Shown: one piece after another, positions 1 through 64,000 of the stretch | How positions within the stretch are numbered: position 1 is the stretch's first letter | Layout: each line of letters starts with the position of its first letter | Assembly (NCBI RefSeq): GCF_004634245.1 | Contig: NZ_SJTF01000018.1 | Coordinates: 1 to 64,000, forward strand | Direction of reading: 5' to 3' | DNA length: 64,000 nt | From: Flavobacterium foetidum | Lineage (GTDB): Bacteria; Bacteroidota; Bacteroidia; Flavobacteriales; Flavobacteriaceae | The notes under the pieces: model-generated | The model's input: the letters and a program-made list of their open reading frames with translations, nothing else | Told to the model about the DNA's origin: nothing | Databases searched by the model: none | Position numbers and translations under genes: made by a program

Positions 1-676
1 ACTTATATGGTTTAAAAATCTGGAAGACTTTTGAATTAACCATATCAGTAATGTAAGTTCATTTAAAACTGAACTTAGAATTTGAATGCTCTTAAAATCC
101 TTACACTTGCAACTTAAAACTTTATCAAACCAAACTTATAATATCTGATATGCACTTATATGGTTTAAAAATCTGGAAGACTTTTGAATTAACCATATCA
201 GTAATGTAAGTTCATTTAAAACTGAACTTACAATTTGAATGTTCTTAAAATCCTCTCAATTGCAACTTAAAACTTTATCAAACCAAACTTATAATGTCTG
301 ATATGCACTTATATGGTTTAAAAATCTGGAAGACTTTTGAATTAACCATATAAGTAATGTAAGTTCATTTAAAACTAAACTTAGAATTTGAATGCTCTTA
401 AAATCCTTACACTTGCAACTTAAAACTTTATCAAACCAAACTTATAATATCTGATATGCACTTATATGGTTTAAAAATTTGGAAGACTTTTGAATTAACC
501 ATATAAGTAATGTAAGTTCATTTAAAACTGAACTTAGAATTTGAATGCTCTTAAAATCCTTACACTTGCAACTTAAAACTTTATCAAACCAAACTTATAA
601 TATCTGATATGCACTTATATGGTTTAAAAATCTGGAAGACTTTTGAATTAACCATATCAGTAATGTAAGTTCATTT
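1..676. repeat. 153-bp tandem repeat array, about 4.4 copies, open at the left edge
   Basis: Units begin at 1, 154, 307, 460 and 613, an exact period of 153 bp; the fifth copy breaks off at about 676. Copies differ by a few substitutions only, for example atcagt or ataagt at the same place. Each unit begins with ACTTATATGGTT and carries its reverse complement AACCATATAAGT (or one mismatch) about 25 bp later, for example 307–318 and 344–355, plus a second small inverted repeat AAGTTC...GAACTT. All three forward frames contain stops, so it does not encode protein, although 153 is a multiple of three. An orphan ACTTATATGGTT lies at 703–714, next to the following gene's stop codon. The array may continue to the left of the window. 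Confidence 0.95.
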
Positions 677-721
677 TAGCAAAACTTAAATTTTCTTATA
701 TTACTTATATGGTTCAAAACT

Positions 722-1492
722 TCACAATTTGCTTTCTTTAGCCAAAGCCACTTCAAGACTTTCAAAGTTTGGAAGCACTTTAGCAATCAATCCCTCTTTG
801 TTTAGAATAAAATGTGTTGGAAATGAATTCAATTGCAATGATTCATTCATATATTCTTTCATATCAGGAATAACTGCATATGAAAGTGGTTTTCTGGCTA
901 AAAACGTTTTCAATTGTTCTGGAGAATCTTCGGCTAAACTTATAAAAAGGAAATCTTTACGATTTTTGTACTCTTCTACTAGTTTATTCACTTGTGGAAA
1001 TTCTCTAATACAAGGAGTACAATGAATGTACCAGCATTTGATTACAATGATTTTTCCTTTCATGGATTCGTTGGTAACCAAATTTCCGTTTAAATCTTTG
1101 AATGAAAACTGCGGAAAAGGCTTTCCTTCCATTTCAAAATTTTTCAAAGCGTCAAAAGCTTCCTGATTTATTGTTGCTTTGATGCTTGTATCTGATTTAG
1201 GAAGGATTTTGAATAGTTTGTAAACATATACATCCGCTTCAGATTTTAATCGAATGGGAATGAAACTTTCGTTGGCTAATTGGCCTAAAAAAACTTCTTT
1301 AGAGATTTCTTTGGAAGAAACATCAAGCGCTGTAAAATCTCTTGAAAGCATGATTGTCTTATGGTAAGCAGACCATGTCTGATAATTTTTTTGAATCTGA
1401 ACTGGATCTGTTTCTGGATTTCCAAATTTATGTTGCGCTCTATTGCTTGTAACAACAAAAAAAAGCACGATTAGACCGATATATCGCTGCAT
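722..1492 (-). CDS. TlpA-like thioredoxin-fold protein, exported
   Basis: About 256 residues. The N-terminus has a signal peptide ending near NRAQ. The C-terminal half is a TlpA/AhpC-TSA-type thioredoxin domain: a GKPFPQF-type entry strand, the region leading to a CTPC active site near residue 158 (in place of the usual WCxxC), and the late cis-proline segment SFPTHF. Such proteins are periplasmic thiol-disulfide reductases. The N-terminal ~110 residues are not recognised. I chose the ATG at 1490–1492; the longer frame starts with a TTG at 1511–1513 and adds only seven residues before the signal peptide. It lies downstream of the GH20 gene on the same strand, but about 390 bp and a terminator separate them, so it is probably transcribed alone. 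The specific substrate is unknown. Confidence 0.85.
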   Translation of the reverse strand: MQRYIGLIVLFFVVTSNRAQHKFGNPETDPVQIQKNYQTWSAYHKTIMLSRDFTALDVSSKEISKEVFLGQLANESFIPIRLKSEADVYVYKLFKILPKSDTSIKATINQEAFDALKNFEMEGKPFPQFSFKDLNGNLVTNESMKGKIIVIKCWYIHCTPCIREFPQVNKLVEEYKNRKDFLFISLAEDSPEQLKTFLARKPLSYAVIPDMKEYMNESLQLNSFPTHFILNKEGLIAKVLPNFESLEVALAKESKL

Positions 1493-1885
1493 GAATTCTG
1501 TATTAGGCTTCAAAAATAGTGAAAAAATTGACTTAAAGATTCACGCCGCTTTTATTGCTTTTTAGTCATAAAAAAACCTGGCAACCAAAAGTGCCAGGTT
1601 TATAAATGCTCTTTTTCAGGCAAAAACCAAATAACAAATTGCCTAAATTTGAGCATTAAACGGAAATAAAAAATTTAGATTAAAAAATAAATAACCAAAC
1701 TCAAATTTAACCAAACCTCTTTTTTATTTCTTTTCTTTTATACTTTTTGGGATTTGAAACACATTAAATTTTGCTGCTCGCCATAATTACCTCTATCTAT
1801 TTTGCAGATAGAGATAATAAATTATTAACTCTAAATAACAATATGATGGCGATTTCAATTATTCAACATATATCCAAACCTAACT
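1493..1885. other. Intergenic region with one terminator and an inverted repeat
   Basis: Apart from the hairpin at 1571–1601, the only structure seen is a 10-bp inverted repeat, TAAATTTGAG at 1644–1653 and CTCAAATTTA at 1700–1709. No gene or RNA is recognised in 1602–1885. Confidence 0.5.
1571..1601 (-). terminator. Rho-independent terminator (minus strand)
   Basis: A perfect 10-bp stem, AAACCTGGCA (1574–1583) with TGCCAGGTTT (1592–1601), has an 8-nt loop. The A-run at 1571–1576 becomes the U-run on the minus strand. It would end transcripts of the leftward chitin operon, about 285 bp past the GH20 stop codon. Confidence 0.8.
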
Positions 1886-3952
1886 TTAGATTAGTTTCTT
1901 TAAACTGCTGTAAACCGCCAGTTCCACATCAGCATGATCTTTTGTGTTGCATTCTTCTACAAGCTTATTTAACTCCGTCGCTTTCAATGACGATTTGTTA
2001 TCCAAAACCGACAAGAAGGCTTGCGAAACGTCGCTCAATCTTTTAGACAAAGGTAGAATTGGCTGCACTAAAGGCGCATTAGTACTTAATTCAATTAATC
2101 CTTTATTTAAAGAAATCCATTTATTGAAAAAGGCAGTCAGTTTTGCTTTGTTTTCAGGCGTTTTGGAAGCTAGATATTGATTAACGGCTTCATCAAAACG
2201 TAAAGCATCTTTCGCATCTGGCGTACAAGCATCTGCAAAAAGCGTTAGAGGCGAATACATCTGATACTCCGTTCCGTTTTTATTTCGTGTATATCCTTTT
2301 AATGGCTCGCAAACATTCGTAAATTCATCCAACACTTCGACATTCTGATTATTCGAAATATTTCTTAAAATCACCGCTTTGTTTCGAATATGTGTCAATC
2401 CTAATTCTTCCAGTCTAAAAGAAACTGTTTCAAGACGTCTGCGCATACTGTCAACATCAGTAACATCTTCTGCAGACCAAAGCCTTTCGGCAATTGCCGC
2501 AGTTCTCGGCCACAGCCTAGAATCTATGGTTAATGGCGTTACAAGCTCTGTCCACATGGTTGCTTCACCTCCAAGAATTCTTGCTTTTTCTTCTGTAGAT
2601 AAATTGACGCCTTTCGGCATCGGATCATTTAAGTAATGACTTGTAACCGGATACATCAAATCGATGTAAAAACCATTAGACAAGACCGTTTTATAGCCTT
2701 TTTTTACAGCGTCTACCAATGACTGGCCAGCAACAACTCCTTCGTTTGGACCTCTCCAAGAATGAACAATAGCTTCTTTAGACAAATCTTTGGTCAAAAT
2801 TTCTTCCCAACCCATCAGCTGTTTTCCGTGTTTTTTAAGCATCGGTGCCAGTTGCATGGTAAAATAAGTCTGTAATTCGTGATTTGTTTTGAGATTGTGT
2901 TTCTTTTTGAATTCCTGTATTTTCGGATTGGCATCCCAATCTTTCCCTTCGTTTTCATCTCCCCCGATGTGAAAATATGCTCCTGGAAAAAGCGGACAAA
3001 CCTCATCAAAAATTTCGCTTAAAATTTGATACGTCTTCGGATTTGAAGGATCTAATGTCGGTGTAAAAATACCCGCATTTCTTTCAATTCCGTAGGTTGC
3101 AATTGCAGTGCCTTTAATGTTTTTTTCGGAAGTTCCACCAGTCAGCGTAATCACTTTGCTCCCTATTTCAGGATAAGCAGTAAGTATAGCCGATCCGTGA
3201 CCCGGAACATCTATTTCGGGAACAATCAAAATTCCTCTTTCATCTGCGTATTTAACTATGTTTTTAATTTCTTCCTGCGTATAGTACAAACCGTCAGAAG
3301 CCAATTCTATTAACTTTGGATGTTTTTTCATTTCAATTCTCCAACCTTGGTCGTCTACCAAGTGCCAGTGAAAAACATTCATTTTCATTGCCGCAAGTCC
3401 GTCAAGATTTCTCTTGATTACATCTATTGGCTGAAAATGCCTTGATGCATCAATCATTAATCCTCTCCAAGTAAAACGAGGAAAATCTGAAATCTGCGAA
3501 ACTGGAAAATAAAATGAGTTGCTGTTGTTTTGAAGAATCTGCAGCAAAGTTTCCAGACCGTGCAAAGCTCCCAAATCGCTTGAAGCGTTTATCGTAATCT
3601 TATTCGACTTAATATCTAAATGATAGCTTTCGTCTTCATAAAGTCCGATTTTGCCCACTTTAGCACAGTTGATCTGCAGTTCTGCATTTGGAACTTCGTT
3701 TAGTTTTGTAACAAATCCTTGCTCGAAAAAAATACCTGTCCTGTCATCTAACCGACGTAAAAAACGAGTTACTCCTCCAAAAATCCTCGAATTCGGATTT
3801 CCGGTTATGTTTACTTTAAAGTTTTTGGTTAAAGAAAAATTCCCATCATTTACAACAACACTTTGAGGCCAAGGCATGAGATTGAGCTGCTCTTTTTTAA
3901 TCTGAGCGCCAGCCGTTACCCCCGCTAACAGCAGTACAAATAAATATTTCAT
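1886..3952 (-). CDS. Beta-N-acetylhexosaminidase, glycoside hydrolase family 20
   Basis: Releases terminal GlcNAc from chito-oligosaccharides by substrate-assisted catalysis. It has 688 residues: a signal peptide (cleavage likely after AGA, so periplasmic), a GH20b N-domain at about 20–150, the TIM-barrel catalytic domain at about 160–510, and a C-terminal helical extension. Visible family motifs are WRGLMIDASRHF (163–174), FHWHLVDDQGWR (194–205), PEIDVPGHG (245–253) and HIGGDE (328–333), where D332–E333 is the catalytic pair. It starts at an ATG after a 150-bp gap behind the NagB–PIG-L gene and is the last gene of the leftward susC operon. Context assigns it to chitobiose breakdown after SusCD uptake. 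The family assignment is firm; the exact chain-length preference is unknown. Confidence 0.96.
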   Translation of the reverse strand: MKYLFVLLLAGVTAGAQIKKEQLNLMPWPQSVVVNDGNFSLTKNFKVNITGNPNSRIFGGVTRFLRRLDDRTGIFFEQGFVTKLNEVPNAELQINCAKVGKIGLYEDESYHLDIKSNKITINASSDLGALHGLETLLQILQNNSNSFYFPVSQISDFPRFTWRGLMIDASRHFQPIDVIKRNLDGLAAMKMNVFHWHLVDDQGWRIEMKKHPKLIELASDGLYYTQEEIKNIVKYADERGILIVPEIDVPGHGSAILTAYPEIGSKVITLTGGTSEKNIKGTAIATYGIERNAGIFTPTLDPSNPKTYQILSEIFDEVCPLFPGAYFHIGGDENEGKDWDANPKIQEFKKKHNLKTNHELQTYFTMQLAPMLKKHGKQLMGWEEILTKDLSKEAIVHSWRGPNEGVVAGQSLVDAVKKGYKTVLSNGFYIDLMYPVTSHYLNDPMPKGVNLSTEEKARILGGEATMWTELVTPLTIDSRLWPRTAAIAERLWSAEDVTDVDSMRRRLETVSFRLEELGLTHIRNKAVILRNISNNQNVEVLDEFTNVCEPLKGYTRNKNGTEYQMYSPLTLFADACTPDAKDALRFDEAVNQYLASKTPENKAKLTAFFNKWISLNKGLIELSTNAPLVQPILPLSKRLSDVSQAFLSVLDNKSSLKATELNKLVEECNTKDHADVELAVYSSLKKLI

Positions 3953-4102
3953 TTTTAGTTTTTTGATTAATACTATCCTTTGATAATATTGTAATTAGAA
4001 AAAAAACAAAACTCAGAAAGACCTTTATTGAATCTCACAAAATCGCAAAACAATCCATCTGAATTTTGCTGTTTGACCCGAACAATTTCGAATCGATAAA
4101 TT

Positions 4103-6040
4103 TTAGTAATCAAAACGTTTGAAGGCTTCAATCGCTTCATACTCTGCCAAACCTAATTCGTCATAAAGTACAGCGGTATTTTTGTTTCGGTCTTCTGCCC
4201 TAACCCAGAATTCCCTTGAATCATTGCCTTGAAACATAACCCTGTCTTTCTGCGATTGATGGTACAAAATGGCGTGGCGTTTCAACAGCACTTCTGAAGG
4301 ACTCAGCGGCACAGCCATATCAATTTCGTGTATGTCCCATTCGTGCCAAGCGCCTCTGTAGAGCCATAACCAGCAGTCGTCCATATAAGATTCTGTTTTC
4401 AGCTCTTTTAATGCCGCAAAAATGGCATTCAGGCAAACTTCATGCGTACCATGAGGGTCTGCCAAATCTCCCGCTGCAAAAACCTGATGCGGTTTTATTT
4501 GAGCAATAATATTTTTTACAATAGCAATATCTTCGGCTCCCAACGGATTTTTCTTAACCTGACCCGTTTCATAAAAAGGAAGATCCAAGAAATGTGTATT
4601 TTCATCTTTGAGGCCTATATAACGAGTTGCGGCGTACGATTCTCTTCTTCTGATCAAACCTTTGAGTTTTCTGACTTCTAATGAATCAATCTGGTTTTCA
4701 GTTTTATTTTTTAGAAATTCAATGACTGCCTTGAAATTGATATCTGCTCTATCTTCGCCAACAAAATCACTGGCAACTTCTGCAAATTTTAGAGCTTCTT
4801 CGTCAGAAACTGCAATATTTCCAGAGGTTTGATATACCACATGAACATCATGACCTTGTTTGATTAACTTCGAAAAAGTTCCTCCCATAGAAATCACGTC
4901 ATCATCTGGATGCGGACTAAAAAGAATTACTCTTTTCTTTGCCGGATGAGCCCTTTCTGGACGAAACGAATCGTCTGTATTAGGTTTTCCTCCCGGCCAG
5001 CCAGTAATGGTATGCTGCAGAATATTAAACATATTGATGTTCATATCATAAGCAGAACCTTCTTGAGCCAAAAGATCAGACATTCCGTTATTATTATAGT
5101 CACGGTCGGTCAGCTTTAAAATAGATTGTTTTGTTTTTTGACATAACCAAACAATTGCTTTGCTTTTAAGTTCTGGCGTCCAAAGACATTCTCCGACAAG
5201 CCAAGGCGTTTTAAAACGGGTCAGTTCGGCAGCTGCAGACTGGTCCAGAACAAAAGTTGCGTTAGGATGATTCTGTAAAAAAGTTGCAGGAACTTCTGAA
5301 CTTATATCTCCTTGAATCGTTCTTTTAATGATATCTGCCTTATTTTGTCCCCATGCCATCAAAACAATACGTTTTGACCTCATAATTGTAGAAACTCCCA
5401 TTGTTATGGCGCGTTTCGGAACGTTATCGATGCCATTAAAAGCAGACGAAGCATCGACTCTAGTGATATGGTCTAAGGTGATAATTCGGGTTCCGGAATT
5501 AATATGCGAACCTGGTTCGTTAAAACCAACATGTCCTGTACGACCAATTCCCAGAAGCTGGAAATCAAGACCACCTGCATTCTTAATATTCATCTCATAA
5601 TCGATGCAGTATTGATTGATTTCGTCGATTGCAACTGTACCATCGGGAATGTTGATGTTTTCTGGTTTGATATCGATATGATTAAAAAGATGCTCATGCA
5701 TGAAATAGTGATAACTCTGATTGTTCTCTTTTGTCATCGGATAATATTCATCCAAATTAAAAGTGATTACATTGCTAAAACTTAGTCCTTCTTCTCTATG
5801 CATTCTCACCAGTTCTTCGTAAACTTTTATAGGAGAAGAACCGGTAGCTAAACCTAAAACACAAGATTTGTTTTTCTCTTGCTTAGATCGAATCAGCTGC
5901 GCAATTTCCTGTGCTACTATTATAGAAGCTTCTACAGAATTTTTAAAGATTTCGTTATGAATTTTTTCAAATCGAGTTTCTTCAAACTTTCCTGCGCTTT
6001 TATAACTAATATCAGGTTTTATATCTAAAGCACTTTTCAT
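4103..6040 (-). CDS. nagB: NagB-like glucosamine-6-phosphate deaminase fused to a PIG-L (LmbE) deacetylase
   Basis: A 645-residue cytoplasmic fusion. Residues ~25–300 are NagB-like: GLATGSSP (63–70) for phosphate binding, FNLDEYY (95–101) carrying the general-base Asp98, and GRTGHVGFNEP (166–176). Residues ~368–640 are a PIG-L deacetylase with HPDDD (377–381) and a further metal-ligand pair in DPHGTH (528–533). NagB turns GlcN-6-P into Fru-6-P plus ammonia; PIG-L enzymes remove N-acetyl groups, so the fusion could perform both NagA and NagB steps (inference; no nagA is seen here). Odd: the family Asp of G-N-D-G-H (Asp141 in E. coli NagB) is Thr168. Similar long NagB-like proteins occur in Bacteroidota. 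I chose the ATG at 6038–6040; an upstream in-frame ATG at 6106 adds 22 residues that precede the usual start. Confidence 0.9.
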   Translation of the reverse strand: MKSALDIKPDISYKSAGKFEETRFEKIHNEIFKNSVEASIIVAQEIAQLIRSKQEKNKSCVLGLATGSSPIKVYEELVRMHREEGLSFSNVITFNLDEYYPMTKENNQSYHYFMHEHLFNHIDIKPENINIPDGTVAIDEINQYCIDYEMNIKNAGGLDFQLLGIGRTGHVGFNEPGSHINSGTRIITLDHITRVDASSAFNGIDNVPKRAITMGVSTIMRSKRIVLMAWGQNKADIIKRTIQGDISSEVPATFLQNHPNATFVLDQSAAAELTRFKTPWLVGECLWTPELKSKAIVWLCQKTKQSILKLTDRDYNNNGMSDLLAQEGSAYDMNINMFNILQHTITGWPGGKPNTDDSFRPERAHPAKKRVILFSPHPDDDVISMGGTFSKLIKQGHDVHVVYQTSGNIAVSDEEALKFAEVASDFVGEDRADINFKAVIEFLKNKTENQIDSLEVRKLKGLIRRRESYAATRYIGLKDENTHFLDLPFYETGQVKKNPLGAEDIAIVKNIIAQIKPHQVFAAGDLADPHGTHEVCLNAIFAALKELKTESYMDDCWLWLYRGAWHEWDIHEIDMAVPLSPSEVLLKRHAILYHQSQKDRVMFQGNDSREFWVRAEDRNKNTAVLYDELGLAEYEAIEAFKRFDY

Positions 6041-6177
6041 TTCTTTTCTTTTTTTTGTGGTAATTCCCTTTTGGATTTTAAGAATGGTATAGACAGTCGT
6101 AGCCATCTATACCATTACTACTAACCAAACTTAAACCCTTGTGATCTGTAATTTTTTGATTTTTTACTGTGGCGGTT

Positions 6178-7203
6178 TTAGTTGCCACAGAGACTTGTAG
6201 TTTTTACTTTTAATGACGTATATTTTTTATGAATTACTTCCAGTAAAGAATATTCATCAAATGAATCTTGTGCGAGTTCCCAAATCATGATTCCACCAGT
6301 ATTTTGGGCTGCATATTCTACTTTCTGCGCAATGGTTGGTCTTCCGTTGTAATAGATTTTCCCCATTTCATCTAGTTCTATAAATGGCTTTCCTGCTGCG
6401 ACAATATCACTAAATTTTGAGCTAGTCACTTCTGGATTCGTAAAATTATAACCATAAAAAGGCACACCAAGAGTCAGTTTCTCACTAGGAACATTTTGAA
6501 GTTTATGCCAGAAATCTATTCCTTCCTTAGCAAAAGCAAAAGAACTATGCTGACCAGGTTTGTTTGGTGCCCAAGGACCAGTGTAATCATAAGCCATTAC
6601 ATTGATAAAATCGAAAGCTTCTAAAGCAGCTGCATTTATGTTTTCAAAACGAGAATTATTTGGAAGCGCAGCAGTCAATAGCTTTTTATGCTCCATCATG
6701 CTCTTTTTTAACTCCACAACAAAACCACTGTAACCAACTGTTACAGCATCCCATTCTAAATCTACGTCAACGCCGTCCAGCTTATGTTGCTCGACAAAAT
6801 TTACAATGTTCTGAATTAAAGCTGGTCTGTTCTCAGGCTTATCAATTAACCATGACCAATTTGAAGCTTGTTCTTCTGAGATTACGCCACCTGCCAAAGA
6901 TATACTTATAACAATATTAGGATTAACTGATTTGGCATATTTCACCAATGCATCAATATCTCCTGAGAAAACAATGTTTCCATTTTTATCAGGATTTGCA
7001 AATGCCACATTGAGATGTGTTAATTTACAAAACTGAATTGATGTCATTTTATCAAAATTATCCGTAGATAGATATCCTACAACTCTAGATGTCTTCTTTT
7101 TGGTATTATCAATTTCTGAATCTTTTTGAGACGTACAGCTGTAAACAGAAATAAGTGAACTTATAAAAAAGAGGATGCCTAATAAGGCTTTATTTTTTCT
7201 CAT
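6178..7203 (-). CDS. GH18 chitinase-like lipoprotein
   Basis: Predicted to cleave beta-1,4 bonds between GlcNAc residues (GH18: chitinase or endo-acetylglucosaminidase). It has 341 residues, with a lipoprotein signal ending at Cys23 (lipobox VYSC), so it is membrane-anchored. The GH18 barrel motifs are complete: SLAGG (102–106, the SxGG element), DGVDVDLE (143–150) with catalytic Glu150, and MAYDY near residue 205. No carbohydrate-binding module and no T9SS C-terminal domain is present, so it is a small periplasmic or surface enzyme rather than a secreted multi-domain chitinase. It lies 47 bp after susD and before nagB-PIG-L in the leftward operon, which fits processing of imported or surface-bound chitin oligomers. 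Confidence 0.94.
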   Translation of the reverse strand: MRKNKALLGILFFISSLISVYSCTSQKDSEIDNTKKKTSRVVGYLSTDNFDKMTSIQFCKLTHLNVAFANPDKNGNIVFSGDIDALVKYAKSVNPNIVISISLAGGVISEEQASNWSWLIDKPENRPALIQNIVNFVEQHKLDGVDVDLEWDAVTVGYSGFVVELKKSMMEHKKLLTAALPNNSRFENINAAALEAFDFINVMAYDYTGPWAPNKPGQHSSFAFAKEGIDFWHKLQNVPSEKLTLGVPFYGYNFTNPEVTSSKFSDIVAAGKPFIELDEMGKIYYNGRPTIAQKVEYAAQNTGGIMIWELAQDSFDEYSLLEVIHKKYTSLKVKTTSLCGN

Positions 7204-7250
7204 ATTTTTGATTTTAATACTACCTTATTAGGCATAACTCTATTTTAGTT

Positions 7251-8768
7251 TTAGTTTACATCCCACCAAACTTTGTTCAGCCAGTCGTTTGTTCCTCCCA
7301 TTCTAGACAGAGCCTCTTTATAGTTGACTCCATTCTTCTGCATTTCATCATTTGGATAGTATAAACGTTTTGGCGTAACACCATTTGTCTCAGAATCTGG
7401 ATTTGTAATTGGCAACAATTGCGGGAAACCAGTTCTTCTCCAGTTAGAATACGCTTCAATACTATTGAATAAGTAAGTTACCCAAAGCTGTGTTGCAATT
7501 TGTTCTTTTTCAGACCCTGCCACTAAAGGTTTTGCTGTCAAATACGTATTAATAGCTGCTGGAGTTGCTGGAGTTGCTCCATAAATTTCTAATTGCCTAA
7601 TACCCGCTTCAACTCCTTTTCTATAATAATCTGCTGCTGTACCCGTTACCCATCCTCTGTATGCTGCTTCAGCCAATAATAATTGTGATTCTGAATAACT
7701 AACATGCAAAAATGGTGTAGTTCTTAATTTCAAATAAGGCTGGATTCCAGAAATAGCGTTTGAACCACCTGGCATTTCCCATTGAAAAAGACCTGGAGTA
7801 TTTCCTATGTACAAATCTTCTCCTGGAAGAGGAGCTCCACCCGCTGCGCCTGCAGTTTTTGGAGTTGCAAGCATAGTTAATCTAGGGTCACCGTTATTTT
7901 TCAAGAAATTAATCATTAGAGTGCTAAAGTGGTCACCATTTTCATTTCCAATTAGTGCATAAGACAATCCGTTTCCTCTAAAATCAAGTGCTCCTGGAGT
8001 ATCATTAAACGGATAATCTAAATGTTTCATGATACAGTTGTCCAAATTGCTTTCGAAAACTCCATTTTGAAACGCTGCTTTTGCTTGTTTTTCAGCTTCA
8101 GCCGGTTTTACTTCTGAGATTCTCATTGCTAAACGCAAACGAATTGTATTAGCAAGTTTCTTCCATTTTGAAATATCTCCGTCATAAAATAAGTCTCCTT
8201 TTACTGCACCACCATTTGCATTTAATTGCACAAAAGCCTCTTCTAATTCAGCAAAAAATTGATTGTAGATATCCTCTTGTTTATCATATTTCGGAGTTAC
8301 AATTCCTTTAGAGAAACCTTGACCTGCTTCTGAATAAGGACAATCGCCATATAAATCGGTAATACGCTGTGCGACCATTACTCTCATAATTTTCGCCACG
8401 GCATTCATATTGACCATGTCGGCTTTTCCGCTTGTTTTCTCGATAACGTCTACGATACTTTTTAATTCATTAGCATATCCATTTCTCCATATTGCCGTTG
8501 CATAGTCGTCATTTTTCTTAAACTTACTTCCAAATTCTGTTACATTCCACGCTCCTGCATAGTGTTGCACAAAGCCTCCAGAATAAATTAAATTGGCTCT
8601 CCATTGATAGTATCCATCACCAGACATACACAATTGAGTAAAAGAAAGCTGTCCTGCTGGATTTGCAGATAACGCAACGGGATCTTTTTCCAGTTCGTCA
8701 AAATTGTCTGTACAGCTTACCGTAGCAAAAGTTACAAGTGCAGCTAATATTATATTTTTAAATTTCAT
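7251..8768 (-). CDS. SusD/RagB-family nutrient-binding lipoprotein
   Basis: Surface glycan-binding partner of the SusC-type transporter, closing over it to capture oligosaccharide. It has 505 residues with a lipoprotein signal (Cys19 in ATVSC), then the helical TPR-like SusD fold typical of the SusD-like_2 group. Its start lies 12 bp after the susC stop codon, the standard susCD arrangement. Downstream GH18, NagB and GH20 genes suggest the ligand is a chitin-derived oligosaccharide (inference from context). SusD proteins are too divergent to read specificity from sequence alone. Confidence 0.95.
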   Translation of the reverse strand: MKFKNIILAALVTFATVSCTDNFDELEKDPVALSANPAGQLSFTQLCMSGDGYYQWRANLIYSGGFVQHYAGAWNVTEFGSKFKKNDDYATAIWRNGYANELKSIVDVIEKTSGKADMVNMNAVAKIMRVMVAQRITDLYGDCPYSEAGQGFSKGIVTPKYDKQEDIYNQFFAELEEAFVQLNANGGAVKGDLFYDGDISKWKKLANTIRLRLAMRISEVKPAEAEKQAKAAFQNGVFESNLDNCIMKHLDYPFNDTPGALDFRGNGLSYALIGNENGDHFSTLMINFLKNNGDPRLTMLATPKTAGAAGGAPLPGEDLYIGNTPGLFQWEMPGGSNAISGIQPYLKLRTTPFLHVSYSESQLLLAEAAYRGWVTGTAADYYRKGVEAGIRQLEIYGATPATPAAINTYLTAKPLVAGSEKEQIATQLWVTYLFNSIEAYSNWRRTGFPQLLPITNPDSETNGVTPKRLYYPNDEMQKNGVNYKEALSRMGGTNDWLNKVWWDVN

Positions 8769-8780
8769 AATTTCTATTTT

Positions 8781-11700
8781 TTAGAATGTAACTTTAAGAT
8801 TAAAACCATATGATCTTCTAAATGGTAAAGAACCATACTCAAAACCTTGTCCGTTTCCTGAAGTATACATAGATTCAGGATCAACGTTTGGTAAATCTTT
8901 ACTAAAAGTCAATAAATTTCTAGCAAATGCTGAAACATAAATTGAGTTTATTTTTGATCCAGCGAAAACACTTCCAGGAATTGTGTATCCTAAACTTAGC
9001 TCTCTCAATTTCACATAAGAAGCATCATAAACAAACGGTGCTGGTGAGTTGTTGAAAACAGTGCTCCAGTAATCTTGAGGATTAACCGGTCTTGTATTTT
9101 GCACATAGTTTGGATTGTCTGCTGTTCCAGTATTTACAACACCTTGCACTACGTAACCAGCTGTAGGAATCCATGTTGACTGGCTAAAGTTCGGGTCATT
9201 TGCAACCGCTTCAGCTCTGGCTGCATTGTAAGCATCTCTTCCTTCTGTTGTAATATCCAAAAGACCTTTTTGAGCCGCAAGTGCATTTGTCATAGAATAA
9301 ACATCCATTCCAAATTTCATATCAAGCAAGAATTGAAGTGTAATTCCTTTATAAGAGAAACGGTTTGTCAAACCTGCTGCCCAATCAGGAAGACCTTTTC
9401 CTAAAGCCACTTTATTATCTGTAAATAAAGGCATACCGTTTGCTCCAACAATTTTTTCTCCAGATGGTGTTCTTAAGAAATCTTTCCCCATAATTGTTCC
9501 ATACTGTCCTCCAACTTGTGCCACAATCGCTGCACCAGCCCAACGAGCTTCAGAAATAGTATAAGTATCAATATCTGGATGTAAAGACACGATCGAGTTT
9601 TTATTTCTAGAGAAGTTCAAATCAATTCCCCATTCAAAATCTTTTGTTTTGATTGGCGTACCAGATAAGAATACCTCGATACCTTCGTTACGCAATTTAC
9701 CAGCATTTACAGAGATAAATTCATATCCAGATGTTGCAGATGAAGGTAAATCTATAGTTTGGTCTGAAGTATCTTCACGGTAAACTGTAATATCAGCTCT
9801 TAATCTGTTTTTGAAGAAAGCTGTTTCAAGACCAAACTCAATTCCTGTTTTAGACTGGTATGTTAAATTTGGATTTGGTGCAGAAGTATTTTTAATATTT
9901 ACCACACTTCCTCCATTATAAGAAGAATAAGTTGTATAATTTAATGCATTTTTATAAGCGCCCGGAGCATTCGAAACTTGTGCCCAAGAACCTCTTAATT
10001 TACCATAAGAAAATGTATCGCTCTGAAGTCCAAGTGCATCAGAGAAAATGAATCCCATCGAAGCTGCCGGATAAAAAGCATCTTTATTAATTACACTAAA
10101 CCAGTCGTTTCTTCCTGTAAACTCAGCATATAAATATCCTTTGTAATCAAATTTTGCAGAACCGTAAACAGAATTAGTTCTTGTTTTTGTTTCTACCGGA
10201 GCATTTTCAGTTTGGTTAGAGAAATTACTAATGTACTCTGTTCCTGGCTCAATAATATTAGTTGCAAATCTAGAGTTTTGTTGTCTTCTAAAATCTCTTC
10301 TACCTGTACCAAGAATTCCTGAGAAAGTAAAATCTTTTGCTAATTTAATATCACTAAAAGTAGCAATGATATCGGTATTCATTTCAGAGACTTTAATACC
10401 TTCCAAACCTAAATAACCATTATCTCTTCCAGGCCAAGTGTTTCCACCTTCCATAAAATCTTTGGAATCAAAAGTGTAAGTATCTAAACCCGTTCTAAAT
10501 GTTAATCCAACCCATTTTTTCAATTGGTATGTTCCTGTAACATTACCCATAAAACGGTTTTTCTTAGTTGCATTATGATTTTGGTTTACAATCCAGTAAG
10601 GATTCAATGAATACACATTGTTATTCCACTGATACATTCCTCCAGTTTCTGGATTTTGAGCATTTTGCAACCATGCCTGATCAATATTTGGCGCCAAACC
10701 ACTTAAGGCATACCCAACGTTATTTGGAGAATCTCCTAAACCTGGTCTGTTATTCGTGTTTTCTACCATATAGTTTACATTAGCATCCAAAGTAAATTTT
10801 TCAGATTTTAATGTGGCATTTAAACTTGCATCATTTCTTTCTAACCCTGTGTTCGGAATTACATCATCATTTTTTAAATTATTATATCCGAAACGTACAA
10901 ATGCATTTTCACTTCCTGAAGACAAAGAGATACCATTTGTCATCGTAACTCCTGTTCTAAAAAAGTCTTGAATATTGTTTTTAACTCTTGCATAAGGTTT
11001 CATAGAGCCATCAAATATTACAACTTGTTGCCCAACCGTTTCAGAAAACTTAGGCCCCCATGCATTTGTAGTGTAGCTATAAACTTCAGTAGGTCTTGCT
11101 GGATCTGGTAAAAGTCCGTTAGATCCTGAACCATATTCTGTTTGATAATCACTATATTTAGCATTCACACGATCAAAGCTCACCCCGCTATTAAGTTCTA
11201 CTTTTAATGCTCCTTTACTTCCTTTTTTAGTAGTAATCAAGATTACTCCATTTAACGCTCTAGAACCATATAAAGCTGCAGCTGCTGCACCTTTAAGTAC
11301 CGTTAAACTTTCAATGTTGTTTGGGTTGATACTTGAGATTCCATCTCCGCTATCTCTACCGTCAAACCATTTACTTGTTGCCGCTTGATCGTTATTTAAT
11401 CCTGAGTTGTCAATTGGCACGCCATCAACAATGTAAAGTGGCTGGTTACTTTCGCCAATACTAGAAATACCTCTAATAATAACACGAGTACTTCCACCAA
11501 CACCAGTTGCAGGAATAGACACATCAACACCGGCAACCTTACCAGAAAGTGCTGTAGCAACATTTGTAGTGATTACTTTGTTTAACTGGTCTCCTTTTAC
11601 ATCCTGAACAGCATAACCTAATTCTTTTTTCTGTCTCTTAATACCTAATGCCGTTACCACAACTTCATTAAGATTTTGAGCATCTTCAGCAAGCGAAACG

Positions 11701-11966
11701 TTAAACTGTGCAGCATCTGTAACAGTTACAGATTGAGATTTGAAGCCAATGTACGAAAATACTAAAACGTCATTTTTTGTTGCTTGAATTGTATACAATC
11801 CATCATAATCTGTCTGGCTTGCTTTGTTTGTTCCTTTAATAAGGACTGTAACTCCTGGTAATGGCAAACCCTTTGTGTCTGTTACCAAACCTTTGACTGT
11901 TTTTACTTGGGCAAACATAATTTGCGCCGTAAAAACAATCATAAAGATTAAGAAATTTTTTTTCAT
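8781..11966 (-). CDS. SusC/RagA-family TonB-linked outer-membrane transporter
   Basis: A TonB-dependent import channel for oligosaccharides, 1061 residues. Order: signal peptide (ending FAQ near residue 20), a carboxypeptidase-regulatory-like beta domain at about 25–100 (VKGLVTDTKGLPLPGVTV), the SusC signature and TonB-box region near 100–115 (NEVVVTALGIKRQ), a plug domain to about 250 (GSRALNGVILITTKKG), and a long beta-barrel ending in the aromatic residue of LKVTF. It is the first gene of the leftward operon. Two copies of a 13-bp motif lie 65 and 86 bp upstream of its start codon, at 12031–12043 and 12052–12064. Expression is probably controlled by the divergently encoded two-component system. 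Confidence 0.97.
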   Translation of the reverse strand: MKKNFLIFMIVFTAQIMFAQVKTVKGLVTDTKGLPLPGVTVLIKGTNKASQTDYDGLYTIQATKNDVLVFSYIGFKSQSVTVTDAAQFNVSLAEDAQNLNEVVVTALGIKRQKKELGYAVQDVKGDQLNKVITTNVATALSGKVAGVDVSIPATGVGGSTRVIIRGISSIGESNQPLYIVDGVPIDNSGLNNDQAATSKWFDGRDSGDGISSINPNNIESLTVLKGAAAAALYGSRALNGVILITTKKGSKGALKVELNSGVSFDRVNAKYSDYQTEYGSGSNGLLPDPARPTEVYSYTTNAWGPKFSETVGQQVVIFDGSMKPYARVKNNIQDFFRTGVTMTNGISLSSGSENAFVRFGYNNLKNDDVIPNTGLERNDASLNATLKSEKFTLDANVNYMVENTNNRPGLGDSPNNVGYALSGLAPNIDQAWLQNAQNPETGGMYQWNNNVYSLNPYWIVNQNHNATKKNRFMGNVTGTYQLKKWVGLTFRTGLDTYTFDSKDFMEGGNTWPGRDNGYLGLEGIKVSEMNTDIIATFSDIKLAKDFTFSGILGTGRRDFRRQQNSRFATNIIEPGTEYISNFSNQTENAPVETKTRTNSVYGSAKFDYKGYLYAEFTGRNDWFSVINKDAFYPAASMGFIFSDALGLQSDTFSYGKLRGSWAQVSNAPGAYKNALNYTTYSSYNGGSVVNIKNTSAPNPNLTYQSKTGIEFGLETAFFKNRLRADITVYREDTSDQTIDLPSSATSGYEFISVNAGKLRNEGIEVFLSGTPIKTKDFEWGIDLNFSRNKNSIVSLHPDIDTYTISEARWAGAAIVAQVGGQYGTIMGKDFLRTPSGEKIVGANGMPLFTDNKVALGKGLPDWAAGLTNRFSYKGITLQFLLDMKFGMDVYSMTNALAAQKGLLDITTEGRDAYNAARAEAVANDPNFSQSTWIPTAGYVVQGVVNTGTADNPNYVQNTRPVNPQDYWSTVFNNSPAPFVYDASYVKLRELSLGYTIPGSVFAGSKINSIYVSAFARNLLTFSKDLPNVDPESMYTSGNGQGFEYGSLPFRRSYGFNLKVTF

Positions 11967-12030
11967 GTTTATTTTATTTTGTTAGTTATGAGGTAAAATT
12001 ATTCTTAAGACATTGTTAAAAAAAATAAAT

Positions 12031-12043
12031 TAAACCAACGACA
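12031..12043 (-). promoter_or_regulatory. Candidate LytTR operator, copy 1 (susC side)
   Basis: TGTCGTTGGTTTA on the minus strand, the copy nearer to susC. An identical copy lies exactly 21 bp away and a third precedes the permease gene. LytTR regulators are known to bind direct repeats spaced by whole helical turns. The assignment to this regulator is inference. Confidence 0.65.
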
Positions 12044-12051
12044 ACAAAATT

Positions 12052-12064
12052 TAAACCAACGACA
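12052..12064 (-). promoter_or_regulatory. Candidate LytTR operator, copy 2 (susC side)
   Basis: The second perfect copy of TGTCGTTGGTTTA on the minus strand, 21 bp (two helical turns) from the first. Both copies lie in the 271-bp gap between susC and the sensor-kinase gene. Confidence 0.65.
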
Positions 12065-12081
12065 TAAATCATTCAATAATG

Positions 12082-12098
12082 CGTTTTACGAAAACGTT
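12082..12098. promoter_or_regulatory. Palindromic site CGTTTT-ACG-AAAACG
   Basis: An inverted repeat at 12082–12096 in the susC/kinase intergenic region. It includes ACGAAAACGTT (12088–12098), which recurs on the minus strand before pfkA (45472–45482). The AAACGTT core resembles LacI-family operators. No LacI-type gene is in the window, so this is only a candidate. Confidence 0.35.
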
Positions 12099-12237
12099 CT
12101 ATCTAGAAAATAAAACATCATTTGAGTTTATTTGGGAAATTTTATTCAAAAAAATTGCGACTTTGCCTTTAATTGTTTAAAGTTGCACAAGATTTAATTC
12201 GTGTTAAGAAAAACCAAAAACCTTAATTGCTTGTCCA

Positions 12238-13290
12238 TTGAAAGAAATTCGAAAAGTTAAGTTTAACATAAAACTGCAGAATCATATTTGGTTTTGGGGA
12301 GTGTACTTTACTTTAAACTTTTTAAGATGGGGAGCTTATTTTAATGACTATCCTTACGCATTCAAATCGAATTTGATAGAGTTCTCTTTGGTTATTCCTT
12401 TGGTATATCTCAATTTATTTGTTTTAGTCCCTAAATATGTACTAAAGCAGAAATACATTATGTATACGTGTTTGTTACTAGTCAGTTTATTTGCAATCTA
12501 TTTACTGAAAACAGCTCTAACCTATTACATTATATCTGAAAACATCTGGCCGGAAGCCAATCGAGAATACCATCCTTTCGAAATAAATCACATCGTTGCT
12601 GTTTGTATTGGAGAGTTGTATGTTTTGGCAATGGCTTCTTCGGTGTATCTTACACTGACTTGGCTGCGCGAAAGAGAAAGAAACCGCTCCTTAAGAGAAA
12701 ATCAATTTAAAATAAAACTGAAGTACCTTGAGAATCAGATTCAGCCACATTTTTTTTTCAACACTTTAAACAATCTTTACGCCCTATCGCTAGAATCGTC
12801 AAAAAAAGTTCCTGATGTAATTATAAAATTATCTCATCTGATGGAATATGTTTTGTACGACATAAAAGGGACCAAATTTGTACCACTCATCAAAGAAATA
12901 GATTATATTCAGAATTACATTGAAATTGAAAAATTGCGGTTTGAAAATGTAGAAGTGGCCATAAATTTAGAATCGGCTATAGAAGATGTCGTGGTACCGC
13001 CGCTGATTTTTATTTCATTAGTCGAAAACGCTTTCAAACACGGAGGTTTAAACAATAATAGCCTAAAAATCAAAATCAATTGCAAAGTTGTAGACAATAA
13101 AACACTTGATTTTGAAATTTTAAATAATTTCGTATTTTCACAAAACCATAATCCCAAAAAAGGGATTGGGCTCGTAAATACCAAAAAGAGATTAAAGCTC
13201 ATTTACAAAAACAATTTCAGTCTCAAACACCAAACAAAATTTAATTTCTACATAATCAGATTACAAATACCTATCCAGCATGAAGATTAA
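12238..13290 (+). CDS. LytS/YehU-type sensor histidine kinase
   Basis: The 350-residue membrane sensor of a two-component pair. Four hydrophobic segments fall within residues ~15–145 (near 17–30, 46–65, 74–96 and 118–140). A His_kinase domain follows, with QIQPHFFFNTLNNL and phospho-acceptor His171. The C-terminal ATPase part has ENAFKHG and GIGLVNTKKRL. There is no large periplasmic sensor domain, so the signal is probably sensed in or near the membrane. The start is a TTG at 12238–12240: an in-frame stop lies at 12223–12225 and no ATG precedes the first membrane segment. It is divergent from susC and overlaps the response regulator gene by 11 nt, which implies translational coupling. It likely controls the chitin/GlcNAc genes on both sides (context). 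Confidence 0.9.
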   Translation: MKEIRKVKFNIKLQNHIWFWGVYFTLNFLRWGAYFNDYPYAFKSNLIEFSLVIPLVYLNLFVLVPKYVLKQKYIMYTCLLLVSLFAIYLLKTALTYYIISENIWPEANREYHPFEINHIVAVCIGELYVLAMASSVYLTLTWLRERERNRSLRENQFKIKLKYLENQIQPHFFFNTLNNLYALSLESSKKVPDVIIKLSHLMEYVLYDIKGTKFVPLIKEIDYIQNYIEIEKLRFENVEVAINLESAIEDVVVPPLIFISLVENAFKHGGLNNNSLKIKINCKVVDNKTLDFEILNNFVFSQNHNPKKGIGLVNTKKRLKLIYKNNFSLKHQTKFNFYIIRLQIPIQHED

Positions 13291-13981
13291 ATGTGTATTA
13301 ATTGATGACGAACCCTTAGCAATCAAGGTTCTGCAGAATTACTTTGTCAATTTTACAGATTTTGAAGTTATCGGCACATTCAACAACTCTCTTGAGGCGC
13401 TTGACTTTATCAACAGTACTTCTGTAGATGCTGTTTTTCTCGACATCAACATGCCCATGATGACTGGTTTTGAACTGATTAGCCTTATCGAAAACAAAAC
13501 TAAAGTAATCATCACAACTGCATTTAGAGAATTTGCTGCCGAAAGTTACGATCTTGATGTTTTGGATTACCTGGTAAAACCTATTCCGCTCCCAAGATTC
13601 ATCAAATGCATCAATAAAATCACTACAGAATATAATCTCAAAAACAACATAAAAGTCGAAAGCTCAAAAGGCGACTCTCATATTTTTATCAAGGTTGATA
13701 AAAAAATGATGAAAATCAATATCGAGGAAATTCTTTTTGTTGAAGGCATGAAGGAATACATCAAAGTTGTAACTCCAGACAAAACCTACATCACGCATAA
13801 ATCTTTAACTTCATTATCAGAAGAACTTCCTGCTGAGCGTTTCCTTCGTATTCACAAATCTTATGTAATTGCCTTAAACAAGGTAAAATCAATAGAAGGA
13901 AACCGAGTTCAGATTCAGTCTTACAATATTCCGATAGGAAGAAACTACAGTAAAGACGTTAAAAACAAAATTCTGGAGTAA
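13280..13981 (+). CDS. LytTR-family response regulator
   Basis: A 233-residue DNA-binding regulator. Residues 1–~118 form a receiver domain with acidic residues Asp9/Asp10, phospho-acceptor Asp55 in FLDINMP, and Lys near 104 in YLVKPIPLP. Residues ~134–231 are a LytTR domain (ILFVEGMKEYIKVV, then RIHKSYVIALNKV and IPIGRNY). Its ATG lies inside the kinase gene. The flanking intergenic regions, before susC and before the permease, share the 13-bp motif described separately, which is a reasonable target. Family identification is firm; regulation of the chitin genes is inferred from position and motif. Confidence 0.95.
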   Translation: MKIKCVLIDDEPLAIKVLQNYFVNFTDFEVIGTFNNSLEALDFINSTSVDAVFLDINMPMMTGFELISLIENKTKVIITTAFREFAAESYDLDVLDYLVKPIPLPRFIKCINKITTEYNLKNNIKVESSKGDSHIFIKVDKKMMKINIEEILFVEGMKEYIKVVTPDKTYITHKSLTSLSEELPAERFLRIHKSYVIALNKVKSIEGNRVQIQSYNIPIGRNYSKDVKNKILE

Positions 13982-14042
13982 TTATCCTATTTATATATTT
14001 TTTTATAAAACACTTTAAATTAACACTTTGTTGAAAAAATAA

Positions 14043-14055
14043 TGTCGTTGGTTTA
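14043..14055 (+). promoter_or_regulatory. Candidate LytTR operator before the MFS permease
   Basis: TGTCGTTGGTTTA on the plus strand, identical to both susC copies and in the same orientation relative to the downstream gene. It lies 102 bp before the ATG. A weak partial match (about 7 of 13) lies 21 bp upstream at 14022, which might be a degenerate half-site. Confidence 0.6.
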
Positions 14056-14157
14056 AATTTAACATTATTTATATCGTTTTATTTTTTTTTGAAACCGCTA
14101 ACAAATATATTTACGGTCTTCAAAAAACAAATTATATAAAAAATTAACCTCATTCTT

Positions 14158-15909
14158 ATGACTTCAGAAAATGTACAAACCAAATGGGGGCAGTTTATCT
14201 CACTGATAATTGTCTTCTTCTTTTGGGGTTTTGTCGGCTCTGCCAATGACATCCTTATTCCCGTATTCAAAAAAGTATTTACGTTATCGCAGGTACAATC
14301 ACAATTAGTAGCGTGGGCATTTTATGCTGCGTATTTCGTAGGTTCAATCATATTTTTTATTGTGTCGCTTAAAGCTGATGTTCTACAAAAATTTGGATAC
14401 AAAAAAACATTGGCCGCCGGATTAGTTCTTTCTGCAGTTGGTTCATTTTTATTCATCCCAGCCGCATCTTTCGGGAGTTTCCCTTTCTTTTTATCTGCAT
14501 TGTTTATCGTTGGGTTAGGGTTTTCGATTCAGCAGATTGTTGCCAATCCTCTGGCTATTAAAATGGGAGACCCAGCAACCGGAGCACACCGATTAACTCT
14601 TGCAGGAGGTATCAACTCTTTCGGAACAACAATTGGAGCTATCTTACTTGGAATTGCCCTATTCGGAATGGGAAATAACGAGGAAAGCAAAAAAGACAAA
14701 ACTTCTATTGAAATTATACAAGGTGATTTCGTTAAACTAAAAAATGAAATCACAGAAAACATAAAGCAAATCAAAAGCGACAATGTTGACCCTAAAACAG
14801 TTACAGAAACTGCCGCAAATGCTTTAACAGAACAGCTTGCTAATGTTGATGCTCAGTTGCTAGCAATTTCGGGCAGTGCAAAAGATGCACCAGTTAAACC
14901 TTTTGTTAAGCAGTACGAAACAATTGAAAAGGAAGTTGCAAAAGTAGAACTGCCTTTGCAAGTAGTGAAATCAAAATTAGAATTAGTAAAATTCCCTTTC
15001 ACTATCTTAGGAATTGCATTTATTGTAGTGGCTATTTTTATGTACTTCTCTAAAATCGAAGACCCTGCAAAAGTAGATCCAGAAGCTATAATCGAGCATG
15101 AAAAAGGAAAATTCAGCATTTTCGACTATCCTCAGTTATACTTAGGAATGTTAGGAATCTTCATTTATGTTGGAACAGAAGTTACCATCATCAGCAACCT
15201 TCCTGCTTTATTAAAAACAAGCGAGTTCGGAAGCGTTCTAGAAGATGCAATCGCTCCTTTTATCGCCCTTTATTGGGGAAGTTTAATGATCGGACGCTGG
15301 AATGGCGGTGTAAATGTTTTCAATACTTCAAACCTAGTAAATACAGCGCTTAAGTTTATTGTTCCAGCTTTAGCATTCGGAGTAATTATTGGAGCAAATA
15401 TTTTTGCTGCTCACGACGTTTCTTCATTCTACATTTACCCGATCTGGATTTTACTATTCATTGCCGTAAGTTTCGTAGGAGGAAAAAATGCCGGAAAAAC
15501 ATTAATGCTTTTTGGAATTTCAGGACTTGTAATGATGGTTCTTGGACTGGTGTGGAAAGATCCAGAAATCGCTAAATTCTTCTTTATTTCAGGAGGTTTA
15601 TTCCTTTCTATCATGTGGCCTTCTATCTTCGATTTAGCCATCGCAGGATTAGGAAAAAATACCGGAAAAGCATCATCTTTCCTTATCATGATGATTCTTG
15701 GAGGTGGAGTTATTCCGTTGGTACAAGGGGGTATCTGTGATTTGGATGCTACCCACCCAGAAGGAATATTCGGAATCACTTACACGCACTTCTCGTACAT
15801 TGTACCGCTTATCGGTTTTGCTTATTTAGCATTTTACGGATTCTATTGTCCTAAAATCTTAAAAAGACAAGGAATCAGCCACGTAGAAAGCGAAGGCGGA
15901 GGACACTAA
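14158..15909 (+). CDS. MFS sugar permease, FucP/NagP-like, with a long periplasmic insertion
   Basis: An inner-membrane sugar:proton symporter of the FucP (fucose / glucose-galactose) branch. The N-terminal FFFWGFVGSANDILIP (20–35) and NPLAIKMGD (130–138) resemble that group. It has 583 residues, against roughly 400–450 usual. The excess is a charged, soluble stretch at about 172–276, between the fifth and sixth membrane helices and hence predicted periplasmic. The insert is rich in Lys, Glu, Thr and Ala and looks helical. Position beside the regulator and the shared operator motif point to GlcNAc (or its dimer) as substrate, which is inference. It ends in a shared terminator with the convergent transaldolase gene. 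Confidence 0.9.
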   Translation: MTSENVQTKWGQFISLIIVFFFWGFVGSANDILIPVFKKVFTLSQVQSQLVAWAFYAAYFVGSIIFFIVSLKADVLQKFGYKKTLAAGLVLSAVGSFLFIPAASFGSFPFFLSALFIVGLGFSIQQIVANPLAIKMGDPATGAHRLTLAGGINSFGTTIGAILLGIALFGMGNNEESKKDKTSIEIIQGDFVKLKNEITENIKQIKSDNVDPKTVTETAANALTEQLANVDAQLLAISGSAKDAPVKPFVKQYETIEKEVAKVELPLQVVKSKLELVKFPFTILGIAFIVVAIFMYFSKIEDPAKVDPEAIIEHEKGKFSIFDYPQLYLGMLGIFIYVGTEVTIISNLPALLKTSEFGSVLEDAIAPFIALYWGSLMIGRWNGGVNVFNTSNLVNTALKFIVPALAFGVIIGANIFAAHDVSSFYIYPIWILLFIAVSFVGGKNAGKTLMLFGISGLVMMVLGLVWKDPEIAKFFFISGGLFLSIMWPSIFDLAIAGLGKNTGKASSFLIMMILGGGVIPLVQGGICDLDATHPEGIFGITYTHFSYIVPLIGFAYLAFYGFYCPKILKRQGISHVESEGGGH

Positions 15910-15930
15910 AAATTGCACAAATCAATTCAT

Positions 15931-15967
15931 AAAAAAAGCTCTCATTAGTAAAAATGAGAGCTTTTTT
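15931..15967. terminator. Bidirectional Rho-independent terminator
   Basis: Near-perfect hairpin: AAAAAAGCTCTCATT pairs with AATGAGAGCTTTTTT (15932–15946 and 15953–15967). With A- and T-runs on both sides it serves both the permease gene and the convergent transaldolase gene. Confidence 0.9.
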
Positions 15968-16018
15968 GCATAAAAGAATTTAGCAACTCTGAAGCTTAGA
16001 ACCTCAGAAGCTAAAAAA

Positions 16019-16675
16019 TTATTTATTTCCTTTTTCGAAATCAGCAACAAACTGCGCCAAACCGATGTCTGTCAAAGGATGTTTCAATAATCCCGTAATC
16101 GCAGAAAGTGGTCCGGTCATTACATCAGCACCAATTTTAGCACAATTCACAATGTGCATAGTATGACGTACAGAAGCAGCCAAAATTTGAGTTTCGTAAC
16201 CATAGTTGTCGTAAACCTCTCTAATTTCCTGAATTAGGTTTAACCCGTCAGTCGAAATATCATCAAGACGGCCAACAAACGGAGAAACATAAGTAGCTCC
16301 AGCCTTAGCCGCTAAAATTGCTTGTCCAACAGAGAATACTAATGTTACGTTAGTTTTGATTCCTTTATCAGAAAAATATTTCGCAGCCATAACTCCCTCT
16401 TTAGTCATCGGAAGTTTAACAACGATTTGCTCATGAAGCTCAGCCAATTCCTCACCTTCTTTAACCATTCCGTCAAAATCAAGGGCATTTACTTCAGCAC
16501 TTACATCACCGTCTACAAGATCGCAGATGTCAACATAATGTTTTAAAATATTATTTTTTCCTGTAATACCTTCTTTAGCCATCAATGACGGATTAGTGGT
16601 TACACCATCCAAAACACCTAAAGCCTGTGCTTCTTTAATCTGCGCTAAGTTAGCTGTGTCAATAAAAAATTTCAT
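16019..16675 (-). CDS. Fructose-6-phosphate aldolase / short transaldolase
   Basis: A 218-residue TIM-barrel class I aldolase of the short transaldolase (TalC/FSA) family. Motifs seen: [10 protein letters not shown] at the N-terminus, [13 protein letters not shown] (24–36), the Schiff-base lysine in VVKLPMT (near 84–90), and [12 protein letters not shown]. Family members either exchange three-carbon units between sugar phosphates (transaldolase) or cleave Fru-6-P; the sequence does not decide between these. It is convergent with the permease gene. A role downstream of GlcN-6-P deamination, which yields Fru-6-P, is possible but inferred only from proximity. Confidence 0.93.
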
Positions 16676-16705
16676 AATTTATTTATATTAATTTGTGGTT
16701 GATTG

Positions 16706-16797
16706 TTTGGGCGTGTCCCAAGGGCCGGGCTTTCCGCTATATCTTTTTATTTTTAAAGAAAAAATAAAAAGGATGCCGCTTCAATCCCTCACGCAAA
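16706..16797. repeat. Structured GC-rich intergenic element (REP-like)
   Basis: GC-rich ends (GGGCGTG at 16709–16715; CCCTCACGC at 16786–16794) flank a long central hairpin. In that hairpin ATCTTTTTATTTTT (16741–16754) pairs with AAAAATAAAAAGGAT across a short loop with one bulged base. The blocks GGGCTTTCCGCTAT and GGATGCCGCTTCAATCCC are strikingly unlike the AT-rich surroundings. From memory, similar elements recur between genes in many Bacteroidota; this could not be checked here. Function unknown. Confidence 0.6.
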
Positions 16798-16956
16798 ATC
16801 CGCAGCAAAATTACGATTTTAAATCGTGAAACGTCGTAACAAAAAAATAGTTTTTCGTTTTATAAACAAGTTTAAATGATAATAATTCAAAAGATTAGCT
16901 TTTCTGTGTTCATTTCAACAATTCTTAGCAAACAGTTTCAAAACACTATTCCAAAC

Positions 16957-16987
16957 AAAAAACGTTGTGGCCTACACAACGTTTTTT
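16957..16987 (-). terminator. Rho-independent terminator
   Basis: A perfect 13-bp stem, AAAAAACGTTGTG (16957–16969) and CACAACGTTTTTT (16975–16987), with a 5-nt loop. It lies just past the stop of the leftward SDR gene. Confidence 0.88.
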
Positions 16988-17010
16988 ATTATTCTTCTCA
17001 AAAAAGTCAA

Positions 17011-17814
17011 TTACAATTTATAATGATTCATTAACATTTTCTCGTACACTTTATCTGGAAGCGCTCGTTTTAGCACAATCGAGAATTTCTGCATAAAAGC
17101 GCCTACCTTATAATGCACTTTTGGCTTTGGACTCTGAATGATTTTATAAACTGCTTCTGCCATTTCGTTCGGATTCCCTCCTGCATCTACATGTTCGTTC
17201 ATAGTAGAAAGAATCTGTCCATAAACTTTCTCATAAGCCGAATCTATGAGAACCGGAGCATGATAACGACCCGCTGCAATATTGGTTGCAAAATCTCCTG
17301 GAGCCACATTGGTAATTTCTACCCCGAAAGGTTTTACTTCCATTCTTAATGCCTCTGTAATCAATTCCAAAGCTCCTTTTGATGCCGAATAAACACTTCT
17401 ATACGGCAACCCCATATAACCAGCAATTGAAGTAACATTGATAATCAAACCTGAATTTTGTTTGCGCATCTGCGGTAAAACAGCTTTCATAACTTCAATT
17501 GGCCCAAAGAAATTAGTCTCAAAATTATTTCGAATTTCTTCTGTTGGAATTTCTTCTAGAGGCCCCGTAATACCAACTCCAGCATTATTGATCACAATAT
17601 CTAATCTGCCAGAAGTTTCAATAATTTTAGAAACCGCCGTCTGGATAGACGTTGCATTTCTAACATCCAAAGCAATCAAAGGAAAAACAGAATTCAGTAC
17701 TTTCTCAGGATTTCGGCTTGTTCCGTAAACCACAAAACCTTTCTGATGCAAATATTCACCAATAGATTTTCCAATTCCAGAAGATCCTCCGGTTATTAAA
17801 ACGACTTTATTCAT
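17011..17814 (-). CDS. Short-chain dehydrogenase/reductase (SDR family)
   Basis: A 267-residue NAD(P)-dependent oxidoreductase of the classical SDR type. It has the nucleotide-binding motif TGGSSGIG (8–15), NNAG near residue 86, and the catalytic Ser plus YSASK near residue 150 (Tyr and Lys four apart). The C-terminal segment with VAPGDFATN is the substrate lid. No partner gene hints at the substrate; the preceding gene on this strand is the SRP RNA. Function is limited to reduction or oxidation of an unknown carbonyl or alcohol. Confidence 0.92.
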   Translation of the reverse strand: MNKVVLITGGSSGIGKSIGEYLHQKGFVVYGTSRNPEKVLNSVFPLIALDVRNATSIQTAVSKIIETSGRLDIVINNAGVGITGPLEEIPTEEIRNNFETNFFGPIEVMKAVLPQMRKQNSGLIINVTSIAGYMGLPYRSVYSASKGALELITEALRMEVKPFGVEITNVAPGDFATNIAAGRYHAPVLIDSAYEKVYGQILSTMNEHVDAGGNPNEMAEAVYKIIQSPKPKVHYKVGAFMQKFSIVLKRALPDKVYEKMLMNHYKL

Positions 17815-17830
17815 TTTTTTTAAAGTTGTT

Positions 17831-17908
17831 AGTTATAGGTTTAAGAGTTCAGAGTTATAAATTTTGTGTTATAAGTAAAGTAAACTTCACAACTTTTAAC
17901 CTATAACT
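17831..17908. repeat. Inverted repeat upstream of the SDR gene
   Basis: Arms AGTTATAGGTT (17831–17841) and AACCTATAACT (17898–17908), 11 bp, perfect. The loop is rich in related gttata/ataac steps. It lies in the SDR leader between that gene and the SRP RNA. Function unknown. Confidence 0.6.
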
Positions 17909-17990
17909 TCTAACTTCCAAACGTCCAAAAATAAAAAAATCCTCCAATAAGGAAGATTACAAATTAAATAAATTCTAAAAATAAAAAAAT

Positions 17991-18083
17991 GGCAAGCGAC
18001 CTACATCGCACCGCTCAACCACGTACCCTTGCTATGTTCCCATCCTGGGGGAGTCTGCAGGAGCTGGTCGTGTAGGACTTGCC
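17991..18083 (-). ncRNA. ffs: Signal recognition particle RNA, small bacterial type
   Basis: On the minus strand the ends pair: GGCAAG with CTTGCC, and CCTACA with TGTAGG. The tip carries the SRP domain IV signature: CAGG on the 5' side, a stem AUG–GGAA–CAU with the GGAA tetraloop, and AGCA on the 3' side. These form the conserved asymmetric loop bound by Ffh. About 93 nt, followed on the minus strand by a run of seven U's. It guides co-translational targeting of membrane and secreted proteins. The region has no competing gene. The exact 5' end may extend a few bases. Confidence 0.88.
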
Positions 18084-18121
18084 GGTGCAAATATACAATC
18101 TTTTTATATTTTTGCAAGGAC

Positions 18122-18153
18122 TTTGTTGCTATAAAAATATCGTCGTATATTGG
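18122..18153 (+). promoter_or_regulatory. Bacteroidota-type promoter of the glutamine cyclotransferase gene
   Basis: TTTG at 18122–18125, a 20-bp spacer, then TATATTGG at 18146–18153, one mismatch from TAnnTTTG. The spacing fits the known consensus, and the ATG follows 19 bp later. Confidence 0.55.
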
Positions 18154-18172
18154 CTTATTCAAAATTTAAATC

Positions 18173-19222
18173 ATGAAAAAACATAACTTCTTAGCTGTCA
18201 TTTTATTAGGAGCCACAATAATCGGATGTGGAGATAAAAATAAAGGTGAAAATTCTTTATTTACTATCGATGATGCTGCATTTTCTGCTCATTTTTTGCC
18301 TCAGGAATCAGTTTCTATCGGAATTTTAAACCCAAATTCTAAAGAAATCGACAGCATTGCTTACTTTGTAAACGACAAAAAAGTGGGAAGTACAAAAGGC
18401 GACGCTAAATTCAAATTCGATTTGAAAGATCAAAAATTAGGCTATCAGCATCTAAAAGCGACTGTATATTTTGGCGGAGATTCGTCTGATGCTACTAAAA
18501 GAATTGAAGTTGTATCTGACGTACAGCCAAAAGCTTTAAAATATAAAATCGTAAATACTTTTGTACACGACTCTACAGCTTTTACTGAAGGACTTGAATT
18601 TCATGATGGAAGACTTTTCGAAAGTACCGGACAAGAAGGCAACTCATATTTTAGAGAGTTAGATTATAAAACGGGAAAAGTAATTAAACAGGTAGATTTG
18701 CCTAAAGAAGATTTTGGTGAAGGAATTACTTTTATCAATGATAAAATTTATCAATTAACCTGGCAACAAAAAAAGGGATATGTTTATGATGCTAAAACCT
18801 TTAAATTAGAAAAGACTTTCACTTATGATAAAGAAATTGAAGGCTGGGGAATGACTCATGACGACAAATTCATTTATCATTCTGACGGAACGGAAAAAAT
18901 CTGGAAAATGGATCCTGCTAATCAAAAACTAATTGATTATATAAATGTATATTCAGGAACTTCAAAAATTAAAGCACTCAATGAATTAGAATTAATAAAC
19001 GGGAAATTCTATGCAAATGTTTGGCAGAAAGATGCAATTGCGGTAATTGATCCAAAATCTGGTGCAGTTGAAGGAATATTAGATCTTTCTGGGTTGCGTA
19101 AATTTATTAAAGCTCCAAAAGCTGAAGTTTTAAATGGAATCGCTTATAACCCTCAAACCAAAACTATTTTTGTAACTGGAAAATACTGGGAAAAAATGTT
19201 TGAAATAACAGTTTCGGAATAA
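18173..19222 (+). CDS. Glutaminyl-peptide cyclotransferase (glutamine cyclotransferase family), lipoprotein
   Basis: Converts N-terminal glutamine of peptides or proteins to pyroglutamate. It has 349 residues and a lipoprotein signal (Cys20 in TIIGC). Residues ~20–115 form an N-terminal beta domain. Residues ~120–345 form the plant-type glutamine cyclotransferase beta-propeller, with FTEGLEF, ESTGQEG, FGEGITF, QLTWQQKKGYVYD and LNELELINGKFYANVW. This group is unrelated to the mammalian zinc enzymes. In Bacteroidota many exported proteins begin with Gln after signal cleavage, so a role in capping them in the periplasm is plausible (inference). It is followed at 116 bp by hutI. Confidence 0.93.
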   Translation: MKKHNFLAVILLGATIIGCGDKNKGENSLFTIDDAAFSAHFLPQESVSIGILNPNSKEIDSIAYFVNDKKVGSTKGDAKFKFDLKDQKLGYQHLKATVYFGGDSSDATKRIEVVSDVQPKALKYKIVNTFVHDSTAFTEGLEFHDGRLFESTGQEGNSYFRELDYKTGKVIKQVDLPKEDFGEGITFINDKIYQLTWQQKKGYVYDAKTFKLEKTFTYDKEIEGWGMTHDDKFIYHSDGTEKIWKMDPANQKLIDYINVYSGTSKIKALNELELINGKFYANVWQKDAIAVIDPKSGAVEGILDLSGLRKFIKAPKAEVLNGIAYNPQTKTIFVTGKYWEKMFEITVSE

Positions 19223-19265
19223 AGGAATTAAAATTCAATCTTTAAATTCCAAATTTCAAAACAAT

Positions 19266-19316
19266 ACAAATTTCACGAGTCTTCGCAATTCATTAGTGAA
19301 AATTCGTGAAATTTGT
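19266..19316. repeat. 13-bp inverted repeat before hutI
   Basis: ACAAATTTCACGA (19266–19278) and TCGTGAAATTTGT (19304–19316) are perfect arms around a 25-bp loop. It ends 21 bp before the hutI ATG. It lacks a long T-run, so it is not a typical terminator and may be a leader structure or operator. Confidence 0.65.
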
Positions 19317-19337
19317 GCTTTTATAATAATTTCCATA

Positions 19338-20573
19338 ATGATCACTTTAATCAAAAACATACAGGAACTGCTTCAGGTACGTGAAACTTCAATTGCAAAA
19401 GTTTCTGGTGCTGAAATGGCTGTTCTCCCAACAATAAAAAACGCTTTTCTAATCTTGAAAAACGACCTTATTGAAGATTTTGGCTCAATGGAAAACCTTC
19501 CTGAAATTAAAGCAGACAAAACAATTGATGCAACAGGAAAAGTAATTTTACCAACTTGGTGCGACAGCCACACACATATTGTATATGCCGGCAATCGAGA
19601 GCAGGAATTTGTAGACCGCATTAACGGACTTTCATACGAGGAAATCGCCAATCGTGGAGGCGGTATTTTAAATTCAGCCAAAAAACTAAACGAAAGCACT
19701 GAAGAAGAAATCTACGAACAATCTAAACAACGTTTAGAAGAAGTCATGCATTTAGGAACCGGAGCTGTCGAAATAAAATCGGGCTACGGACTAACAGTTG
19801 ACGGCGAGTTGAAAATGCTCCGTGTCATTAAAAAATTAGCTGAAAATTACCCAATCACTATCAAATCAACTTTTTTGGGCGCCCACGCTTTTCCGGCACA
19901 TTTTAAAGAAGACAAAAAAGGCTATATTGATCAAATTATCAACGAAATGTTGCCAGAAATTTCCAAAAACAATCTAGCTGATTACATCGATGTTTTCTGT
20001 GAAAGCGGTTATTTTTCGGTTGAAGAAACTGAACAAATCATGGAAGCCGGAATTGCTTTCGGTTTGAAACCAAAAATACATGTCAATCAGTTCAACTCAA
20101 TCGGCGGCGTTCAGGCTGGTGTCAAATTTAACGCTCTTTCTGTCGATCATCTTGAAATTATGGCGCCACAAGATATTGAAGCTCTCAAAAATTCGGAAAC
20201 TATGCCAGTTGCATTGCCTTCATGTTCTTATTTTCTAAGTATTCCGTATACTCCAGCTCGTGAGATGATTAAGTCCGGACTACCCCTTGCTTTAGCCTCT
20301 GATTTTAATCCCGGCTCTACTCCATCAGGAAACATGAATTTTGTCGTATCAACGGCTTGCATCAAAATGAAAATGACTCCCGAAGAAGCCATCAATGCAG
20401 CAACAATAAACGGAGCTTATGCAATGGGACTTTCCGAAACTCACGGAAGTATTACAAAAGGCAAAAAGGCAAATTTTATTGTAACCAAACCTATATCTTC
20501 CTACTATCAGATTCCATATGCCTTTGGAAGCAATTTAATCGAGTCTGTTTTCCTAGAAGGCAAAATCATATAA
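19338..20573 (+). CDS. hutI: Imidazolonepropionase
   Basis: Third step of histidine degradation: hydrolyses imidazolone-5-propionate to N-formimino-glutamate. It has 411 residues of the amidohydrolase fold. Metal and substrate motifs: DSHTHIVYAGNR (near 76–87), GTGAVEIKSGYGL, FLGAHAFP, HVNQFNSIGG, and SDFNPGSTPSGNM near residue 317. The ATG at 19338 gives the family's usual length and start; the longer frame begins with a GTG at 19296 inside the inverted repeat and adds 14 residues. hutG lies about 1 kb downstream beyond one opposite-strand gene, so the pathway is only loosely clustered. hutU and hutH are not in the window. Confidence 0.96.
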   Translation: MITLIKNIQELLQVRETSIAKVSGAEMAVLPTIKNAFLILKNDLIEDFGSMENLPEIKADKTIDATGKVILPTWCDSHTHIVYAGNREQEFVDRINGLSYEEIANRGGGILNSAKKLNESTEEEIYEQSKQRLEEVMHLGTGAVEIKSGYGLTVDGELKMLRVIKKLAENYPITIKSTFLGAHAFPAHFKEDKKGYIDQIINEMLPEISKNNLADYIDVFCESGYFSVEETEQIMEAGIAFGLKPKIHVNQFNSIGGVQAGVKFNALSVDHLEIMAPQDIEALKNSETMPVALPSCSYFLSIPYTPAREMIKSGLPLALASDFNPGSTPSGNMNFVVSTACIKMKMTPEEAINAATINGAYAMGLSETHGSITKGKKANFIVTKPISSYYQIPYAFGSNLIESVFLEGKII

Positions 20574-20611
20574 AAGCGGCGTGAAAGATGTTTTTATCTA
20601 ACGTAGAAAAC

Positions 20612-20642
20612 AAAAAGGTCTGTGAAATTCACAGACCTTTTT
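20612..20642. terminator. Bidirectional Rho-independent terminator
   Basis: AAAAAGGTCTGTG (20612–20624) pairs perfectly with CACAGACCTTTTT (20630–20642) around a 5-nt loop. It serves hutI and the convergent coiled-coil gene. Confidence 0.9.
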
Positions 20643-20663
20643 CGTGGTTTTATATTTAAGAGA

Positions 20664-21542
20664 TTATCTTAAACTGAAGCTTGTTTTAGAAACCAATTCG
20701 TCGTTATCAAAAATATTGATAAAGTAAGTTCCTTTTGCGAAATCTTTACCAGGAAGATCTTCAGAAACATTTACGCTTTTGTTTTCATACTTTACAGTAG
20801 TTTTAAAACTGTAAGTCAATGAATTATCACCGAAATTTTCTGTTTTCTTTTCGCCTAAAACATTGTTTTTAGCATCGATAACTTGCACATAGTACGATTT
20901 ATCTCCCGATTTAGCGATTTGGTTTTCAGCAATAGTAAAACTGATTTTTAAAACATCAGCACGGCTTGCTTTATCGGTTTCAACTTGTTTTCCTGAGCTT
21001 TTAAGTTTGTAAGCTGCAGTTTTGGTATTTAGGATAGACAGCTTAGAACCTCTTTCGACAGTTTTAGCTAATTCCTCGTTTTGACCTACTAATACTTCAT
21101 TGTATTTTTTAGATTCTCCTAAAACTACGATTGTACTATCTCTTTGAGTAGTTAAAACACCATTTTGTTTTTTCAATTCGTCGTTTTCTGCAACAAGAGT
21201 TTTCATTTTGCTCTGCATTGCCTGAACTTGAGATCTGTATTTAGAAACATCACCTTTAGATTTGTTCAAATCATCCATTAAAGCTACTACTTTATCTCTT
21301 TCCTGGATTAATTCGTCAGACATAGAAGTGTTTTCAGCGATTGCAGCATCGTAAGTGGCTTTTAATTCCTGCAAATCCTTCATAACAGATTCTTTTTCAG
21401 TCAACGTTGTGGTAAGTTCCGTCTTAACCACATCAGAATCAGATGATAATTTAAAAATATACACTAAGCTACCAATCAGTAGGACTGCTAAAACGGCTAT
21501 AACCGCCTTTAGACTTGAATTGTTGTTCTTTGGGTTTTCCAT
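20664..21542 (-). CDS. Membrane-anchored coiled-coil protein of unknown function
   Basis: 292 residues. One membrane helix at about 12–31 follows a short cytoplasmic N-terminus. A long coiled coil at about 38–160 is rich in Lys, Glu, Leu and Gln. The C-terminal ~110 residues form a soluble, beta-rich domain (SYYVQVIDAKNNVLGEK, then GTYFINIFDNDEL), which would lie in the periplasm. No enzyme motif is visible. It sits alone between hutI and hutG in the opposite direction. I do not recognise the family. A structural or envelope-tether role is possible but not supported beyond architecture. Confidence 0.85.
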   Translation of the reverse strand: MENPKNNNSSLKAVIAVLAVLLIGSLVYIFKLSSDSDVVKTELTTTLTEKESVMKDLQELKATYDAAIAENTSMSDELIQERDKVVALMDDLNKSKGDVSKYRSQVQAMQSKMKTLVAENDELKKQNGVLTTQRDSTIVVLGESKKYNEVLVGQNEELAKTVERGSKLSILNTKTAAYKLKSSGKQVETDKASRADVLKISFTIAENQIAKSGDKSYYVQVIDAKNNVLGEKKTENFGDNSLTYSFKTTVKYENKSVNVSEDLPGKDFAKGTYFINIFDNDELVSKTSFSLR

Positions 21543-21614
21543 ATTTAATAATTTTCTTTAATAACAAATTTAAGAATTAATATAAGGTAATAACGTAAGT
21601 TTCTACAATTATAT

Positions 21615-21622
21615 TATTTTTG
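21615..21622 (+). promoter_or_regulatory. Promoter −7 element before hutG
   Basis: TATTTTTG, a perfect TAnnTTTG match, 17 bp before the ATG. No clear −33 TTTG at the right distance. Confidence 0.4.
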
Positions 21623-21639
21623 GAAAATAAATTTTTTTC

Positions 21640-22677
21640 ATGGAGAAATTAATCCCTTTTACAGTAAATGATTTGGCAAAAGTAACCAATCATAGAAGCG
21701 GTGAAATAAAGTTCGGAGAAAAGATGATTATCATTCCTAATGGTGTTGACAAGATTAATTTTCTGAAAGAAAGCGAAGCCAAATACGTACTTTTAGGAAT
21801 TCCCGAAGACATCGGCGTACGTGCCAATTACGGAAGACCCGGTGCTGCATCGGCTTGGCAGAGCGCTATCAAAAGCATCGCAAACATCCAACATAATCGT
21901 TTTTCTAAAGGCAGCCAGATTATCGTTTTAGGACAAATCAATGTAGCCGAAGAAATGAGAGATGTCGAAAATCTAGATTTTAATGACATTGACGACCGCT
22001 CTAAACTGAGCCAACTGGTTGAAAAGATAGACAAGGAAGTATCTCATATTATATTCAACATCATTAAAGCCGGAAAAACGCCTATCATTATTGGTGGTGG
22101 CCATAATAACGCTTACGGAAATATTAAAGGTGCCGCTCTAGCGAAAGGAAAACCTGTAAATGCAATCAATTTTGATGCACATTCCGATTTTAGAATCTTG
22201 GAAGGACGCCATAGTGGCAATGCTTTTTCATACGCCTATGAAGAGGGCTTCCTAAAAAAGTACTTTATCTTCGGCCTTCATGAAAATTACACTTCAAAGA
22301 GTGTTCTTGATATCATAAAAAAACTTGAAGACCGCGTACGATACAATACTTACGACAGCATCAACATCCGTAAAGAAAAAGACTTCAATAGAGAAATGAT
22401 TGGGGCATTAGATTTCATAAAAAATGATTCTTTCGGAATTGAGATTGACTTAGATGCTATTCCTAACATTGCGAGCAGCGCCATGACGATAAGCGGTTTT
22501 TCTGTTGAAGAACTCCGTCAGTTTGTGTCGTTTTTCGGGGAACACAAAAACGCAGCCTATCTGCATATCTGCGAAGGCGCCCCAGATTTAGACAACGCCT
22601 CGAACCATAACTTAATCGGTAAATTGATTGGTTATTTGGTCACCGATTTTATGAAAGCCAGCAATGAAAAAGTCTAA
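21640..22677 (+). CDS. hutG: Formimidoylglutamase, arginase/ureohydrolase family
   Basis: Probable last step of histidine degradation: hydrolyses N-formimino-glutamate to glutamate and formamide. It has 345 residues. Ureohydrolase manganese motifs are present: GGGHNNAYG (near 150–158), INFDAHSDFR (near 179–188) and IEIDLDAI (near 267–274). The first is GGGHN instead of the common GGDHS. Arginase or another ureohydrolase activity cannot be excluded by sequence alone, but proximity to hutI favours HutG. It has its own −7 promoter element and no terminator hairpin before the following helicase gene. Confidence 0.88.
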   Translation: MEKLIPFTVNDLAKVTNHRSGEIKFGEKMIIIPNGVDKINFLKESEAKYVLLGIPEDIGVRANYGRPGAASAWQSAIKSIANIQHNRFSKGSQIIVLGQINVAEEMRDVENLDFNDIDDRSKLSQLVEKIDKEVSHIIFNIIKAGKTPIIIGGGHNNAYGNIKGAALAKGKPVNAINFDAHSDFRILEGRHSGNAFSYAYEEGFLKKYFIFGLHENYTSKSVLDIIKKLEDRVRYNTYDSINIRKEKDFNREMIGALDFIKNDSFGIEIDLDAIPNIASSAMTISGFSVEELRQFVSFFGEHKNAAYLHICEGAPDLDNASNHNLIGKLIGYLVTDFMKASNEKV

Positions 22678-22757
22678 AATTTAGAATTCTGCAATCGAGA
22701 GGAAAAGCATTTTCCTAAATAAAAGTCAATTAAAACAAACGATTGGATGAATAAGCC

Positions 22758-22765
22758 TATCTTTG
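22758..22765 (+). promoter_or_regulatory. Promoter −7 element before the helicase gene
   Basis: TATCTTTG followed by CA is a perfect TAnnTTTG match, 45 bp before the ATG. Confidence 0.5.
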
Positions 22766-22810
22766 CACAGCATTTTAGTACTTAAAACTAAAATACTTAA
22801 TACCTAAGAT

Positions 22811-24058
22811 ATGTTATTCGAAGATCTTTCACTCTCAAAAAGTATACAAAAAGCCGTATTTGAAGAGGGCTACCTAAATCCGACACCGATTCAGGAAAAA
22901 GCGATTCCTGTTGTTTTATCGGGACGCGATTTAATTGGCTGCGCTCAAACTGGAACAGGAAAAACGGCAGCATTTGCCATTCCGATCATACACCAATTAC
23001 ATCGAATTGTAGGCTCTTCTAAAAAAGCCAAGCAAATTCGCGCTCTTGTAGTTACGCCGACACGAGAACTTGCCGTTCAGATAGGTCAAAGTTTTGACAC
23101 CTATGGCAAATATACCAATTTGACACAGCTTACCATTTTTGGAGGGGTGTCGCAAAACCCTCAAGTTGATGCGCTGAAAAACGGAATCGACATTTTAATT
23201 GCCACACCAGGACGTTTGTTAGACCTTCACAAACAAGGCTTCCTTGATTTGAACCAGCTGCACACTTTAGTGTTAGACGAAGCCGATCAGATGCTGGATA
23301 TGGGATTTATAAATGATGTCAAAAAAATAATAAAACTTACGCCAAAGAACAGACAAACTTTGCTGTTTTCTGCAACAATGCCTATCGCAATACGCGAACT
23401 TGCCGAAATGTTTCTTGAAGATCCTGAACAAGTAGAAGTCTCGCCTGTTTCATCGACAGCAGAAAACGTAGAACAGCGTGTTTATTTTGTAGATAAAACT
23501 GAAAAAAGAAATCTGCTATACAAGTTAATCAAAGAAGAAAATTTATCAAATGTGTTGGTCTTTTCTAGAACAAAACACGGTGCTGATAATGTTGTAAAAG
23601 CGCTTCGAAAAAAAGATATTCCTGCAGAGGCCATTCATGGAGACAAATCTCAAAACGCAAGACAACGGGTTCTCGATGCTTTTAAAAACAAAGAGGTAGG
23701 AGTTTTGGTCGCAACAGATATTGCGGCTAGAGGAATTGACATTGAGCAACTGCCGTTTGTAATCAATTTTGATCTTCCGAATATTCCTGAAACATACGTA
23801 CACCGAATTGGCCGTACAGGACGCGCAGGAAATGGCGGTATCGCTATTTCTTTCTGCGGCAAAGATGAACTTCCTTATTGGAAAGATATTCAAAAACTCA
23901 TAAAAGTAGACGTAAAAACGATTTCAGACCATCCGTACCCATGGCATTCAGGCAGTCCAGAAGCGGGAGAAAAACCAAAAAATTCAAACAGAAGCGGTGG
24001 TGCCCATAAATCAAGAAAATCAAATGCTTCAAAGAAAAACAAAAAGCGCTGGTATTAA
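22811..24058 (+). CDS. rhlE: DEAD-box ATP-dependent RNA helicase, RhlE-like
   Basis: 415-residue cytoplasmic RNA unwinding enzyme. All DEAD-box motifs are present in order: Q motif (TPIQEKAIP), AQTGTGKTAAF (near 43–53), PTREL, TPGRLLD, DEAD, SAT, then the second RecA domain with ARGID and HRIGRTGRAG. The tail after ~375 is basic and low-complexity (SGGAHKSRKSNASKKNKK), typical of RNA-binding extensions. Likely roles are ribosome assembly or mRNA turnover. Its stop codon overlaps that of the convergent hybrid kinase by 4 nt. The terminator hairpin lies across both 3' ends, so the last codons form part of the stem. Confidence 0.95.
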   Translation: MLFEDLSLSKSIQKAVFEEGYLNPTPIQEKAIPVVLSGRDLIGCAQTGTGKTAAFAIPIIHQLHRIVGSSKKAKQIRALVVTPTRELAVQIGQSFDTYGKYTNLTQLTIFGGVSQNPQVDALKNGIDILIATPGRLLDLHKQGFLDLNQLHTLVLDEADQMLDMGFINDVKKIIKLTPKNRQTLLFSATMPIAIRELAEMFLEDPEQVEVSPVSSTAENVEQRVYFVDKTEKRNLLYKLIKEENLSNVLVFSRTKHGADNVVKALRKKDIPAEAIHGDKSQNARQRVLDAFKNKEVGVLVATDIAARGIDIEQLPFVINFDLPNIPETYVHRIGRTGRAGNGGIAISFCGKDELPYWKDIQKLIKVDVKTISDHPYPWHSGSPEAGEKPKNSNRSGGAHKSRKSNASKKNKKRWY

Positions 24059-24070
24059 ACAGCGCTTTTT
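24041..24070. terminator. Bidirectional terminator embedded in two coding ends
   Basis: AAAAAGCGCTG (24041–24051) pairs with CAGCGCTTTTT (24060–24070). The two stop codons (24056–24058 and 24055–24057) are in the loop, so both convergent genes end within this hairpin. Confidence 0.85.
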
Positions 24071-26235
24071 TCGTTTATATGATAATTGATTATCTTAAAG
24101 AGCTTAACCGGTTCAAATGGCTTTATAATGATATCATTCATTCCAGACGAAAGCGCTTCATCCGAAATTTCATCTTTATCGAATGCTGTTAGCGCTACTA
24201 CTGGCGTATCAACTCCCATCAAACGGATACGCTTTGTGGTTTCAAACCCATTCATCAAAGGCATATTGATATCCATTAGGATCAAATCAAATTCATGTTC
24301 TTCCAAAATTTTCAATGCGGCAAAACCATCATCTACCACTTGGCAACTGTAATTGTTTTTTTCGATAATTTTTCTGGTAACCAGCTGATTAATCAAATTA
24401 TCTTCGACTACCAAAATGCGATATACTTCATTTGAAGTCAAATCAACTTCAATTTCATCAATAATGCTTTTTGTTTTTTCCAAGTCGTGTTCAAACGGAA
24501 TCATAAAAGAGAAAGAAGTTCCTTTTCCTAAATCACTGTCAAGTGTAATCGAGCTGCCAAAAAGCCCTAATAATTTTTTTACGATACTGAGTCCGAGACC
24601 AGTTCCTTGATAATCTTCTTCCTTTCTGCCTACCTGAACAAACTTTTCAAAAATTTTGCCCTGATCAACTACAGCGATACCGACACCATTATCTTTTATC
24701 AAAAAATCCAAGTAATGGAGTTTGCCTTCTTTTTTATGAAGATTTACAATGATTTCTACTTCACCATCTTTGGTGAATTTCAATGCATTACTGACCAAAT
24801 TCATCAAAATCTGGGCAAGCCTTAACTTATCACCAATTAAATATTCAGGAATCATCGGATCAATAATGACAGCTATCTTATTATTGTTTTTCTGCGACAA
24901 AAAAGACAGCGAGTTTTTGATCATATTGATTTCGTCAGAAATATTAAAAGTAAGACTTTCTAAAACAACCTTATTCTCTTCAATTTTATTAATCTGAAGA
25001 AGATCATTCACTAAAGACAGTAAATACCTTGCCGAAAACTTAAGCGAGCTCAGATGCTGGCTTTTAGACAACTCCTTATGTTCTTCGAGCAGCATATTTG
25101 TGATGCCTACAACGCCATAAAGCGGCGTTCGCAATTCGTGGCTTATAGTCGAAATAAATTGGGTTTTAAGTTGCGAGGCTTCTTCTGCAATTTCTTTTGC
25201 CTCCAAAAGCTCTAAATTGTGTTTCTTTTTGAAACGGATATTCTTTACCAAGGTTATAATCAAAAAAATGAGAATAAACGAAATCAGGATAAAAAGCACT
25301 ACGATAATTCTCGATTTCTTTAAACTCTGCGACTGGATGGTCTTCTCGTTTTCGATTTTATCAATCTGTCTTTTATATTCATCCAATTCCAGATTAAAAC
25401 CTGCAACCGAGGCTTTTTTTAGTTTTTCTTCATTGTACAGTCTTTCGGTTATCTTGTTAAACAAAACGAGATTTTCATAAGCTTCCTTGTATCTTTCGAC
25501 CTTAGTCAAAAACTTAGAATATTCAAGATGCGCAAAGGATAGATCAGATTGCTCCTCGCTATTTTTTCCGGCCTGTATTGCTTTTTTGAAATAGGCATCT
25601 GCATTGCGATTCTGATTGGAGTGATTGTAATACATTCCGAACAGCATATTAATCACGATTTCCGTAGACTCATCACCGTATTTCTCAATATTATTTTGAA
25701 CAAACTGGAGATATGGATATCCTTCTTCAAATTTTCCAATATCAAAATATGCCCAAGCAATATTGACATTAGTAAAACAAACCTGACTGACATCATTAAT
25801 CTTAAATCCGTAAGCAATGGACTTTTTGTAACATTTAATTCCCTTATCAAACTGTTTCTTTTCAAAACAGTAAATATTTCCAAGATTATTGTAGAGACTG
25901 TATTTTATGGAGTCGTTATCTGTTTTTGAGGCATAATATAATGCTTTGTTGTAGAAAAACACTGCCTTGTTAAACTCCGAAAGCTCACTATAATTGCCAG
26001 CAATAATCTTGTACGCCTTGGCAGTATAATAATTATTTTTAGCCGCAAAAGCATGATTGAGCGCAATTCTGGAACTGATAAGTGATTTTTCAAAATTAGA
26101 TTCTTTATAATATTCCCAAGCCTTTTTGGTAAGCTTATTGATCTGTTTTTCAGAAACAGGATCAGACTGCCCTATCGCAATTGTAGCGAAACTGCAAATA
26201 ACAAGCAGAAATAAATAAATTCGTTTTGGGGGCAT
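24055..26235 (-). CDS. TPR-containing hybrid sensor histidine kinase
   Basis: 726 residues. A signal peptide is followed by a periplasmic array of tetratricopeptide-like repeats at about 30–300 (for example YYTAKAYKIIAGNYSELSEF and YSLYNNLGNIY). One membrane helix follows near 310–332. Next comes the cytoplasmic kinase: HisKA with FISTISHELRTPLYG, then the ATPase with DNGVGI, GTGLGLSI and GKGTSFSF. The C-terminal receiver domain at about 600–720 has LILMDINMPLMNG. No DNA-binding output domain is present, so the signal passes to another protein by phosphotransfer. The neighbours give no clue to the stimulus. It overlaps the helicase gene end to end. Confidence 0.93.
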   Translation of the reverse strand: MPPKRIYLFLLVICSFATIAIGQSDPVSEKQINKLTKKAWEYYKESNFEKSLISSRIALNHAFAAKNNYYTAKAYKIIAGNYSELSEFNKAVFFYNKALYYASKTDNDSIKYSLYNNLGNIYCFEKKQFDKGIKCYKKSIAYGFKINDVSQVCFTNVNIAWAYFDIGKFEEGYPYLQFVQNNIEKYGDESTEIVINMLFGMYYNHSNQNRNADAYFKKAIQAGKNSEEQSDLSFAHLEYSKFLTKVERYKEAYENLVLFNKITERLYNEEKLKKASVAGFNLELDEYKRQIDKIENEKTIQSQSLKKSRIIVVLFILISFILIFLIITLVKNIRFKKKHNLELLEAKEIAEEASQLKTQFISTISHELRTPLYGVVGITNMLLEEHKELSKSQHLSSLKFSARYLLSLVNDLLQINKIEENKVVLESLTFNISDEINMIKNSLSFLSQKNNNKIAVIIDPMIPEYLIGDKLRLAQILMNLVSNALKFTKDGEVEIIVNLHKKEGKLHYLDFLIKDNGVGIAVVDQGKIFEKFVQVGRKEEDYQGTGLGLSIVKKLLGLFGSSITLDSDLGKGTSFSFMIPFEHDLEKTKSIIDEIEVDLTSNEVYRILVVEDNLINQLVTRKIIEKNNYSCQVVDDGFAALKILEEHEFDLILMDINMPLMNGFETTKRIRLMGVDTPVVALTAFDKDEISDEALSSGMNDIIIKPFEPVKLFKIINYHINEKSAV

Positions 26236-26275
26236 TTAATAGGCTAATTTCACCAAATATACACTTTAAAATAAT

Positions 26276-26307
26276 AAAAAAAGCTGTATTCAAAAAAATA
26301 CAGCTTT
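26276..26307 (-). terminator. Rho-independent terminator (minus strand)
   Basis: AAAGCTGTATT (26280–26290) pairs with AATACAGCTTT (26297–26307). The upstream A-run gives the U-run on the minus strand. It ends the symporter transcript. Confidence 0.8.
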
Positions 26308-26383
26308 CAAGTTTTATACATTCCCTAAAATAAGCACCTAACCAATTTTTTCGCCGATTAAATGTGCATTACTTGGGATATTT

Positions 26384-27643
26384 TTATTCATTATCGCTTT
26401 CCCATTGCCCTACAACAGAGGTCGCCAATGCATTTCCTAATACATTTGTAGCGCTCCTGAACATATCACAAAAGTGATCGATTGGCAGAATTAGCGCAAT
26501 ACCTTCAATCGGAATATCAAACATGCCGCAAGTTGCCGCAACAACCACCAAACTTGCTCGTGGAACCCCAGCAATTCCTTTACTTGTTAGCATCAGCACT
26601 AAAAGCATCACCATTTGTGTTCCTAAATCTAAATGCACGTTGTAAAATTGTGCTATAAAAATACTCGCAAAAGTCATATACATCATACTTCCGTCAAGGT
26701 TAAAAGAATAACCAAGCGGCAACATAAAAGAAACGATTTTATCTTTTACACCAAAACCTTCTAGTTCCTCAGTTAGTTTTGGAAAAACAGCTTCACTGCT
26801 CGTTGTTCCAAAAGCGATTGCCAAAGGCCCTGTAATGCGTTTTAACAATTCTGTCATTCTTCCTTTCAGGAAAATATAGCCTACAACAATTAAAATCAGC
26901 CAAAGCGTACTGATACCAATTAAGAACGATCCGAAAAACTTAAAGTAAGTAATAACCAATTCTTCTGCATCTCTTATCGCGAAAACTCCAGCAATGGCAC
27001 CAAAAACTCCAATTGGAGCAAAGTTCATGACATAGTTTACCATTTTTAAAACAATATGAGAAAGCCTGTCAAAAGCACCGATAATCGGCTTAACCGTATC
27101 TCCTAATGATGCTGCAGCCAATCCGAAAAAAATCGAAAAAACTACGATTTGCAGAATCTCGTTGGTTGCCATTGCCTCAACAATACTTTTAGGGACAATA
27201 TGCTCAACAAAGTTTTCAAAAGAAAGATTCTGTGTTTTTCCTGTAACCTCAGTAGCCGCAGCCATATCAACATGATCGAGCTTTAAGCCAACACCCGGTT
27301 CTAAAATATTCACATAGAACAAACCAATCAACAAAGAAATAAATGATGCTGTAAAAAACCATCCAATAGCTTTTCCTCCGATTCTTCCAACCGTTTTGAT
27401 GTCTCCTAATTTTGCAATTCCCACCACCAAAGTCGTAAAAACCAAAGGAGAAATAATCATTTGTACTAGACGAATAAAAACGGTTGCCAGCATTTTAATT
27501 TTAGTACTAAAAGACTGTGCTGCTTCAGGCGAAATTGTATTGTGCAGAATAATTCCGAGAATGGCTCCAAGAATCATTGCAATTATAATCTGCCCAGTTA
27601 ATCCTGAAAGAAAGGATTTTTTTTGATTTTCTTTTACTTGCAT
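26384..27643 (-). CDS. Dicarboxylate/amino-acid:cation symporter (DAACS family)
   Basis: A 419-residue inner-membrane importer of the glutamate/aspartate/C4-dicarboxylate family, driven by Na+ or H+. Signatures are AFGTTSSEAVFPKL (the serine-rich hairpin loop), SFNLDGSMMYM and GIAGVPRASLVV, with the last region carrying acidic ligands near PIDHFCDMFRSATNVLGN. Substrate choice between glutamate, aspartate and succinate-type acids is not readable. It follows aroC on the same strand at 51 bp, so the two could be co-transcribed, though they share no pathway. Confidence 0.94.
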   Translation of the reverse strand: MQVKENQKKSFLSGLTGQIIIAMILGAILGIILHNTISPEAAQSFSTKIKMLATVFIRLVQMIISPLVFTTLVVGIAKLGDIKTVGRIGGKAIGWFFTASFISLLIGLFYVNILEPGVGLKLDHVDMAAATEVTGKTQNLSFENFVEHIVPKSIVEAMATNEILQIVVFSIFFGLAAASLGDTVKPIIGAFDRLSHIVLKMVNYVMNFAPIGVFGAIAGVFAIRDAEELVITYFKFFGSFLIGISTLWLILIVVGYIFLKGRMTELLKRITGPLAIAFGTTSSEAVFPKLTEELEGFGVKDKIVSFMLPLGYSFNLDGSMMYMTFASIFIAQFYNVHLDLGTQMVMLLVLMLTSKGIAGVPRASLVVVAATCGMFDIPIEGIALILPIDHFCDMFRSATNVLGNALATSVVGQWESDNE

Positions 27644-27694
27644 TAATCTGATTTTTTGTTATTAAAACATAAGACCCTCACTGTCTTACTTTTA

Positions 27695-28753
27695 TTAATA
27701 TGTTTTGTTGATTAAATAAAAATCTGCCAAAACAATTGCTGCCATTGCTTCAACAATTGGCACTGCGCGAGGCACTACACACGGATCATGACGGCCTTTG
27801 CCCGTCATTGGCGTAATGTTACCTTTATTATCTAATGAATCTTGAGTCTGCATAATGGTCGCGACAGGCTTAAAAGCAACTCTGAAATAAATATCCATTC
27901 CGTTACTGATTCCACCCTGAATTCCGCCCGAAAGATTTGTTTTTGTAGTTCCGTCAGGATTGTACAAATCGTTGTGTTCGCTTCCTTTCATTTCAGAACC
28001 AGAGAAACCGCTTCCGTATTCAAACCCTTTTACCGCATTAATAGAAAGCATAGCTTTTCCTAATTCGGCATGAAGTTTATCAAAAACTGGCTCACCCAAA
28101 CCAATAGGAACATTCTGAATTACACAGGTCACAACACCTCCAACAGTATCTCCCTGTTTGCGGATGTCGCGAATATATTCTTCCATAACTGCTGCCGATT
28201 TCTCATCTGGACAACGTACAGGATTGCTTTCTATTTTTGAAAAATCCAATTCTTGATAAGGTGTTTCTAAATGAATTGGGCCAACAGAAGAAACATAGGC
28301 ATTAATCTTAATTTCTGGAAGCATCTGTTTGGCAATTGCACCCGCCACTACTCTGCTTGCTGTTTCTCGGGCAGAGCTTCTTCCGCCACCACGATAGTCA
28401 CGGAAACCATATTTCTGATCGTAAACATAATCAGCATGACTTGGTCTGTAATTGTCTTTTATATGCGAATAATCGTCTGATTTCTGATTGGTATTTGGAA
28501 TAATAAAACCAATCGGAGTGCCTGTTGTTTTTCCTTCAAAAATCCCAGACAAAAACTGAACTGCATCTGGTTCTTTTCTTTGGGTTACAATTGCCGACTG
28601 TCCCGGTTTTCTGCGAGCCATATCCAATTCAATTGCTTCAAAATCAAGCTGTATTCCCGGAGGACACCCATCGATAATACCTCCTAATGCTTCTCCGTGA
28701 GATTCTCCAAATGTAGTAACTTTATATAGTTTGCCGTAGCTGTTTCCTGCCAT
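27695..28753 (-). CDS. aroC: Chorismate synthase
   Basis: Last shikimate step: EPSP to chorismate with loss of phosphate, using reduced FMN. 352 residues, the usual length. Signatures: TFGESHG (9–15), [14 protein letters not shown] (near 102–115), [18 protein letters not shown], and the C-terminal [18 protein letters not shown]. It is cytoplasmic and has a near-perfect −7 element 16 bp before the start codon, suggesting a very short leader. Confidence 0.98.
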
Positions 28754-28769
28754 TGTTATTAGTTTTGAG

Positions 28770-28777
28770 CAAATGTA
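28770..28777 (-). promoter_or_regulatory. Promoter −7 element before aroC
   Basis: TACATTTG on the minus strand, a perfect TAnnTTTG match, 16 bp from the ATG. Confidence 0.4.
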
Positions 28778-28896
28778 AGTTTTATGAATTAAATTAAAAA
28801 ATTTAAAACTGGTATTATTAACGAAACATTAAATGCACTAAAAATTACAATTTGGTAAAAATATCAGCTTTTTCATAACCTTTTGATAAAATAAAA

Positions 28897-29763
28897 ATGA
28901 GCAAACTTTATTTCATTTGTAAAACTTCAAATCAAGAAAAATTGAAAAAAAGAAATGTCGAGCTGGTCATTCTTTCTGATGTTCACTTGGGAACTTATGG
29001 AAGTCACGCAAAAGAACTAAACAACTATATTTCAAGCATTAAACCTAAAACTTTAGTTTTAAATGGCGATATAATTGATGCGTGGCAATTTAGAAAATCG
29101 TATTTCCCAAAATCGCATTTACGTGTTATACAGCGTATAATAGGCATGGCATCTAAAGGTACAAAAGTCTATTACATTACAGGAAATCACGACGAAATTC
29201 TCCGTAAATTCAGCGATATGAATATGGGTAATTTTGCATTGGTGGATAAATTAGTGTTGGAATTAGACGATAAAAAAGCATGGATTTTTCATGGAGATGT
29301 TTTTGATGCTTCTGTGCAGCATTCGAAATGGATTGCAAAACTAGGCGGATTAGGTTATGATTACCTGATTCTAATCAATCGTTTTGCTAACTGGTGTCTA
29401 GCAAAAATAGGACGCGAACCATATTCTTTTTCGAAAAAAATAAAGGCCAGCGTAAAAAAAGCGGTCAAATTTATTTCTGATTTTGAAACAACAGCAACAG
29501 ACCTGGCTATCGAAAAAAACTACGATTACGTAATCTGTGGCCATATACACGAACCTAAAATTATGACCAAAGAAAACAAGCACGGTTCAACTCTTTATCT
29601 AAATTCGGGAGATTGGGTAGAAAATCTTACTGCCCTTGAATATCACAAAAAGCGCTGGAAGTTATTCTCCTATAAGGCCAGTAATTTTATCGAAGAAGAC
29701 AACCTTTTTGAAATGGAAGATACCTTAACCTCTCAATTAATTTCTTCAATAATTTTAAAATAA
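28897..29763 (+). CDS. Metallophosphoesterase, LpxH-like
   Basis: 288 residues with the full set of calcineurin-like metal motifs: SDVHLG (near 28–33), NGDIIDAW (near 56–63), GNHDE (near 94–98), HGDVFD and CGHIHEPK. This arrangement resembles UDP-2,3-diacylglucosamine diphosphatases, which make lipid X in lipid A synthesis, and related Bacteroidota phosphoesterases. It lacks close lipid A neighbours here, so the substrate is tentative. No signal peptide, so cytoplasmic or membrane-peripheral. The first ~20 residues precede the conserved domain; the ATG at 28897 is the only good start. Confidence 0.85.
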   Translation: MSKLYFICKTSNQEKLKKRNVELVILSDVHLGTYGSHAKELNNYISSIKPKTLVLNGDIIDAWQFRKSYFPKSHLRVIQRIIGMASKGTKVYYITGNHDEILRKFSDMNMGNFALVDKLVLELDDKKAWIFHGDVFDASVQHSKWIAKLGGLGYDYLILINRFANWCLAKIGREPYSFSKKIKASVKKAVKFISDFETTATDLAIEKNYDYVICGHIHEPKIMTKENKHGSTLYLNSGDWVENLTALEYHKKRWKLFSYKASNFIEEDNLFEMEDTLTSQLISSIILK

Positions 29764-29862
29764 AGCATTTTAAAATCAGCATTTTACAGATTTTCCATAT
29801 AAAAATGTAAATTATATAACAATTTTCAAAAATATTATACGTTCTCTAGTGGACTCGAATAA

Positions 29863-29870
29863 TAATTTTG
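29863..29870 (+). promoter_or_regulatory. Promoter −7 element before the small outer-membrane protein
   Basis: TAATTTTG, a perfect TAnnTTTG match, 23 bp before the ATG. Confidence 0.45.
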
Positions 29871-29893
29871 ACAAAAATTAATTAACCATTTTT

Positions 29894-30391
29894 ATGAAAA
29901 AGATATTTTTATCAGCCATTATGCTTTTAGGTTTAGCTTTTACGGCTCAATCGCAAGAAATTTCAAAACACGCGCTAGGATTACGTTTAGGAGACAATAA
30001 CGGATTTGGTGGCGAAGTCTCATATCAGTTAGGGTTGAACCAAAAAAACAGACTTGAATTTGATTTAGGCTGGAGAAACAGCAGACATGTAGACGCTATC
30101 AAAGGTGTGGCTCTTTATCAATGGGTTTGGAACATCGACGGCGGTTTTAACTGGTACGCAGGTGTCGGTGGAGGTCTAGCCGCATGGAATCACGACTACT
30201 ATTACAACAATTACAGATATGACGATAGCGGAACTTATGTATTTGCTGCAGGAGATATTGGTATTGAATACAGATTCAAAGAAGTGCCAATTACATTATC
30301 ATTAGACGCCAGACCAGAAATCGGTTCAGGATATTATGATGATGACAATTTTGGATTTGACGTCGGTTTAGGAGTTAAATTCAGATTCTAA
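29894..30391 (+). CDS. Small outer-membrane beta-barrel protein, unknown function
   Basis: 165 residues. The signal peptide ends near AQSQ, followed by alternating strands with many Gly, Tyr and Asp (LGLRLGDNNGFGGEVSYQLG, LEFDLGWRN, YAGVGGGLAAWNHDY, DIGIEYRF). It ends in Phe (GVKFRF), as expected for outer-membrane barrels. It resembles the small eight-strand OmpW/OmpX-size class by length, but I cannot name a family. It has its own promoter element and terminator, so it is a single-gene unit. Confidence 0.85.
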   Translation: MKKIFLSAIMLLGLAFTAQSQEISKHALGLRLGDNNGFGGEVSYQLGLNQKNRLEFDLGWRNSRHVDAIKGVALYQWVWNIDGGFNWYAGVGGGLAAWNHDYYYNNYRYDDSGTYVFAAGDIGIEYRFKEVPITLSLDARPEIGSGYYDDDNFGFDVGLGVKFRF

Positions 30392-30420
30392 ATAAAAACT
30401 AAAAAATAATTGTAAGAAGA

Positions 30421-30452
30421 AACCTGTCGTGCTAAACGGCAGGTTTTTTTTA
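30421..30452 (+). terminator. Rho-independent terminator
   Basis: AACCTGTCGT (30421–30430) pairs with ACGGCAGGTT (30436–30445), with one G-U pair, and is followed by a T-run. It ends the small outer-membrane protein transcript. Confidence 0.85.
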
Positions 30453-30548
30453 TACCACCTTTCCGCTTTTTTAAAGCTTATAAAAAGAGGCTCAAACTAA
30501 ATCGAGCTTCCTTATTCTTTATTCTATATATTCTATTCTTTATTTTCC

Positions 30549-30971
30549 CTACTTAATAATGATCTCCTTCTTAGAATTTATTTTTACAACCGTATACGGA
30601 TAACTGATCATCTGCATGGTCATGGCATCTGGAGAAGGACTGTTTTCTTTTACTGTTATAATGATATTCTTGTCTGTTTCCTCTACATTGACAACTTCAA
30701 TACTGTAACCACTGGTATTTTTTTCGCCCATATTCAGAATAACGTAATTCGCGCTATTAGTATCGGTTTCTTTAACCTTGTCTGCCAGCAACGGATCATT
30801 TTCAAGCATTTTGATTTCGTTTGGTTCTGTCAGGATTTCAAAAAACTTAATATTGCCACCCCCGTTAGACTGTGTGGTCAAAACTTCGTAAAGAGGAGCT
30901 GTTCCCGATGTTTTCTTAACTCCACAGGAAAACAAGATAAAAACTGCTATAATCGAAACTACTTTTTTCAT
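30549..30971 (-). CDS. PrcB-family lipoprotein
   Basis: 140 residues from the ATG at 30969–30971. The longer frame overlaps bshA and adds 40 residues without a signal peptide. It has a lipoprotein signal with Cys16 in LFSC. The C-terminal half matches the PrcB_C pattern: GEKNTSGYSIEVVNV, a strand pair, then SYPYTVVKI. PrcB was described as a subunit of an oral-treponeme protease complex, but most family members are uncharacterised. It lies 16 bp after bshA and is probably co-transcribed with it; a functional link is not evident. Confidence 0.82.
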   Translation of the reverse strand: MKKVVSIIAVFILFSCGVKKTSGTAPLYEVLTTQSNGGGNIKFFEILTEPNEIKMLENDPLLADKVKETDTNSANYVILNMGEKNTSGYSIEVVNVEETDKNIIITVKENSPSPDAMTMQMISYPYTVVKINSKKEIIIK

Positions 30972-30987
30972 TACCCTATTTTTAAAT

Positions 30988-32133
30988 TTAATGTTTCTCC
31001 AACTTATAATCGTCAACTGCCTTCTGGTACAATGCCTCGTATTTAGGCAGAATATTGTGTATATCAAATTTTTTGGCCACTTCAAGCGCATTTGCCTTAA
31101 ACTGACTTAAAATTTTATCGTCTTTCAGGATTTTGATTGCGTTAGCAGCCATCTCTTCTACATTTCCTACATTACTTAAGTAACCCGAAAAACCATCGAA
31201 ATTCACTTCTGGAAGACCGCCCGAATTACTTGAAATCACCGGAACTCCGCAAGCCATCGCTTCTAAGGCCGCAAGTCCGAAGCTTTCTGTTTCCGATGGA
31301 AGCAAAAACAAATCTGTCATACACAAGATCTTATCGATTTCGTGGCTGTTTCCAAAGAAAATCACTTTATCCAGAATACCGAGTTCCTGACATAAAATCT
31401 CTGCCTTTTCTTTTTCAGGACCGTCTCCCACCATCATAAGTTTTGCCGGTATCTCTTTCTGCACATTATAAAAAATCTTAATAATATCTGGAATGCGTTT
31501 TACTTTCCTGAAATTACTAATATGCGTAATGATACGCTCCTCTGGTTTCGCCATTACATAACGATGACAAGGCGCCTGCGGGTCTTTTTTGGGTTTATCA
31601 AGCTCAATAAAATTCGGAATAACTTTGATTTTGTTTTTAATCTTAAACAATTTTAAAGTGTCATCTTTCAAGCTTTGCGAAACCGATGTCACGTAATCCG
31701 ATTTGTTAATGCTGAAAGTCACTGCTGGCTTATAAAAAGGGTGATTTCCCACAAGCGTAATATCTGTACCGTGAAGTGTTGTAATCATCGGTAGATTTAT
31801 TCCTTCATTTTTAAGCATTTGTTTCGCCATATAACCTGCATAAGCATGCGGAATAGCATAATGCACGTGCAGAAGCTCAATTTTATATAATTTCACCATG
31901 TCGACAAGCTTACTGGACAAAGCCAGTTCGTACGGCTGATAATGAAATAATGGATATTCCGGCACATTAACTTCGTGATAATGCACATTCGGATTCAAAA
32001 GTGCCAACCTTACCGGTTGACTGTACGTTATAAAGTGTATTTCGTGTCCTCTTCTGGCTAATTCTAAACCTAATTCTGTAGCTACAACGCCACTTCCGCC
32101 AAAAGTAGGATAACAAACAATTGCTATTTTCAT
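30988..32133 (-). CDS. bshA: N-acetyl-alpha-D-glucosaminyl L-malate synthase
   Basis: First step of bacillithiol synthesis: UDP-GlcNAc plus L-malate gives GlcNAc-malate. 381-residue GT4-family glycosyltransferase. N-terminal CYPTFGGSGVVATELG (7–22) is characteristic of BshA; HYAIPHAYAG, LHGTDITLVG and the nucleotide-sugar motif ESFGLAALEAMACGVPVI follow. The BshB deacetylase and BshC are not in the window. Bacillithiol is the low-molecular-weight thiol of several Bacteroidota, so presence is expected. Next gene on the strand is the PrcB lipoprotein at 16 bp. Confidence 0.95.
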   Translation of the reverse strand: MKIAIVCYPTFGGSGVVATELGLELARRGHEIHFITYSQPVRLALLNPNVHYHEVNVPEYPLFHYQPYELALSSKLVDMVKLYKIELLHVHYAIPHAYAGYMAKQMLKNEGINLPMITTLHGTDITLVGNHPFYKPAVTFSINKSDYVTSVSQSLKDDTLKLFKIKNKIKVIPNFIELDKPKKDPQAPCHRYVMAKPEERIITHISNFRKVKRIPDIIKIFYNVQKEIPAKLMMVGDGPEKEKAEILCQELGILDKVIFFGNSHEIDKILCMTDLFLLPSETESFGLAALEAMACGVPVISSNSGGLPEVNFDGFSGYLSNVGNVEEMAANAIKILKDDKILSQFKANALEVAKKFDIHNILPKYEALYQKAVDDYKLEKH

Positions 32134-32346
32134 GTATTAAATTTAATGCTACGAAAATACTCAAAAATAGCGTTTAATCGAACATTTAGATTGTTACATT
32201 TTTGCGAAATGTTTTAAGGGTGTATTTTGTTTCAGGGGTTGATTTGTTTCAGGTTCCAGGTTTCAGGTTTTAGGTTGCATAGGGCTGAAATTCTCTCATT
32301 GGGCTATAAAAGATGTTTTATTTCCAGAAAAAAGCAACCATCAACG
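32134..32346. other. Intergenic region with a caggtt-rich simple repeat
   Basis: About 213 bp between bshA and the next leftward gene. 32228–32277 holds imperfect direct repeats of caggtt/taggtt. CGAAAATA at 32152–32159 reads as TATTTTCG on the minus strand, one mismatch from a −7 element, and may belong to bshA. Confidence 0.5.
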
Positions 32347-32775
32347 TTATTCGAAAATCAGTTTGTAAAAATTAGGGATTTTAGATGCATTTTCATTTTT
32401 CCAGCTTTTATAAACAAAGTGTTCAATTTTATCTAAGTCATTGGAGTCAACTGCGATTTTAGTCTTTTCAATAAAAGCTAATAAAGCGGTATAACCAATA
32501 ATTGTCGGATTAGCATCTAAAATCGGAGCTTCTAACTTTTTTATGGTGATGGTCCAAAAATCAAAACTATTTGAAAGTGCAAATTCTAAGCCTTTAAGCA
32601 ATCCTGCCTTCCTCGTTTTCATTCCCTCAGAATTGTTGTCGTGACCGTTGATCAAATAGTTATCGACAATTACATTTTTCAGATTGTTTCTCTGAATATC
32701 CAGTTCTAGCGTAGCAAAATGCAATCTACCCTCTTTCACCTTCATCCAGCGAAAACCTAAATTCTCGTTTACCAT
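32347..32775 (-). CDS. Conserved-looking small protein of unknown function
   Basis: 142 residues, no signal peptide or membrane helix. The N-terminal half contains short beta stretches (GRLHFATLELDIQRN, KNVIVDNYLIN), the C-terminal half helices. I recognise no motif. It starts 7 bp after the stop of the upstream three-helix membrane protein and is very probably translated from the same transcript, so the two products may act together. Confidence 0.7.
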   Translation of the reverse strand: MVNENLGFRWMKVKEGRLHFATLELDIQRNNLKNVIVDNYLINGHDNNSEGMKTRKAGLLKGLEFALSNSFDFWTITIKKLEAPILDANPTIIGYTALLAFIEKTKIAVDSNDLDKIEHFVYKSWKNENASKIPNFYKLIFE

Positions 32776-32782
32776 CTAAAAT

Positions 32783-33433
32783 TTAATTAAAAAACTGAGC
32801 CACAATAATCAAGATCAGCTGAAAAGCTAATAAAAGCCAGAAAAACAAAAATGATGGTTCGATAGTCTCAGAAATAAACCTATTCAGCTTAAAAGAAATA
32901 ATTTCAGATAATTTTAAATCTTTATTACTGAAATCAATATCATCCAATTTAATTTTGGCGAAAAAATAACCAATTATCCTCTTCTTAATCATAGAGGTTT
33001 CTTTGTCATTTTTGTTTGCTTCCAAAAGCTTCAGTCGCAGGATGGTTGAGTTCGAAATAGAATTTGTTAAATTATGCGAAGCGGTCAGTTTATCAACCAG
33101 CATCACCACCTTGTCTTCAATATATTTGCCCATTTTATTTTCCCAAACCTGATGAATCATGGTCTGAATGGCTACTTTATTGGCAATCATAAAATAACCC
33201 GCCGCAAACGCCGGAGCGCCTGCAAAAAGAAGAAAACCGCAGATATTGTTCAGAAATAAATCTACAGTAAGCGCATATGCACTTCCGTGCCCGCCTCCTG
33301 CCATGCCGATGTGTTGAAACAAAATGATTAAAAAGCAAATCAACGTAAAAAATCCTCCAATCAATATGATAGTAAACCATTTTAAAGATGTCTTTGCTGT
33401 AATTCTGGCAGCGATTTTAATTTCTTCTTTCAT
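32783..33433 (-). CDS. Membrane protein of unknown function (three helices)
   Basis: 216 residues. Two hydrophobic segments near the N-terminus (about 18–42 and 58–82) and one at the extreme C-terminus (about 192–214). Between them is a charged, helical cytoplasmic or periplasmic domain of about 100 residues with no recognised motif. It is the first gene of a two-gene leftward unit with the 142-residue protein. No homologous family is recalled. Confidence 0.75.
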   Translation of the reverse strand: MKEEIKIAARITAKTSLKWFTIILIGGFFTLICFLIILFQHIGMAGGGHGSAYALTVDLFLNNICGFLLFAGAPAFAAGYFMIANKVAIQTMIHQVWENKMGKYIEDKVVMLVDKLTASHNLTNSISNSTILRLKLLEANKNDKETSMIKKRIIGYFFAKIKLDDIDFSNKDLKLSEIISFKLNRFISETIEPSFLFFWLLLAFQLILIIVAQFFN

Positions 33434-33849
33434 AAATACTTTAAATTTATAACTATTTTCTTAATAACTCGTGGGTAAATATAGGTAAAAATATATTCTG
33501 AGGATATTCAAAAAGGACATAAAAAAGAAAAAAATGCTGTCACTTCTAAAAGTTTTGGTTGTGGATTTTGTTTGATTGAGCTTTTTTCTCCTAAAGTTTA
33601 TAAATTTGACCATACTGCTTTTTCAAAACCGTAAAAATTTGTTGCTTTTGTAGTTGACAACAATGAATTCGTGTCATAAAAGAAATCAAAAAAGTTGCGA
33701 AATTTTTCCTAATCTGTCTGAAACAAAAATTAGGACAACGCAAATCCGCTAAAATCCGCATAATCTGCGAGAAACAAAAATTATGATAAAACCAAAAAAG
33801 GCACAAAACTAAGTTTCATGCCTTTATCTTCATATTATATAAATTTTTC
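33434..33849. other. Intergenic region, mostly featureless
   Basis: About 416 bp. Contains the terminator at 33794–33825. 33728–33782 shows imperfect short repeats of the type aatccgc/aatctgcg. No gene with support. Confidence 0.5.
33794..33825 (-). terminator. Rho-independent terminator (minus strand)
   Basis: AAAGGCACAAAAC (33797–33809) pairs with GTTTCATGCCTTT (33813–33825), 13 pairs including two G-U pairs on the minus strand, followed by the U-run from 33799–33794. It ends the leftward block that begins with the amidase or MCE gene. Confidence 0.8.
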
Positions 33850-34332
33850 TTAGAAAAATCTGCTATGCCAACTATCAGCAGCCGGAACTTCCCACGCCTC
33901 ATTAAACTCTTCGACATTGGTAACCAAATTATTAAATACAATCGTATTTCCAGTTACAGCCTTATCTTTCACCATTTTCTTGAAATCAATTAATGGTTTG
34001 TGTGCAATATGTTCTCCAAGTTTGAATGTCACATTCATTTTATCCAACAAATCTACGTCGTACTTTTTCTCCAGACCTTGAATAAATTCAACCGAACTGT
34101 CAATAGAGCAACCTGTGGCCGCTTGTACTTCCTGATTTACAGCTAGTATAATAAATCTATTATACTTCAATAAATACGAAGCCTCTAAACTGGTTCCGTG
34201 AGCAGCCCACTCTTCTACAAAAGCTTTCAAATCGGTTTCGATTTCAGAAATTTCCTCCTCAGAAAATTTTCTGTTCGACTGGTAAATCCAAACTCTGGAT
34301 TCGCCTGGTAAATTTTCAAAAGGTATATACAT
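33850..34332 (-). CDS. Conserved Bacteroidota protein of unknown function (often mislabelled ABC ATPase)
   Basis: 160 residues with no signal peptide. It begins MYIPFENLPGESRVWIYQS, and has a small mixed alpha/beta look (IETDLKAFVEEWAAHGTSLEAS, RFIILAVNQE). It has no Walker A motif, so the ABC-transporter label sometimes given to this family has no support in sequence. It follows the Fe-S genes on the same strand (96 bp) and ends in a strong terminator, so it is likely the last gene of that block. Function unknown. Confidence 0.75.
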   Translation of the reverse strand: MYIPFENLPGESRVWIYQSNRKFSEEEISEIETDLKAFVEEWAAHGTSLEASYLLKYNRFIILAVNQEVQAATGCSIDSSVEFIQGLEKKYDVDLLDKMNVTFKLGEHIAHKPLIDFKKMVKDKAVTGNTIVFNNLVTNVEEFNEAWEVPAADSWHSRFF

Positions 34333-34374
34333 TTTAATTTTTTGTTTATTTTGTTTCAGGTTTCAAGTTAAAAC

Positions 34375-34406
34375 CTTTGTCACTTTGCTCCTTTGTCACT
34401 TTGCTC
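34375..34406. repeat. 16-bp perfect tandem duplication
   Basis: CTTTGTCACTTTGCTC occurs at 34375–34390 and 34391–34406, between the 160-residue protein gene and the CCG-domain gene. Possibly recent slippage. Confidence 0.8.
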
Positions 34407-34428
34407 CTTGGTTGCTTTGAACCTCAGA

Positions 34429-35220
34429 TTAAAGATCTTGTGCATTAGCAATGAGCTCTGCAACGTCCATTACTTTTATCTCTCCTTCTTTGTGTGCATG
34501 TTTGATACCGTCTGTCAGCATGGTATTGCAAAATGGGCATCCTGCTGCTATAATATCCGGTTTTACGTCAAGTGCATCTTCTGTACGCAATACGTTTACT
34601 TCCTTGTTTCCTGGCTCTGCATCTTTAAACATCTGCGCGCCTCCTGCACCACAGCATAAACCGTTTGCCTTAGAACGCTTCATTTCGACCAATTCTACGT
34701 CTAATTTTTCAATCAAATCTCGAGGTGCTTCGTAAACTTTATTCGCTCTTCCTAAGTAACAAGGATCATGAAAAGTGATTTTCTTGCCCTTAAACTGGCC
34801 GCCTTCAACAGTCACTCGGCCCTCATCGATTAAAGATTTCAAAAACTGCGTATGGTGAATTACTTCATAATTCCCCCCTAACTCAGGATATTCATTCTTT
34901 AATGTATTAAAACAATGCGGACAAGCTGTAACTATTTTTTTAGCTTCATAGGCATTTAAAACCTCAATATTCATCATAGCCTGCATCTGAAACAAAAATT
35001 CGTTTCCAGCTCTTTTGGCAGGGTCTCCGGTACAGCTTTCTTCTGTTCCCAAAACTGCAAAAGAAACTTCTGCACGATTCAAAATACGTACAAAGGCTTT
35101 CGTAATTTTCTTAGCTCTATCGTCAAAACTCCCGGCGCAGCCCACCCAGAACAAAACTTCTGGTTGTTTACCCTGAGCCAGCATTTCTGCCATTGTAGGC
35201 ACTACTAAACTTTCTGACAT
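34429..35220 (-). CDS. CCG-domain (Fe-S)-binding oxidoreductase subunit
   Basis: 263 residues with two cysteine-rich CCG domains like those of HdrB, GlcF and LldE: CPHCFNTLKNEYPELGG with HDPCYLGR (first), and GLCCGAGGAQM followed by GCPFCNTML (second). No signal peptide, so cytoplasmic. In HdrB-type proteins CCG domains bind a non-cubane Fe-S cluster acting in thiol/disulfide or quinone-linked redox. It lies 76 bp after the membrane Fe-S protein gene and is presumably its catalytic partner. The electron donor or substrate is not identifiable here. Confidence 0.9.
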   Translation of the reverse strand: MSESLVVPTMAEMLAQGKQPEVLFWVGCAGSFDDRAKKITKAFVRILNRAEVSFAVLGTEESCTGDPAKRAGNEFLFQMQAMMNIEVLNAYEAKKIVTACPHCFNTLKNEYPELGGNYEVIHHTQFLKSLIDEGRVTVEGGQFKGKKITFHDPCYLGRANKVYEAPRDLIEKLDVELVEMKRSKANGLCCGAGGAQMFKDAEPGNKEVNVLRTEDALDVKPDIIAAGCPFCNTMLTDGIKHAHKEGEIKVMDVAELIANAQDL

Positions 35221-35296
35221 TTCTCTCTCTTTTGTTTAAAGTTCAAAGTTCCGTTTGTGAAAATTGAATTTTGCTGTTATTTTTTCAGAATTAAAT

Positions 35297-36637
35297 TTAA
35301 TTCTCGTTTTTCCAGTTCAGCCTGTCTTGCTGGCTATATTGCCAAGGCGCCCCGTTGTTTTCTATATTGGTCATCATGGCATTCAAAGACATTGGTGCGG
35401 CACTCTGCTCCATCACCAAAAATCTGCGCATATCCATAATAATAGATAACGGACTGATATTTACTGGGCATTCTTCTACGCATGCATTGCACGAAGTGCA
35501 AGCCCATAATTCTTCTGGAGTAATATAATCGTTTAACAAGGCTTTGTTATCAGGAACAAAAGTGCCTTTATTGGCATCAATGTTTTTACCAACTTCTGTC
35601 AAACGATCTCTTGTATCCATCATGATTTTACGTGGAGATAATTTTTTCCCTGTCTGATTGGCAGGACATGCGGCCGTACAACGTCCGCATTCTGTGCAGG
35701 TATATGCGTTTAGCAATTGCACCCAATTCAAATCCTGCACATCGCTAGCTCCAAATTTGGCGGGAGCAGCATTCTCATCTGTTGGAGGCGCTGCCGCAAA
35801 AGGATCGGCATTTGGATCCATCATTAATTTGACCTCATTGGTTACCGAAGCCAAGTTGTCGAACTGCCCTTGAGGTTTCAAATTTGCATAATACGTATTT
35901 GGGAAAGCCAAAAGAATGTGCAAGTGTTTTGAGAAGTACAAGTAGTTCATAAAAACCAAAATACCAGCAATATGCAACCACCAAAACACTTCAAATAAAA
36001 GTCCAACCAATTCATTTGACATACCATTAAAAATAGGCGCAATAAATTGACTTACGGGATAACTTCCAGCTTTATGAAAATGCGAATATCCTCCAGGAAC
36101 ATTCTGCAGATGCAAATCTGAAGCATTCATGAGCAGAAACAATATCATTAATACTGTCTCAAAATATAAAATGTAATTGGCATCGCTTTTTGGAAAACCA
36201 GTTAAATCAGAATGTATAAAACGTTTTAATCTGATAAAGTTTCGTCTAAGCCAAAATACTGTAACAGAAAAAATCACCAGTATCGCCAATATTTCGAATG
36301 AAGCAATCAGTACATCATAAACTACACCCAAATAAGGCGCAAAAATTCTATGAGTGCCAAATAAACCATCGATGATGATTTCTAGCAATTCGATATTAAT
36401 AATTATAAAACCTACATAAACAAAAATATGCAGTATCCCGGCTACAGGTCTCTTCACCATTTTTGACTGCCCAAGTGCAATCATAGCCATATTTTTCCAA
36501 CGAGCTTTAGGATTATCTTTTCGGTCTACATCAACTCCCAAGTTAATGTTTCGGATGATCTTTTTTACGCTCGCTGCAAAAAAGCCGAAACCCGCTATAA
36601 GAAGTATTGCGAATAAAATATTATCTAAATAACTCAT
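35297..36637 (-). CDS. Membrane (Fe-S)-binding protein, HdrE/NarI–HdrC-like
   Basis: 446 residues. The N-terminal ~265 residues have about five membrane helices with histidines that could hold haem (GILHIFVYVGF, WWLHIAGILVF). A C-terminal cytoplasmic domain holds two [4Fe-4S] cysteine sets: CTECGRCTAACP near 311–322 and CTSCNACVEECP near 378–389. Together with the adjacent CCG protein this makes a split version of quinone-linked HdrDE/GlcF-type complexes. The genes flank an MCE protein (6-bp gap) and continue the leftward block. Physiological partner unknown. Confidence 0.9.
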   Translation of the reverse strand: MSYLDNILFAILLIAGFGFFAASVKKIIRNINLGVDVDRKDNPKARWKNMAMIALGQSKMVKRPVAGILHIFVYVGFIIINIELLEIIIDGLFGTHRIFAPYLGVVYDVLIASFEILAILVIFSVTVFWLRRNFIRLKRFIHSDLTGFPKSDANYILYFETVLMILFLLMNASDLHLQNVPGGYSHFHKAGSYPVSQFIAPIFNGMSNELVGLLFEVFWWLHIAGILVFMNYLYFSKHLHILLAFPNTYYANLKPQGQFDNLASVTNEVKLMMDPNADPFAAAPPTDENAAPAKFGASDVQDLNWVQLLNAYTCTECGRCTAACPANQTGKKLSPRKIMMDTRDRLTEVGKNIDANKGTFVPDNKALLNDYITPEELWACTSCNACVEECPVNISPLSIIMDMRRFLVMEQSAAPMSLNAMMTNIENNGAPWQYSQQDRLNWKNEN

Positions 36638-36643
36638 TACATA

Positions 36644-37609
36644 TTATTTTTTATCTGTTGAATTTGCATTTTCTGCAGGCGCTACATAAGGTTTGTTTTT
36701 CTTTCCGAAAAGAGAAACATTCACGTAGCGAGTTGGATAAAGACGTACATCCTGAAGCAACAACTCAAGTTCTTTTGAAGTTTTTGCCAAATTGTTGTAC
36801 AAAGCATCATCATTTAATATTTTACCTGCCGTACCTTTTCCAGAATTTAAATTATTCATTAACACATCGACTTTAGCAAGTGTCTGATTAAGATTTCGCA
36901 CTGTTTTGCCTAAATCTGCTTTGTTTAAAGAATCTGAAATCTTGTTGAAGTTATTAGACATTTTATTAAAGTTTGTCACAACTCCATTAATTTGGCCTTT
37001 GTTAGTGTCCAAGATGTTATTTAAAGTTCCAGAAGCTTTATGAAACTGCTCCATCGTTTGAGACAATTCTGCAATTGTTTTCTTTAGGTTCTGCTGCGTC
37101 TGAGTATCCAATGTATTGTTTAATCCAGCCACCAGCTTGTCGATATTTACAAGCATTGCGCTAAGCTTCTGCTCTAGCGGCGCTACTTTACCTCCTAAAG
37201 ATTCTGTAAGCCCTAATTCTACAGCAGACGTTAAAACCTGTCCGTCTTCAGCTGGATCTTTATCAGCAAGGTTTGGAAGGATTTTAATCTGTTTTCCTCC
37301 AATCAAACTTGGAGAATATATAGCCGCTGTACTGGTTTTAGATATTGGAAAATCTGTTTTCAGCTGAAGCTCAACCATTAATTTACCGGTCACTTCATTG
37401 ATAGTGATTTTATTTACTTTCCCGATTGCTAGTCCGTTTAAGGTTACTGGTGCAGATGGAGACAAATCTTCAACATTATCGTATTCGGCATATAATACTT
37501 TATAATTTGTAAAAAGATCTTTCCCTTTTAGAAAACTATATCCCCAAATAAATAATAAAATCGATGCGATGACTAAAATAGCCGTTTTAATTTCTCTTGT
37601 TACTTTCAA
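36644..37609 (-). CDS. MlaD/MCE-domain protein
   Basis: 321 residues. One N-terminal membrane helix (~9–27), an MCE domain at about 35–115 (YAEYDNVEDLSPSAPVTLNG, GLAIGKV), then a long helical region at about 140–290 with heptad-like repeats of Leu, Asn, Lys and Thr. MCE proteins bind or shuttle lipids between membranes; MlaD is the substrate-binding part of the Mla ABC system. No MlaE or MlaF gene is adjacent. The start codon is TTG (37607–37609); no ATG lies before the membrane helix. It precedes the membrane Fe-S gene by 6 bp and follows the amidase gene by 50 bp. Confidence 0.9.
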   Translation of the reverse strand: MKVTREIKTAILVIASILLFIWGYSFLKGKDLFTNYKVLYAEYDNVEDLSPSAPVTLNGLAIGKVNKITINEVTGKLMVELQLKTDFPISKTSTAAIYSPSLIGGKQIKILPNLADKDPAEDGQVLTSAVELGLTESLGGKVAPLEQKLSAMLVNIDKLVAGLNNTLDTQTQQNLKKTIAELSQTMEQFHKASGTLNNILDTNKGQINGVVTNFNKMSNNFNKISDSLNKADLGKTVRNLNQTLAKVDVLMNNLNSGKGTAGKILNDDALYNNLAKTSKELELLLQDVRLYPTRYVNVSLFGKKNKPYVAPAENANSTDKK

Positions 37610-37659
37610 AATTCTTAGTGTTTGTACAAAATTAATATAAATATTCGAACTGACGTCTA

Positions 37660-38775
37660 TTATTTAATTGCGTCCTGAATACTGATTTTTTCACCATCTC
37701 TGGTTGCGGTCAAAAATGCTGCTCCATATCCTTTATTTTTAGCCTCTTGCAGAAATTTTTGAGCTTTTTCATAATCAGAAGTTTCCTCGTAAAAATATTT
37801 ATAGATATTATTTTCATAAATCATCGAAACATTTTTTAATCCTTTAAAGTTTTTTGGCTCCAAAGGTGTTTTTTTGATACTTGCAATAAGCTGTACCTTA
37901 AAGAACGTTCCTTTAGGTTTTGCAGGAGTTGCCGCAACTACGGTTTTTGGCTTGCTTGGCGTTGTGTCTTTTACCGGTTTTGCTTCGTTTGCTTCTCCGC
38001 CAGAACCAAAATACTCACGCTTATAGCTTAAGATTGCTTCTGCAATGGCTCTTGCAATATCGTCTTGTCCTTCTTCAGAATTTAGAATATTACCTTCGGT
38101 TGGGTTAGAAATGAATCCCGTTTCAACCAGAACTCTAGGCATATAAGCTTTATGAAGAACCATAAAAGGTGCTTGTTTTACACCGCCTTGTCTCAGTTTT
38201 TTTCCTAATTTCTCAAAATTATCTTCGATTTTACTCGCCAAAGAAATACTGTTATCCAAATATTCTTCCTGCATCAACGTCATTCCGATCATAGATTCAG
38301 GAGAGTTTGGATCAAAACCTTCATACTTACGTTTATAGTCTTTCTCAAGGGTAATTACTGAGTTCTCTTTTTTTGCAGCTTCGAGATTAGAGGCAACTTT
38401 GCTCAAACCCATTACGTAAGTTTCTGTACCATCGGCAGCAGTATTTTTATTGGCATTGCAATGTATAGAAACAAAAATATTAGAATTTGCACGGTTTGCA
38501 ATGTTTGCTCTTTCAACCAAATCTATAAAAACATCTGTTTTTCTAGTATAGATAACATTAACATTCGGATTAAGCTCTAAAATCTTCCCCACTTTCAAAA
38601 CAATAGCCAAAGCAATATTTTTTTCGATACGACCGCTGTAGACAGCGCCAAAGTCATGATCTCCGTGTCCGGCGTCTAGCGTCACCTTAAAGACATTTGA
38701 CTGACTATGAGCACAAAAAGCCATAATTAATAGAAAAAAAGTAAATATTACCTTAATTTTGTTCAATCTATTCAT
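37660..38775 (-). CDS. N-acetylmuramoyl-L-alanine amidase
   Basis: Cleaves the amide between MurNAc and the stem peptide in cell division or wall recycling. 371 residues from the ATG at 38773–38775; a longer frame adds 22 residues before the signal peptide. Zinc-amidase (Amidase_3) motifs: VTLDAGHGDHDFGA (near 30–43), VFVSIHCNAN, and the catalytic Glu in VLVETGFISN. A C-terminal SPOR-like segment (KVQLIASIKKTPLEP to the end) would bind denuded peptidoglycan. It is divergent from the LptD-like gene, two envelope genes sharing one intergenic region. Confidence 0.94.
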   Translation of the reverse strand: MNRLNKIKVIFTFFLLIMAFCAHSQSNVFKVTLDAGHGDHDFGAVYSGRIEKNIALAIVLKVGKILELNPNVNVIYTRKTDVFIDLVERANIANRANSNIFVSIHCNANKNTAADGTETYVMGLSKVASNLEAAKKENSVITLEKDYKRKYEGFDPNSPESMIGMTLMQEEYLDNSISLASKIEDNFEKLGKKLRQGGVKQAPFMVLHKAYMPRVLVETGFISNPTEGNILNSEEGQDDIARAIAEAILSYKREYFGSGGEANEAKPVKDTTPSKPKTVVAATPAKPKGTFFKVQLIASIKKTPLEPKNFKGLKNVSMIYENNIYKYFYEETSDYEKAQKFLQEAKNKGYGAAFLTATRDGEKISIQDAIK

Positions 38776-38852
38776 AAATCCATTAGTTAATTTTAATAAA
38801 ATGCAGCTGTTATAATTTTTACAATTGATTATTTTTGCCAAAAAATTATATG

Positions 38853-38860
38853 TAAGTTTG
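38853..38860 (+). promoter_or_regulatory. Promoter −7 element before the LptD-like gene
   Basis: TAAGTTTG, a perfect TAnnTTTG match. Its position downstream of TTG 38825 argues that translation starts later, at TTG 38909. Confidence 0.45.
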
Positions 38861-38908
38861 ACATGTCAAAAAACAAGCCATAATTTTACAAAAATAGCAT
38901 TTAAACCT

Positions 38909-41557
38909 TTGCACACAAACTTATTTAATATCGTTTTAATATCATTTTTCCTAACTATAGGTTGTGGTAATTTATATTCGCAGGAGATAAAAAACAAAAA
39001 AAAGCCGGTTCCCGCTGTAAAACAAACAGATAAACCGGCTGCATCTATAACAGACACCATCAAACTTGATACTGTAAAACCAAAAAAGACATTTTTGGAT
39101 GGTAAAGTGCGATATGTAGCAAAAGATTATGCCAAAATAGACCAAAAGAACAAACTCATTACTTTATACAACGAAGCAGAACTTTATTACAAAGATGTAG
39201 AACTGAAATCGGGTATTATAGTTCTCAACTACGAAAAAGATGAAGTTTATGCCGGCCGAATTAAGGATTCTGCGGGCGTATTGGTTCAATATCCAAACTT
39301 TAAGCAAGGAGAAAGCGAAGTACAACCAGATTCTATTCGCTTTAATTTTAAAACAAAAAAAGCCTTAATTTATAATTCAAGAACCAAGCAAGGCGAACTA
39401 AACATCAAAGCGAGTGTTACCAAAAAAGAAAACGATTCTACGTATTTTCTAAAGGGCGCCCGTATTACAACGGCAGAAGATATCGACAACCCAGAATACT
39501 ACTTTAGAACTAGTAAAATCAAATTTGTCCCTGGTAAAAAAATCGTTACTGGATTGACACAAATGGTTATTGCTGATGTGCCCACACCACTGGCGCTTCC
39601 ATACGGATATTTTCCTTTAAGCAAAGAGAAAAGTGTTTCGGGAATCATTGTTCCGAGTTACAACGACTCAAACACTAGAGGGTTTTCTTTGCAGAACGGG
39701 GGTTACTATTTCGCTTTAAGCGATAATTACGATTTGACCGTCCTCGGAGATTATTATACCAATGGAAGTTATGCCATGCGTTTTGAATCGGCTTATGCAA
39801 CACGCTACAAATATCGGGGAAATGTCAATATTCGTTATGAAAACCTGATCAGCAGTGAACGTGGTTATCCCGATTACAGCAAACAAAACATTTACAACAT
39901 TCAATGGTCGCATTCTAGAGACACAAAATCGAACCCAAATTCGACTTTCTCAGCTTCGGTAAACATGGGATCGAGTAAGTATTTCAAGCGTTCCATTAAC
40001 CAAGCAAACGTCGGATCTAACCTGAACAATACGTTGAGTTCGTCTATTTCATACAATAAGACGTTTAATACTATTCCGGGGTCTCGTATAGCTTTGACCG
40101 CAACGCATCAGCAGAATACACAGACAGAAGAAATCATAATGACATTACCTTCGCTTCAGGGAAGTATTGACCGTATCTATCCTTTTGCCGGAAGAGATGG
40201 TCAAAAAAAGGGTTTTATCAAAAACATCAATTTACAATACAACGTAAGCGGTAAAAACTATTTTAAGACAAGCGATTCCTTGTTTTTTAAACCTCAAATG
40301 TTTAAAGATGCACAAATTGGTATGCAACACAGCATTCCGATTAGCACGAACTTTAAATTATTCAAGTATTTTAGTGCCGGTGCTTCCACAAATTATCAGG
40401 AAACATGGGTAACCAAAACTATAAAAAAAGAATTTGACGAAACAGAAGGAAGAGTAACCGACAAAGTTGTTGATGGTTTTGATGCTTACAGAACTTATAA
40501 CTTCAGCACCAATTTAGGAACTACTATTTACGGTACCTACGACTTTGGAAGCGATAAAAAAATCCAAGCAATCAGGCACGTTATGCGTCCGAGCATTACG
40601 TATGCCTACACGCCAAGTTTTGAGCGCTATTACGACACTTATGCTGTAGATGCGACCGGAATTATAACTTCTCAATATTCTCGTTTTGACGGCGGTCTTT
40701 TTAGCGCGCCAGGAAAAGACAATTCTAATATTGTCGGTATCGCATTAAGCAACACTTTCGAGGCAAAGGTGAGAGATCGCGATAGCACAAAAACAGAGCC
40801 TAAAAAAGTAATGCTGCTGAACAATTTAAATTTCAGCACAAGCTATAATTTTAACGCTGACGGAAAAACTACTTTTGCGTGGCAACCAGTTTTAGTAAGT
40901 GGTGGTACACAGTTTTTTGACAATAAGCTGAACATGAATTTTGGCGCCACCCTTGATCCGTACGCGATTGACAATGGAGGTAACAAAATGAACAAATATA
41001 ATATTGAAAACGGAGGGAGCCTTTTTAGAATGACAAGCGCCAACCTTACTTTAAATTATTCATTTTCAAACAAAGGCGGCGACAAGGAAAAGAACACTCA
41101 AAGTCAGCGGAATGGAGGACGTAACGATGACTTGTTTGGAACCAATACCGATTTGAACGACAGCAGGAACAGCCAATTTGCCAATGATCCTGAACGAGAA
41201 GATGATGTCATTACCGAATTTTTCAATTCGAAGATTCCGTGGGACATGACGCTGGCCTACTCCTTAACTTATCAAAACACTAATAGAGAAAGCAGAATCA
41301 GCGGAAACTCTCTAATGGTTTCTGTCAACATGGATATTACGCCTAAATGGAAGGGCGGGGTTTCTACAGGTTATGATTTTGTTCAAAAAGGAGTTACCTT
41401 TACTCAATTCCGTTTTGAAAGAGATTTGTTAAGCTGGAGAATGGCTTTTAACTGGACACCGCTTGGTGTAAATTCAAACTGGAATTTCTTTATCGGAATC
41501 AAATCGGGAATGCTTAGCGACATTAAGTGGAATAAACGAAGCACTTCTAATCGATAA
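38909..41557 (+). CDS. lptD: Putative LPS-assembly protein, LptD-like
   Basis: An outer-membrane protein that inserts lipopolysaccharide into the outer leaflet; 882 residues from the chosen TTG. A signal-like hydrophobic stretch (NLFNIVLISFFLTIG) is followed by an OstA/LptA-like periplasmic beta domain (KNKLITLYNEAELYYKDVEL, EVYAGRI) and a long beta-barrel with many short strands. The start is uncertain: the frame is open from a TTG at 38825, but a −7 element at 38853–38860 favours the TTG at 38909 just before the hydrophobic segment. There is no ATG in this region. The region near residues 735–790 is low-complexity and rich in Asn, Asp and Arg. Confidence 0.85.
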   Translation: MHTNLFNIVLISFFLTIGCGNLYSQEIKNKKKPVPAVKQTDKPAASITDTIKLDTVKPKKTFLDGKVRYVAKDYAKIDQKNKLITLYNEAELYYKDVELKSGIIVLNYEKDEVYAGRIKDSAGVLVQYPNFKQGESEVQPDSIRFNFKTKKALIYNSRTKQGELNIKASVTKKENDSTYFLKGARITTAEDIDNPEYYFRTSKIKFVPGKKIVTGLTQMVIADVPTPLALPYGYFPLSKEKSVSGIIVPSYNDSNTRGFSLQNGGYYFALSDNYDLTVLGDYYTNGSYAMRFESAYATRYKYRGNVNIRYENLISSERGYPDYSKQNIYNIQWSHSRDTKSNPNSTFSASVNMGSSKYFKRSINQANVGSNLNNTLSSSISYNKTFNTIPGSRIALTATHQQNTQTEEIIMTLPSLQGSIDRIYPFAGRDGQKKGFIKNINLQYNVSGKNYFKTSDSLFFKPQMFKDAQIGMQHSIPISTNFKLFKYFSAGASTNYQETWVTKTIKKEFDETEGRVTDKVVDGFDAYRTYNFSTNLGTTIYGTYDFGSDKKIQAIRHVMRPSITYAYTPSFERYYDTYAVDATGIITSQYSRFDGGLFSAPGKDNSNIVGIALSNTFEAKVRDRDSTKTEPKKVMLLNNLNFSTSYNFNADGKTTFAWQPVLVSGGTQFFDNKLNMNFGATLDPYAIDNGGNKMNKYNIENGGSLFRMTSANLTLNYSFSNKGGDKEKNTQSQRNGGRNDDLFGTNTDLNDSRNSQFANDPEREDDVITEFFNSKIPWDMTLAYSLTYQNTNRESRISGNSLMVSVNMDITPKWKGGVSTGYDFVQKGVTFTQFRFERDLLSWRMAFNWTPLGVNSNWNFFIGIKSGMLSDIKWNKRSTSNR

Positions 41558-41580
41558 TAATCGAATTTAAAAATCTTATT

Positions 41581-41961
41581 ATGAAAAAAATCATTTTTAC
41601 AGAAAAGGCTCCGGCTCCAATCGGACCTTATAATCAAGCGGTATTATCTGGAAACACATTATACGCTTCTGGACAGATAGCAATCAATCCTGCTTCAGGA
41701 GAAATAATCACAGACAACATCAACGACGAAACACATCAGGTGATGCAGAACATCGCTGCCATTCTTGAAGCTGCTGGAATGACATTTGAAAATGTCGTGA
41801 AATCCACAATCTTTATTATGGACATGAACAACTTTGGCGCGATAAATACCATTTACGGTTCCTATTTTAACGAAAAAACCGCTCCAGCTCGTGAAACGGT
41901 TCAAGTGGCTTGTCTGCCAAAAAATGTTAATGTAGAGATTTCTATAATTGCAGTGCAATAG
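41581..41961 (+). CDS. ridA: RidA-family enamine/imine deaminase
   Basis: 126 residues, the standard size. RidA hydrolyses reactive enamines such as 2-aminoacrylate formed by PLP enzymes. Motifs: APAPIGPYNQAV (10–21), LYASGQIAINP, and the C-terminal ARETVQVACLPKNVNVEISIIAV containing the carboxylate-binding Arg. It begins 23 bp after the LptD-like gene and may be co-transcribed. Its last 20 bases overlap those of the convergent mgsA gene. Confidence 0.97.
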   Translation: MKKIIFTEKAPAPIGPYNQAVLSGNTLYASGQIAINPASGEIITDNINDETHQVMQNIAAILEAAGMTFENVVKSTIFIMDMNNFGAINTIYGSYFNEKTAPARETVQVACLPKNVNVEISIIAVQ

Positions 41962-42316
41962 CATCTAATAATAATTGTGCCGTTGCTTCATTTGTTGCCA
42001 GCGGCACATTATGCACATCACATACACGAATCAGCATATTGATATCTGCTTCGTGCGGATGACTTGATAAAGGATCTTTAAAAAAGAAAACCATATTTGT
42101 GATTCCTTCTGCTACCCTTCCCGCAATCTGCGCATCGCCTCCTAAAGGTCCCGAAAGCATTCTTTGTGTCTTAAATCCAGCTGCCTCGGCTTTTCCTCCA
42201 GTTGTGCCAGTACCAATCAACCTGATTTTTTCATTATGAAGAACCGCTTCATTTTTAATTAAAAAATCAATCAAATCGGCTTTTTTGCCATCGTGCGCAA
42301 TAATTGCAATTTCCAT
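41942..42316 (-). CDS. mgsA: Methylglyoxal synthase
   Basis: Turns dihydroxyacetone phosphate into methylglyoxal, a bypass releasing phosphate under sugar-phosphate overload. 124 residues from the ATG at 42314–42316; the longer frame begins with a TTG inside the kinase gene. Motifs: AHDGKKADL (near 7–15), GTGTTGG (near 33–39, phosphate loop), and SGPLGGDAQIAG with the catalytic Asp. It starts 10 bp after the GlcNAc kinase stop, so the two are one transcript. Its 3' end overlaps ridA by 20 nt. Confidence 0.95.
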   Translation of the reverse strand: MEIAIIAHDGKKADLIDFLIKNEAVLHNEKIRLIGTGTTGGKAEAAGFKTQRMLSGPLGGDAQIAGRVAEGITNMVFFFKDPLSSHPHEADINMLIRVCDVHNVPLATNEATAQLLLDAIALQL

Positions 42317-42326
42317 AAAACCAGAA

Positions 42327-43178
42327 CTATTGATTAGCGACATGATAAGCAATTAATCCATCGATAGGGCGTCTTAAAACATTCCCTAACTGAAGTTCAT
42401 ATTTATCAAATGTTTCTTGTAATTCTTCCTTTAAATAAAAGGCAATAGAACCCACAAAGTGCACCGGAACTTCTTTACAGTTATCAAATTGCTTGATATA
42501 ATTTTTAACGAAAGATTTCATTCCTTTGAAAATGATTTTTCTGCAGAATTCTGTGTCTTTATGTTTAATTAAAAATTTAGCAAACGTTGCTAGATAAGCG
42601 TTTGGATTTGGCTCTTTGTACAATTTATTTTTAATAAAATCAGCATCCAAATTGTATTCTTTCTCGAACTCGACAGCCAATTCTTTCGGCATTTTGTTGA
42701 AATAGTATTTTCTGATCAATTCTTTTCCGAAAACATTTCCGCTACAGTCGTCCATAGCAATATAACCTAAAGACTGTACTTTCTGGTGCAACACTTTTCC
42801 GTCAAAATAAGAGCAGTTAGAACCTGTCCCTAAAATACAAACAATTGCTTCTTCTCCTTTTGGAGTTGTAGCGTAAACAGCAGCATATGTATCTTCTTGT
42901 ACTTCTACAATTGCATTTACAAAATATTCTTGAAATACCTGCTTTAAAAATTGCTGCATTCTTTCAGTACCGCATCCAGCTCCGTAAAAGAATAAATGAG
43001 TTGCATTTTTTTTGTTTTGTAAAATATCAAAACGATCATTTAATCTCGAAATAATCTCCGGACCGTCAAGAATTTCAGGATTTAATCCTAAAGTTTGTGT
43101 GGTGAATAATACTTTTCCATTATCATCAATTGCAATCCAATCGGCTTTAGTAGATCCACTATCAACTATTAATTTCAT
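42327..43178 (-). CDS. N-acetylglucosamine kinase, BadF/BadG/BcrA/BcrD ATPase family
   Basis: 283-residue sugar kinase of the ASKHA fold: VDSGSTKADW (4–13, phosphate 1), ILGTGSN near 118–124 (adenosine/phosphate 2), and a glycine-bearing late motif. Bacteroidota GlcNAc kinases are typically of this type. The product, GlcNAc-6-phosphate, would feed the NagB–PIG-L fusion about 36 kb away. Co-transcription with mgsA and position beside gapA–pfkA indicate a sugar-phosphate role. Substrate specificity remains an inference. Confidence 0.85.
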   Translation of the reverse strand: MKLIVDSGSTKADWIAIDDNGKVLFTTQTLGLNPEILDGPEIISRLNDRFDILQNKKNATHLFFYGAGCGTERMQQFLKQVFQEYFVNAIVEVQEDTYAAVYATTPKGEEAIVCILGTGSNCSYFDGKVLHQKVQSLGYIAMDDCSGNVFGKELIRKYYFNKMPKELAVEFEKEYNLDADFIKNKLYKEPNPNAYLATFAKFLIKHKDTEFCRKIIFKGMKSFVKNYIKQFDNCKEVPVHFVGSIAFYLKEELQETFDKYELQLGNVLRRPIDGLIAYHVANQ

Positions 43179-43255
43179 TTTGTTTAGTTTTTGGGATTAA
43201 GTCTTCTTAATTTAAAAGTGTATTTTTTACATTAATCAAGAAGTAACAAAATAAG

Positions 43256-43287
43256 AAAATCCCGTTATTTTGAAGTAACGGGATTTT
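43256..43287 (-). terminator. Rho-independent terminator (minus strand)
   Basis: AAAATCCCGTTA (43256–43267) pairs with TAACGGGATTTT (43276–43287). Lies 17 bp past the gapA stop codon. Confidence 0.82.
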
Positions 43288-43303
43288 GCAAAAATATATA
43301 TTA

Positions 43304-44332
<1,029 letters not shown>

Positions 44333-44396
44333 TTATTACACTAATTCAAAGTCTAATTTCCTCACAATAAACTTCTCTTCTTTTAAACTTTTATAT

Positions 44397-45383
44397 TTAT
44401 GTTGACATGATGTCTGATACTCTCAACAATTCTCTGTCTATCTCAGATTTTCCTTTGATAGCCTGTTCCAATGGTGTCAAAATTACTTTGTCTTCTCTTA
44501 CACCCACCATGTAATTTGACTTACCTTCAATCAAAGATTCAACTGCCTTAACACCCAAACGGCTAGCCAAAACACGGTCAAAACAAGATGGAGAACCACC
44601 ACGCTGCATGTGCCCTAAAACAGAGACACGTACATCGTATTCAGGTAAATTAGCTTCAACATAATCTTTTAGTTCAAATACGTTTTTACCAATTTTATCA
44701 CCTTCAGCAATTACCACAATACTTGAAGACTTACCTGATGCTTTACTTTTTTGAAGTGAATCCAATAAACGATCCAATCCTAAATCTTCTTCTGGAATAA
44801 GAATTTCTTCTGCTCCTGCTCCAATACCTGCATTAAGAGCGATATGTCCTGCATCGCGTCCCATCACCTCTACAAAGAACAGACGATTATGCGAACTTGC
44901 AGTATCTCTAATTTTATCAATACAGTCTACAACCGTATTTAATGCTGTATCGTAACCTAAAGTGAAACTTGTACCGTAGATGTCATTATCAATTGTGCCA
45001 GGAATTCCCATTACTGGAAAATCATATTCGGCATTAAAAATCAAACCTCCAGTAAAACTACCGTCTCCGCCAATAACCACCAAAGCATCAACTCCGGCTT
45101 TCAAAAGATTTTCGTGTGCTTTTTTTCTGCCCTCAGGTGTTCTAAAGTCAACAGAACGAGCCGATTTTAAAATCGTTCCCCCTTTGTTTACAATATTATT
45201 TACGCTTCGTGGCCCCATTTCTTTGAAGTCTCCTTCAATCATACCTTGGTAACCTCTATAAATCCCGATGCATTCTATATTATGATAAGCGCAAGTTCGA
45301 ACAACAGATCGTATTGCAGCATTCATTCCAGGTGAATCTCCTCCTGAGGTAAGAACACCTACTTTTTTTATTGTTTTTGGCAT
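44397..45383 (-). CDS. pfkA: ATP-dependent 6-phosphofructokinase
   Basis: 328 residues. Phosphorylates Fru-6-P to Fru-1,6-bisphosphate. Signatures: TSGGDSPGMNAAIR (12–25), GGDGSFTGG (near 104–112), PGTIDNDI (near 128–135, catalytic Asp) and the MGRDAGHIAL region. GGDGS rather than GGDDT indicates the ATP-using type. The upstream 310 bp include a LacI-like palindrome shared with the susC region, hinting at a common sugar-responsive repressor. Confidence 0.98.
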   Translation of the reverse strand: MPKTIKKVGVLTSGGDSPGMNAAIRSVVRTCAYHNIECIGIYRGYQGMIEGDFKEMGPRSVNNIVNKGGTILKSARSVDFRTPEGRKKAHENLLKAGVDALVVIGGDGSFTGGLIFNAEYDFPVMGIPGTIDNDIYGTSFTLGYDTALNTVVDCIDKIRDTASSHNRLFFVEVMGRDAGHIALNAGIGAGAEEILIPEEDLGLDRLLDSLQKSKASGKSSSIVVIAEGDKIGKNVFELKDYVEANLPEYDVRVSVLGHMQRGGSPSCFDRVLASRLGVKAVESLIEGKSNYMVGVREDKVILTPLEQAIKGKSEIDRELLRVSDIMST

Positions 45384-45466
45384 TATTTAAGTATTAAAGT
45401 GTAAAATTAGCAAACATTCAGCACTTTTCGGGTTATGATTATAATAAATTAATCAAATATGTTAAA

Positions 45467-45483
45467 TGCAAACGTTTTCGTTA
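45467..45483. promoter_or_regulatory. LacI-like palindromic site before pfkA
   Basis: TGCAAACGTTTTCGTTA includes the palindrome AAACGTTT. Its minus-strand ACGAAAACGTT is identical to 12088–12098 between susC and the sensor kinase. Candidate operator only. Confidence 0.4.
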
Positions 45484-45640
45484 ATAAGTTTTTTTATAGT
45501 AAAAATTTCATTTACAATAATAAATCGCCCTTTTTTTAATTAAATCGTTAAAATTAACAATACCCGAATTAAGTGTTATAAAAATCAGAAAATCTGGTGT
45601 GACAGAAATAATTCCTAATCAAGCCTATAAATTTAAAATA

Positions 45641-45669
45641 AAAAAAACCATTACGTTACTAATGGTTTT
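45641..45669 (-). terminator. Rho-independent terminator (minus strand)
   Basis: AAAACCATTA (45644–45653) pairs with TAATGGTTTT (45660–45669), with an A-run at 45641–45647. Lies 26 bp past the tamB stop codon. Confidence 0.82.
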
Positions 45670-45694
45670 AGAAATAGCTATTTTTAACAATCTA

Positions 45695-48600
45695 TTAATA
45701 ATCGTTGTCGTCTGGAATGACACCCTGATTGTTTTGATGCTGTTGTTGCTGCTGCTGTTTTTTCTTTTCTTCTTCTTTTTTTCGTTTTTCCTCTTCTTTT
45801 TCAGCTTTCTTTTTATTCTTCTCAGCGTCTTTCTTATTAGAAAAATTTACAAAATCAGGATTTAAATAAGAATCTTGAACATCGTCTCCAGTGTTTTTTA
45901 CCGCTCTTTCAATCTTATGATTTTTAAAGAGCTTATTGACTAATTCACTAAAAGTATCAAAATCAACTTCGTAAGAAATACCGACACCTTGTGTATAACC
46001 GATTCCCTGTCCGATATAATTCACGTCATTTTCTTTATTAAACAAACGAAGGTTCATGGTTCCGTCTTCGTTAACACGATACAAAATCTCGATATCTCCT
46101 ACAATGGCAGATTCGTTTACACCGCCTACTGGCACGCCGAGCTTACCGTTTATTGTAATGCGCTCATTAACCTGCGACGAAATATTGGCCTGGAAACGCC
46201 CGTCAACTTCTTGCCCTAACCTACGATCTGCAGATGTATAGGTAAAATCGACGTTTACCTTATCATTATCTGATTTTACTATATCACCAAATAAACTAGA
46301 AACCGTTTCTGAAAGTGTTCCTGAAAAATCGCCCTGGCTAAATCCGTCTGGGCTCATAAAAGAACCTGTAGACAGTAAATACAAAGCCTGAGTCTGACGA
46401 ATGTCCTTATCATCTAATTTATATTGGATTTCAGATTTTAAAACACTACTTACCGATGGAAACTGAATATCAAAATTAGGTTCAGGACTTGCTAAATCTC
46501 CCCTTAAACCAATAACCACTTCTACAGGAACTTTTTTATTGAAAGATGAAGTATTATCTAAAAGGACTGCCGGATTTGCAGATGTCTTATAAACCGCCTC
46601 AAGATTTAGCTGGGCACGCATAGGGTTTCCTTCCCAAATAATGGATCCTCCTTTTTTGACCAAGAATTTTTTATCGATAAGACCTCCATATTTAAAATTA
46701 TACGTTCCTTCGTATGCCTGGAAATCTCCCCACATATTAAATTTACCCAACGTATTTATCTTAAATAAAAGCGAACCGTATCCTTTTCCTTTCATTCCGT
46801 GTCCAGAATTTCTATCTAGAATAACCTCTACTTCGGCATCGGGCGTAATATCAAAATCAAACTCCAGCTCTAGTCCGTTATAGTTTCTTGTTTTTTCAAC
46901 AATTCCCTTAGACATATTAAACTTTTCTTTTGGAGTCACAAAATGAATCCAGCTGCTCTCTCCAACGCTCTGTGCATTATTGATCGGAATTTTGACTTCT
47001 GTTCCTTTTTCAGACTTGGCATCTACCTTAATAAACAAGCTCTCTACTGGACCACGAATACTGGCGGTACCATTTATAAAAGCGGTCCCAAAATAAGCGG
47101 CGTCGTCACTGTCTTTGGTATCTAATGCCAGCAATCGTTTAGAAGTGATGCTGAGATCCAATTTCCAATCTCCAAAATTCTTATGTTCAATGCTTCCGTT
47201 CAGCAACCCTTTTGTGCCAAATTTTGTATCTGTCAGCTGGTTGTTTCTAAACAAAAACTTTTCATTCGTAAGGTCTATAACAGTCCTGTCGCTTAATTCG
47301 TAATCTGTATTCAGATACGGAATGGTCATTCCTGCCTTTTCAACATACAGCCTTCCGTTAATTTCAGGCTTTTTCATATTACCAACAACCGCAGCATTAC
47401 CAGAAACAGATCCCCGAATGTTAGACAAAACATCCCCACCAACAGGTCCCAAAGTAGCCAGATTAAAGCCCTCGAGTTTTAGACTTAAATCTAAAAACGT
47501 TTCTTTATTTTCTACCGCAAAAGTCCCTTCTGCTTTAAAAGATTCCGTAAAGCCATTACGAATAGAAGAATTTATAGTAAATTTTTTAAAATTTTCATCG
47601 CCGGCGATATCAAAATTCAATGTTCCGAGTTCCGTCTTATTCAGCACAAGATGATCTATTTCTATAGAAGCTGTGGGCTGATAAATGTTTTTATTTTGTT
47701 TGTAATTAATGTTTCCGTTCAGATTACCGTGAAAAACAAACTTCGAATTCAGCGGCGTGATCTTATTAATGTCGACATCTTCAAAATTCAGAACCAAATC
47801 TTTATAATCATTTCCTTTGATAACGCCATTCAAATCAATCTTCTGATTTTCGTGTGATAAAACAATATTGTCTATTGTGAAATTCTTAAAATATTGATCG
47901 ATAACAATCTGATTGTCTTTTTCTTCATTTTCATTTAAATACCACAAATAGTCTTTAAATTTCATTTCAGATTTCTTAATCCCGACAATGTTGTTTTTGT
48001 TTTTATCGATTGTGTGATACAAGTCAAGGTTAAAATAATCTTCTCCTTTGTTTCCTCCTTTAAATTCGGAACGAACAAACAAAGTATCCTTCGCAGTAAC
48101 ATTGATCAAATTAAAATCACGGATTTTATAATACGGAGTCTTGATGCTATCTAACTCGATGTAAGCATTATAAAGCGTGTTTTTATTATCAATATTGATT
48201 CGGATATTGTCAAAAGTATTTTTTGCCGCAGTAATCTTTTGTGATTTGAAACGGAATTTGAATTCTTTTAGGTCAGAATCTATTTTACCTCTTACAACGG
48301 TCGATGAATCGATATTGATTTCTGGATAAAGCATTTCGACAACCTTATCGTAAACATGAAAATTGAATCGCAGAAACTGTCCTTTTTTAACTTTATAAGG
48401 CTTATAATTTGTATAAAGGCTTCCTACGGAATTCATTACCAATTTATTCAGCTGTGCAAACTGAAATTTCCCCACAATCCTACCATCTACGACATCTTTT
48501 GAATTAATCGTTATGGTTCGTAAACGGTCTTCGTCAAAATTAGAATTAACAGTTACTTCATCAAATACATAAGTAGATTTCGGATTCTGATAAACCGCAT

Positions 48601-50233
48601 CTTTTATAAAAATATTTCCTTGAAGATTCTCAATAGAATTACCGCTTACCTGAACTACGGCGTTTCCTTTAAAATTCGAAACAGAATCTTTGACAAACTT
48701 TAGTTTCTGTAGATTCGAATTTTCAACGTTTATATTAAAATCATAGCGGTTTTCTCTTTTGCTCAAATCGACCAATCCGTCAAAAGTAAGACTCAGATTA
48801 GGGTCATTTACAGTAATTTGACCTTTATAATAAGGAAGCTTGAAATTTCCGTTAACTTCGATATTATTATAGGTGTATCTATTATAATCTAATTTAGAAA
48901 TCTCTCCCTTAATAATAGTATTTAAATATCTCTCTGTAAAACCAACCCCATCTACATCTAGATTAAGCGTTGTTTTGCCAAGATCTTTTCGTGCCAGAAC
49001 TGCTCCTACATTAAAGTCTTCCAATACAATATTTCCCGAGTACGATGCTTTATCGATGAAATCCATATTGTTCATATGAAGATCCACTCGAGCATTACCC
49101 AAATCAGATGCCATCTTAAATTTGGTCTCCAAATCGGTTGTAGAAACCTTGGCTTTACCAACAATATTGAACTTGCCGATACGTTTCAATTCTTTTGGCA
49201 ATCTTTTACCCAAAACGCCCGGAAGCAAAACCACAAGATTATCGTAGCTTGCAATGAGTTTATCAAATTTTCCATCCATTGAAAACTTCTGTTCTTTGGT
49301 CCCCAGAAGATTCCTAAAGTTGATTGTTCCGTTGATTCTAGATCCATTTGCATCACTCAGACGCAGATTGCTGAGGGTGAAGTTATTTAACGGACCTTTT
49401 AATTTGGTTTTGATTTTAAAACGCTGGTTTTTTCCCAGTCCGTCATAAAAATAGCGAATATCATTTGAGGCGATAGAAGCAGAATCCAATACTACATTAA
49501 AGCGTACCTTGTCTGTAAAATCTAAGAAATCTTTTGGTTTATAATTTAGGACTGCCAATCCGTAAAGAGACGAACGCTTGGTCTTAATTGCAAGATTTTC
49601 GACCTTTATCTGTTTTTTTGAATAACTGAATTTCCCTGCAAAATTAGAAACATATAAGCCACGGTGGTCCAAAAAAGAAAAGCGGTGAATTATAGTATTG
49701 ACATCAGGACCATACAATTTAAAATCGCTGATATAGGCATTCATTTTCTTGAAATTCAAAAAAACCGGAATTCTTTTGTTCTCATCGACAACCGAAAAAT
49801 TTCCTTTTTCGATGTATGCATTTCGCGCTGTCAGTAAAAAATGTTTGTCTGATTTGGGGGTTGTTTTCTTATCGGTTTCAAAAGCTTGGATGAACTTATT
49901 CATGTTATTTTCATCTTCGCCTTTGTATGTTTTTAAATTGAAAATCAATCCTGTCAGACGCAAATCTCCAAAAATTAGGTCGCCATCGAGTAAACGGCTG
50001 AAACTTGCAATATCAGTAGTGATGATTTCAGAATAAATCATAGTCTTTTTATGATGATCTAAAATCGAGACTTTTTTCAGTTTTACACCTCCAAAAATAT
50101 TTATTGCCGTTCTTTCGACATTTATGTTGACTTTAAAATCTTCATTAAGTGAATTGGTAACGTAATTGGCAATTTTTGTCTGCACGAAAGGCAGCGACAA
50201 AATAATAGCAAGTGTCAGCAAAAGTAAAATCAA
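45695..50233 (-). CDS. tamB: Translocation and assembly module protein TamB-like
   Basis: A 1512-residue inner-membrane-anchored periplasmic bridge protein of the AsmA/TamB group, thought to pass lipids or assist outer-membrane protein assembly. One N-terminal membrane helix is followed by very long repetitive beta strands and the C-terminal TamB (DUF490) domain at about 1080–1440. The last ~60 residues are low-complexity: a charged Lys/Glu tract, then a Gln run (QQQQQQHQNN). The start is unclear: the coordinate given is a TTG, but 18 in-frame codons upstream encode a basic segment (KKVKKIISRT) typical of this family's N-terminus, with ATT at 50285–50287 the best-placed start codon and no ATG. 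Confidence 0.9.
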   Translation of the reverse strand: MILLLLTLAIILSLPFVQTKIANYVTNSLNEDFKVNINVERTAINIFGGVKLKKVSILDHHKKTMIYSEIITTDIASFSRLLDGDLIFGDLRLTGLIFNLKTYKGEDENNMNKFIQAFETDKKTTPKSDKHFLLTARNAYIEKGNFSVVDENKRIPVFLNFKKMNAYISDFKLYGPDVNTIIHRFSFLDHRGLYVSNFAGKFSYSKKQIKVENLAIKTKRSSLYGLAVLNYKPKDFLDFTDKVRFNVVLDSASIASNDIRYFYDGLGKNQRFKIKTKLKGPLNNFTLSNLRLSDANGSRINGTINFRNLLGTKEQKFSMDGKFDKLIASYDNLVVLLPGVLGKRLPKELKRIGKFNIVGKAKVSTTDLETKFKMASDLGNARVDLHMNNMDFIDKASYSGNIVLEDFNVGAVLARKDLGKTTLNLDVDGVGFTERYLNTIIKGEISKLDYNRYTYNNIEVNGNFKLPYYKGQITVNDPNLSLTFDGLVDLSKRENRYDFNINVENSNLQKLKFVKDSVSNFKGNAVVQVSGNSIENLQGNIFIKDAVYQNPKSTYVFDEVTVNSNFDEDRLRTITINSKDVVDGRIVGKFQFAQLNKLVMNSVGSLYTNYKPYKVKKGQFLRFNFHVYDKVVEMLYPEINIDSSTVVRGKIDSDLKEFKFRFKSQKITAAKNTFDNIRINIDNKNTLYNAYIELDSIKTPYYKIRDFNLINVTAKDTLFVRSEFKGGNKGEDYFNLDLYHTIDKNKNNIVGIKKSEMKFKDYLWYLNENEEKDNQIVIDQYFKNFTIDNIVLSHENQKIDLNGVIKGNDYKDLVLNFEDVDINKITPLNSKFVFHGNLNGNINYKQNKNIYQPTASIEIDHLVLNKTELGTLNFDIAGDENFKKFTINSSIRNGFTESFKAEGTFAVENKETFLDLSLKLEGFNLATLGPVGGDVLSNIRGSVSGNAAVVGNMKKPEINGRLYVEKAGMTIPYLNTDYELSDRTVIDLTNEKFLFRNNQLTDTKFGTKGLLNGSIEHKNFGDWKLDLSITSKRLLALDTKDSDDAAYFGTAFINGTASIRGPVESLFIKVDAKSEKGTEVKIPINNAQSVGESSWIHFVTPKEKFNMSKGIVEKTRNYNGLELEFDFDITPDAEVEVILDRNSGHGMKGKGYGSLLFKINTLGKFNMWGDFQAYEGTYNFKYGGLIDKKFLVKKGGSIIWEGNPMRAQLNLEAVYKTSANPAVLLDNTSSFNKKVPVEVVIGLRGDLASPEPNFDIQFPSVSSVLKSEIQYKLDDKDIRQTQALYLLSTGSFMSPDGFSQGDFSGTLSETVSSLFGDIVKSDNDKVNVDFTYTSADRRLGQEVDGRFQANISSQVNERITINGKLGVPVGGVNESAIVGDIEILYRVNEDGTMNLRLFNKENDVNYIGQGIGYTQGVGISYEVDFDTFSELVNKLFKNHKIERAVKNTGDDVQDSYLNPDFVNFSNKKDAEKNKKKAEKEEEKRKKEEEKKKQQQQQQHQNNQGVIPDDNDY

Positions 50234-50349
50234 CCCAATTAGGGTGCGTGATATTATTTTCTTTACTTTTTTGATAGCTGTTTTAATTTTAGTTTTCTTT
50301 TAAATTTACTTTGAACAGACAAGAATCGCTGTTTTTGATAAAAATTCTT

Positions 50350-50357
50350 TAATTTTG
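50350..50357 (+). promoter_or_regulatory. Promoter −7 element before tsaD
   Basis: TAATTTTG, a perfect TAnnTTTG match in the tamB–tsaD divergent region. Confidence 0.4.
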
Positions 50358-50428
50358 GGCACTGTGGCAATCAAAGAATGCTTAAAAAAATTGATTTGTC
50401 AAATATAATTCAAAATTTGTGCCTTTAT

Positions 50429-51451
50429 ATGCAAAATCCTGAGGTTTTTATTCTTGCCATCGAAAGTTCATGCGATGATACTGCTGCCGCGGTTCTACAT
50501 AACGACAAAGTATTGTCAAATGTTGTGGCAAATCAGTTAATTCACAATCAATACGGCGGTGTGGTTCCCGAACTAGCATCGAGAGCACACCAGCAGAATA
50601 TCGTACCTGTAATAGATGCTGCGCTTCGCAAAGCAAATGTACAAAAAGAACAGCTAAATGCCATCGCTTTTACACAAGGTCCTGGACTTATGGGTTCGCT
50701 GTTAGTCGGCACCTCTTTCAGCAAATCATTATCGCTGGCTTTAAAAGTTCCGCTTATCGCTGTAAATCATATGCACGCCCATATTTTAGCTCACTTTATT
50801 GATGAAGAAGGCTATGATAAACCTGAATTTCCGTTTCTGGCCCTTACCATTAGTGGCGGCCACACACAAATCGTAAAAGTCAATAGTTTTTTTGATATGG
50901 AAATTATCGGAGAAACCACTGATGATGCGGTTGGAGAAGCTTTTGACAAAAGCGCGAAAATCTTAGGACTACCGTATCCTGGCGGACCGCTGATCGACAA
51001 ATATGCAAAAGAAGGAAATCCGAAAGCTTTTGCTTTTACCAAACCCAAAGTTCCGGGCTTGGATTTTAGTTTTTCTGGCTTAAAAACGGCAATTCTCTAT
51101 TTCATTCAAAAAAACAAACAGGAAAACCCGAATTTTATTGAGGAAAAACTAAACGATATCTGCGCTTCTATACAACATACTATCATCGAAATTTTGATGG
51201 ACAAAATAAAACTGGCCGTAAAAGAAACCGGAATCACACAAATCGCAATTGGCGGCGGTGTTTCGGCAAATTCTGGAATTCGAAATACATTGAAAGAAAC
51301 TGAAACCCAATACGGCTGGAAAACATTTATTCCTAAATTTGAATACACCACCGATAATGCTGCAATGATCGGAATTGTGGGTTATCAAAAATATTTGGCA
51401 AACCAATTTGAAAATGCTGCAGTTGTCTCTAAAGCCCGAATTGAATTTTAA
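50429..51451 (+). CDS. tsaD: tRNA N6-adenosine threonylcarbamoyltransferase
   Basis: Transfers the threonylcarbamoyl group to A37 of ANN-decoding tRNAs, with TsaB and TsaE. 340 residues from the ATG at 50429, which fits the family start (a few residues before LAIESSCDDT). An upstream ATG at 50378 adds 17 residues. Metal and ATP motifs: HMHAHILAHF (His pair), ISGGHTQIV, GGPLIDKYA, and AIGGGVSANSGIR. It begins a tight rightward run: rsmE starts 3 bp after its stop. Confidence 0.97.
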   Translation: MQNPEVFILAIESSCDDTAAAVLHNDKVLSNVVANQLIHNQYGGVVPELASRAHQQNIVPVIDAALRKANVQKEQLNAIAFTQGPGLMGSLLVGTSFSKSLSLALKVPLIAVNHMHAHILAHFIDEEGYDKPEFPFLALTISGGHTQIVKVNSFFDMEIIGETTDDAVGEAFDKSAKILGLPYPGGPLIDKYAKEGNPKAFAFTKPKVPGLDFSFSGLKTAILYFIQKNKQENPNFIEEKLNDICASIQHTIIEILMDKIKLAVKETGITQIAIGGGVSANSGIRNTLKETETQYGWKTFIPKFEYTTDNAAMIGIVGYQKYLANQFENAAVVSKARIEF

Positions 51452-51454
51452 GTT

Positions 51455-52159
51455 ATGCAGTTATTCTTTAATCCTAACATACACGAGTCGACCGAAAGTT
51501 TTTCTTTTGACAAGGAAGAAAGCCGTCATATTATAAAAGTGCTCCGAAAAAAAGATGGAGACATTTTACAGGTTACAAACGGATCAGGATTGCTTTTTGA
51601 GACTCAAATCACGCTGGCCTCAGACAACAAATGCACCGTAGAGGTTTTATCGATAAAAAATGCCGAAAAGCCAAAATTCCGTTTGCATCTTGCCGTCGCG
51701 CCAACCAAAATGAACGACCGTTTCGAATGGTTTCTCGAAAAAGCAACCGAAATTGGCATTCAAGAAATAACGCCGATTTTTTGTGATCGGTCTGAGCGAA
51801 AAGTAATCAATAAAGATCGCTTTGAGAAAATCATTCTTTCGGCCATGAAACAATGCAATGAAACGTTTCTCCCCAAACTAAATGATGCTGTTTCTTTTAA
51901 AGAATTTATTAAGCAAAAAAATCAAGGCCTGCAGCTGATTGCACATTGCGAAGAAACGGATAAAAAAGCTCTAAAAGAGGTTTTGAAACCCAATCAAGAT
52001 GTAATCATCTTAATAGGTCCCGAGGGAGATTTTTCTGAAAAGGAAATTGCATTGGCATTAGAAAATAATTACAAACCGGTAACTTTAGGAAACACACGTT
52101 TAAGAACAGAAACGGCCGCAGTTGTAGCTTGCCATAGTGTTGTGTTTTTTAATGAATAA
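51455..52159 (+). CDS. rsmE: 16S rRNA (uracil-1498-N3)-methyltransferase
   Basis: 234 residues with SPOUT fold. N-terminal PUA-like domain (LFFNPNIHESTESFSF, HIIKVLRKKDGD), then the knotted C-terminal SAM domain with ILIGPEGDFSEKE (near 187–199) and TLGNTRLRTETAAV. Methylates U1498 in the decoding region of 16S rRNA. Three bp after tsaD, so translationally adjacent; both modify RNA used in translation. Confidence 0.96.
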   Translation: MQLFFNPNIHESTESFSFDKEESRHIIKVLRKKDGDILQVTNGSGLLFETQITLASDNKCTVEVLSIKNAEKPKFRLHLAVAPTKMNDRFEWFLEKATEIGIQEITPIFCDRSERKVINKDRFEKIILSAMKQCNETFLPKLNDAVSFKEFIKQKNQGLQLIAHCEETDKKALKEVLKPNQDVIILIGPEGDFSEKEIALALENNYKPVTLGNTRLRTETAAVVACHSVVFFNE

Positions 52160-52194
52160 TTAACCGTTACGTTTGTCAACAAAAGTCACCAATC

Positions 52195-52240
52195 TTTGTC
52201 GAGCTGCTTGTGGAGAGTTCTCCTTCGTCGAAATGACAAA
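52195..52240. repeat. Small imperfect palindromic element
   Basis: Outer arms TTTGTC and GACAAA with a 12-bp inner palindrome GGAGA-gt-TCTCC at 52212–52223, in the 96-bp gap between rsmE and the DUF4159 gene. The minus-strand phrase TTTCGACGAAGGAGAA is, from memory, a frequent interspersed element in flavobacteria; not verified here. Confidence 0.5.
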
Positions 52241-52255
52241 AAAAGTTAACAATTC

Positions 52256-52894
52256 ATGAAAAAAATATTTTACTTATTATTACTTTTTTCAATTTCTTCT
52301 TTCGCACAAGAAATCGCTTTGCTAAAATACAGCGGAGGTGGCGACTGGTATGCCAATCCAACTTCTTTGCCAAATTTAATCAGTTTTTGCAATGCGAATA
52401 TCAATACCAGAATAAAGCCAAAGCCGTCAACTGTAGAGCCGGGAAGCCCAGATTTGCTTTCGTATCCTTTTGTACATATGACAGGGCACGGAAATGTGGT
52501 TTTCAGCGATTCTGATGTCATCAATCTCAGAAATTACCTTACTGCTGGAGGTTTTCTGCACATCGATGACAATTACGGAATGGATCAATTTATTCGAAAA
52601 GAAATCAAAAAGATTTTCCCAAATAATAGTCTTATTGAGATTCCGGCTAATCATGCCATTTTTCAGAAACCATTTTCTTTTCCGAATGGATTACCGAAAA
52701 TTCATGAGCATGACGGAACACGTCCACAAGCTTTTGGGATTTTTATAGAAAATAAGCTGGTCTTGCTTTACACTTACGAATGCGATCTTGGCGATGGCTG
52801 GGAAGATGCCGAAGTACATAACGACCCTGTAGGTGTACGTGACAAAGCCTTAAAGATGGGCGCCAATATCATCAATTATATTTTTACCAATTAA
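52256..52894 (+). CDS. DUF4159-domain secreted protein
   Basis: 212 residues. Signal peptide to about SFAQ (17). The rest matches the DUF4159 pattern: LLKYSGGGDWYANPTSLPNL, FVHMTGHGNVVFS, LTAGGFLHIDDNYGMD and HDGTRPQAFGI. Glutamine-amidotransferase-like fold in related families, but no catalytic function known. Stop codon overlaps the ATG of trmH (TAATG), so translation is coupled. Confidence 0.9.
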   Translation: MKKIFYLLLLFSISSFAQEIALLKYSGGGDWYANPTSLPNLISFCNANINTRIKPKPSTVEPGSPDLLSYPFVHMTGHGNVVFSDSDVINLRNYLTAGGFLHIDDNYGMDQFIRKEIKKIFPNNSLIEIPANHAIFQKPFSFPNGLPKIHEHDGTRPQAFGIFIENKLVLLYTYECDLGDGWEDAEVHNDPVGVRDKALKMGANIINYIFTN

Positions 52895-53397
52895 TGCAGC
52901 TTACTCATCACGAAAACCGATTTGAGAGAAAAACTTTTCCAATCACTTTAGTTTGCGACCATATCTATTTTCAACAGAATATCGGTTCTTTGTTCCGAAT
53001 TTCTGAAGCTTTTGGAGTTGAAAATATTATCTTTTATGGAAAAGATATTCCGCTTACACCCCGTAAAATCAATAAAACATCTCGAAGCACGCATCTTCAT
53101 GTGCCCCATTCTGTTATCGAAGAATTTTCAGAACTTCAATCTTTTCTTTTAGACAATAGTTTTGAAATTATCGCCTTAGAAATCACTTCAAACAGTAAAC
53201 CTCTTAAAGAAGTCATTTTTCCTGAAAATAAAAAAATCGCACTTGTAATCGGAAGCGAAATCAGTGGAATATCAGCAGAACTTCTAAAACTTTCAAGCCA
53301 AATCGTACACATCAAAATGTTTGGAAATAATAGCAGTATGAATGTTGTACAGGCTACCAGCATAGCATTGTATGAACTTACTTCATTAGCAAAATAA
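52894..53397 (+). CDS. TrmH/SpoU-family RNA 2'-O-methyltransferase
   Basis: 167 residues with SpoU motifs: a first motif FQQNIGSLFRISEAFGVENI (near 28–47), then VIGSEISGIS and NVVQATSIALYELT with the SAM-binding knot. Short size suggests a tRNA methyltransferase without extra RNA-binding domain. Overlaps the DUF4159 gene by one base. The exact tRNA position is unknown. Confidence 0.9.
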   Translation: MQLTHHENRFERKTFPITLVCDHIYFQQNIGSLFRISEAFGVENIIFYGKDIPLTPRKINKTSRSTHLHVPHSVIEEFSELQSFLLDNSFEIIALEITSNSKPLKEVIFPENKKIALVIGSEISGISAELLKLSSQIVHIKMFGNNSSMNVVQATSIALYELTSLAK

Positions 53398-53745
53398 CTT
53401 TTAAGCAGATTTTCTTAAAAAGATTATCTGAAAGGTAACTTAGCCTTAAAAAAACTTATTATTCTTACTAAAAAAGTATCTGGTTTTTGAATCTGATTTT
53501 TTACTTACGACCATTTTATCGATTAAAAGCAAATAAGAACGATTAAATACGTCTTTTAAATACTAAAATAAGAAAAAAATTATTAATATTTTATCTCTAG
53601 TTTTTGTAAGAACCAGATTATACAAGGCTTTGTAAAATTCTCACAAATAAAACTTTATAAATATTTTGCTACAATACTTTTTTGTTATAAAATTGCTTAA
53701 ATATTCAACTAATCAACATTTTTGTAACAAAAAACCCAAGTAATT
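53398..53745. other. Intergenic region, AT-rich, no gene seen
   Basis: About 348 bp between trmH and the M43 protease gene. No hairpin with T-run, no RNA gene, no convincing promoter pair. Probably holds the protease promoter. Confidence 0.5.
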
Positions 53746-54705
53746 ATGAAAAAATTTATTGTTTCCGCATGCACAGCTTTAATGCTTTTTGCTTGCCAAA
53801 ATGATCAATCTGAAAACAACAATTCAGAAACTGCGATTGCTTCACGTCGTGCTTGTGCCTCGCAAGAAGTTTTACAAGCCCAATTAAAAGCAGACCCTTC
53901 GCTTGCTATTCGTATGAACGAAATAGAAGCATTTACAGCAAAACATTTATCAAGTAATTTTACGGGTCGTTTGGTAAACGGCAAAATCGAAATTCCTGTT
54001 GTTGTAAATGTCTTATACAGAACTACAGCACAAAATATTTCTAATGCACAAATTCAGTCTCAAATTGATGTGCTTAATAAAGATTTTAACGCTCTTAATT
54101 CTGATTACAATAATGTTCCGGCTCTTTTTTCGGGTGTAAAAGCCAACATCGGAATTACATTTGTATTAGATCAAGTAATCCGAAAATCGACTACAAAAAC
54201 CTCATGGGGAACCAATGACGCCATGAAAAAAACAGCTCAAGGAGGAATTGCACCGACTTCGCCAACTACAAAACTAAACATCTGGACTTGTAATATTGGT
54301 GGCGGAATTTTAGGATATGCTCAATTTCCTGGAGGAGCTTCTTCTACAGATGGCGTTGTAATTGACCCACGTTATTTTGGCTTGTCTGGCGCGGCAAATG
54401 CGCCATTTAACTTAGGAAGAACAGCTACCCATGAAGTTGGTCACTGGATGAACCTTCGTCACATTTGGGGAGATGCAACCTGCGGAAGCGATTTAGTAGC
54501 AGACACTCCTACTCATAACGAAGAAAACTACGGTGTTCCTTCGTATCCACACTATAGCACCTGTTCGGGAAATCCTGTAGAGATGACCATGAACTACATG
54601 GACTACGTAGATGATGCTGCAATGTATATGTTCTCTCAAGGTCAGAAAACAAGAATTGCCGCCATTTTTACAAGCGGAGGAGCAAGAGCTTCATTTGCCC
54701 AATAA
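53746..54705 (+). CDS. M43-family zinc metalloprotease, lipoprotein
   Basis: 319 residues with a lipoprotein signal (Cys17 in LFAC). The catalytic domain has the pappalysin/cytophagalysin motif HEVGHWMNLRH (near 229–239), three zinc ligands, and the Met-turn in MNYMDYVDD near residue 285. It is probably anchored on the outer membrane and degrades external peptides. No T9SS C-terminal sorting domain is present, so export follows the lipoprotein route. Single gene with its own terminator. Confidence 0.93.
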   Translation: MKKFIVSACTALMLFACQNDQSENNNSETAIASRRACASQEVLQAQLKADPSLAIRMNEIEAFTAKHLSSNFTGRLVNGKIEIPVVVNVLYRTTAQNISNAQIQSQIDVLNKDFNALNSDYNNVPALFSGVKANIGITFVLDQVIRKSTTKTSWGTNDAMKKTAQGGIAPTSPTTKLNIWTCNIGGGILGYAQFPGGASSTDGVVIDPRYFGLSGAANAPFNLGRTATHEVGHWMNLRHIWGDATCGSDLVADTPTHNEENYGVPSYPHYSTCSGNPVEMTMNYMDYVDDAAMYMFSQGQKTRIAAIFTSGGARASFAQ

Positions 54706-54726
54706 AAAATGGCCTAAAACCAATAG

Positions 54727-54757
54727 AAAAGCGAGATTTTTAAGTCTCGCTTTTTTT
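54727..54757 (+). terminator. Rho-independent terminator
   Basis: AAAAGCGAGA (54727–54736) pairs with TCTCGCTTTT (54745–54754) and extends into a T-run. Ends the M43 protease gene. Confidence 0.85.
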
Positions 54758-54815
54758 GTTTAAGTCTAGATTTTAAAAATGCTTTTTCCTATATTTATAG
54801 TTCTAAATTTTAAAC

Positions 54816-55907
54816 ATGATCACTTCAAAAACTATTTCGAACGGAATTTTAAGAGCGCTAGCAACCATCCTAATAATTGGCATCGTTTTATACTTTTTAT
54901 ATCAGATTCAAACAGTAATTGTATACTTGTGTATTTCTTTAATATTGTGTCTCATTGCCAATCCGCTGGTTTTGTTCTTAAAAAACAAACTAAAATTCAG
55001 CAACTCTATGGCCGCCACGACTACAATCATTCTTTTTATATTCATCATTGTAGGCTTTATTTTGTTATTTGTACCTCTGATCATTTCGCAAGCGAATAAT
55101 TTGGCTTTACTAGATACCGCTCATCTACAAACGAAATTTATAGAAACAGAAAAACATCTTGAGGAGTATTTTAACATCCAGCACATTGATTTAAATAAAG
55201 TCATAAAAGATTCTAAGATAACATCGGTTCTAGATTTTAGCTATTTTACAAGATTCATCAATTCGATCATCAATTTTATGGCCGATATGGGAATGGGATT
55301 GGTTTCGGTATTTTTTATCACATTCTTTTTTATTAAAGATCAGATTATTTTTAAGGATCAAGCAAGAAGAATACTTCCTGATTCAAACGAAGATAAAATC
55401 CTGAATTCTATTACCAAAATCAACCATTTGCTTACCCGATATTTTGTTGGCTTGCTTTTGCAGTTAATCGTGGTATTTATTCTATACCTTATTGTATTGC
55501 TAATCTTCGGAAATAAAAATGCCTTTGTAATTGCATTTTTGTGTGCAATTCTCAATGTCATTCCGTATTTAGGACCAATCATCGGGACCACGTTAGCGGG
55601 AATTTTGACCATGATCAGTATGATTGGACAAGATTTTCAGTCCGAAATTCTTCCAAAGACAATTTATGTGATTATAGGCTTTTTGGTAGTTCAGGCAATC
55701 GACAATAATATCAGCCAACCTATAATATCGTCAAAAAGCGTAAATTCGCATCCGTTAGAAATATTCTTGATTATATTAATCAGTGGCATAACGTTTGGAA
55801 TTGTCGGAATGATCATTGCGGTTCCAGCTTTTACAATGATTAAAGTAATCCTAAAAGAATTTTTTCCTGACAACAAAATTGTCTCCGTATTAACCGAAAG
55901 AATTTAG
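54816..55907 (+). CDS. AI-2E-family transporter
   Basis: 363 residues with eight predicted membrane helices, matching the AI-2E permease family: two near the N-terminus, a soluble segment around 95–140, and the C-terminal SVNSHPLEIFLIILISGITFGIVGM pattern. Family members export varied substrates; only some handle AI-2, and others act as Na+/Li+:H+ antiporters. It runs into the methyltransferase gene with a 2-bp gap. Confidence 0.9.
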   Translation: MITSKTISNGILRALATILIIGIVLYFLYQIQTVIVYLCISLILCLIANPLVLFLKNKLKFSNSMAATTTIILFIFIIVGFILLFVPLIISQANNLALLDTAHLQTKFIETEKHLEEYFNIQHIDLNKVIKDSKITSVLDFSYFTRFINSIINFMADMGMGLVSVFFITFFFIKDQIIFKDQARRILPDSNEDKILNSITKINHLLTRYFVGLLLQLIVVFILYLIVLLIFGNKNAFVIAFLCAILNVIPYLGPIIGTTLAGILTMISMIGQDFQSEILPKTIYVIIGFLVVQAIDNNISQPIISSKSVNSHPLEIFLIILISGITFGIVGMIIAVPAFTMIKVILKEFFPDNKIVSVLTERI

Positions 55908-55909
55908 CA

Positions 55910-57091
55910 TTGAACACACCCATTTTGCATCCAGATATTCAAGAATATATAATTCAAAATACGGGTGCAGACATTACAAAATTGGCGCTTCAGAAAAATC
56001 CGTTTCCTGAAGTAGAATGGATCACGATTTTAAATCAGATTGAAGCAAGATCCAAAGCAAAAGACAAACTGCCGACTTGGTTCGCGGCATCAAACATTGT
56101 TTTTCCGAGCAAGATTTCTGTAGAACAGACCTCATCTGAAAAAACTGCGTCTTATAAAGCATCTTTGATTTCTGGCAAAACATTAATCGATCTTACTGGC
56201 GGATTTGGTGTTGACGATTATTACTTTTCCAGAAATTTTAAAGTGGTTGCGCACTGCGAAATCAATCAAGAATTGTCTGCAATTGTAAAACACAATTTTC
56301 AGCAGCTTGAAATAAAACATGTTTTTTGCTATCCTGAAGATTCTATCAATATTCTGAAAGAATCTGAAATGAAATGGGATTGGATCTATATTGATCCTTC
56401 TCGACGAAACGATGCCAAAGGAAAAGTCTTTATGCTCAAAGACTGTTTGCCGAATGTGCCCGAACTTCTGGACTTTTATTTAGAAAAAGCCGATTCGGTT
56501 TTAATCAAAACCGCACCGATATTAGATATTTCGGCAGGTTTGTCTGAACTGAAATTTGTTCAAAACATTCATATCATTGCGTTGCAAAATGAAGTGAAAG
56601 AGCTTCTTTTTGAAATTCATAAAAATTATTTGGGTCCAATTAGCATCAAAACCGTTAATATTCTAAAAGACAAAACTGAGAAATTTGAATTTGTTCTCGA
56701 AAATAATAATGCTCCGGTTTCCTATTCGCTTCCGCAAAAATATCTCTACGAACCCAATGCCGCTATTATGAAGTCTGGTGGCTTTGATGAGATAAGTTCC
56801 TTTTTCGGAGTAGGCAAACTTCACAGACATTCGCATTTGTATACTTCAGAAACTTTATTGGATTTTCCTGGGAGGAGATTCGAAATCCAGAAAGTGATTC
56901 CGTACAGCAAAACCGAGATGAAAAATGAGCTTAGCAACCAGCAGGCGAATGTCACCACTAGGAATTTTCCTGAAACAGTGGAGAATATCCGAAAAAAATG
57001 GAAAATAAAAAATGGAGGGAATCTGTATTGTTTTTTTACAACTGATGTAAAAGATAACAAAATAGTTTTAATTTGCAGCAAAATAAACTAA
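55910..57091 (+). CDS. Class I SAM methyltransferase with THUMP-like C-terminal domain
   Basis: 393 residues. Methyltransferase core at about 85–220 has LIDLTGGFGVDDYYF (near 92–106, SAM site) and WIYIDPSRRNDAKGK (near 160–174). The C-terminal region after ~300 resembles the THUMP-like and ferredoxin-like domains known from a Porphyromonas structure (PG_1098 family). Likely an RNA modifier, but the target is unproved. Start is TTG at 55910–55912, two bp after the transporter stop; no ATG is available near this point. Confidence 0.85.
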   Translation: MNTPILHPDIQEYIIQNTGADITKLALQKNPFPEVEWITILNQIEARSKAKDKLPTWFAASNIVFPSKISVEQTSSEKTASYKASLISGKTLIDLTGGFGVDDYYFSRNFKVVAHCEINQELSAIVKHNFQQLEIKHVFCYPEDSINILKESEMKWDWIYIDPSRRNDAKGKVFMLKDCLPNVPELLDFYLEKADSVLIKTAPILDISAGLSELKFVQNIHIIALQNEVKELLFEIHKNYLGPISIKTVNILKDKTEKFEFVLENNNAPVSYSLPQKYLYEPNAAIMKSGGFDEISSFFGVGKLHRHSHLYTSETLLDFPGRRFEIQKVIPYSKTEMKNELSNQQANVTTRNFPETVENIRKKWKIKNGGNLYCFFTTDVKDNKIVLICSKIN

Positions 57092-57094
57092 GAA

Positions 57095-57664
57095 ATGAAA
57101 CAACTAATTACCTTAACTGTTTTTTTGCTAACTTTTACTGCATTTGCACAGAAACCATGCGAATACAGCGCTAATGTTACCGACTCTATCGGATCTTACA
57201 AAATTACCAACGAATATCTTGTGAACGAGAAAAACTTTGGTGGCACATTTAACTATGTTTTTTTTGCACTCGCACAAACAGACGGCGTACCGACTTTAAA
57301 CGTGCAAATGATTCAGAAAAGCAAGGATTTTATCAAAGCCAATTGTTTTGATAAAAATTCAAGAATTTTTCTGCAGCTGCAAAATGGAAAAATCGTTTCT
57401 CTTATGCACATCAATCAAGAAAATTGCGGGACACTTATTCAAGGAGCCGACAAAGGGTACAATAACCGCGTAAATACAGGTGTTTTTATGTTTATGAAAG
57501 ATAATTTCGAAGAACTTAAAAAGTCTCCAGTTACGATGCTTCGAATTAAATATCTAACTGATATTGAAGATTATATCATGAAAAGCGAACTGACATCTGA
57601 AATGAACGGAAAAGTGTATCATCCGGATACTTATTTCATGGAAAACATTCGTTGTGTTGAATAA
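57095..57664 (+). CDS. Secreted protein of unknown function
   Basis: 189 residues. Signal peptide ending near AFAQ (18). The mature part has four cysteines and mixed beta/alpha character; no motif recognised. Starts 3 bp after the methyltransferase stop, so it shares the transcript. Its last base abuts the stop codon of the convergent VanX-like gene. Confidence 0.8.
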   Translation: MKQLITLTVFLLTFTAFAQKPCEYSANVTDSIGSYKITNEYLVNEKNFGGTFNYVFFALAQTDGVPTLNVQMIQKSKDFIKANCFDKNSRIFLQLQNGKIVSLMHINQENCGTLIQGADKGYNNRVNTGVFMFMKDNFEELKKSPVTMLRIKYLTDIEDYIMKSELTSEMNGKVYHPDTYFMENIRCVE

Positions 57665-58318
57665 TTATTGGCAGGTCCATTTTTCATTAGAAACTTTATC
57701 TTTTAATCCAGCTTTTAAATTGTAATGCCACCATTCGGAATCAAAAGAATTGAATCCGTTTTTGATCATTATCGTTTTTAAATAAGCTCTGTTGGAAAGA
57801 ATCTCTTTTGAGAACTTTTTAAAATTATGACCCGCCTCAATTCCAAAAAAGTCAAAAGAAGTTCCCATATCAACTTCTTTCCCGCTAGCGTCTACAAGCG
57901 AAATATCTACGGCTCCTCCTCTATTGTGGATGGAGCCTTTTTTTGGGTCTGCCACATAATTTGGGTTAGATACAATCTCCCACATTTTTTTCTGAATATC
58001 TAAAGGGCGGTAACAATCGTATAATTTGATTCGGTAACCTTTTTTCAAAAACTCTTTATTGGCTGCAATCAAGGCCTTTACTGTTTTTAAGCGAAGCATA
58101 CATTCTGCACAATCGTAGACTTTTGCCTTAAGAAAATTATCTTCTGTAGCATATTTCATATCGTATATAAAATCGGTGCTGTAATCCCGAAGATTGACAA
58201 AACTCGTATCGGATACTTCAATTTTTACTGGGCTTGAATAGGTTTCATTTTGCGCATTTGACAAAAATAACGCTGCAAAGAAACTTACGAAAAATAAAAA
58301 CGTAGAGGCTTTCGGCAT
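57665..58318 (-). CDS. D-alanyl-D-alanine dipeptidase, VanX/DdpX family
   Basis: 217 residues, signal peptide ending near SNAQ (22), so periplasmic. M15 zinc dipeptidase motifs: YDCYRPLDIQKKMW (near 99–112), SIHNRGGAVDISL (near 128–140, His and Asp ligands) and SEWWHYNL (near 192–199, Glu catalytic and His ligand). Releases D-Ala from D-Ala-D-Ala, which in Gram-negative bacteria usually serves peptidoglycan turnover rather than vancomycin resistance; no VanH/VanA genes are here. Confidence 0.93.
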   Translation of the reverse strand: MPKASTFLFFVSFFAALFLSNAQNETYSSPVKIEVSDTSFVNLRDYSTDFIYDMKYATEDNFLKAKVYDCAECMLRLKTVKALIAANKEFLKKGYRIKLYDCYRPLDIQKKMWEIVSNPNYVADPKKGSIHNRGGAVDISLVDASGKEVDMGTSFDFFGIEAGHNFKKFSKEILSNRAYLKTIMIKNGFNSFDSEWWHYNLKAGLKDKVSNEKWTCQ

Positions 58319-58398
58319 GAAATTAGCTTTTTAATAAAGGAATTTTCTCAAAAAGTAAATATAAGAATAATAAATTGTTTAACTAAATTGATCTTACA

Positions 58399-58959
58399 AT
58401 GAAAAAAATTATCTTTTTGATGCTTCTTTTTCCTCTTCTTGGAATTTCGCAGCAACAGTCTGAACCTTCAAAATTTATAAATGAATCTCTTTCTGTTCAA
58501 ATTAACAAAAATGAGAATGCGAAAGCGGTTTTTAAGTCTGGAGTTGGCGAAACGGTTACTTTTTATCCGAGTGAAATTATTGATTTGAAAGAGAAAAAAA
58601 GAATTGAAGGCCTCGAACTCGAAAGTATATTTATCACCAGAGAATACCAAAACAGACCTTCGCAATACACAAAAGAAACGGCATGGATTGAAACTGCTGA
58701 AATTCCTGAACTGCTTTTTTGGTTTGAGAATTACATCATCCCCAATATGAATTTAGGGGCAAATTCTAAAAAAACGGTACAGTATGTTTTTAACTCAAAA
58801 GAAGTGCAATTCAAATTTGATATTAATAATTCCGGCCAAACTTTTACCATAATTATAAAAAATTCTAAATACGAGGATAAATATTTTTGGACCGAAACTC
58901 GGGTAAAAGATATTCCGAATATTATAAAAACGCTTCAATATTTTACAGTAAAAACATAA
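58399..58959 (+). CDS. Secreted protein of unknown function
   Basis: 186 residues with a signal peptide ending near GISQ (18). Alternating beta segments and an acidic/aromatic C-terminal part (EDKYFWTETRVKDIPNII). No family recognised. It is divergent from the VanX-like gene and ends in its own terminator. Confidence 0.8.
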   Translation: MKKIIFLMLLFPLLGISQQQSEPSKFINESLSVQINKNENAKAVFKSGVGETVTFYPSEIIDLKEKKRIEGLELESIFITREYQNRPSQYTKETAWIETAEIPELLFWFENYIIPNMNLGANSKKTVQYVFNSKEVQFKFDINNSGQTFTIIIKNSKYEDKYFWTETRVKDIPNIIKTLQYFTVKT

Positions 58960-58991
58960 AAAGGGCAATTATCTCTTTTTTTTCTTATTAA

Positions 58992-59020
58992 AAAAAGTGC
59001 TTCAGCAACCGCTTTTTTTT
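58992..59020 (+). terminator. Rho-independent terminator
   Basis: AAAAAGTGCTT and AACCGCTTTTT form a stem with one mismatch around a 4-nt loop, then a T-run. Ends the 186-residue secreted protein gene. Confidence 0.7.
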
Positions 59021-59071
59021 AGTATATTTCACTCAAAATCAATTTAATCTGCCACTTTTCAAGAACTATCG

Positions 59072-60820
59072 ATGAAGAATATAAAATTATATTTTCTGAT
59101 TTTGAGCCTATTGTTAACAGTTTCTATTCGCGCACAGCAAACCAAAGCGGCACAGGTAGCTGATAAAAACAGCGATTATGATATTCAGGACAGCATTATG
59201 ATTCCGACACGCGATGGAATACTTTTATCTGCAATGATGGCGAGAAAAAAAAATGATTCAACTCCCAAATCTGCAATTCTTCAATACACCATTTACGTTC
59301 GAGATAAAGGACGTGACCTCAAAAACATAAAAGAATCTGTTGACAAAGGTTATACAGGAATAATTGTATATGCTCGCGGAAAACGTTTTGGCACTGGCGA
59401 AATCAATCCATATGAAAATGAAAGTAATGATGTTTACGATGCAATAGATTGGATCAGCAAGCAAAAATGGTGCGATGGACGCGTGGCCATGTATGGAGGC
59501 AGTTATAACGGATTTACGCAATGGGCGGCCTGCAAAAAAATGCATCCGGCACTTAAAACAATTGTTCCCGCAGTGGCAAATAGACCCGGAATGGGCCTGC
59601 CGATGGAGAATAATGTATTTATAAATCCGAATTATGAATGGGCTTTTTATGTCGGAAATAATAAATTTCTTGATACAGTTGCCGGAAACAACAGACAGCG
59701 TTTTAGAGGAATGCAGTTTAAATGGTGGGAAACCGGCGTCGCTTACAAAAAACTAGACAGCATTGATGGCGAGCCAAACAGATGGTTTCAGAAATGGATA
59801 AGCCATCCTTCATTTGATTCTTACTGGCAAAAAATGGCTCCTTACCAAACGGATTTTTCGCAAATAAATATCCCTGTTCTAGCTTTTGATGGTTATTATA
59901 ATGATTCTCAAAATTCGAGTCTGTATTATTTAAAAGAACTCCAAAAATACAGTCCGAAAACGCCTTTTTATTTGGTTATCGGTCCTTATGGGCATTTTGG
60001 AACACAGATTGGCGGCGAAACTGTTATTAATGATTATAAAGTGGATCCGGTTTCTTTAATTGATATTAAAAAAATTACCTATCAATGGTTTGATTATATT
60101 CTGAAAAACGGACCAAAGCCAGAGATTTTAAAAGACAAAATCAATTATGAAGTGATGGGTGCCAACGAATGGAAAAGCGCTCCGACATTCGAGAAAATGC
60201 ATAACGAGTATCTGACTTTTTATCTCACTTCTGTTGCTTCAAAGGATTTCCGACTTGCAGATTCTAAAAAACCGAAAAAGCAGGAGTTTTTAACACAAGA
60301 AGTTGATTTTGCAGACCGAGAAACAAGCAATAACAACTATTATCCGAGCCCAATTATACGAAAAGAAGTCAATGCAAATGATGGTTATTTTTTCATCACA
60401 GAACCTTTGACAAAACCTTTAATCGTAAACGGTTCTTTTCTGGGAGAAATCAAACTCAGCATCAACAAAAAAGATCTTGATTTGGGTGTAACGCTTTACG
60501 AAGTTACGCCAAACGGCGAATATTTTCATTTGTCTTATTATATTGGACGCGCGAGTTATGCCAAAAACATTGAGAAAAGACAGCTTTTGGAACCAAACAA
60601 AATTGAAACTATTGCTTTTACTAACACTCATTTTGTCAGCAAACAACTCAACAAAGGAAGCCGTATTTTAATAGCGCTAAATGTAAACAAAAATCCGTTT
60701 TCGCAATTAAACTACGGAACTGGAAAGGATGTCAGCGATGAAACCATCAAAGATACACAAGAACCTTTAAAAATTAAATGGTACAATGATAGTTTCGTCA
60801 AGGTTCCTGTTTTGAGATGA
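59072..60820 (+). CDS. CocE/NonD-family alpha/beta hydrolase (S15-type)
   Basis: 582 residues with a signal peptide ending near IRAQ (22), so periplasmic. The catalytic serine lies in MYGGSYNG (near 147–154); the Asp is likely in AFDGYYND and the His in GPYGHFG near residue 310. A C-terminal jelly-roll (X-Pro dipeptidyl-peptidase C-domain) covers about 380–575. Family members are acylaminopeptidase-like peptidases, glutaryl acylases or esterases; sequence does not choose among them. TATATTTC at 59023–59030 may be its −7 element. Confidence 0.9.
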   Translation: MKNIKLYFLILSLLLTVSIRAQQTKAAQVADKNSDYDIQDSIMIPTRDGILLSAMMARKKNDSTPKSAILQYTIYVRDKGRDLKNIKESVDKGYTGIIVYARGKRFGTGEINPYENESNDVYDAIDWISKQKWCDGRVAMYGGSYNGFTQWAACKKMHPALKTIVPAVANRPGMGLPMENNVFINPNYEWAFYVGNNKFLDTVAGNNRQRFRGMQFKWWETGVAYKKLDSIDGEPNRWFQKWISHPSFDSYWQKMAPYQTDFSQINIPVLAFDGYYNDSQNSSLYYLKELQKYSPKTPFYLVIGPYGHFGTQIGGETVINDYKVDPVSLIDIKKITYQWFDYILKNGPKPEILKDKINYEVMGANEWKSAPTFEKMHNEYLTFYLTSVASKDFRLADSKKPKKQEFLTQEVDFADRETSNNNYYPSPIIRKEVNANDGYFFITEPLTKPLIVNGSFLGEIKLSINKKDLDLGVTLYEVTPNGEYFHLSYYIGRASYAKNIEKRQLLEPNKIETIAFTNTHFVSKQLNKGSRILIALNVNKNPFSQLNYGTGKDVSDETIKDTQEPLKIKWYNDSFVKVPVLR

Positions 60821-60865
60821 TTATTCAAACAAAATAATTTAATTGAATAATTTACACTCGATAAA

Positions 60866-61969
60866 TCAAATCTCACCCGTCATTAAAATATTCTCCTTTA
60901 CTCCTTTGTTTTTAAGCATTCTGAAGTGAGAACGAACAGCGTGATAAAAAGGATATGACGTATAAGGAAGATCATACTCAGCAGCATAACGTCTAATGAT
61001 TGGCGTGATATAAGGATAATACGTATGCCCCACGGCCGGAAAAAGATGGTGTGCGATATGATGCGTAAAACCTCCGTACAAGAAATTGGCCAATTTGCTT
61101 TCGGTGCTGAAATCTTTCGTTACAATCATTTGATGCATGGCCCATGTAGCAGAAAGATTTCCGTCTTCATCGGCATGCGGAAAATGCGCATCTTCGTCAA
61201 CATGTGTTGAAATGAGCGCAATAACACCCAAAGCACTGCCGCACATATGCATAGCCAGCCAAGCGAAAAGAACCATATACCACGGCTGATTTAAAACCAG
61301 CATCGGAACAAAAAGCAGATAAAAAAGGTTGATGATTTTTGCTGCAAAAAGTCTGTAAACTTCGGGCTTCGGAATTGTTTCTACAACTTTCATAACGTAA
61401 TTATCCTTCTTCCCAAAAAAATCCTTAAAATCTCGAATATACAACCAATTAAGACTATACAGCGGATAAATAAACCACATGTAAATATGCTGGTATTTAT
61501 GATAACTTAATAAAGGACTATTGGGAAAAATTCGGATTATGTCACTTTGTTTAATGTCTACATCCCAATCGGGCACGTTTGGATACGCATGATGTAGTCC
61601 GATATGGCGACGCATCCAAAGCCAATGATTGCTGCCAAAAAGTTCCAACACATACAGGAACCATTTGTTATGCTTCGGTTTTTTAAACAACGCACCATGT
61701 GCAGCATCATGAAAAGCATTAATAAAAAGCACAATCATCGTAATGCCTGACAAAATGTAAAAGAGAAACAACAGATAGGTCTGATTGCCAAAAAGTAATA
61801 TACAGGTGTAAAATATAAAGAAAACAACAACAAGACCTAAAGATTTTACAACATTCAGTAGATACAAAGATGAATTATTCAAGACTGTTTCATGCACTTC
61901 TAAACGCATCTTTTTAAAAAAATCATCATCTCCAGGTTTAAGATAAACTGGTCGTTTTAATTTTTCCAT
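60866..61969 (-). CDS. Membrane fatty-acid desaturase
   Basis: 367 residues with the three histidine boxes of di-iron acyl desaturases: HDAAHGA (near 87–93), HIGLHHAY (near 121–128) and HHIAHHLFP near residue 306. Four to six membrane helices surround them. Likely introduces a double bond into membrane fatty acids, and so may tune fluidity at low temperature; exact position not readable. Own −7 element (61997–62004, minus strand). Confidence 0.92.
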   Translation of the reverse strand: MEKLKRPVYLKPGDDDFFKKMRLEVHETVLNNSSLYLLNVVKSLGLVVVFFIFYTCILLFGNQTYLLFLFYILSGITMIVLFINAFHDAAHGALFKKPKHNKWFLYVLELFGSNHWLWMRRHIGLHHAYPNVPDWDVDIKQSDIIRIFPNSPLLSYHKYQHIYMWFIYPLYSLNWLYIRDFKDFFGKKDNYVMKVVETIPKPEVYRLFAAKIINLFYLLFVPMLVLNQPWYMVLFAWLAMHMCGSALGVIALISTHVDEDAHFPHADEDGNLSATWAMHQMIVTKDFSTESKLANFLYGGFTHHIAHHLFPAVGHTYYPYITPIIRRYAAEYDLPYTSYPFYHAVRSHFRMLKNKGVKENILMTGEI

Positions 61970-62236
61970 ATTGTTATTTGGCTAGAATTATTCACTCAAA
62001 TTTAAGCAAAAAAAAGTTAAAATACGGTATTATAATACATTACAATTTTAAAAAAGCAAGAAAAATCAATCAAGAACACTAATTTTTCTTTTTAATATTT
62101 TATGAATCTATAAAAACAAAAATCAATCAGTATGATTAAAATCATAATTTAAAAAAATTGCTGATTGTACATTTACCCTGAAAATAATAGTGCATTAATG
62201 CATTTCAAAAACAGCTTCTAAAACTTTTCGACTGCA
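61970..62236. other. Divergent intergenic region between desaturase and nadA
   Basis: 267 bp, very AT-rich. Apart from the −7 element listed separately, no operator or riboswitch is recognised. Confidence 0.5.
61997..62004 (-). promoter_or_regulatory. Promoter −7 element before the desaturase gene
   Basis: TAAATTTG on the minus strand, a perfect TAnnTTTG match, 27 bp before the ATG. Confidence 0.45.
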
Positions 62237-63190
62237 ATGGTAAATAAGAGTCAAACAATGGATAAGGATTTTCTAGTACAAGAAATCATCAGGTTAAAAC
62301 AGGAAAAAAATGCTGTAATCTTGGCGCATTATTATCAGGATGAAGACATTCAGGAAATTGCTGATTTTATTGGAGACAGTCTTGAATTATCTAAAAAAGC
62401 ACAGGCAACAGATGCTTCGATAATTGTTTTTGCTGGTGTTCATTTCATGGCGGAAACCGCTAAAATTCTAAATCCAAACAAAAAGGTCCTCCTTCCCGAC
62501 TGGGAAGCCGGATGCTCTCTTGCGGATGGCTGCAATCCAACTGACTTTAAAGCTTTTAAAAATCAATATCCTGATCACATTGTCATTACTTATATCAATT
62601 GTTCGGCAGAAATAAAGGCGATGAGCGATTTGGTGTGCACATCGGCAAATGCAAAAAAAATCATAGACTCGATACCTTTAGAGCAAAAAATCATATTTGC
62701 ACCAGACCAGAACTTGGGAAATTATCTTCAAAAGGAAACCAAACGCGAACTTGTTTTATGGAAAGGCTCGTGTGTTGTGCATGAGGCATTTTCATTAGAT
62801 AAACTCATTGAAATATATACTAAAAACCCGACAGCCAAAATCGCGGCGCATCCAGAATCTGAAAGCCATATTCTAAAAGTGGCGCATTATATTGGTTCGA
62901 CTTCGGGAATTATCAATTTTATAAAAACAGATCCTACTAATGTTTTTATTGTGGCAACGGAAGCCGGGATACTGCATGAACTTTCAAAAGCCGTACCTGA
63001 TAAAATGCTGATTCCGGCTCCTTCCACAGAAGATAATACCTGCGCTTGCAGCGAATGCGCTTTCATGAAAATGAATACACTACAAAAACTGTATTTATGC
63101 CTTAAAAATGAAAGTCCTGAAATGATTGTTTCTGAAAAACTTAGAGTCGAGGCTCTAAAACCTATCGAAAGAATGCTCGAACTATCTTAG
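62237..63190 (+). CDS. nadA: Quinolinate synthase A
   Basis: Condenses iminoaspartate with dihydroxyacetone phosphate to quinolinate in NAD synthesis. 317 residues with the three-domain NadA fold. [4Fe-4S] ligands in DWEAGCSLADGC, KGSCVVHEAFS and the C-terminal CACSECAFM. Signatures VILAHYYQ (28–35) and HPESE near 209. ATGs at 62237 and 62258 are both possible; the longer is given. Two bp before nadB, so an operon. Confidence 0.97.
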   Translation: MVNKSQTMDKDFLVQEIIRLKQEKNAVILAHYYQDEDIQEIADFIGDSLELSKKAQATDASIIVFAGVHFMAETAKILNPNKKVLLPDWEAGCSLADGCNPTDFKAFKNQYPDHIVITYINCSAEIKAMSDLVCTSANAKKIIDSIPLEQKIIFAPDQNLGNYLQKETKRELVLWKGSCVVHEAFSLDKLIEIYTKNPTAKIAAHPESESHILKVAHYIGSTSGIINFIKTDPTNVFIVATEAGILHELSKAVPDKMLIPAPSTEDNTCACSECAFMKMNTLQKLYLCLKNESPEMIVSEKLRVEALKPIERMLELS

Positions 63191-63192
63191 CC

Positions 63193-64000
63193 ATGCCAAA
63201 CTCAAATCTAAACAATATGCTAAAAACAGATATTCTTATAGTAGGTTCTGGTATTTCAGGATTGTTTTTTGCAATGAAAACAGCCAAAAAACGTCCTGAT
63301 TTGTCTATTGTTATAATGACTAAAGAAACTGCTCAAAATACCAACACACAACTTGCTCAAGGTGGCATTGCCGTTGTGACAGATGTTGTAAAAGACAGTT
63401 TTGAACAGCATATAAGAGATACGCTTCAATCTGGTGATGGTCTTTGCGAGCGGGAAATCGTAGAGATGGTGGTCAAACAAGCTCCCGAAAGATTAAAAGA
63501 ACTTGTTGAAATAGGAACATCTTTTGACCAAAACGAAAAAGGAGAATGGAATCTAGGTCTTGAAGGAGGTCATTCGCAACATCGGATTCTGCATCACAAA
63601 GACAGTTCTGGACTGGAAATTGAAAAAAAATTACTCAAGATTATTAGAGGTTTTCCCAATATTAAACTTTTGGAAAATCATATGGTCATTGATCTTTGCA
63701 CCGAAACCAAAAACGACAAACCAATTTGTACAGGAGCTTTCTTCTACAACAAAAAGCACAATACGATAAAATACATTAGAACCCGAACAATTGTGCTTTG
63801 TACAGGCGGATGCGGACAGCTTTTTGCACACACCACGAATCCGAAAATTGCAACGGGGGACGGAATCGCATTGGCCGCGCGTGCAGGTGCAACAATTGTC
63901 GATATGCAGTATATTCAGTTTCATCCAACCGCTCTGGCGTCAGGCGGAAAAAATCCAATGTTTCTTATTTCAGAAGCTGTAAGAGGTTACGGAGCGCATA
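63193..64000 (+). CDS. nadB: L-aspartate oxidase, 5' part (cut by the window edge)
   Basis: Makes iminoaspartate for NadA by FAD-dependent oxidation of L-aspartate. The ATG at 63193 follows the nadA stop by two bp. The first ~269 codons are visible, all open: ILIVGSGISGLFFAM (FAD-binding), NTQLAQGGIAVV, LGLEGGHSQHRILHHKD, LCTGGCGQLFAHTTNP, and IQFHPTALASG near the edge. The family is about 500–540 residues, so roughly half is missing. It is not broken; it only runs off the right edge. Confidence 0.96.
   Translation, partial: MPNSNLNNMLKTDILIVGSGISGLFFAMKTAKKRPDLSIVIMTKETAQNTNTQLAQGGIAVVTDVVKDSFEQHIRDTLQSGDGLCEREIVEMVVKQAPERLKELVEIGTSFDQNEKGEWNLGLEGGHSQHRILHHKDSSGLEIEKKLLKIIRGFPNIKLLENHMVIDLCTETKNDKPICTGAFFYNKKHNTIKYIRTRTIVLCTGGCGQLFAHTTNPKIATGDGIALAARAGATIVDMQYIQFHPTALASGGKNPMFLISEAVRGYGAH

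Follow-up and report, generated by a model that had tools for sequence, protein, structure and literature searches.

The stretch of DNA analyzed here (the window; 64,000 nucleotides of a Flavobacterium foetidum contig) contains a cluster in which a minus-strand run, extending from position 11966 down to 1886, encodes a SusC-like transporter, a SusD-like lipoprotein, a GH18 chitinase, a NagB/PIG-L fusion and a GH20 hexosaminidase, while the genes for a kinase, a LytTR regulator and an MFS permease are oriented divergently from it (Table 1). The regulatory genes constitute a LytS/LytTR two-component system: a membrane kinase of the PF06580 family adjoins a regulator with receiver and LytTR domains. 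The gene set of the F. johnsoniae-type chitin utilization locus (ChiUL), namely susCD, ChiB, NagB, GH20, CusS, CusR and MFS, is gathered in this one cluster, and its order (susC run, kinase, regulator, MFS) is that found around F. johnsoniae CusS/CusR (Fjoh_4563/4564), with the same enzymes except ChiA. F. johnsoniae ChiUL has ChiA and a second SusC/D pair, whereas this locus has one SusC/D pair; no second pair is present in the run from 1886 to 11966, and none of the three GH18 matches in the genome (open frames of 370, 348 and 429 aa) is a double-GH18 ChiA. Compared with its F. johnsoniae counterpart the locus is reduced, and we take the names CusS and CusR from this correspondence.

Table 1. 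Genes and sequence elements of the F. foetidum chitin locus (positions within the window).
Feature	Position	Strand	Family or basis
GH20 hexosaminidase	1886..3952	-	PF00728
NagB-type deaminase fused to PIG-L deacetylase domain	4103..6106	-	
GH18 chitinase (ChiB-like)	6178..7203	-	PF00704
SusD-like lipoprotein	7251..8768	-	PF12771
SusC-like TonB-linked outer-membrane transporter	8781..11966	-	TIGR04056
TAATTTTA, putative -7 box for the susC run (+59 from site A core)	11994..12001	-	
Site B, TGTCGTTGGTTTA, candidate susC operator (promoter-proximal), 21 bp from A	12031..12043	-	exact match
Site A, TGTCGTTGGTTTA, candidate susC operator (promoter-distal, strong)	12052..12064	-	exact match
Conserved ATTATTGA element upstream of site A	12073..12080	-	consensus of 73 susC-proximal and 43 second-pair promoters
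CusS-type LytS-like histidine kinase, 350 aa	12238..13290	+	PF06580, E=3.9e-24
CusR-type response regulator, receiver and LytTR domain, 233 aa	13280..13981	+	PF00072, PF04397
CTTTGTTGAA, weak candidate half-site (possible partner of the strong MFS site 21 bp downstream)	14026..14035	+	pair pattern, 2 mismatches
Single strong site, TGTCGTTGGTTTA, ahead of the MFS permease	14043..14055	+	exact match
TATATTTA, putative -7 box for the MFS permease (+59 from site core)	14106..14113	+	
MFS sugar permease, positional counterpart of Fjoh_4565	14158..15909	+	

In F. johnsoniae, joint deletion of cusS and cusR leads to a loss of growth on chitin and the absence of ChiA, and deletion of the MFS gene prevents growth on chitin, GlcNAc or glucose (PMC5127042). 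As the permease is needed on glucose too, its control may not rest entirely with CusR. We saw no operator described in that paper, whose main text lacks the word 'promoter', and we found no earlier description of a CusR operator in the open-licence literature searched. Two features of the encoded proteins can be added: the NagB-PIG-L fusion could provide both deacetylation and deamination of GlcNAc-6-P, and the permease contains an insertion of roughly 80 residues (about 195-272) that is missing from many orthologs, which consequently align to it in two pieces.

Repeats and promoter register

The initial annotation had pointed to three identical 13-bp sites around the regulator genes and had noticed no further exact copy. 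The three copies of TGTCGTTGGTTTA lie at the positions and on the strands that it gave, each points at its downstream gene, and the two before susC are 21 bp apart from start to start, with a gap of 8 bp. A genome-wide search widens the last observation, as the 5,107,880-bp genome holds three exact copies in total, all of them at this locus rather than scattered. The backward-read control pattern of TGTCGTTGGTTTA also occurs, twice, so the copy number by itself is unremarkable; that three copies should cluster within about 2 kb and face the flanking genes is unlikely by chance. One-mismatch single sites are present elsewhere in the genome (L045-L050), and when up to two mismatches are allowed single sites match 186 times, compared with 391 for the backward control; loosened single-site searches are therefore uninformative. 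What is informative is that the copies recur in a tandem register and that this register is conserved.

This register becomes apparent when related loci are compared, and it shows that the site is not the fixed 13-mer that had first been described: it is degenerate, with a core of GTTNGTWTA that recurs with a 21-bp period. Same-strand pairs of this core in 80 named loci are found 116 times at 21 bp and once at 59 bp, with none at any other spacing from 10 to 60 bp and none in the backward-read sequences of the same loci. A core pair is present in 78 of the 80; the other two are L084, which has a one-mismatch pair, and L139, which covers only about 1.3 kb upstream of CusR. For the 41 orthologous loci, the best pair at a lag of 21 has no mismatches in 37, one in three and two in one, versus two mismatches in 40 and three in one for the best pair over 18 other lags, a comparison for which Fisher values overstate the strength, for the reason given below. 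The best pair of G117, with two mismatches, is no better than those at other lags.

Site A reads [ATC]GTCGTTNGTT[TG]A in 38 aligned loci, with GTCGTT, the next GTT and the final A invariant, a uniformity that is partly selected because A sites were chosen by their likeness to the motif (at most two mismatches). Site B, which was taken by position alone, is GTTNGTWTAA in 37 of the 38. The alignment leaves out L034 and L035 (pair placed differently), L037 (no kinase) and L044 (CusR cut by the contig end). The susC-side layout of a 9-nt core, a 12-nt spacer and a 21-bp period agrees with the rule for LytTR direct repeats given in PMC4847170 (a pair of 9-11-nt repeats separated by 11-13 nt), which supports the suggestion that these are LytTR repeats at helical spacing. 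The ATTATTGA element is conserved upstream of site A in both classes of susC promoter, and the offset of -21 is not among the best core matches in the susC promoters.

The repeats adjoin a conserved T-rich tract and a -7-like box, on its upstream side. Of 73 susC-proximal promoters, 54 have a TAnnTTTA sequence whose start is 59 bp from the core of site A, and the remaining 19 were assigned an offset of +47, as the scan takes the first match; all 43 second promoters have it at +59. It is likewise at +59 in all 74 MFS promoters, which places the single MFS site in the register of site A. The -7 boxes here end in A and so differ in their last base from the flavobacterial consensus, which for sigma-A of F. 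psychrophilum is TAnnTTTG (PMC9723704).

At the 74 MFS promoters, the offset of -21 is the best match after 0, and it is weak, with a mean of 5.5 of 8 core positions. In 74 of the 80 named loci, a degenerate site lies no more than 130 nt from the stop codon of CusR. With up to three mismatches and 300 nt after CusR, it was not found in eight of 41 loci (L028-L031, L034, L036, L040, L041), among which L030, L034 and L040 nevertheless keep a permease that is more than 70% identical; none was seen by eye in 15 CusR-MFS gaps of other genera. The proposal of an operator that links import across both membranes is largely supported; the permease has one strong site with a weak candidate partner, and some relatives lack this permease site.

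Distribution of the pair and its putative targets

Full-length CusR orthologs are encoded in 41 of 121 genomes of the genus, including this one, with 74-97% identity in the 40 others; the next matches are at 50% identity or below, except for a contig-edge fragment in G046. The exact pair pattern, which was written after seeing the loci of this set, is present in 38 of the 41 CusR carriers versus none of the 80 other genomes. G046, which has the kinase and the CusR fragment, shows no pair in 6 kb at up to two mismatches and none genome-wide by the exact pattern; we left it in the group of 80, and the carrier tally would become 38/42 if it were moved. In 277 further genomes that had not been used for the pattern, the pair occurs in 74 of 87 CusR genomes versus 7 of 190 others, although Fisher values overstate the strength of this and the lag comparison: relatedness among the genomes, and the overlap of the 80 named loci with the genome sets, mean that the tallies cannot be treated as independent. 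The backward control pair pattern occurs in 14 of 398 genomes, about the level seen in the non-carriers (7/190). Loss of the motif from orthologous loci that keep the regulator had been named at the outset as evidence against an operator; the site is instead kept in nearly all of them.

Exceptions to this association exist. Sixteen of the 128 CusR carriers lack the exact pair pattern, and seven of these were inspected: three (G045, G061, G448) have a one-mismatch pair, one (G117) has a two-mismatch pair, and in three (G479, G514, G601) the pair matches both cores without the final A. G558 (L236), also a carrier without the exact pattern, has a two-mismatch pair in the 3.7-kb stretch scanned. 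The susC gene beside CusS in G625 (L261) has no pair at up to two mismatches, and the sole pair in 19 kb of this genome precedes nagB. Of the seven non-carriers with a pair, two (G508 and G691) are assemblies that are 70% and 81% complete, and their pairs are regulon-like, lying before the receptor of the remote operon described below and before a susC gene. Two further matches in the genus scan (G030:C56 and G062:C8) look like chance or unrelated occurrences.

Sites before other chitin genes, which the initial annotation had named as evidence in favour, are found in relatives (before a second susC, nagB and, in one genome, GH20) and not in F. foetidum itself, where a relaxed pair search with up to two mismatches gives eight matches versus eight for the control, none of which stands out. 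Loci with two SusC/D pairs have a separate candidate operator for each susC (L061, L066, L067, L069, L070, L071), and the two exact pairs of the F. johnsoniae CI04 genome, its only ones, belong to a single locus and are separated by about 6 kb. When the second susC/D pair is missing (L064, L065), the pair precedes nagB; in G514 it is ahead of the GH20 gene. Two loci, L062 (9860-12199) and L063 (15055-17406), have genes for subtilases with a T9SS sorting tail between cusS and the susC run, with the pair just upstream.

A candidate remote target was also detected. Five of the 121 genomes (L054-L058) have a further pair between pnp and an operon for a 268-aa protein, a TonB-dependent receptor and a DUF4249 protein (families named on L055). 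Close orthologs of this receptor (90-100% identity) are confined to those five among the 121 genomes, the next match being at 60%. The same arrangement of pnp and the TonB-receptor operon is found in G508, and G503, G566 and G607 have the same 31-base pair as the remote operon on a contig other than that of CusR. The motif was not found beside related regulators: no copy is located near the 48-49% CusR paralog of F. foetidum (G000:C26:177798-178496, L042), which is beside a 39% CusS paralog, or near the regulator of the related locus L043, at up to two mismatches in each case.

Across the family, CusR has matches with E values of 1e-60 or better in 78 of 299 genomes (F. foetidum among them). 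The matrix trained on Flavobacterium finds pairs in four of 28 short family-level loci that were scanned. Twelve longer loci were fetched from the better matches, not at random, and in 11 of these a relaxed lag-21 pair precedes susC or nagB, with no other in about 16 kb each; as the diverged form was spotted by eye and the relaxed pattern written afterwards, this count is descriptive. The twelfth (L231) has neither a divergent susC nor a pair. CusR identity in the 11 loci is 48-54% in ten and 80% in L228, and the diverged pair typically has the form TGTTGTCTRTGTG...TGTCGTTTATATAA.

A candidate operator for CusR

Polysaccharide utilization loci (PULs) are a hallmark of Bacteroidota, and most of the PUL regulators that have been studied belong to the SusR-like, hybrid two-component or ECF sigma/anti-sigma types. 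SusR-like and hybrid regulators of PULs are described in PMC3878776. When the repeats are considered in the context of these results, the three copies are very probably half-sites of a CusR operator for the coordinated activation of the chitin uptake genes, a reading in which binding by CusR is predicted from the sequence. We infer direct binding, an effect of phosphorylation, activation at each promoter, a single operon and the nature of the signal, as follows. A chitin or GlcNAc-derived signal would activate the membrane kinase CusS, and phosphorylated CusR would then bind sites A and B head-to-tail on one face of the DNA, 21 bp being two helical turns. Bound CusR would recruit RNA polymerase to a Bacteroidota-type promoter, whose putative -7 box follows the site A core at a distance of 59 bp, and would switch on the susC-susD-chiB-nagB-GH20 run for outer-membrane import and breakdown; the inner-membrane permease would be switched on via its strong site and the weak upstream partner.

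The repeats could alternatively be bound by a different regulator encoded elsewhere (e.g. of LacI, AraC or Crp type), with the LytTR system a mere neighbour. Regulators may reside in loci outside their control, the conserved ATTATTGA could be the site of another protein, and G046 retains the kinase and a CusR fragment without the pair. We nevertheless regard this as improbable, because the pair tracks the presence of CusR across the genus, stays with CusR when neighbouring targets are exchanged or missing, and shows the LytTR period. The sequence would also permit CusR to repress, with induction lifting the repression, instead of activating; however, this is highly improbable given that the sites do not overlap the putative -7 box but lie upstream of it (the box is at +59 from core A), and that the cusS-cusR deletion in F. 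johnsoniae loses ChiA and causes no derepression (PMC5127042). That the repeats are a conserved promoter or 5'-leader element of PUL genes with no dedicated regulator, as their position just upstream of the conserved T-rich tract and -7-like box might suggest, is likewise highly improbable, since the pair is rare without CusR (at about the level of the backward control) and both the 21-bp spacing and the tracking of CusR would be left unexplained.

An operator of this type has precedents. LytTR direct-repeat operators are already a known kind of system, encountered at the transporter gene yhjX and in staphylococcal agr, a quorum sensing system. The E. coli YpdA/YpdB-yhjX system is also of the LytS/LytTR type, with direct repeats comprising a high-affinity site A and a low-affinity site B before the target, and it differs in its repeat (GGCATTTCAT), its signal (pyruvate) and the lack of a PUL (PMC4847170). 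HdrR/BrsR of Streptococcus mutans likewise involves direct repeats, mostly with 12 bp between them, just upstream of the promoter; there the regulator is paired with a membrane inhibitor protein and is autoregulatory (PMC6193735). AgrA of Staphylococcus aureus is also a LytTR regulator that acts on two direct repeats upstream of its target promoters, in a different locus (PMC4227749).

The LytTR two-component system of a PUL thus gains a concrete candidate operator with a defined promoter register, one that suggests how the uptake of chitin products across the outer and inner membranes can be coordinated. It also allows the CusR regulon, including the unexpected remote TonB-receptor operon, to be read from sequence in many Flavobacteriaceae.

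Natural variants of CusS and CusR

The hydrophobic segments of CusS predicted by hydropathy (near residues 44-70, 72-99 and 114-140) are all within the first 140 residues, and hydropathy indicates no large extracytoplasmic domain. It has been predicted that CusS senses periplasmic chito-oligosaccharides (PMC5127042); the hydropathy profile sits uneasily with that prediction.

In one Flavobacterium species, G017 (L037 6340-6990, G017:C31), the kinase has decayed to a C-terminal remnant with no ortholog elsewhere (the best other match is 28%), there is no susC/D beside the remnant, and the candidate operator pair is directly before nagB, with CusR retained. Residue 55 of this CusR is E, in place of the D found in the 40 other orthologs of the first set and in 107 of 108 loci of the second, overlapping set, in which the exception is again G017. 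The analogous substitution in E. coli YpdB, D53E, has been used as a phosphomimetic (PMC4847170), and D55E in G017 is possibly a natural one. D55E does not always accompany kinase loss: G479 has no CusS ortholog (best match 27% identity), lacks the neighbouring susCD and has the pair directly before nagB, yet its CusR keeps D55, so G017 is one suggestive case and not a rule.

We tentatively suggest, as a possible though doubtful extension, that the CusR operator forms a portable control module, which remains coupled to its regulator as the target genes change and can come to work without the kinase. D55E may then lock nagB of G017 in the on state, and the signal for CusS may be read in the membrane or via a transporter, not as free periplasmic chito-oligosaccharide. 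Natural variants of these kinds (kinase loss, D55E and the diverged sites of other genera) are useful for dissecting LytTR specificity. A sequence search against solved structures gave mostly receiver-domain matches among the 60 listed.
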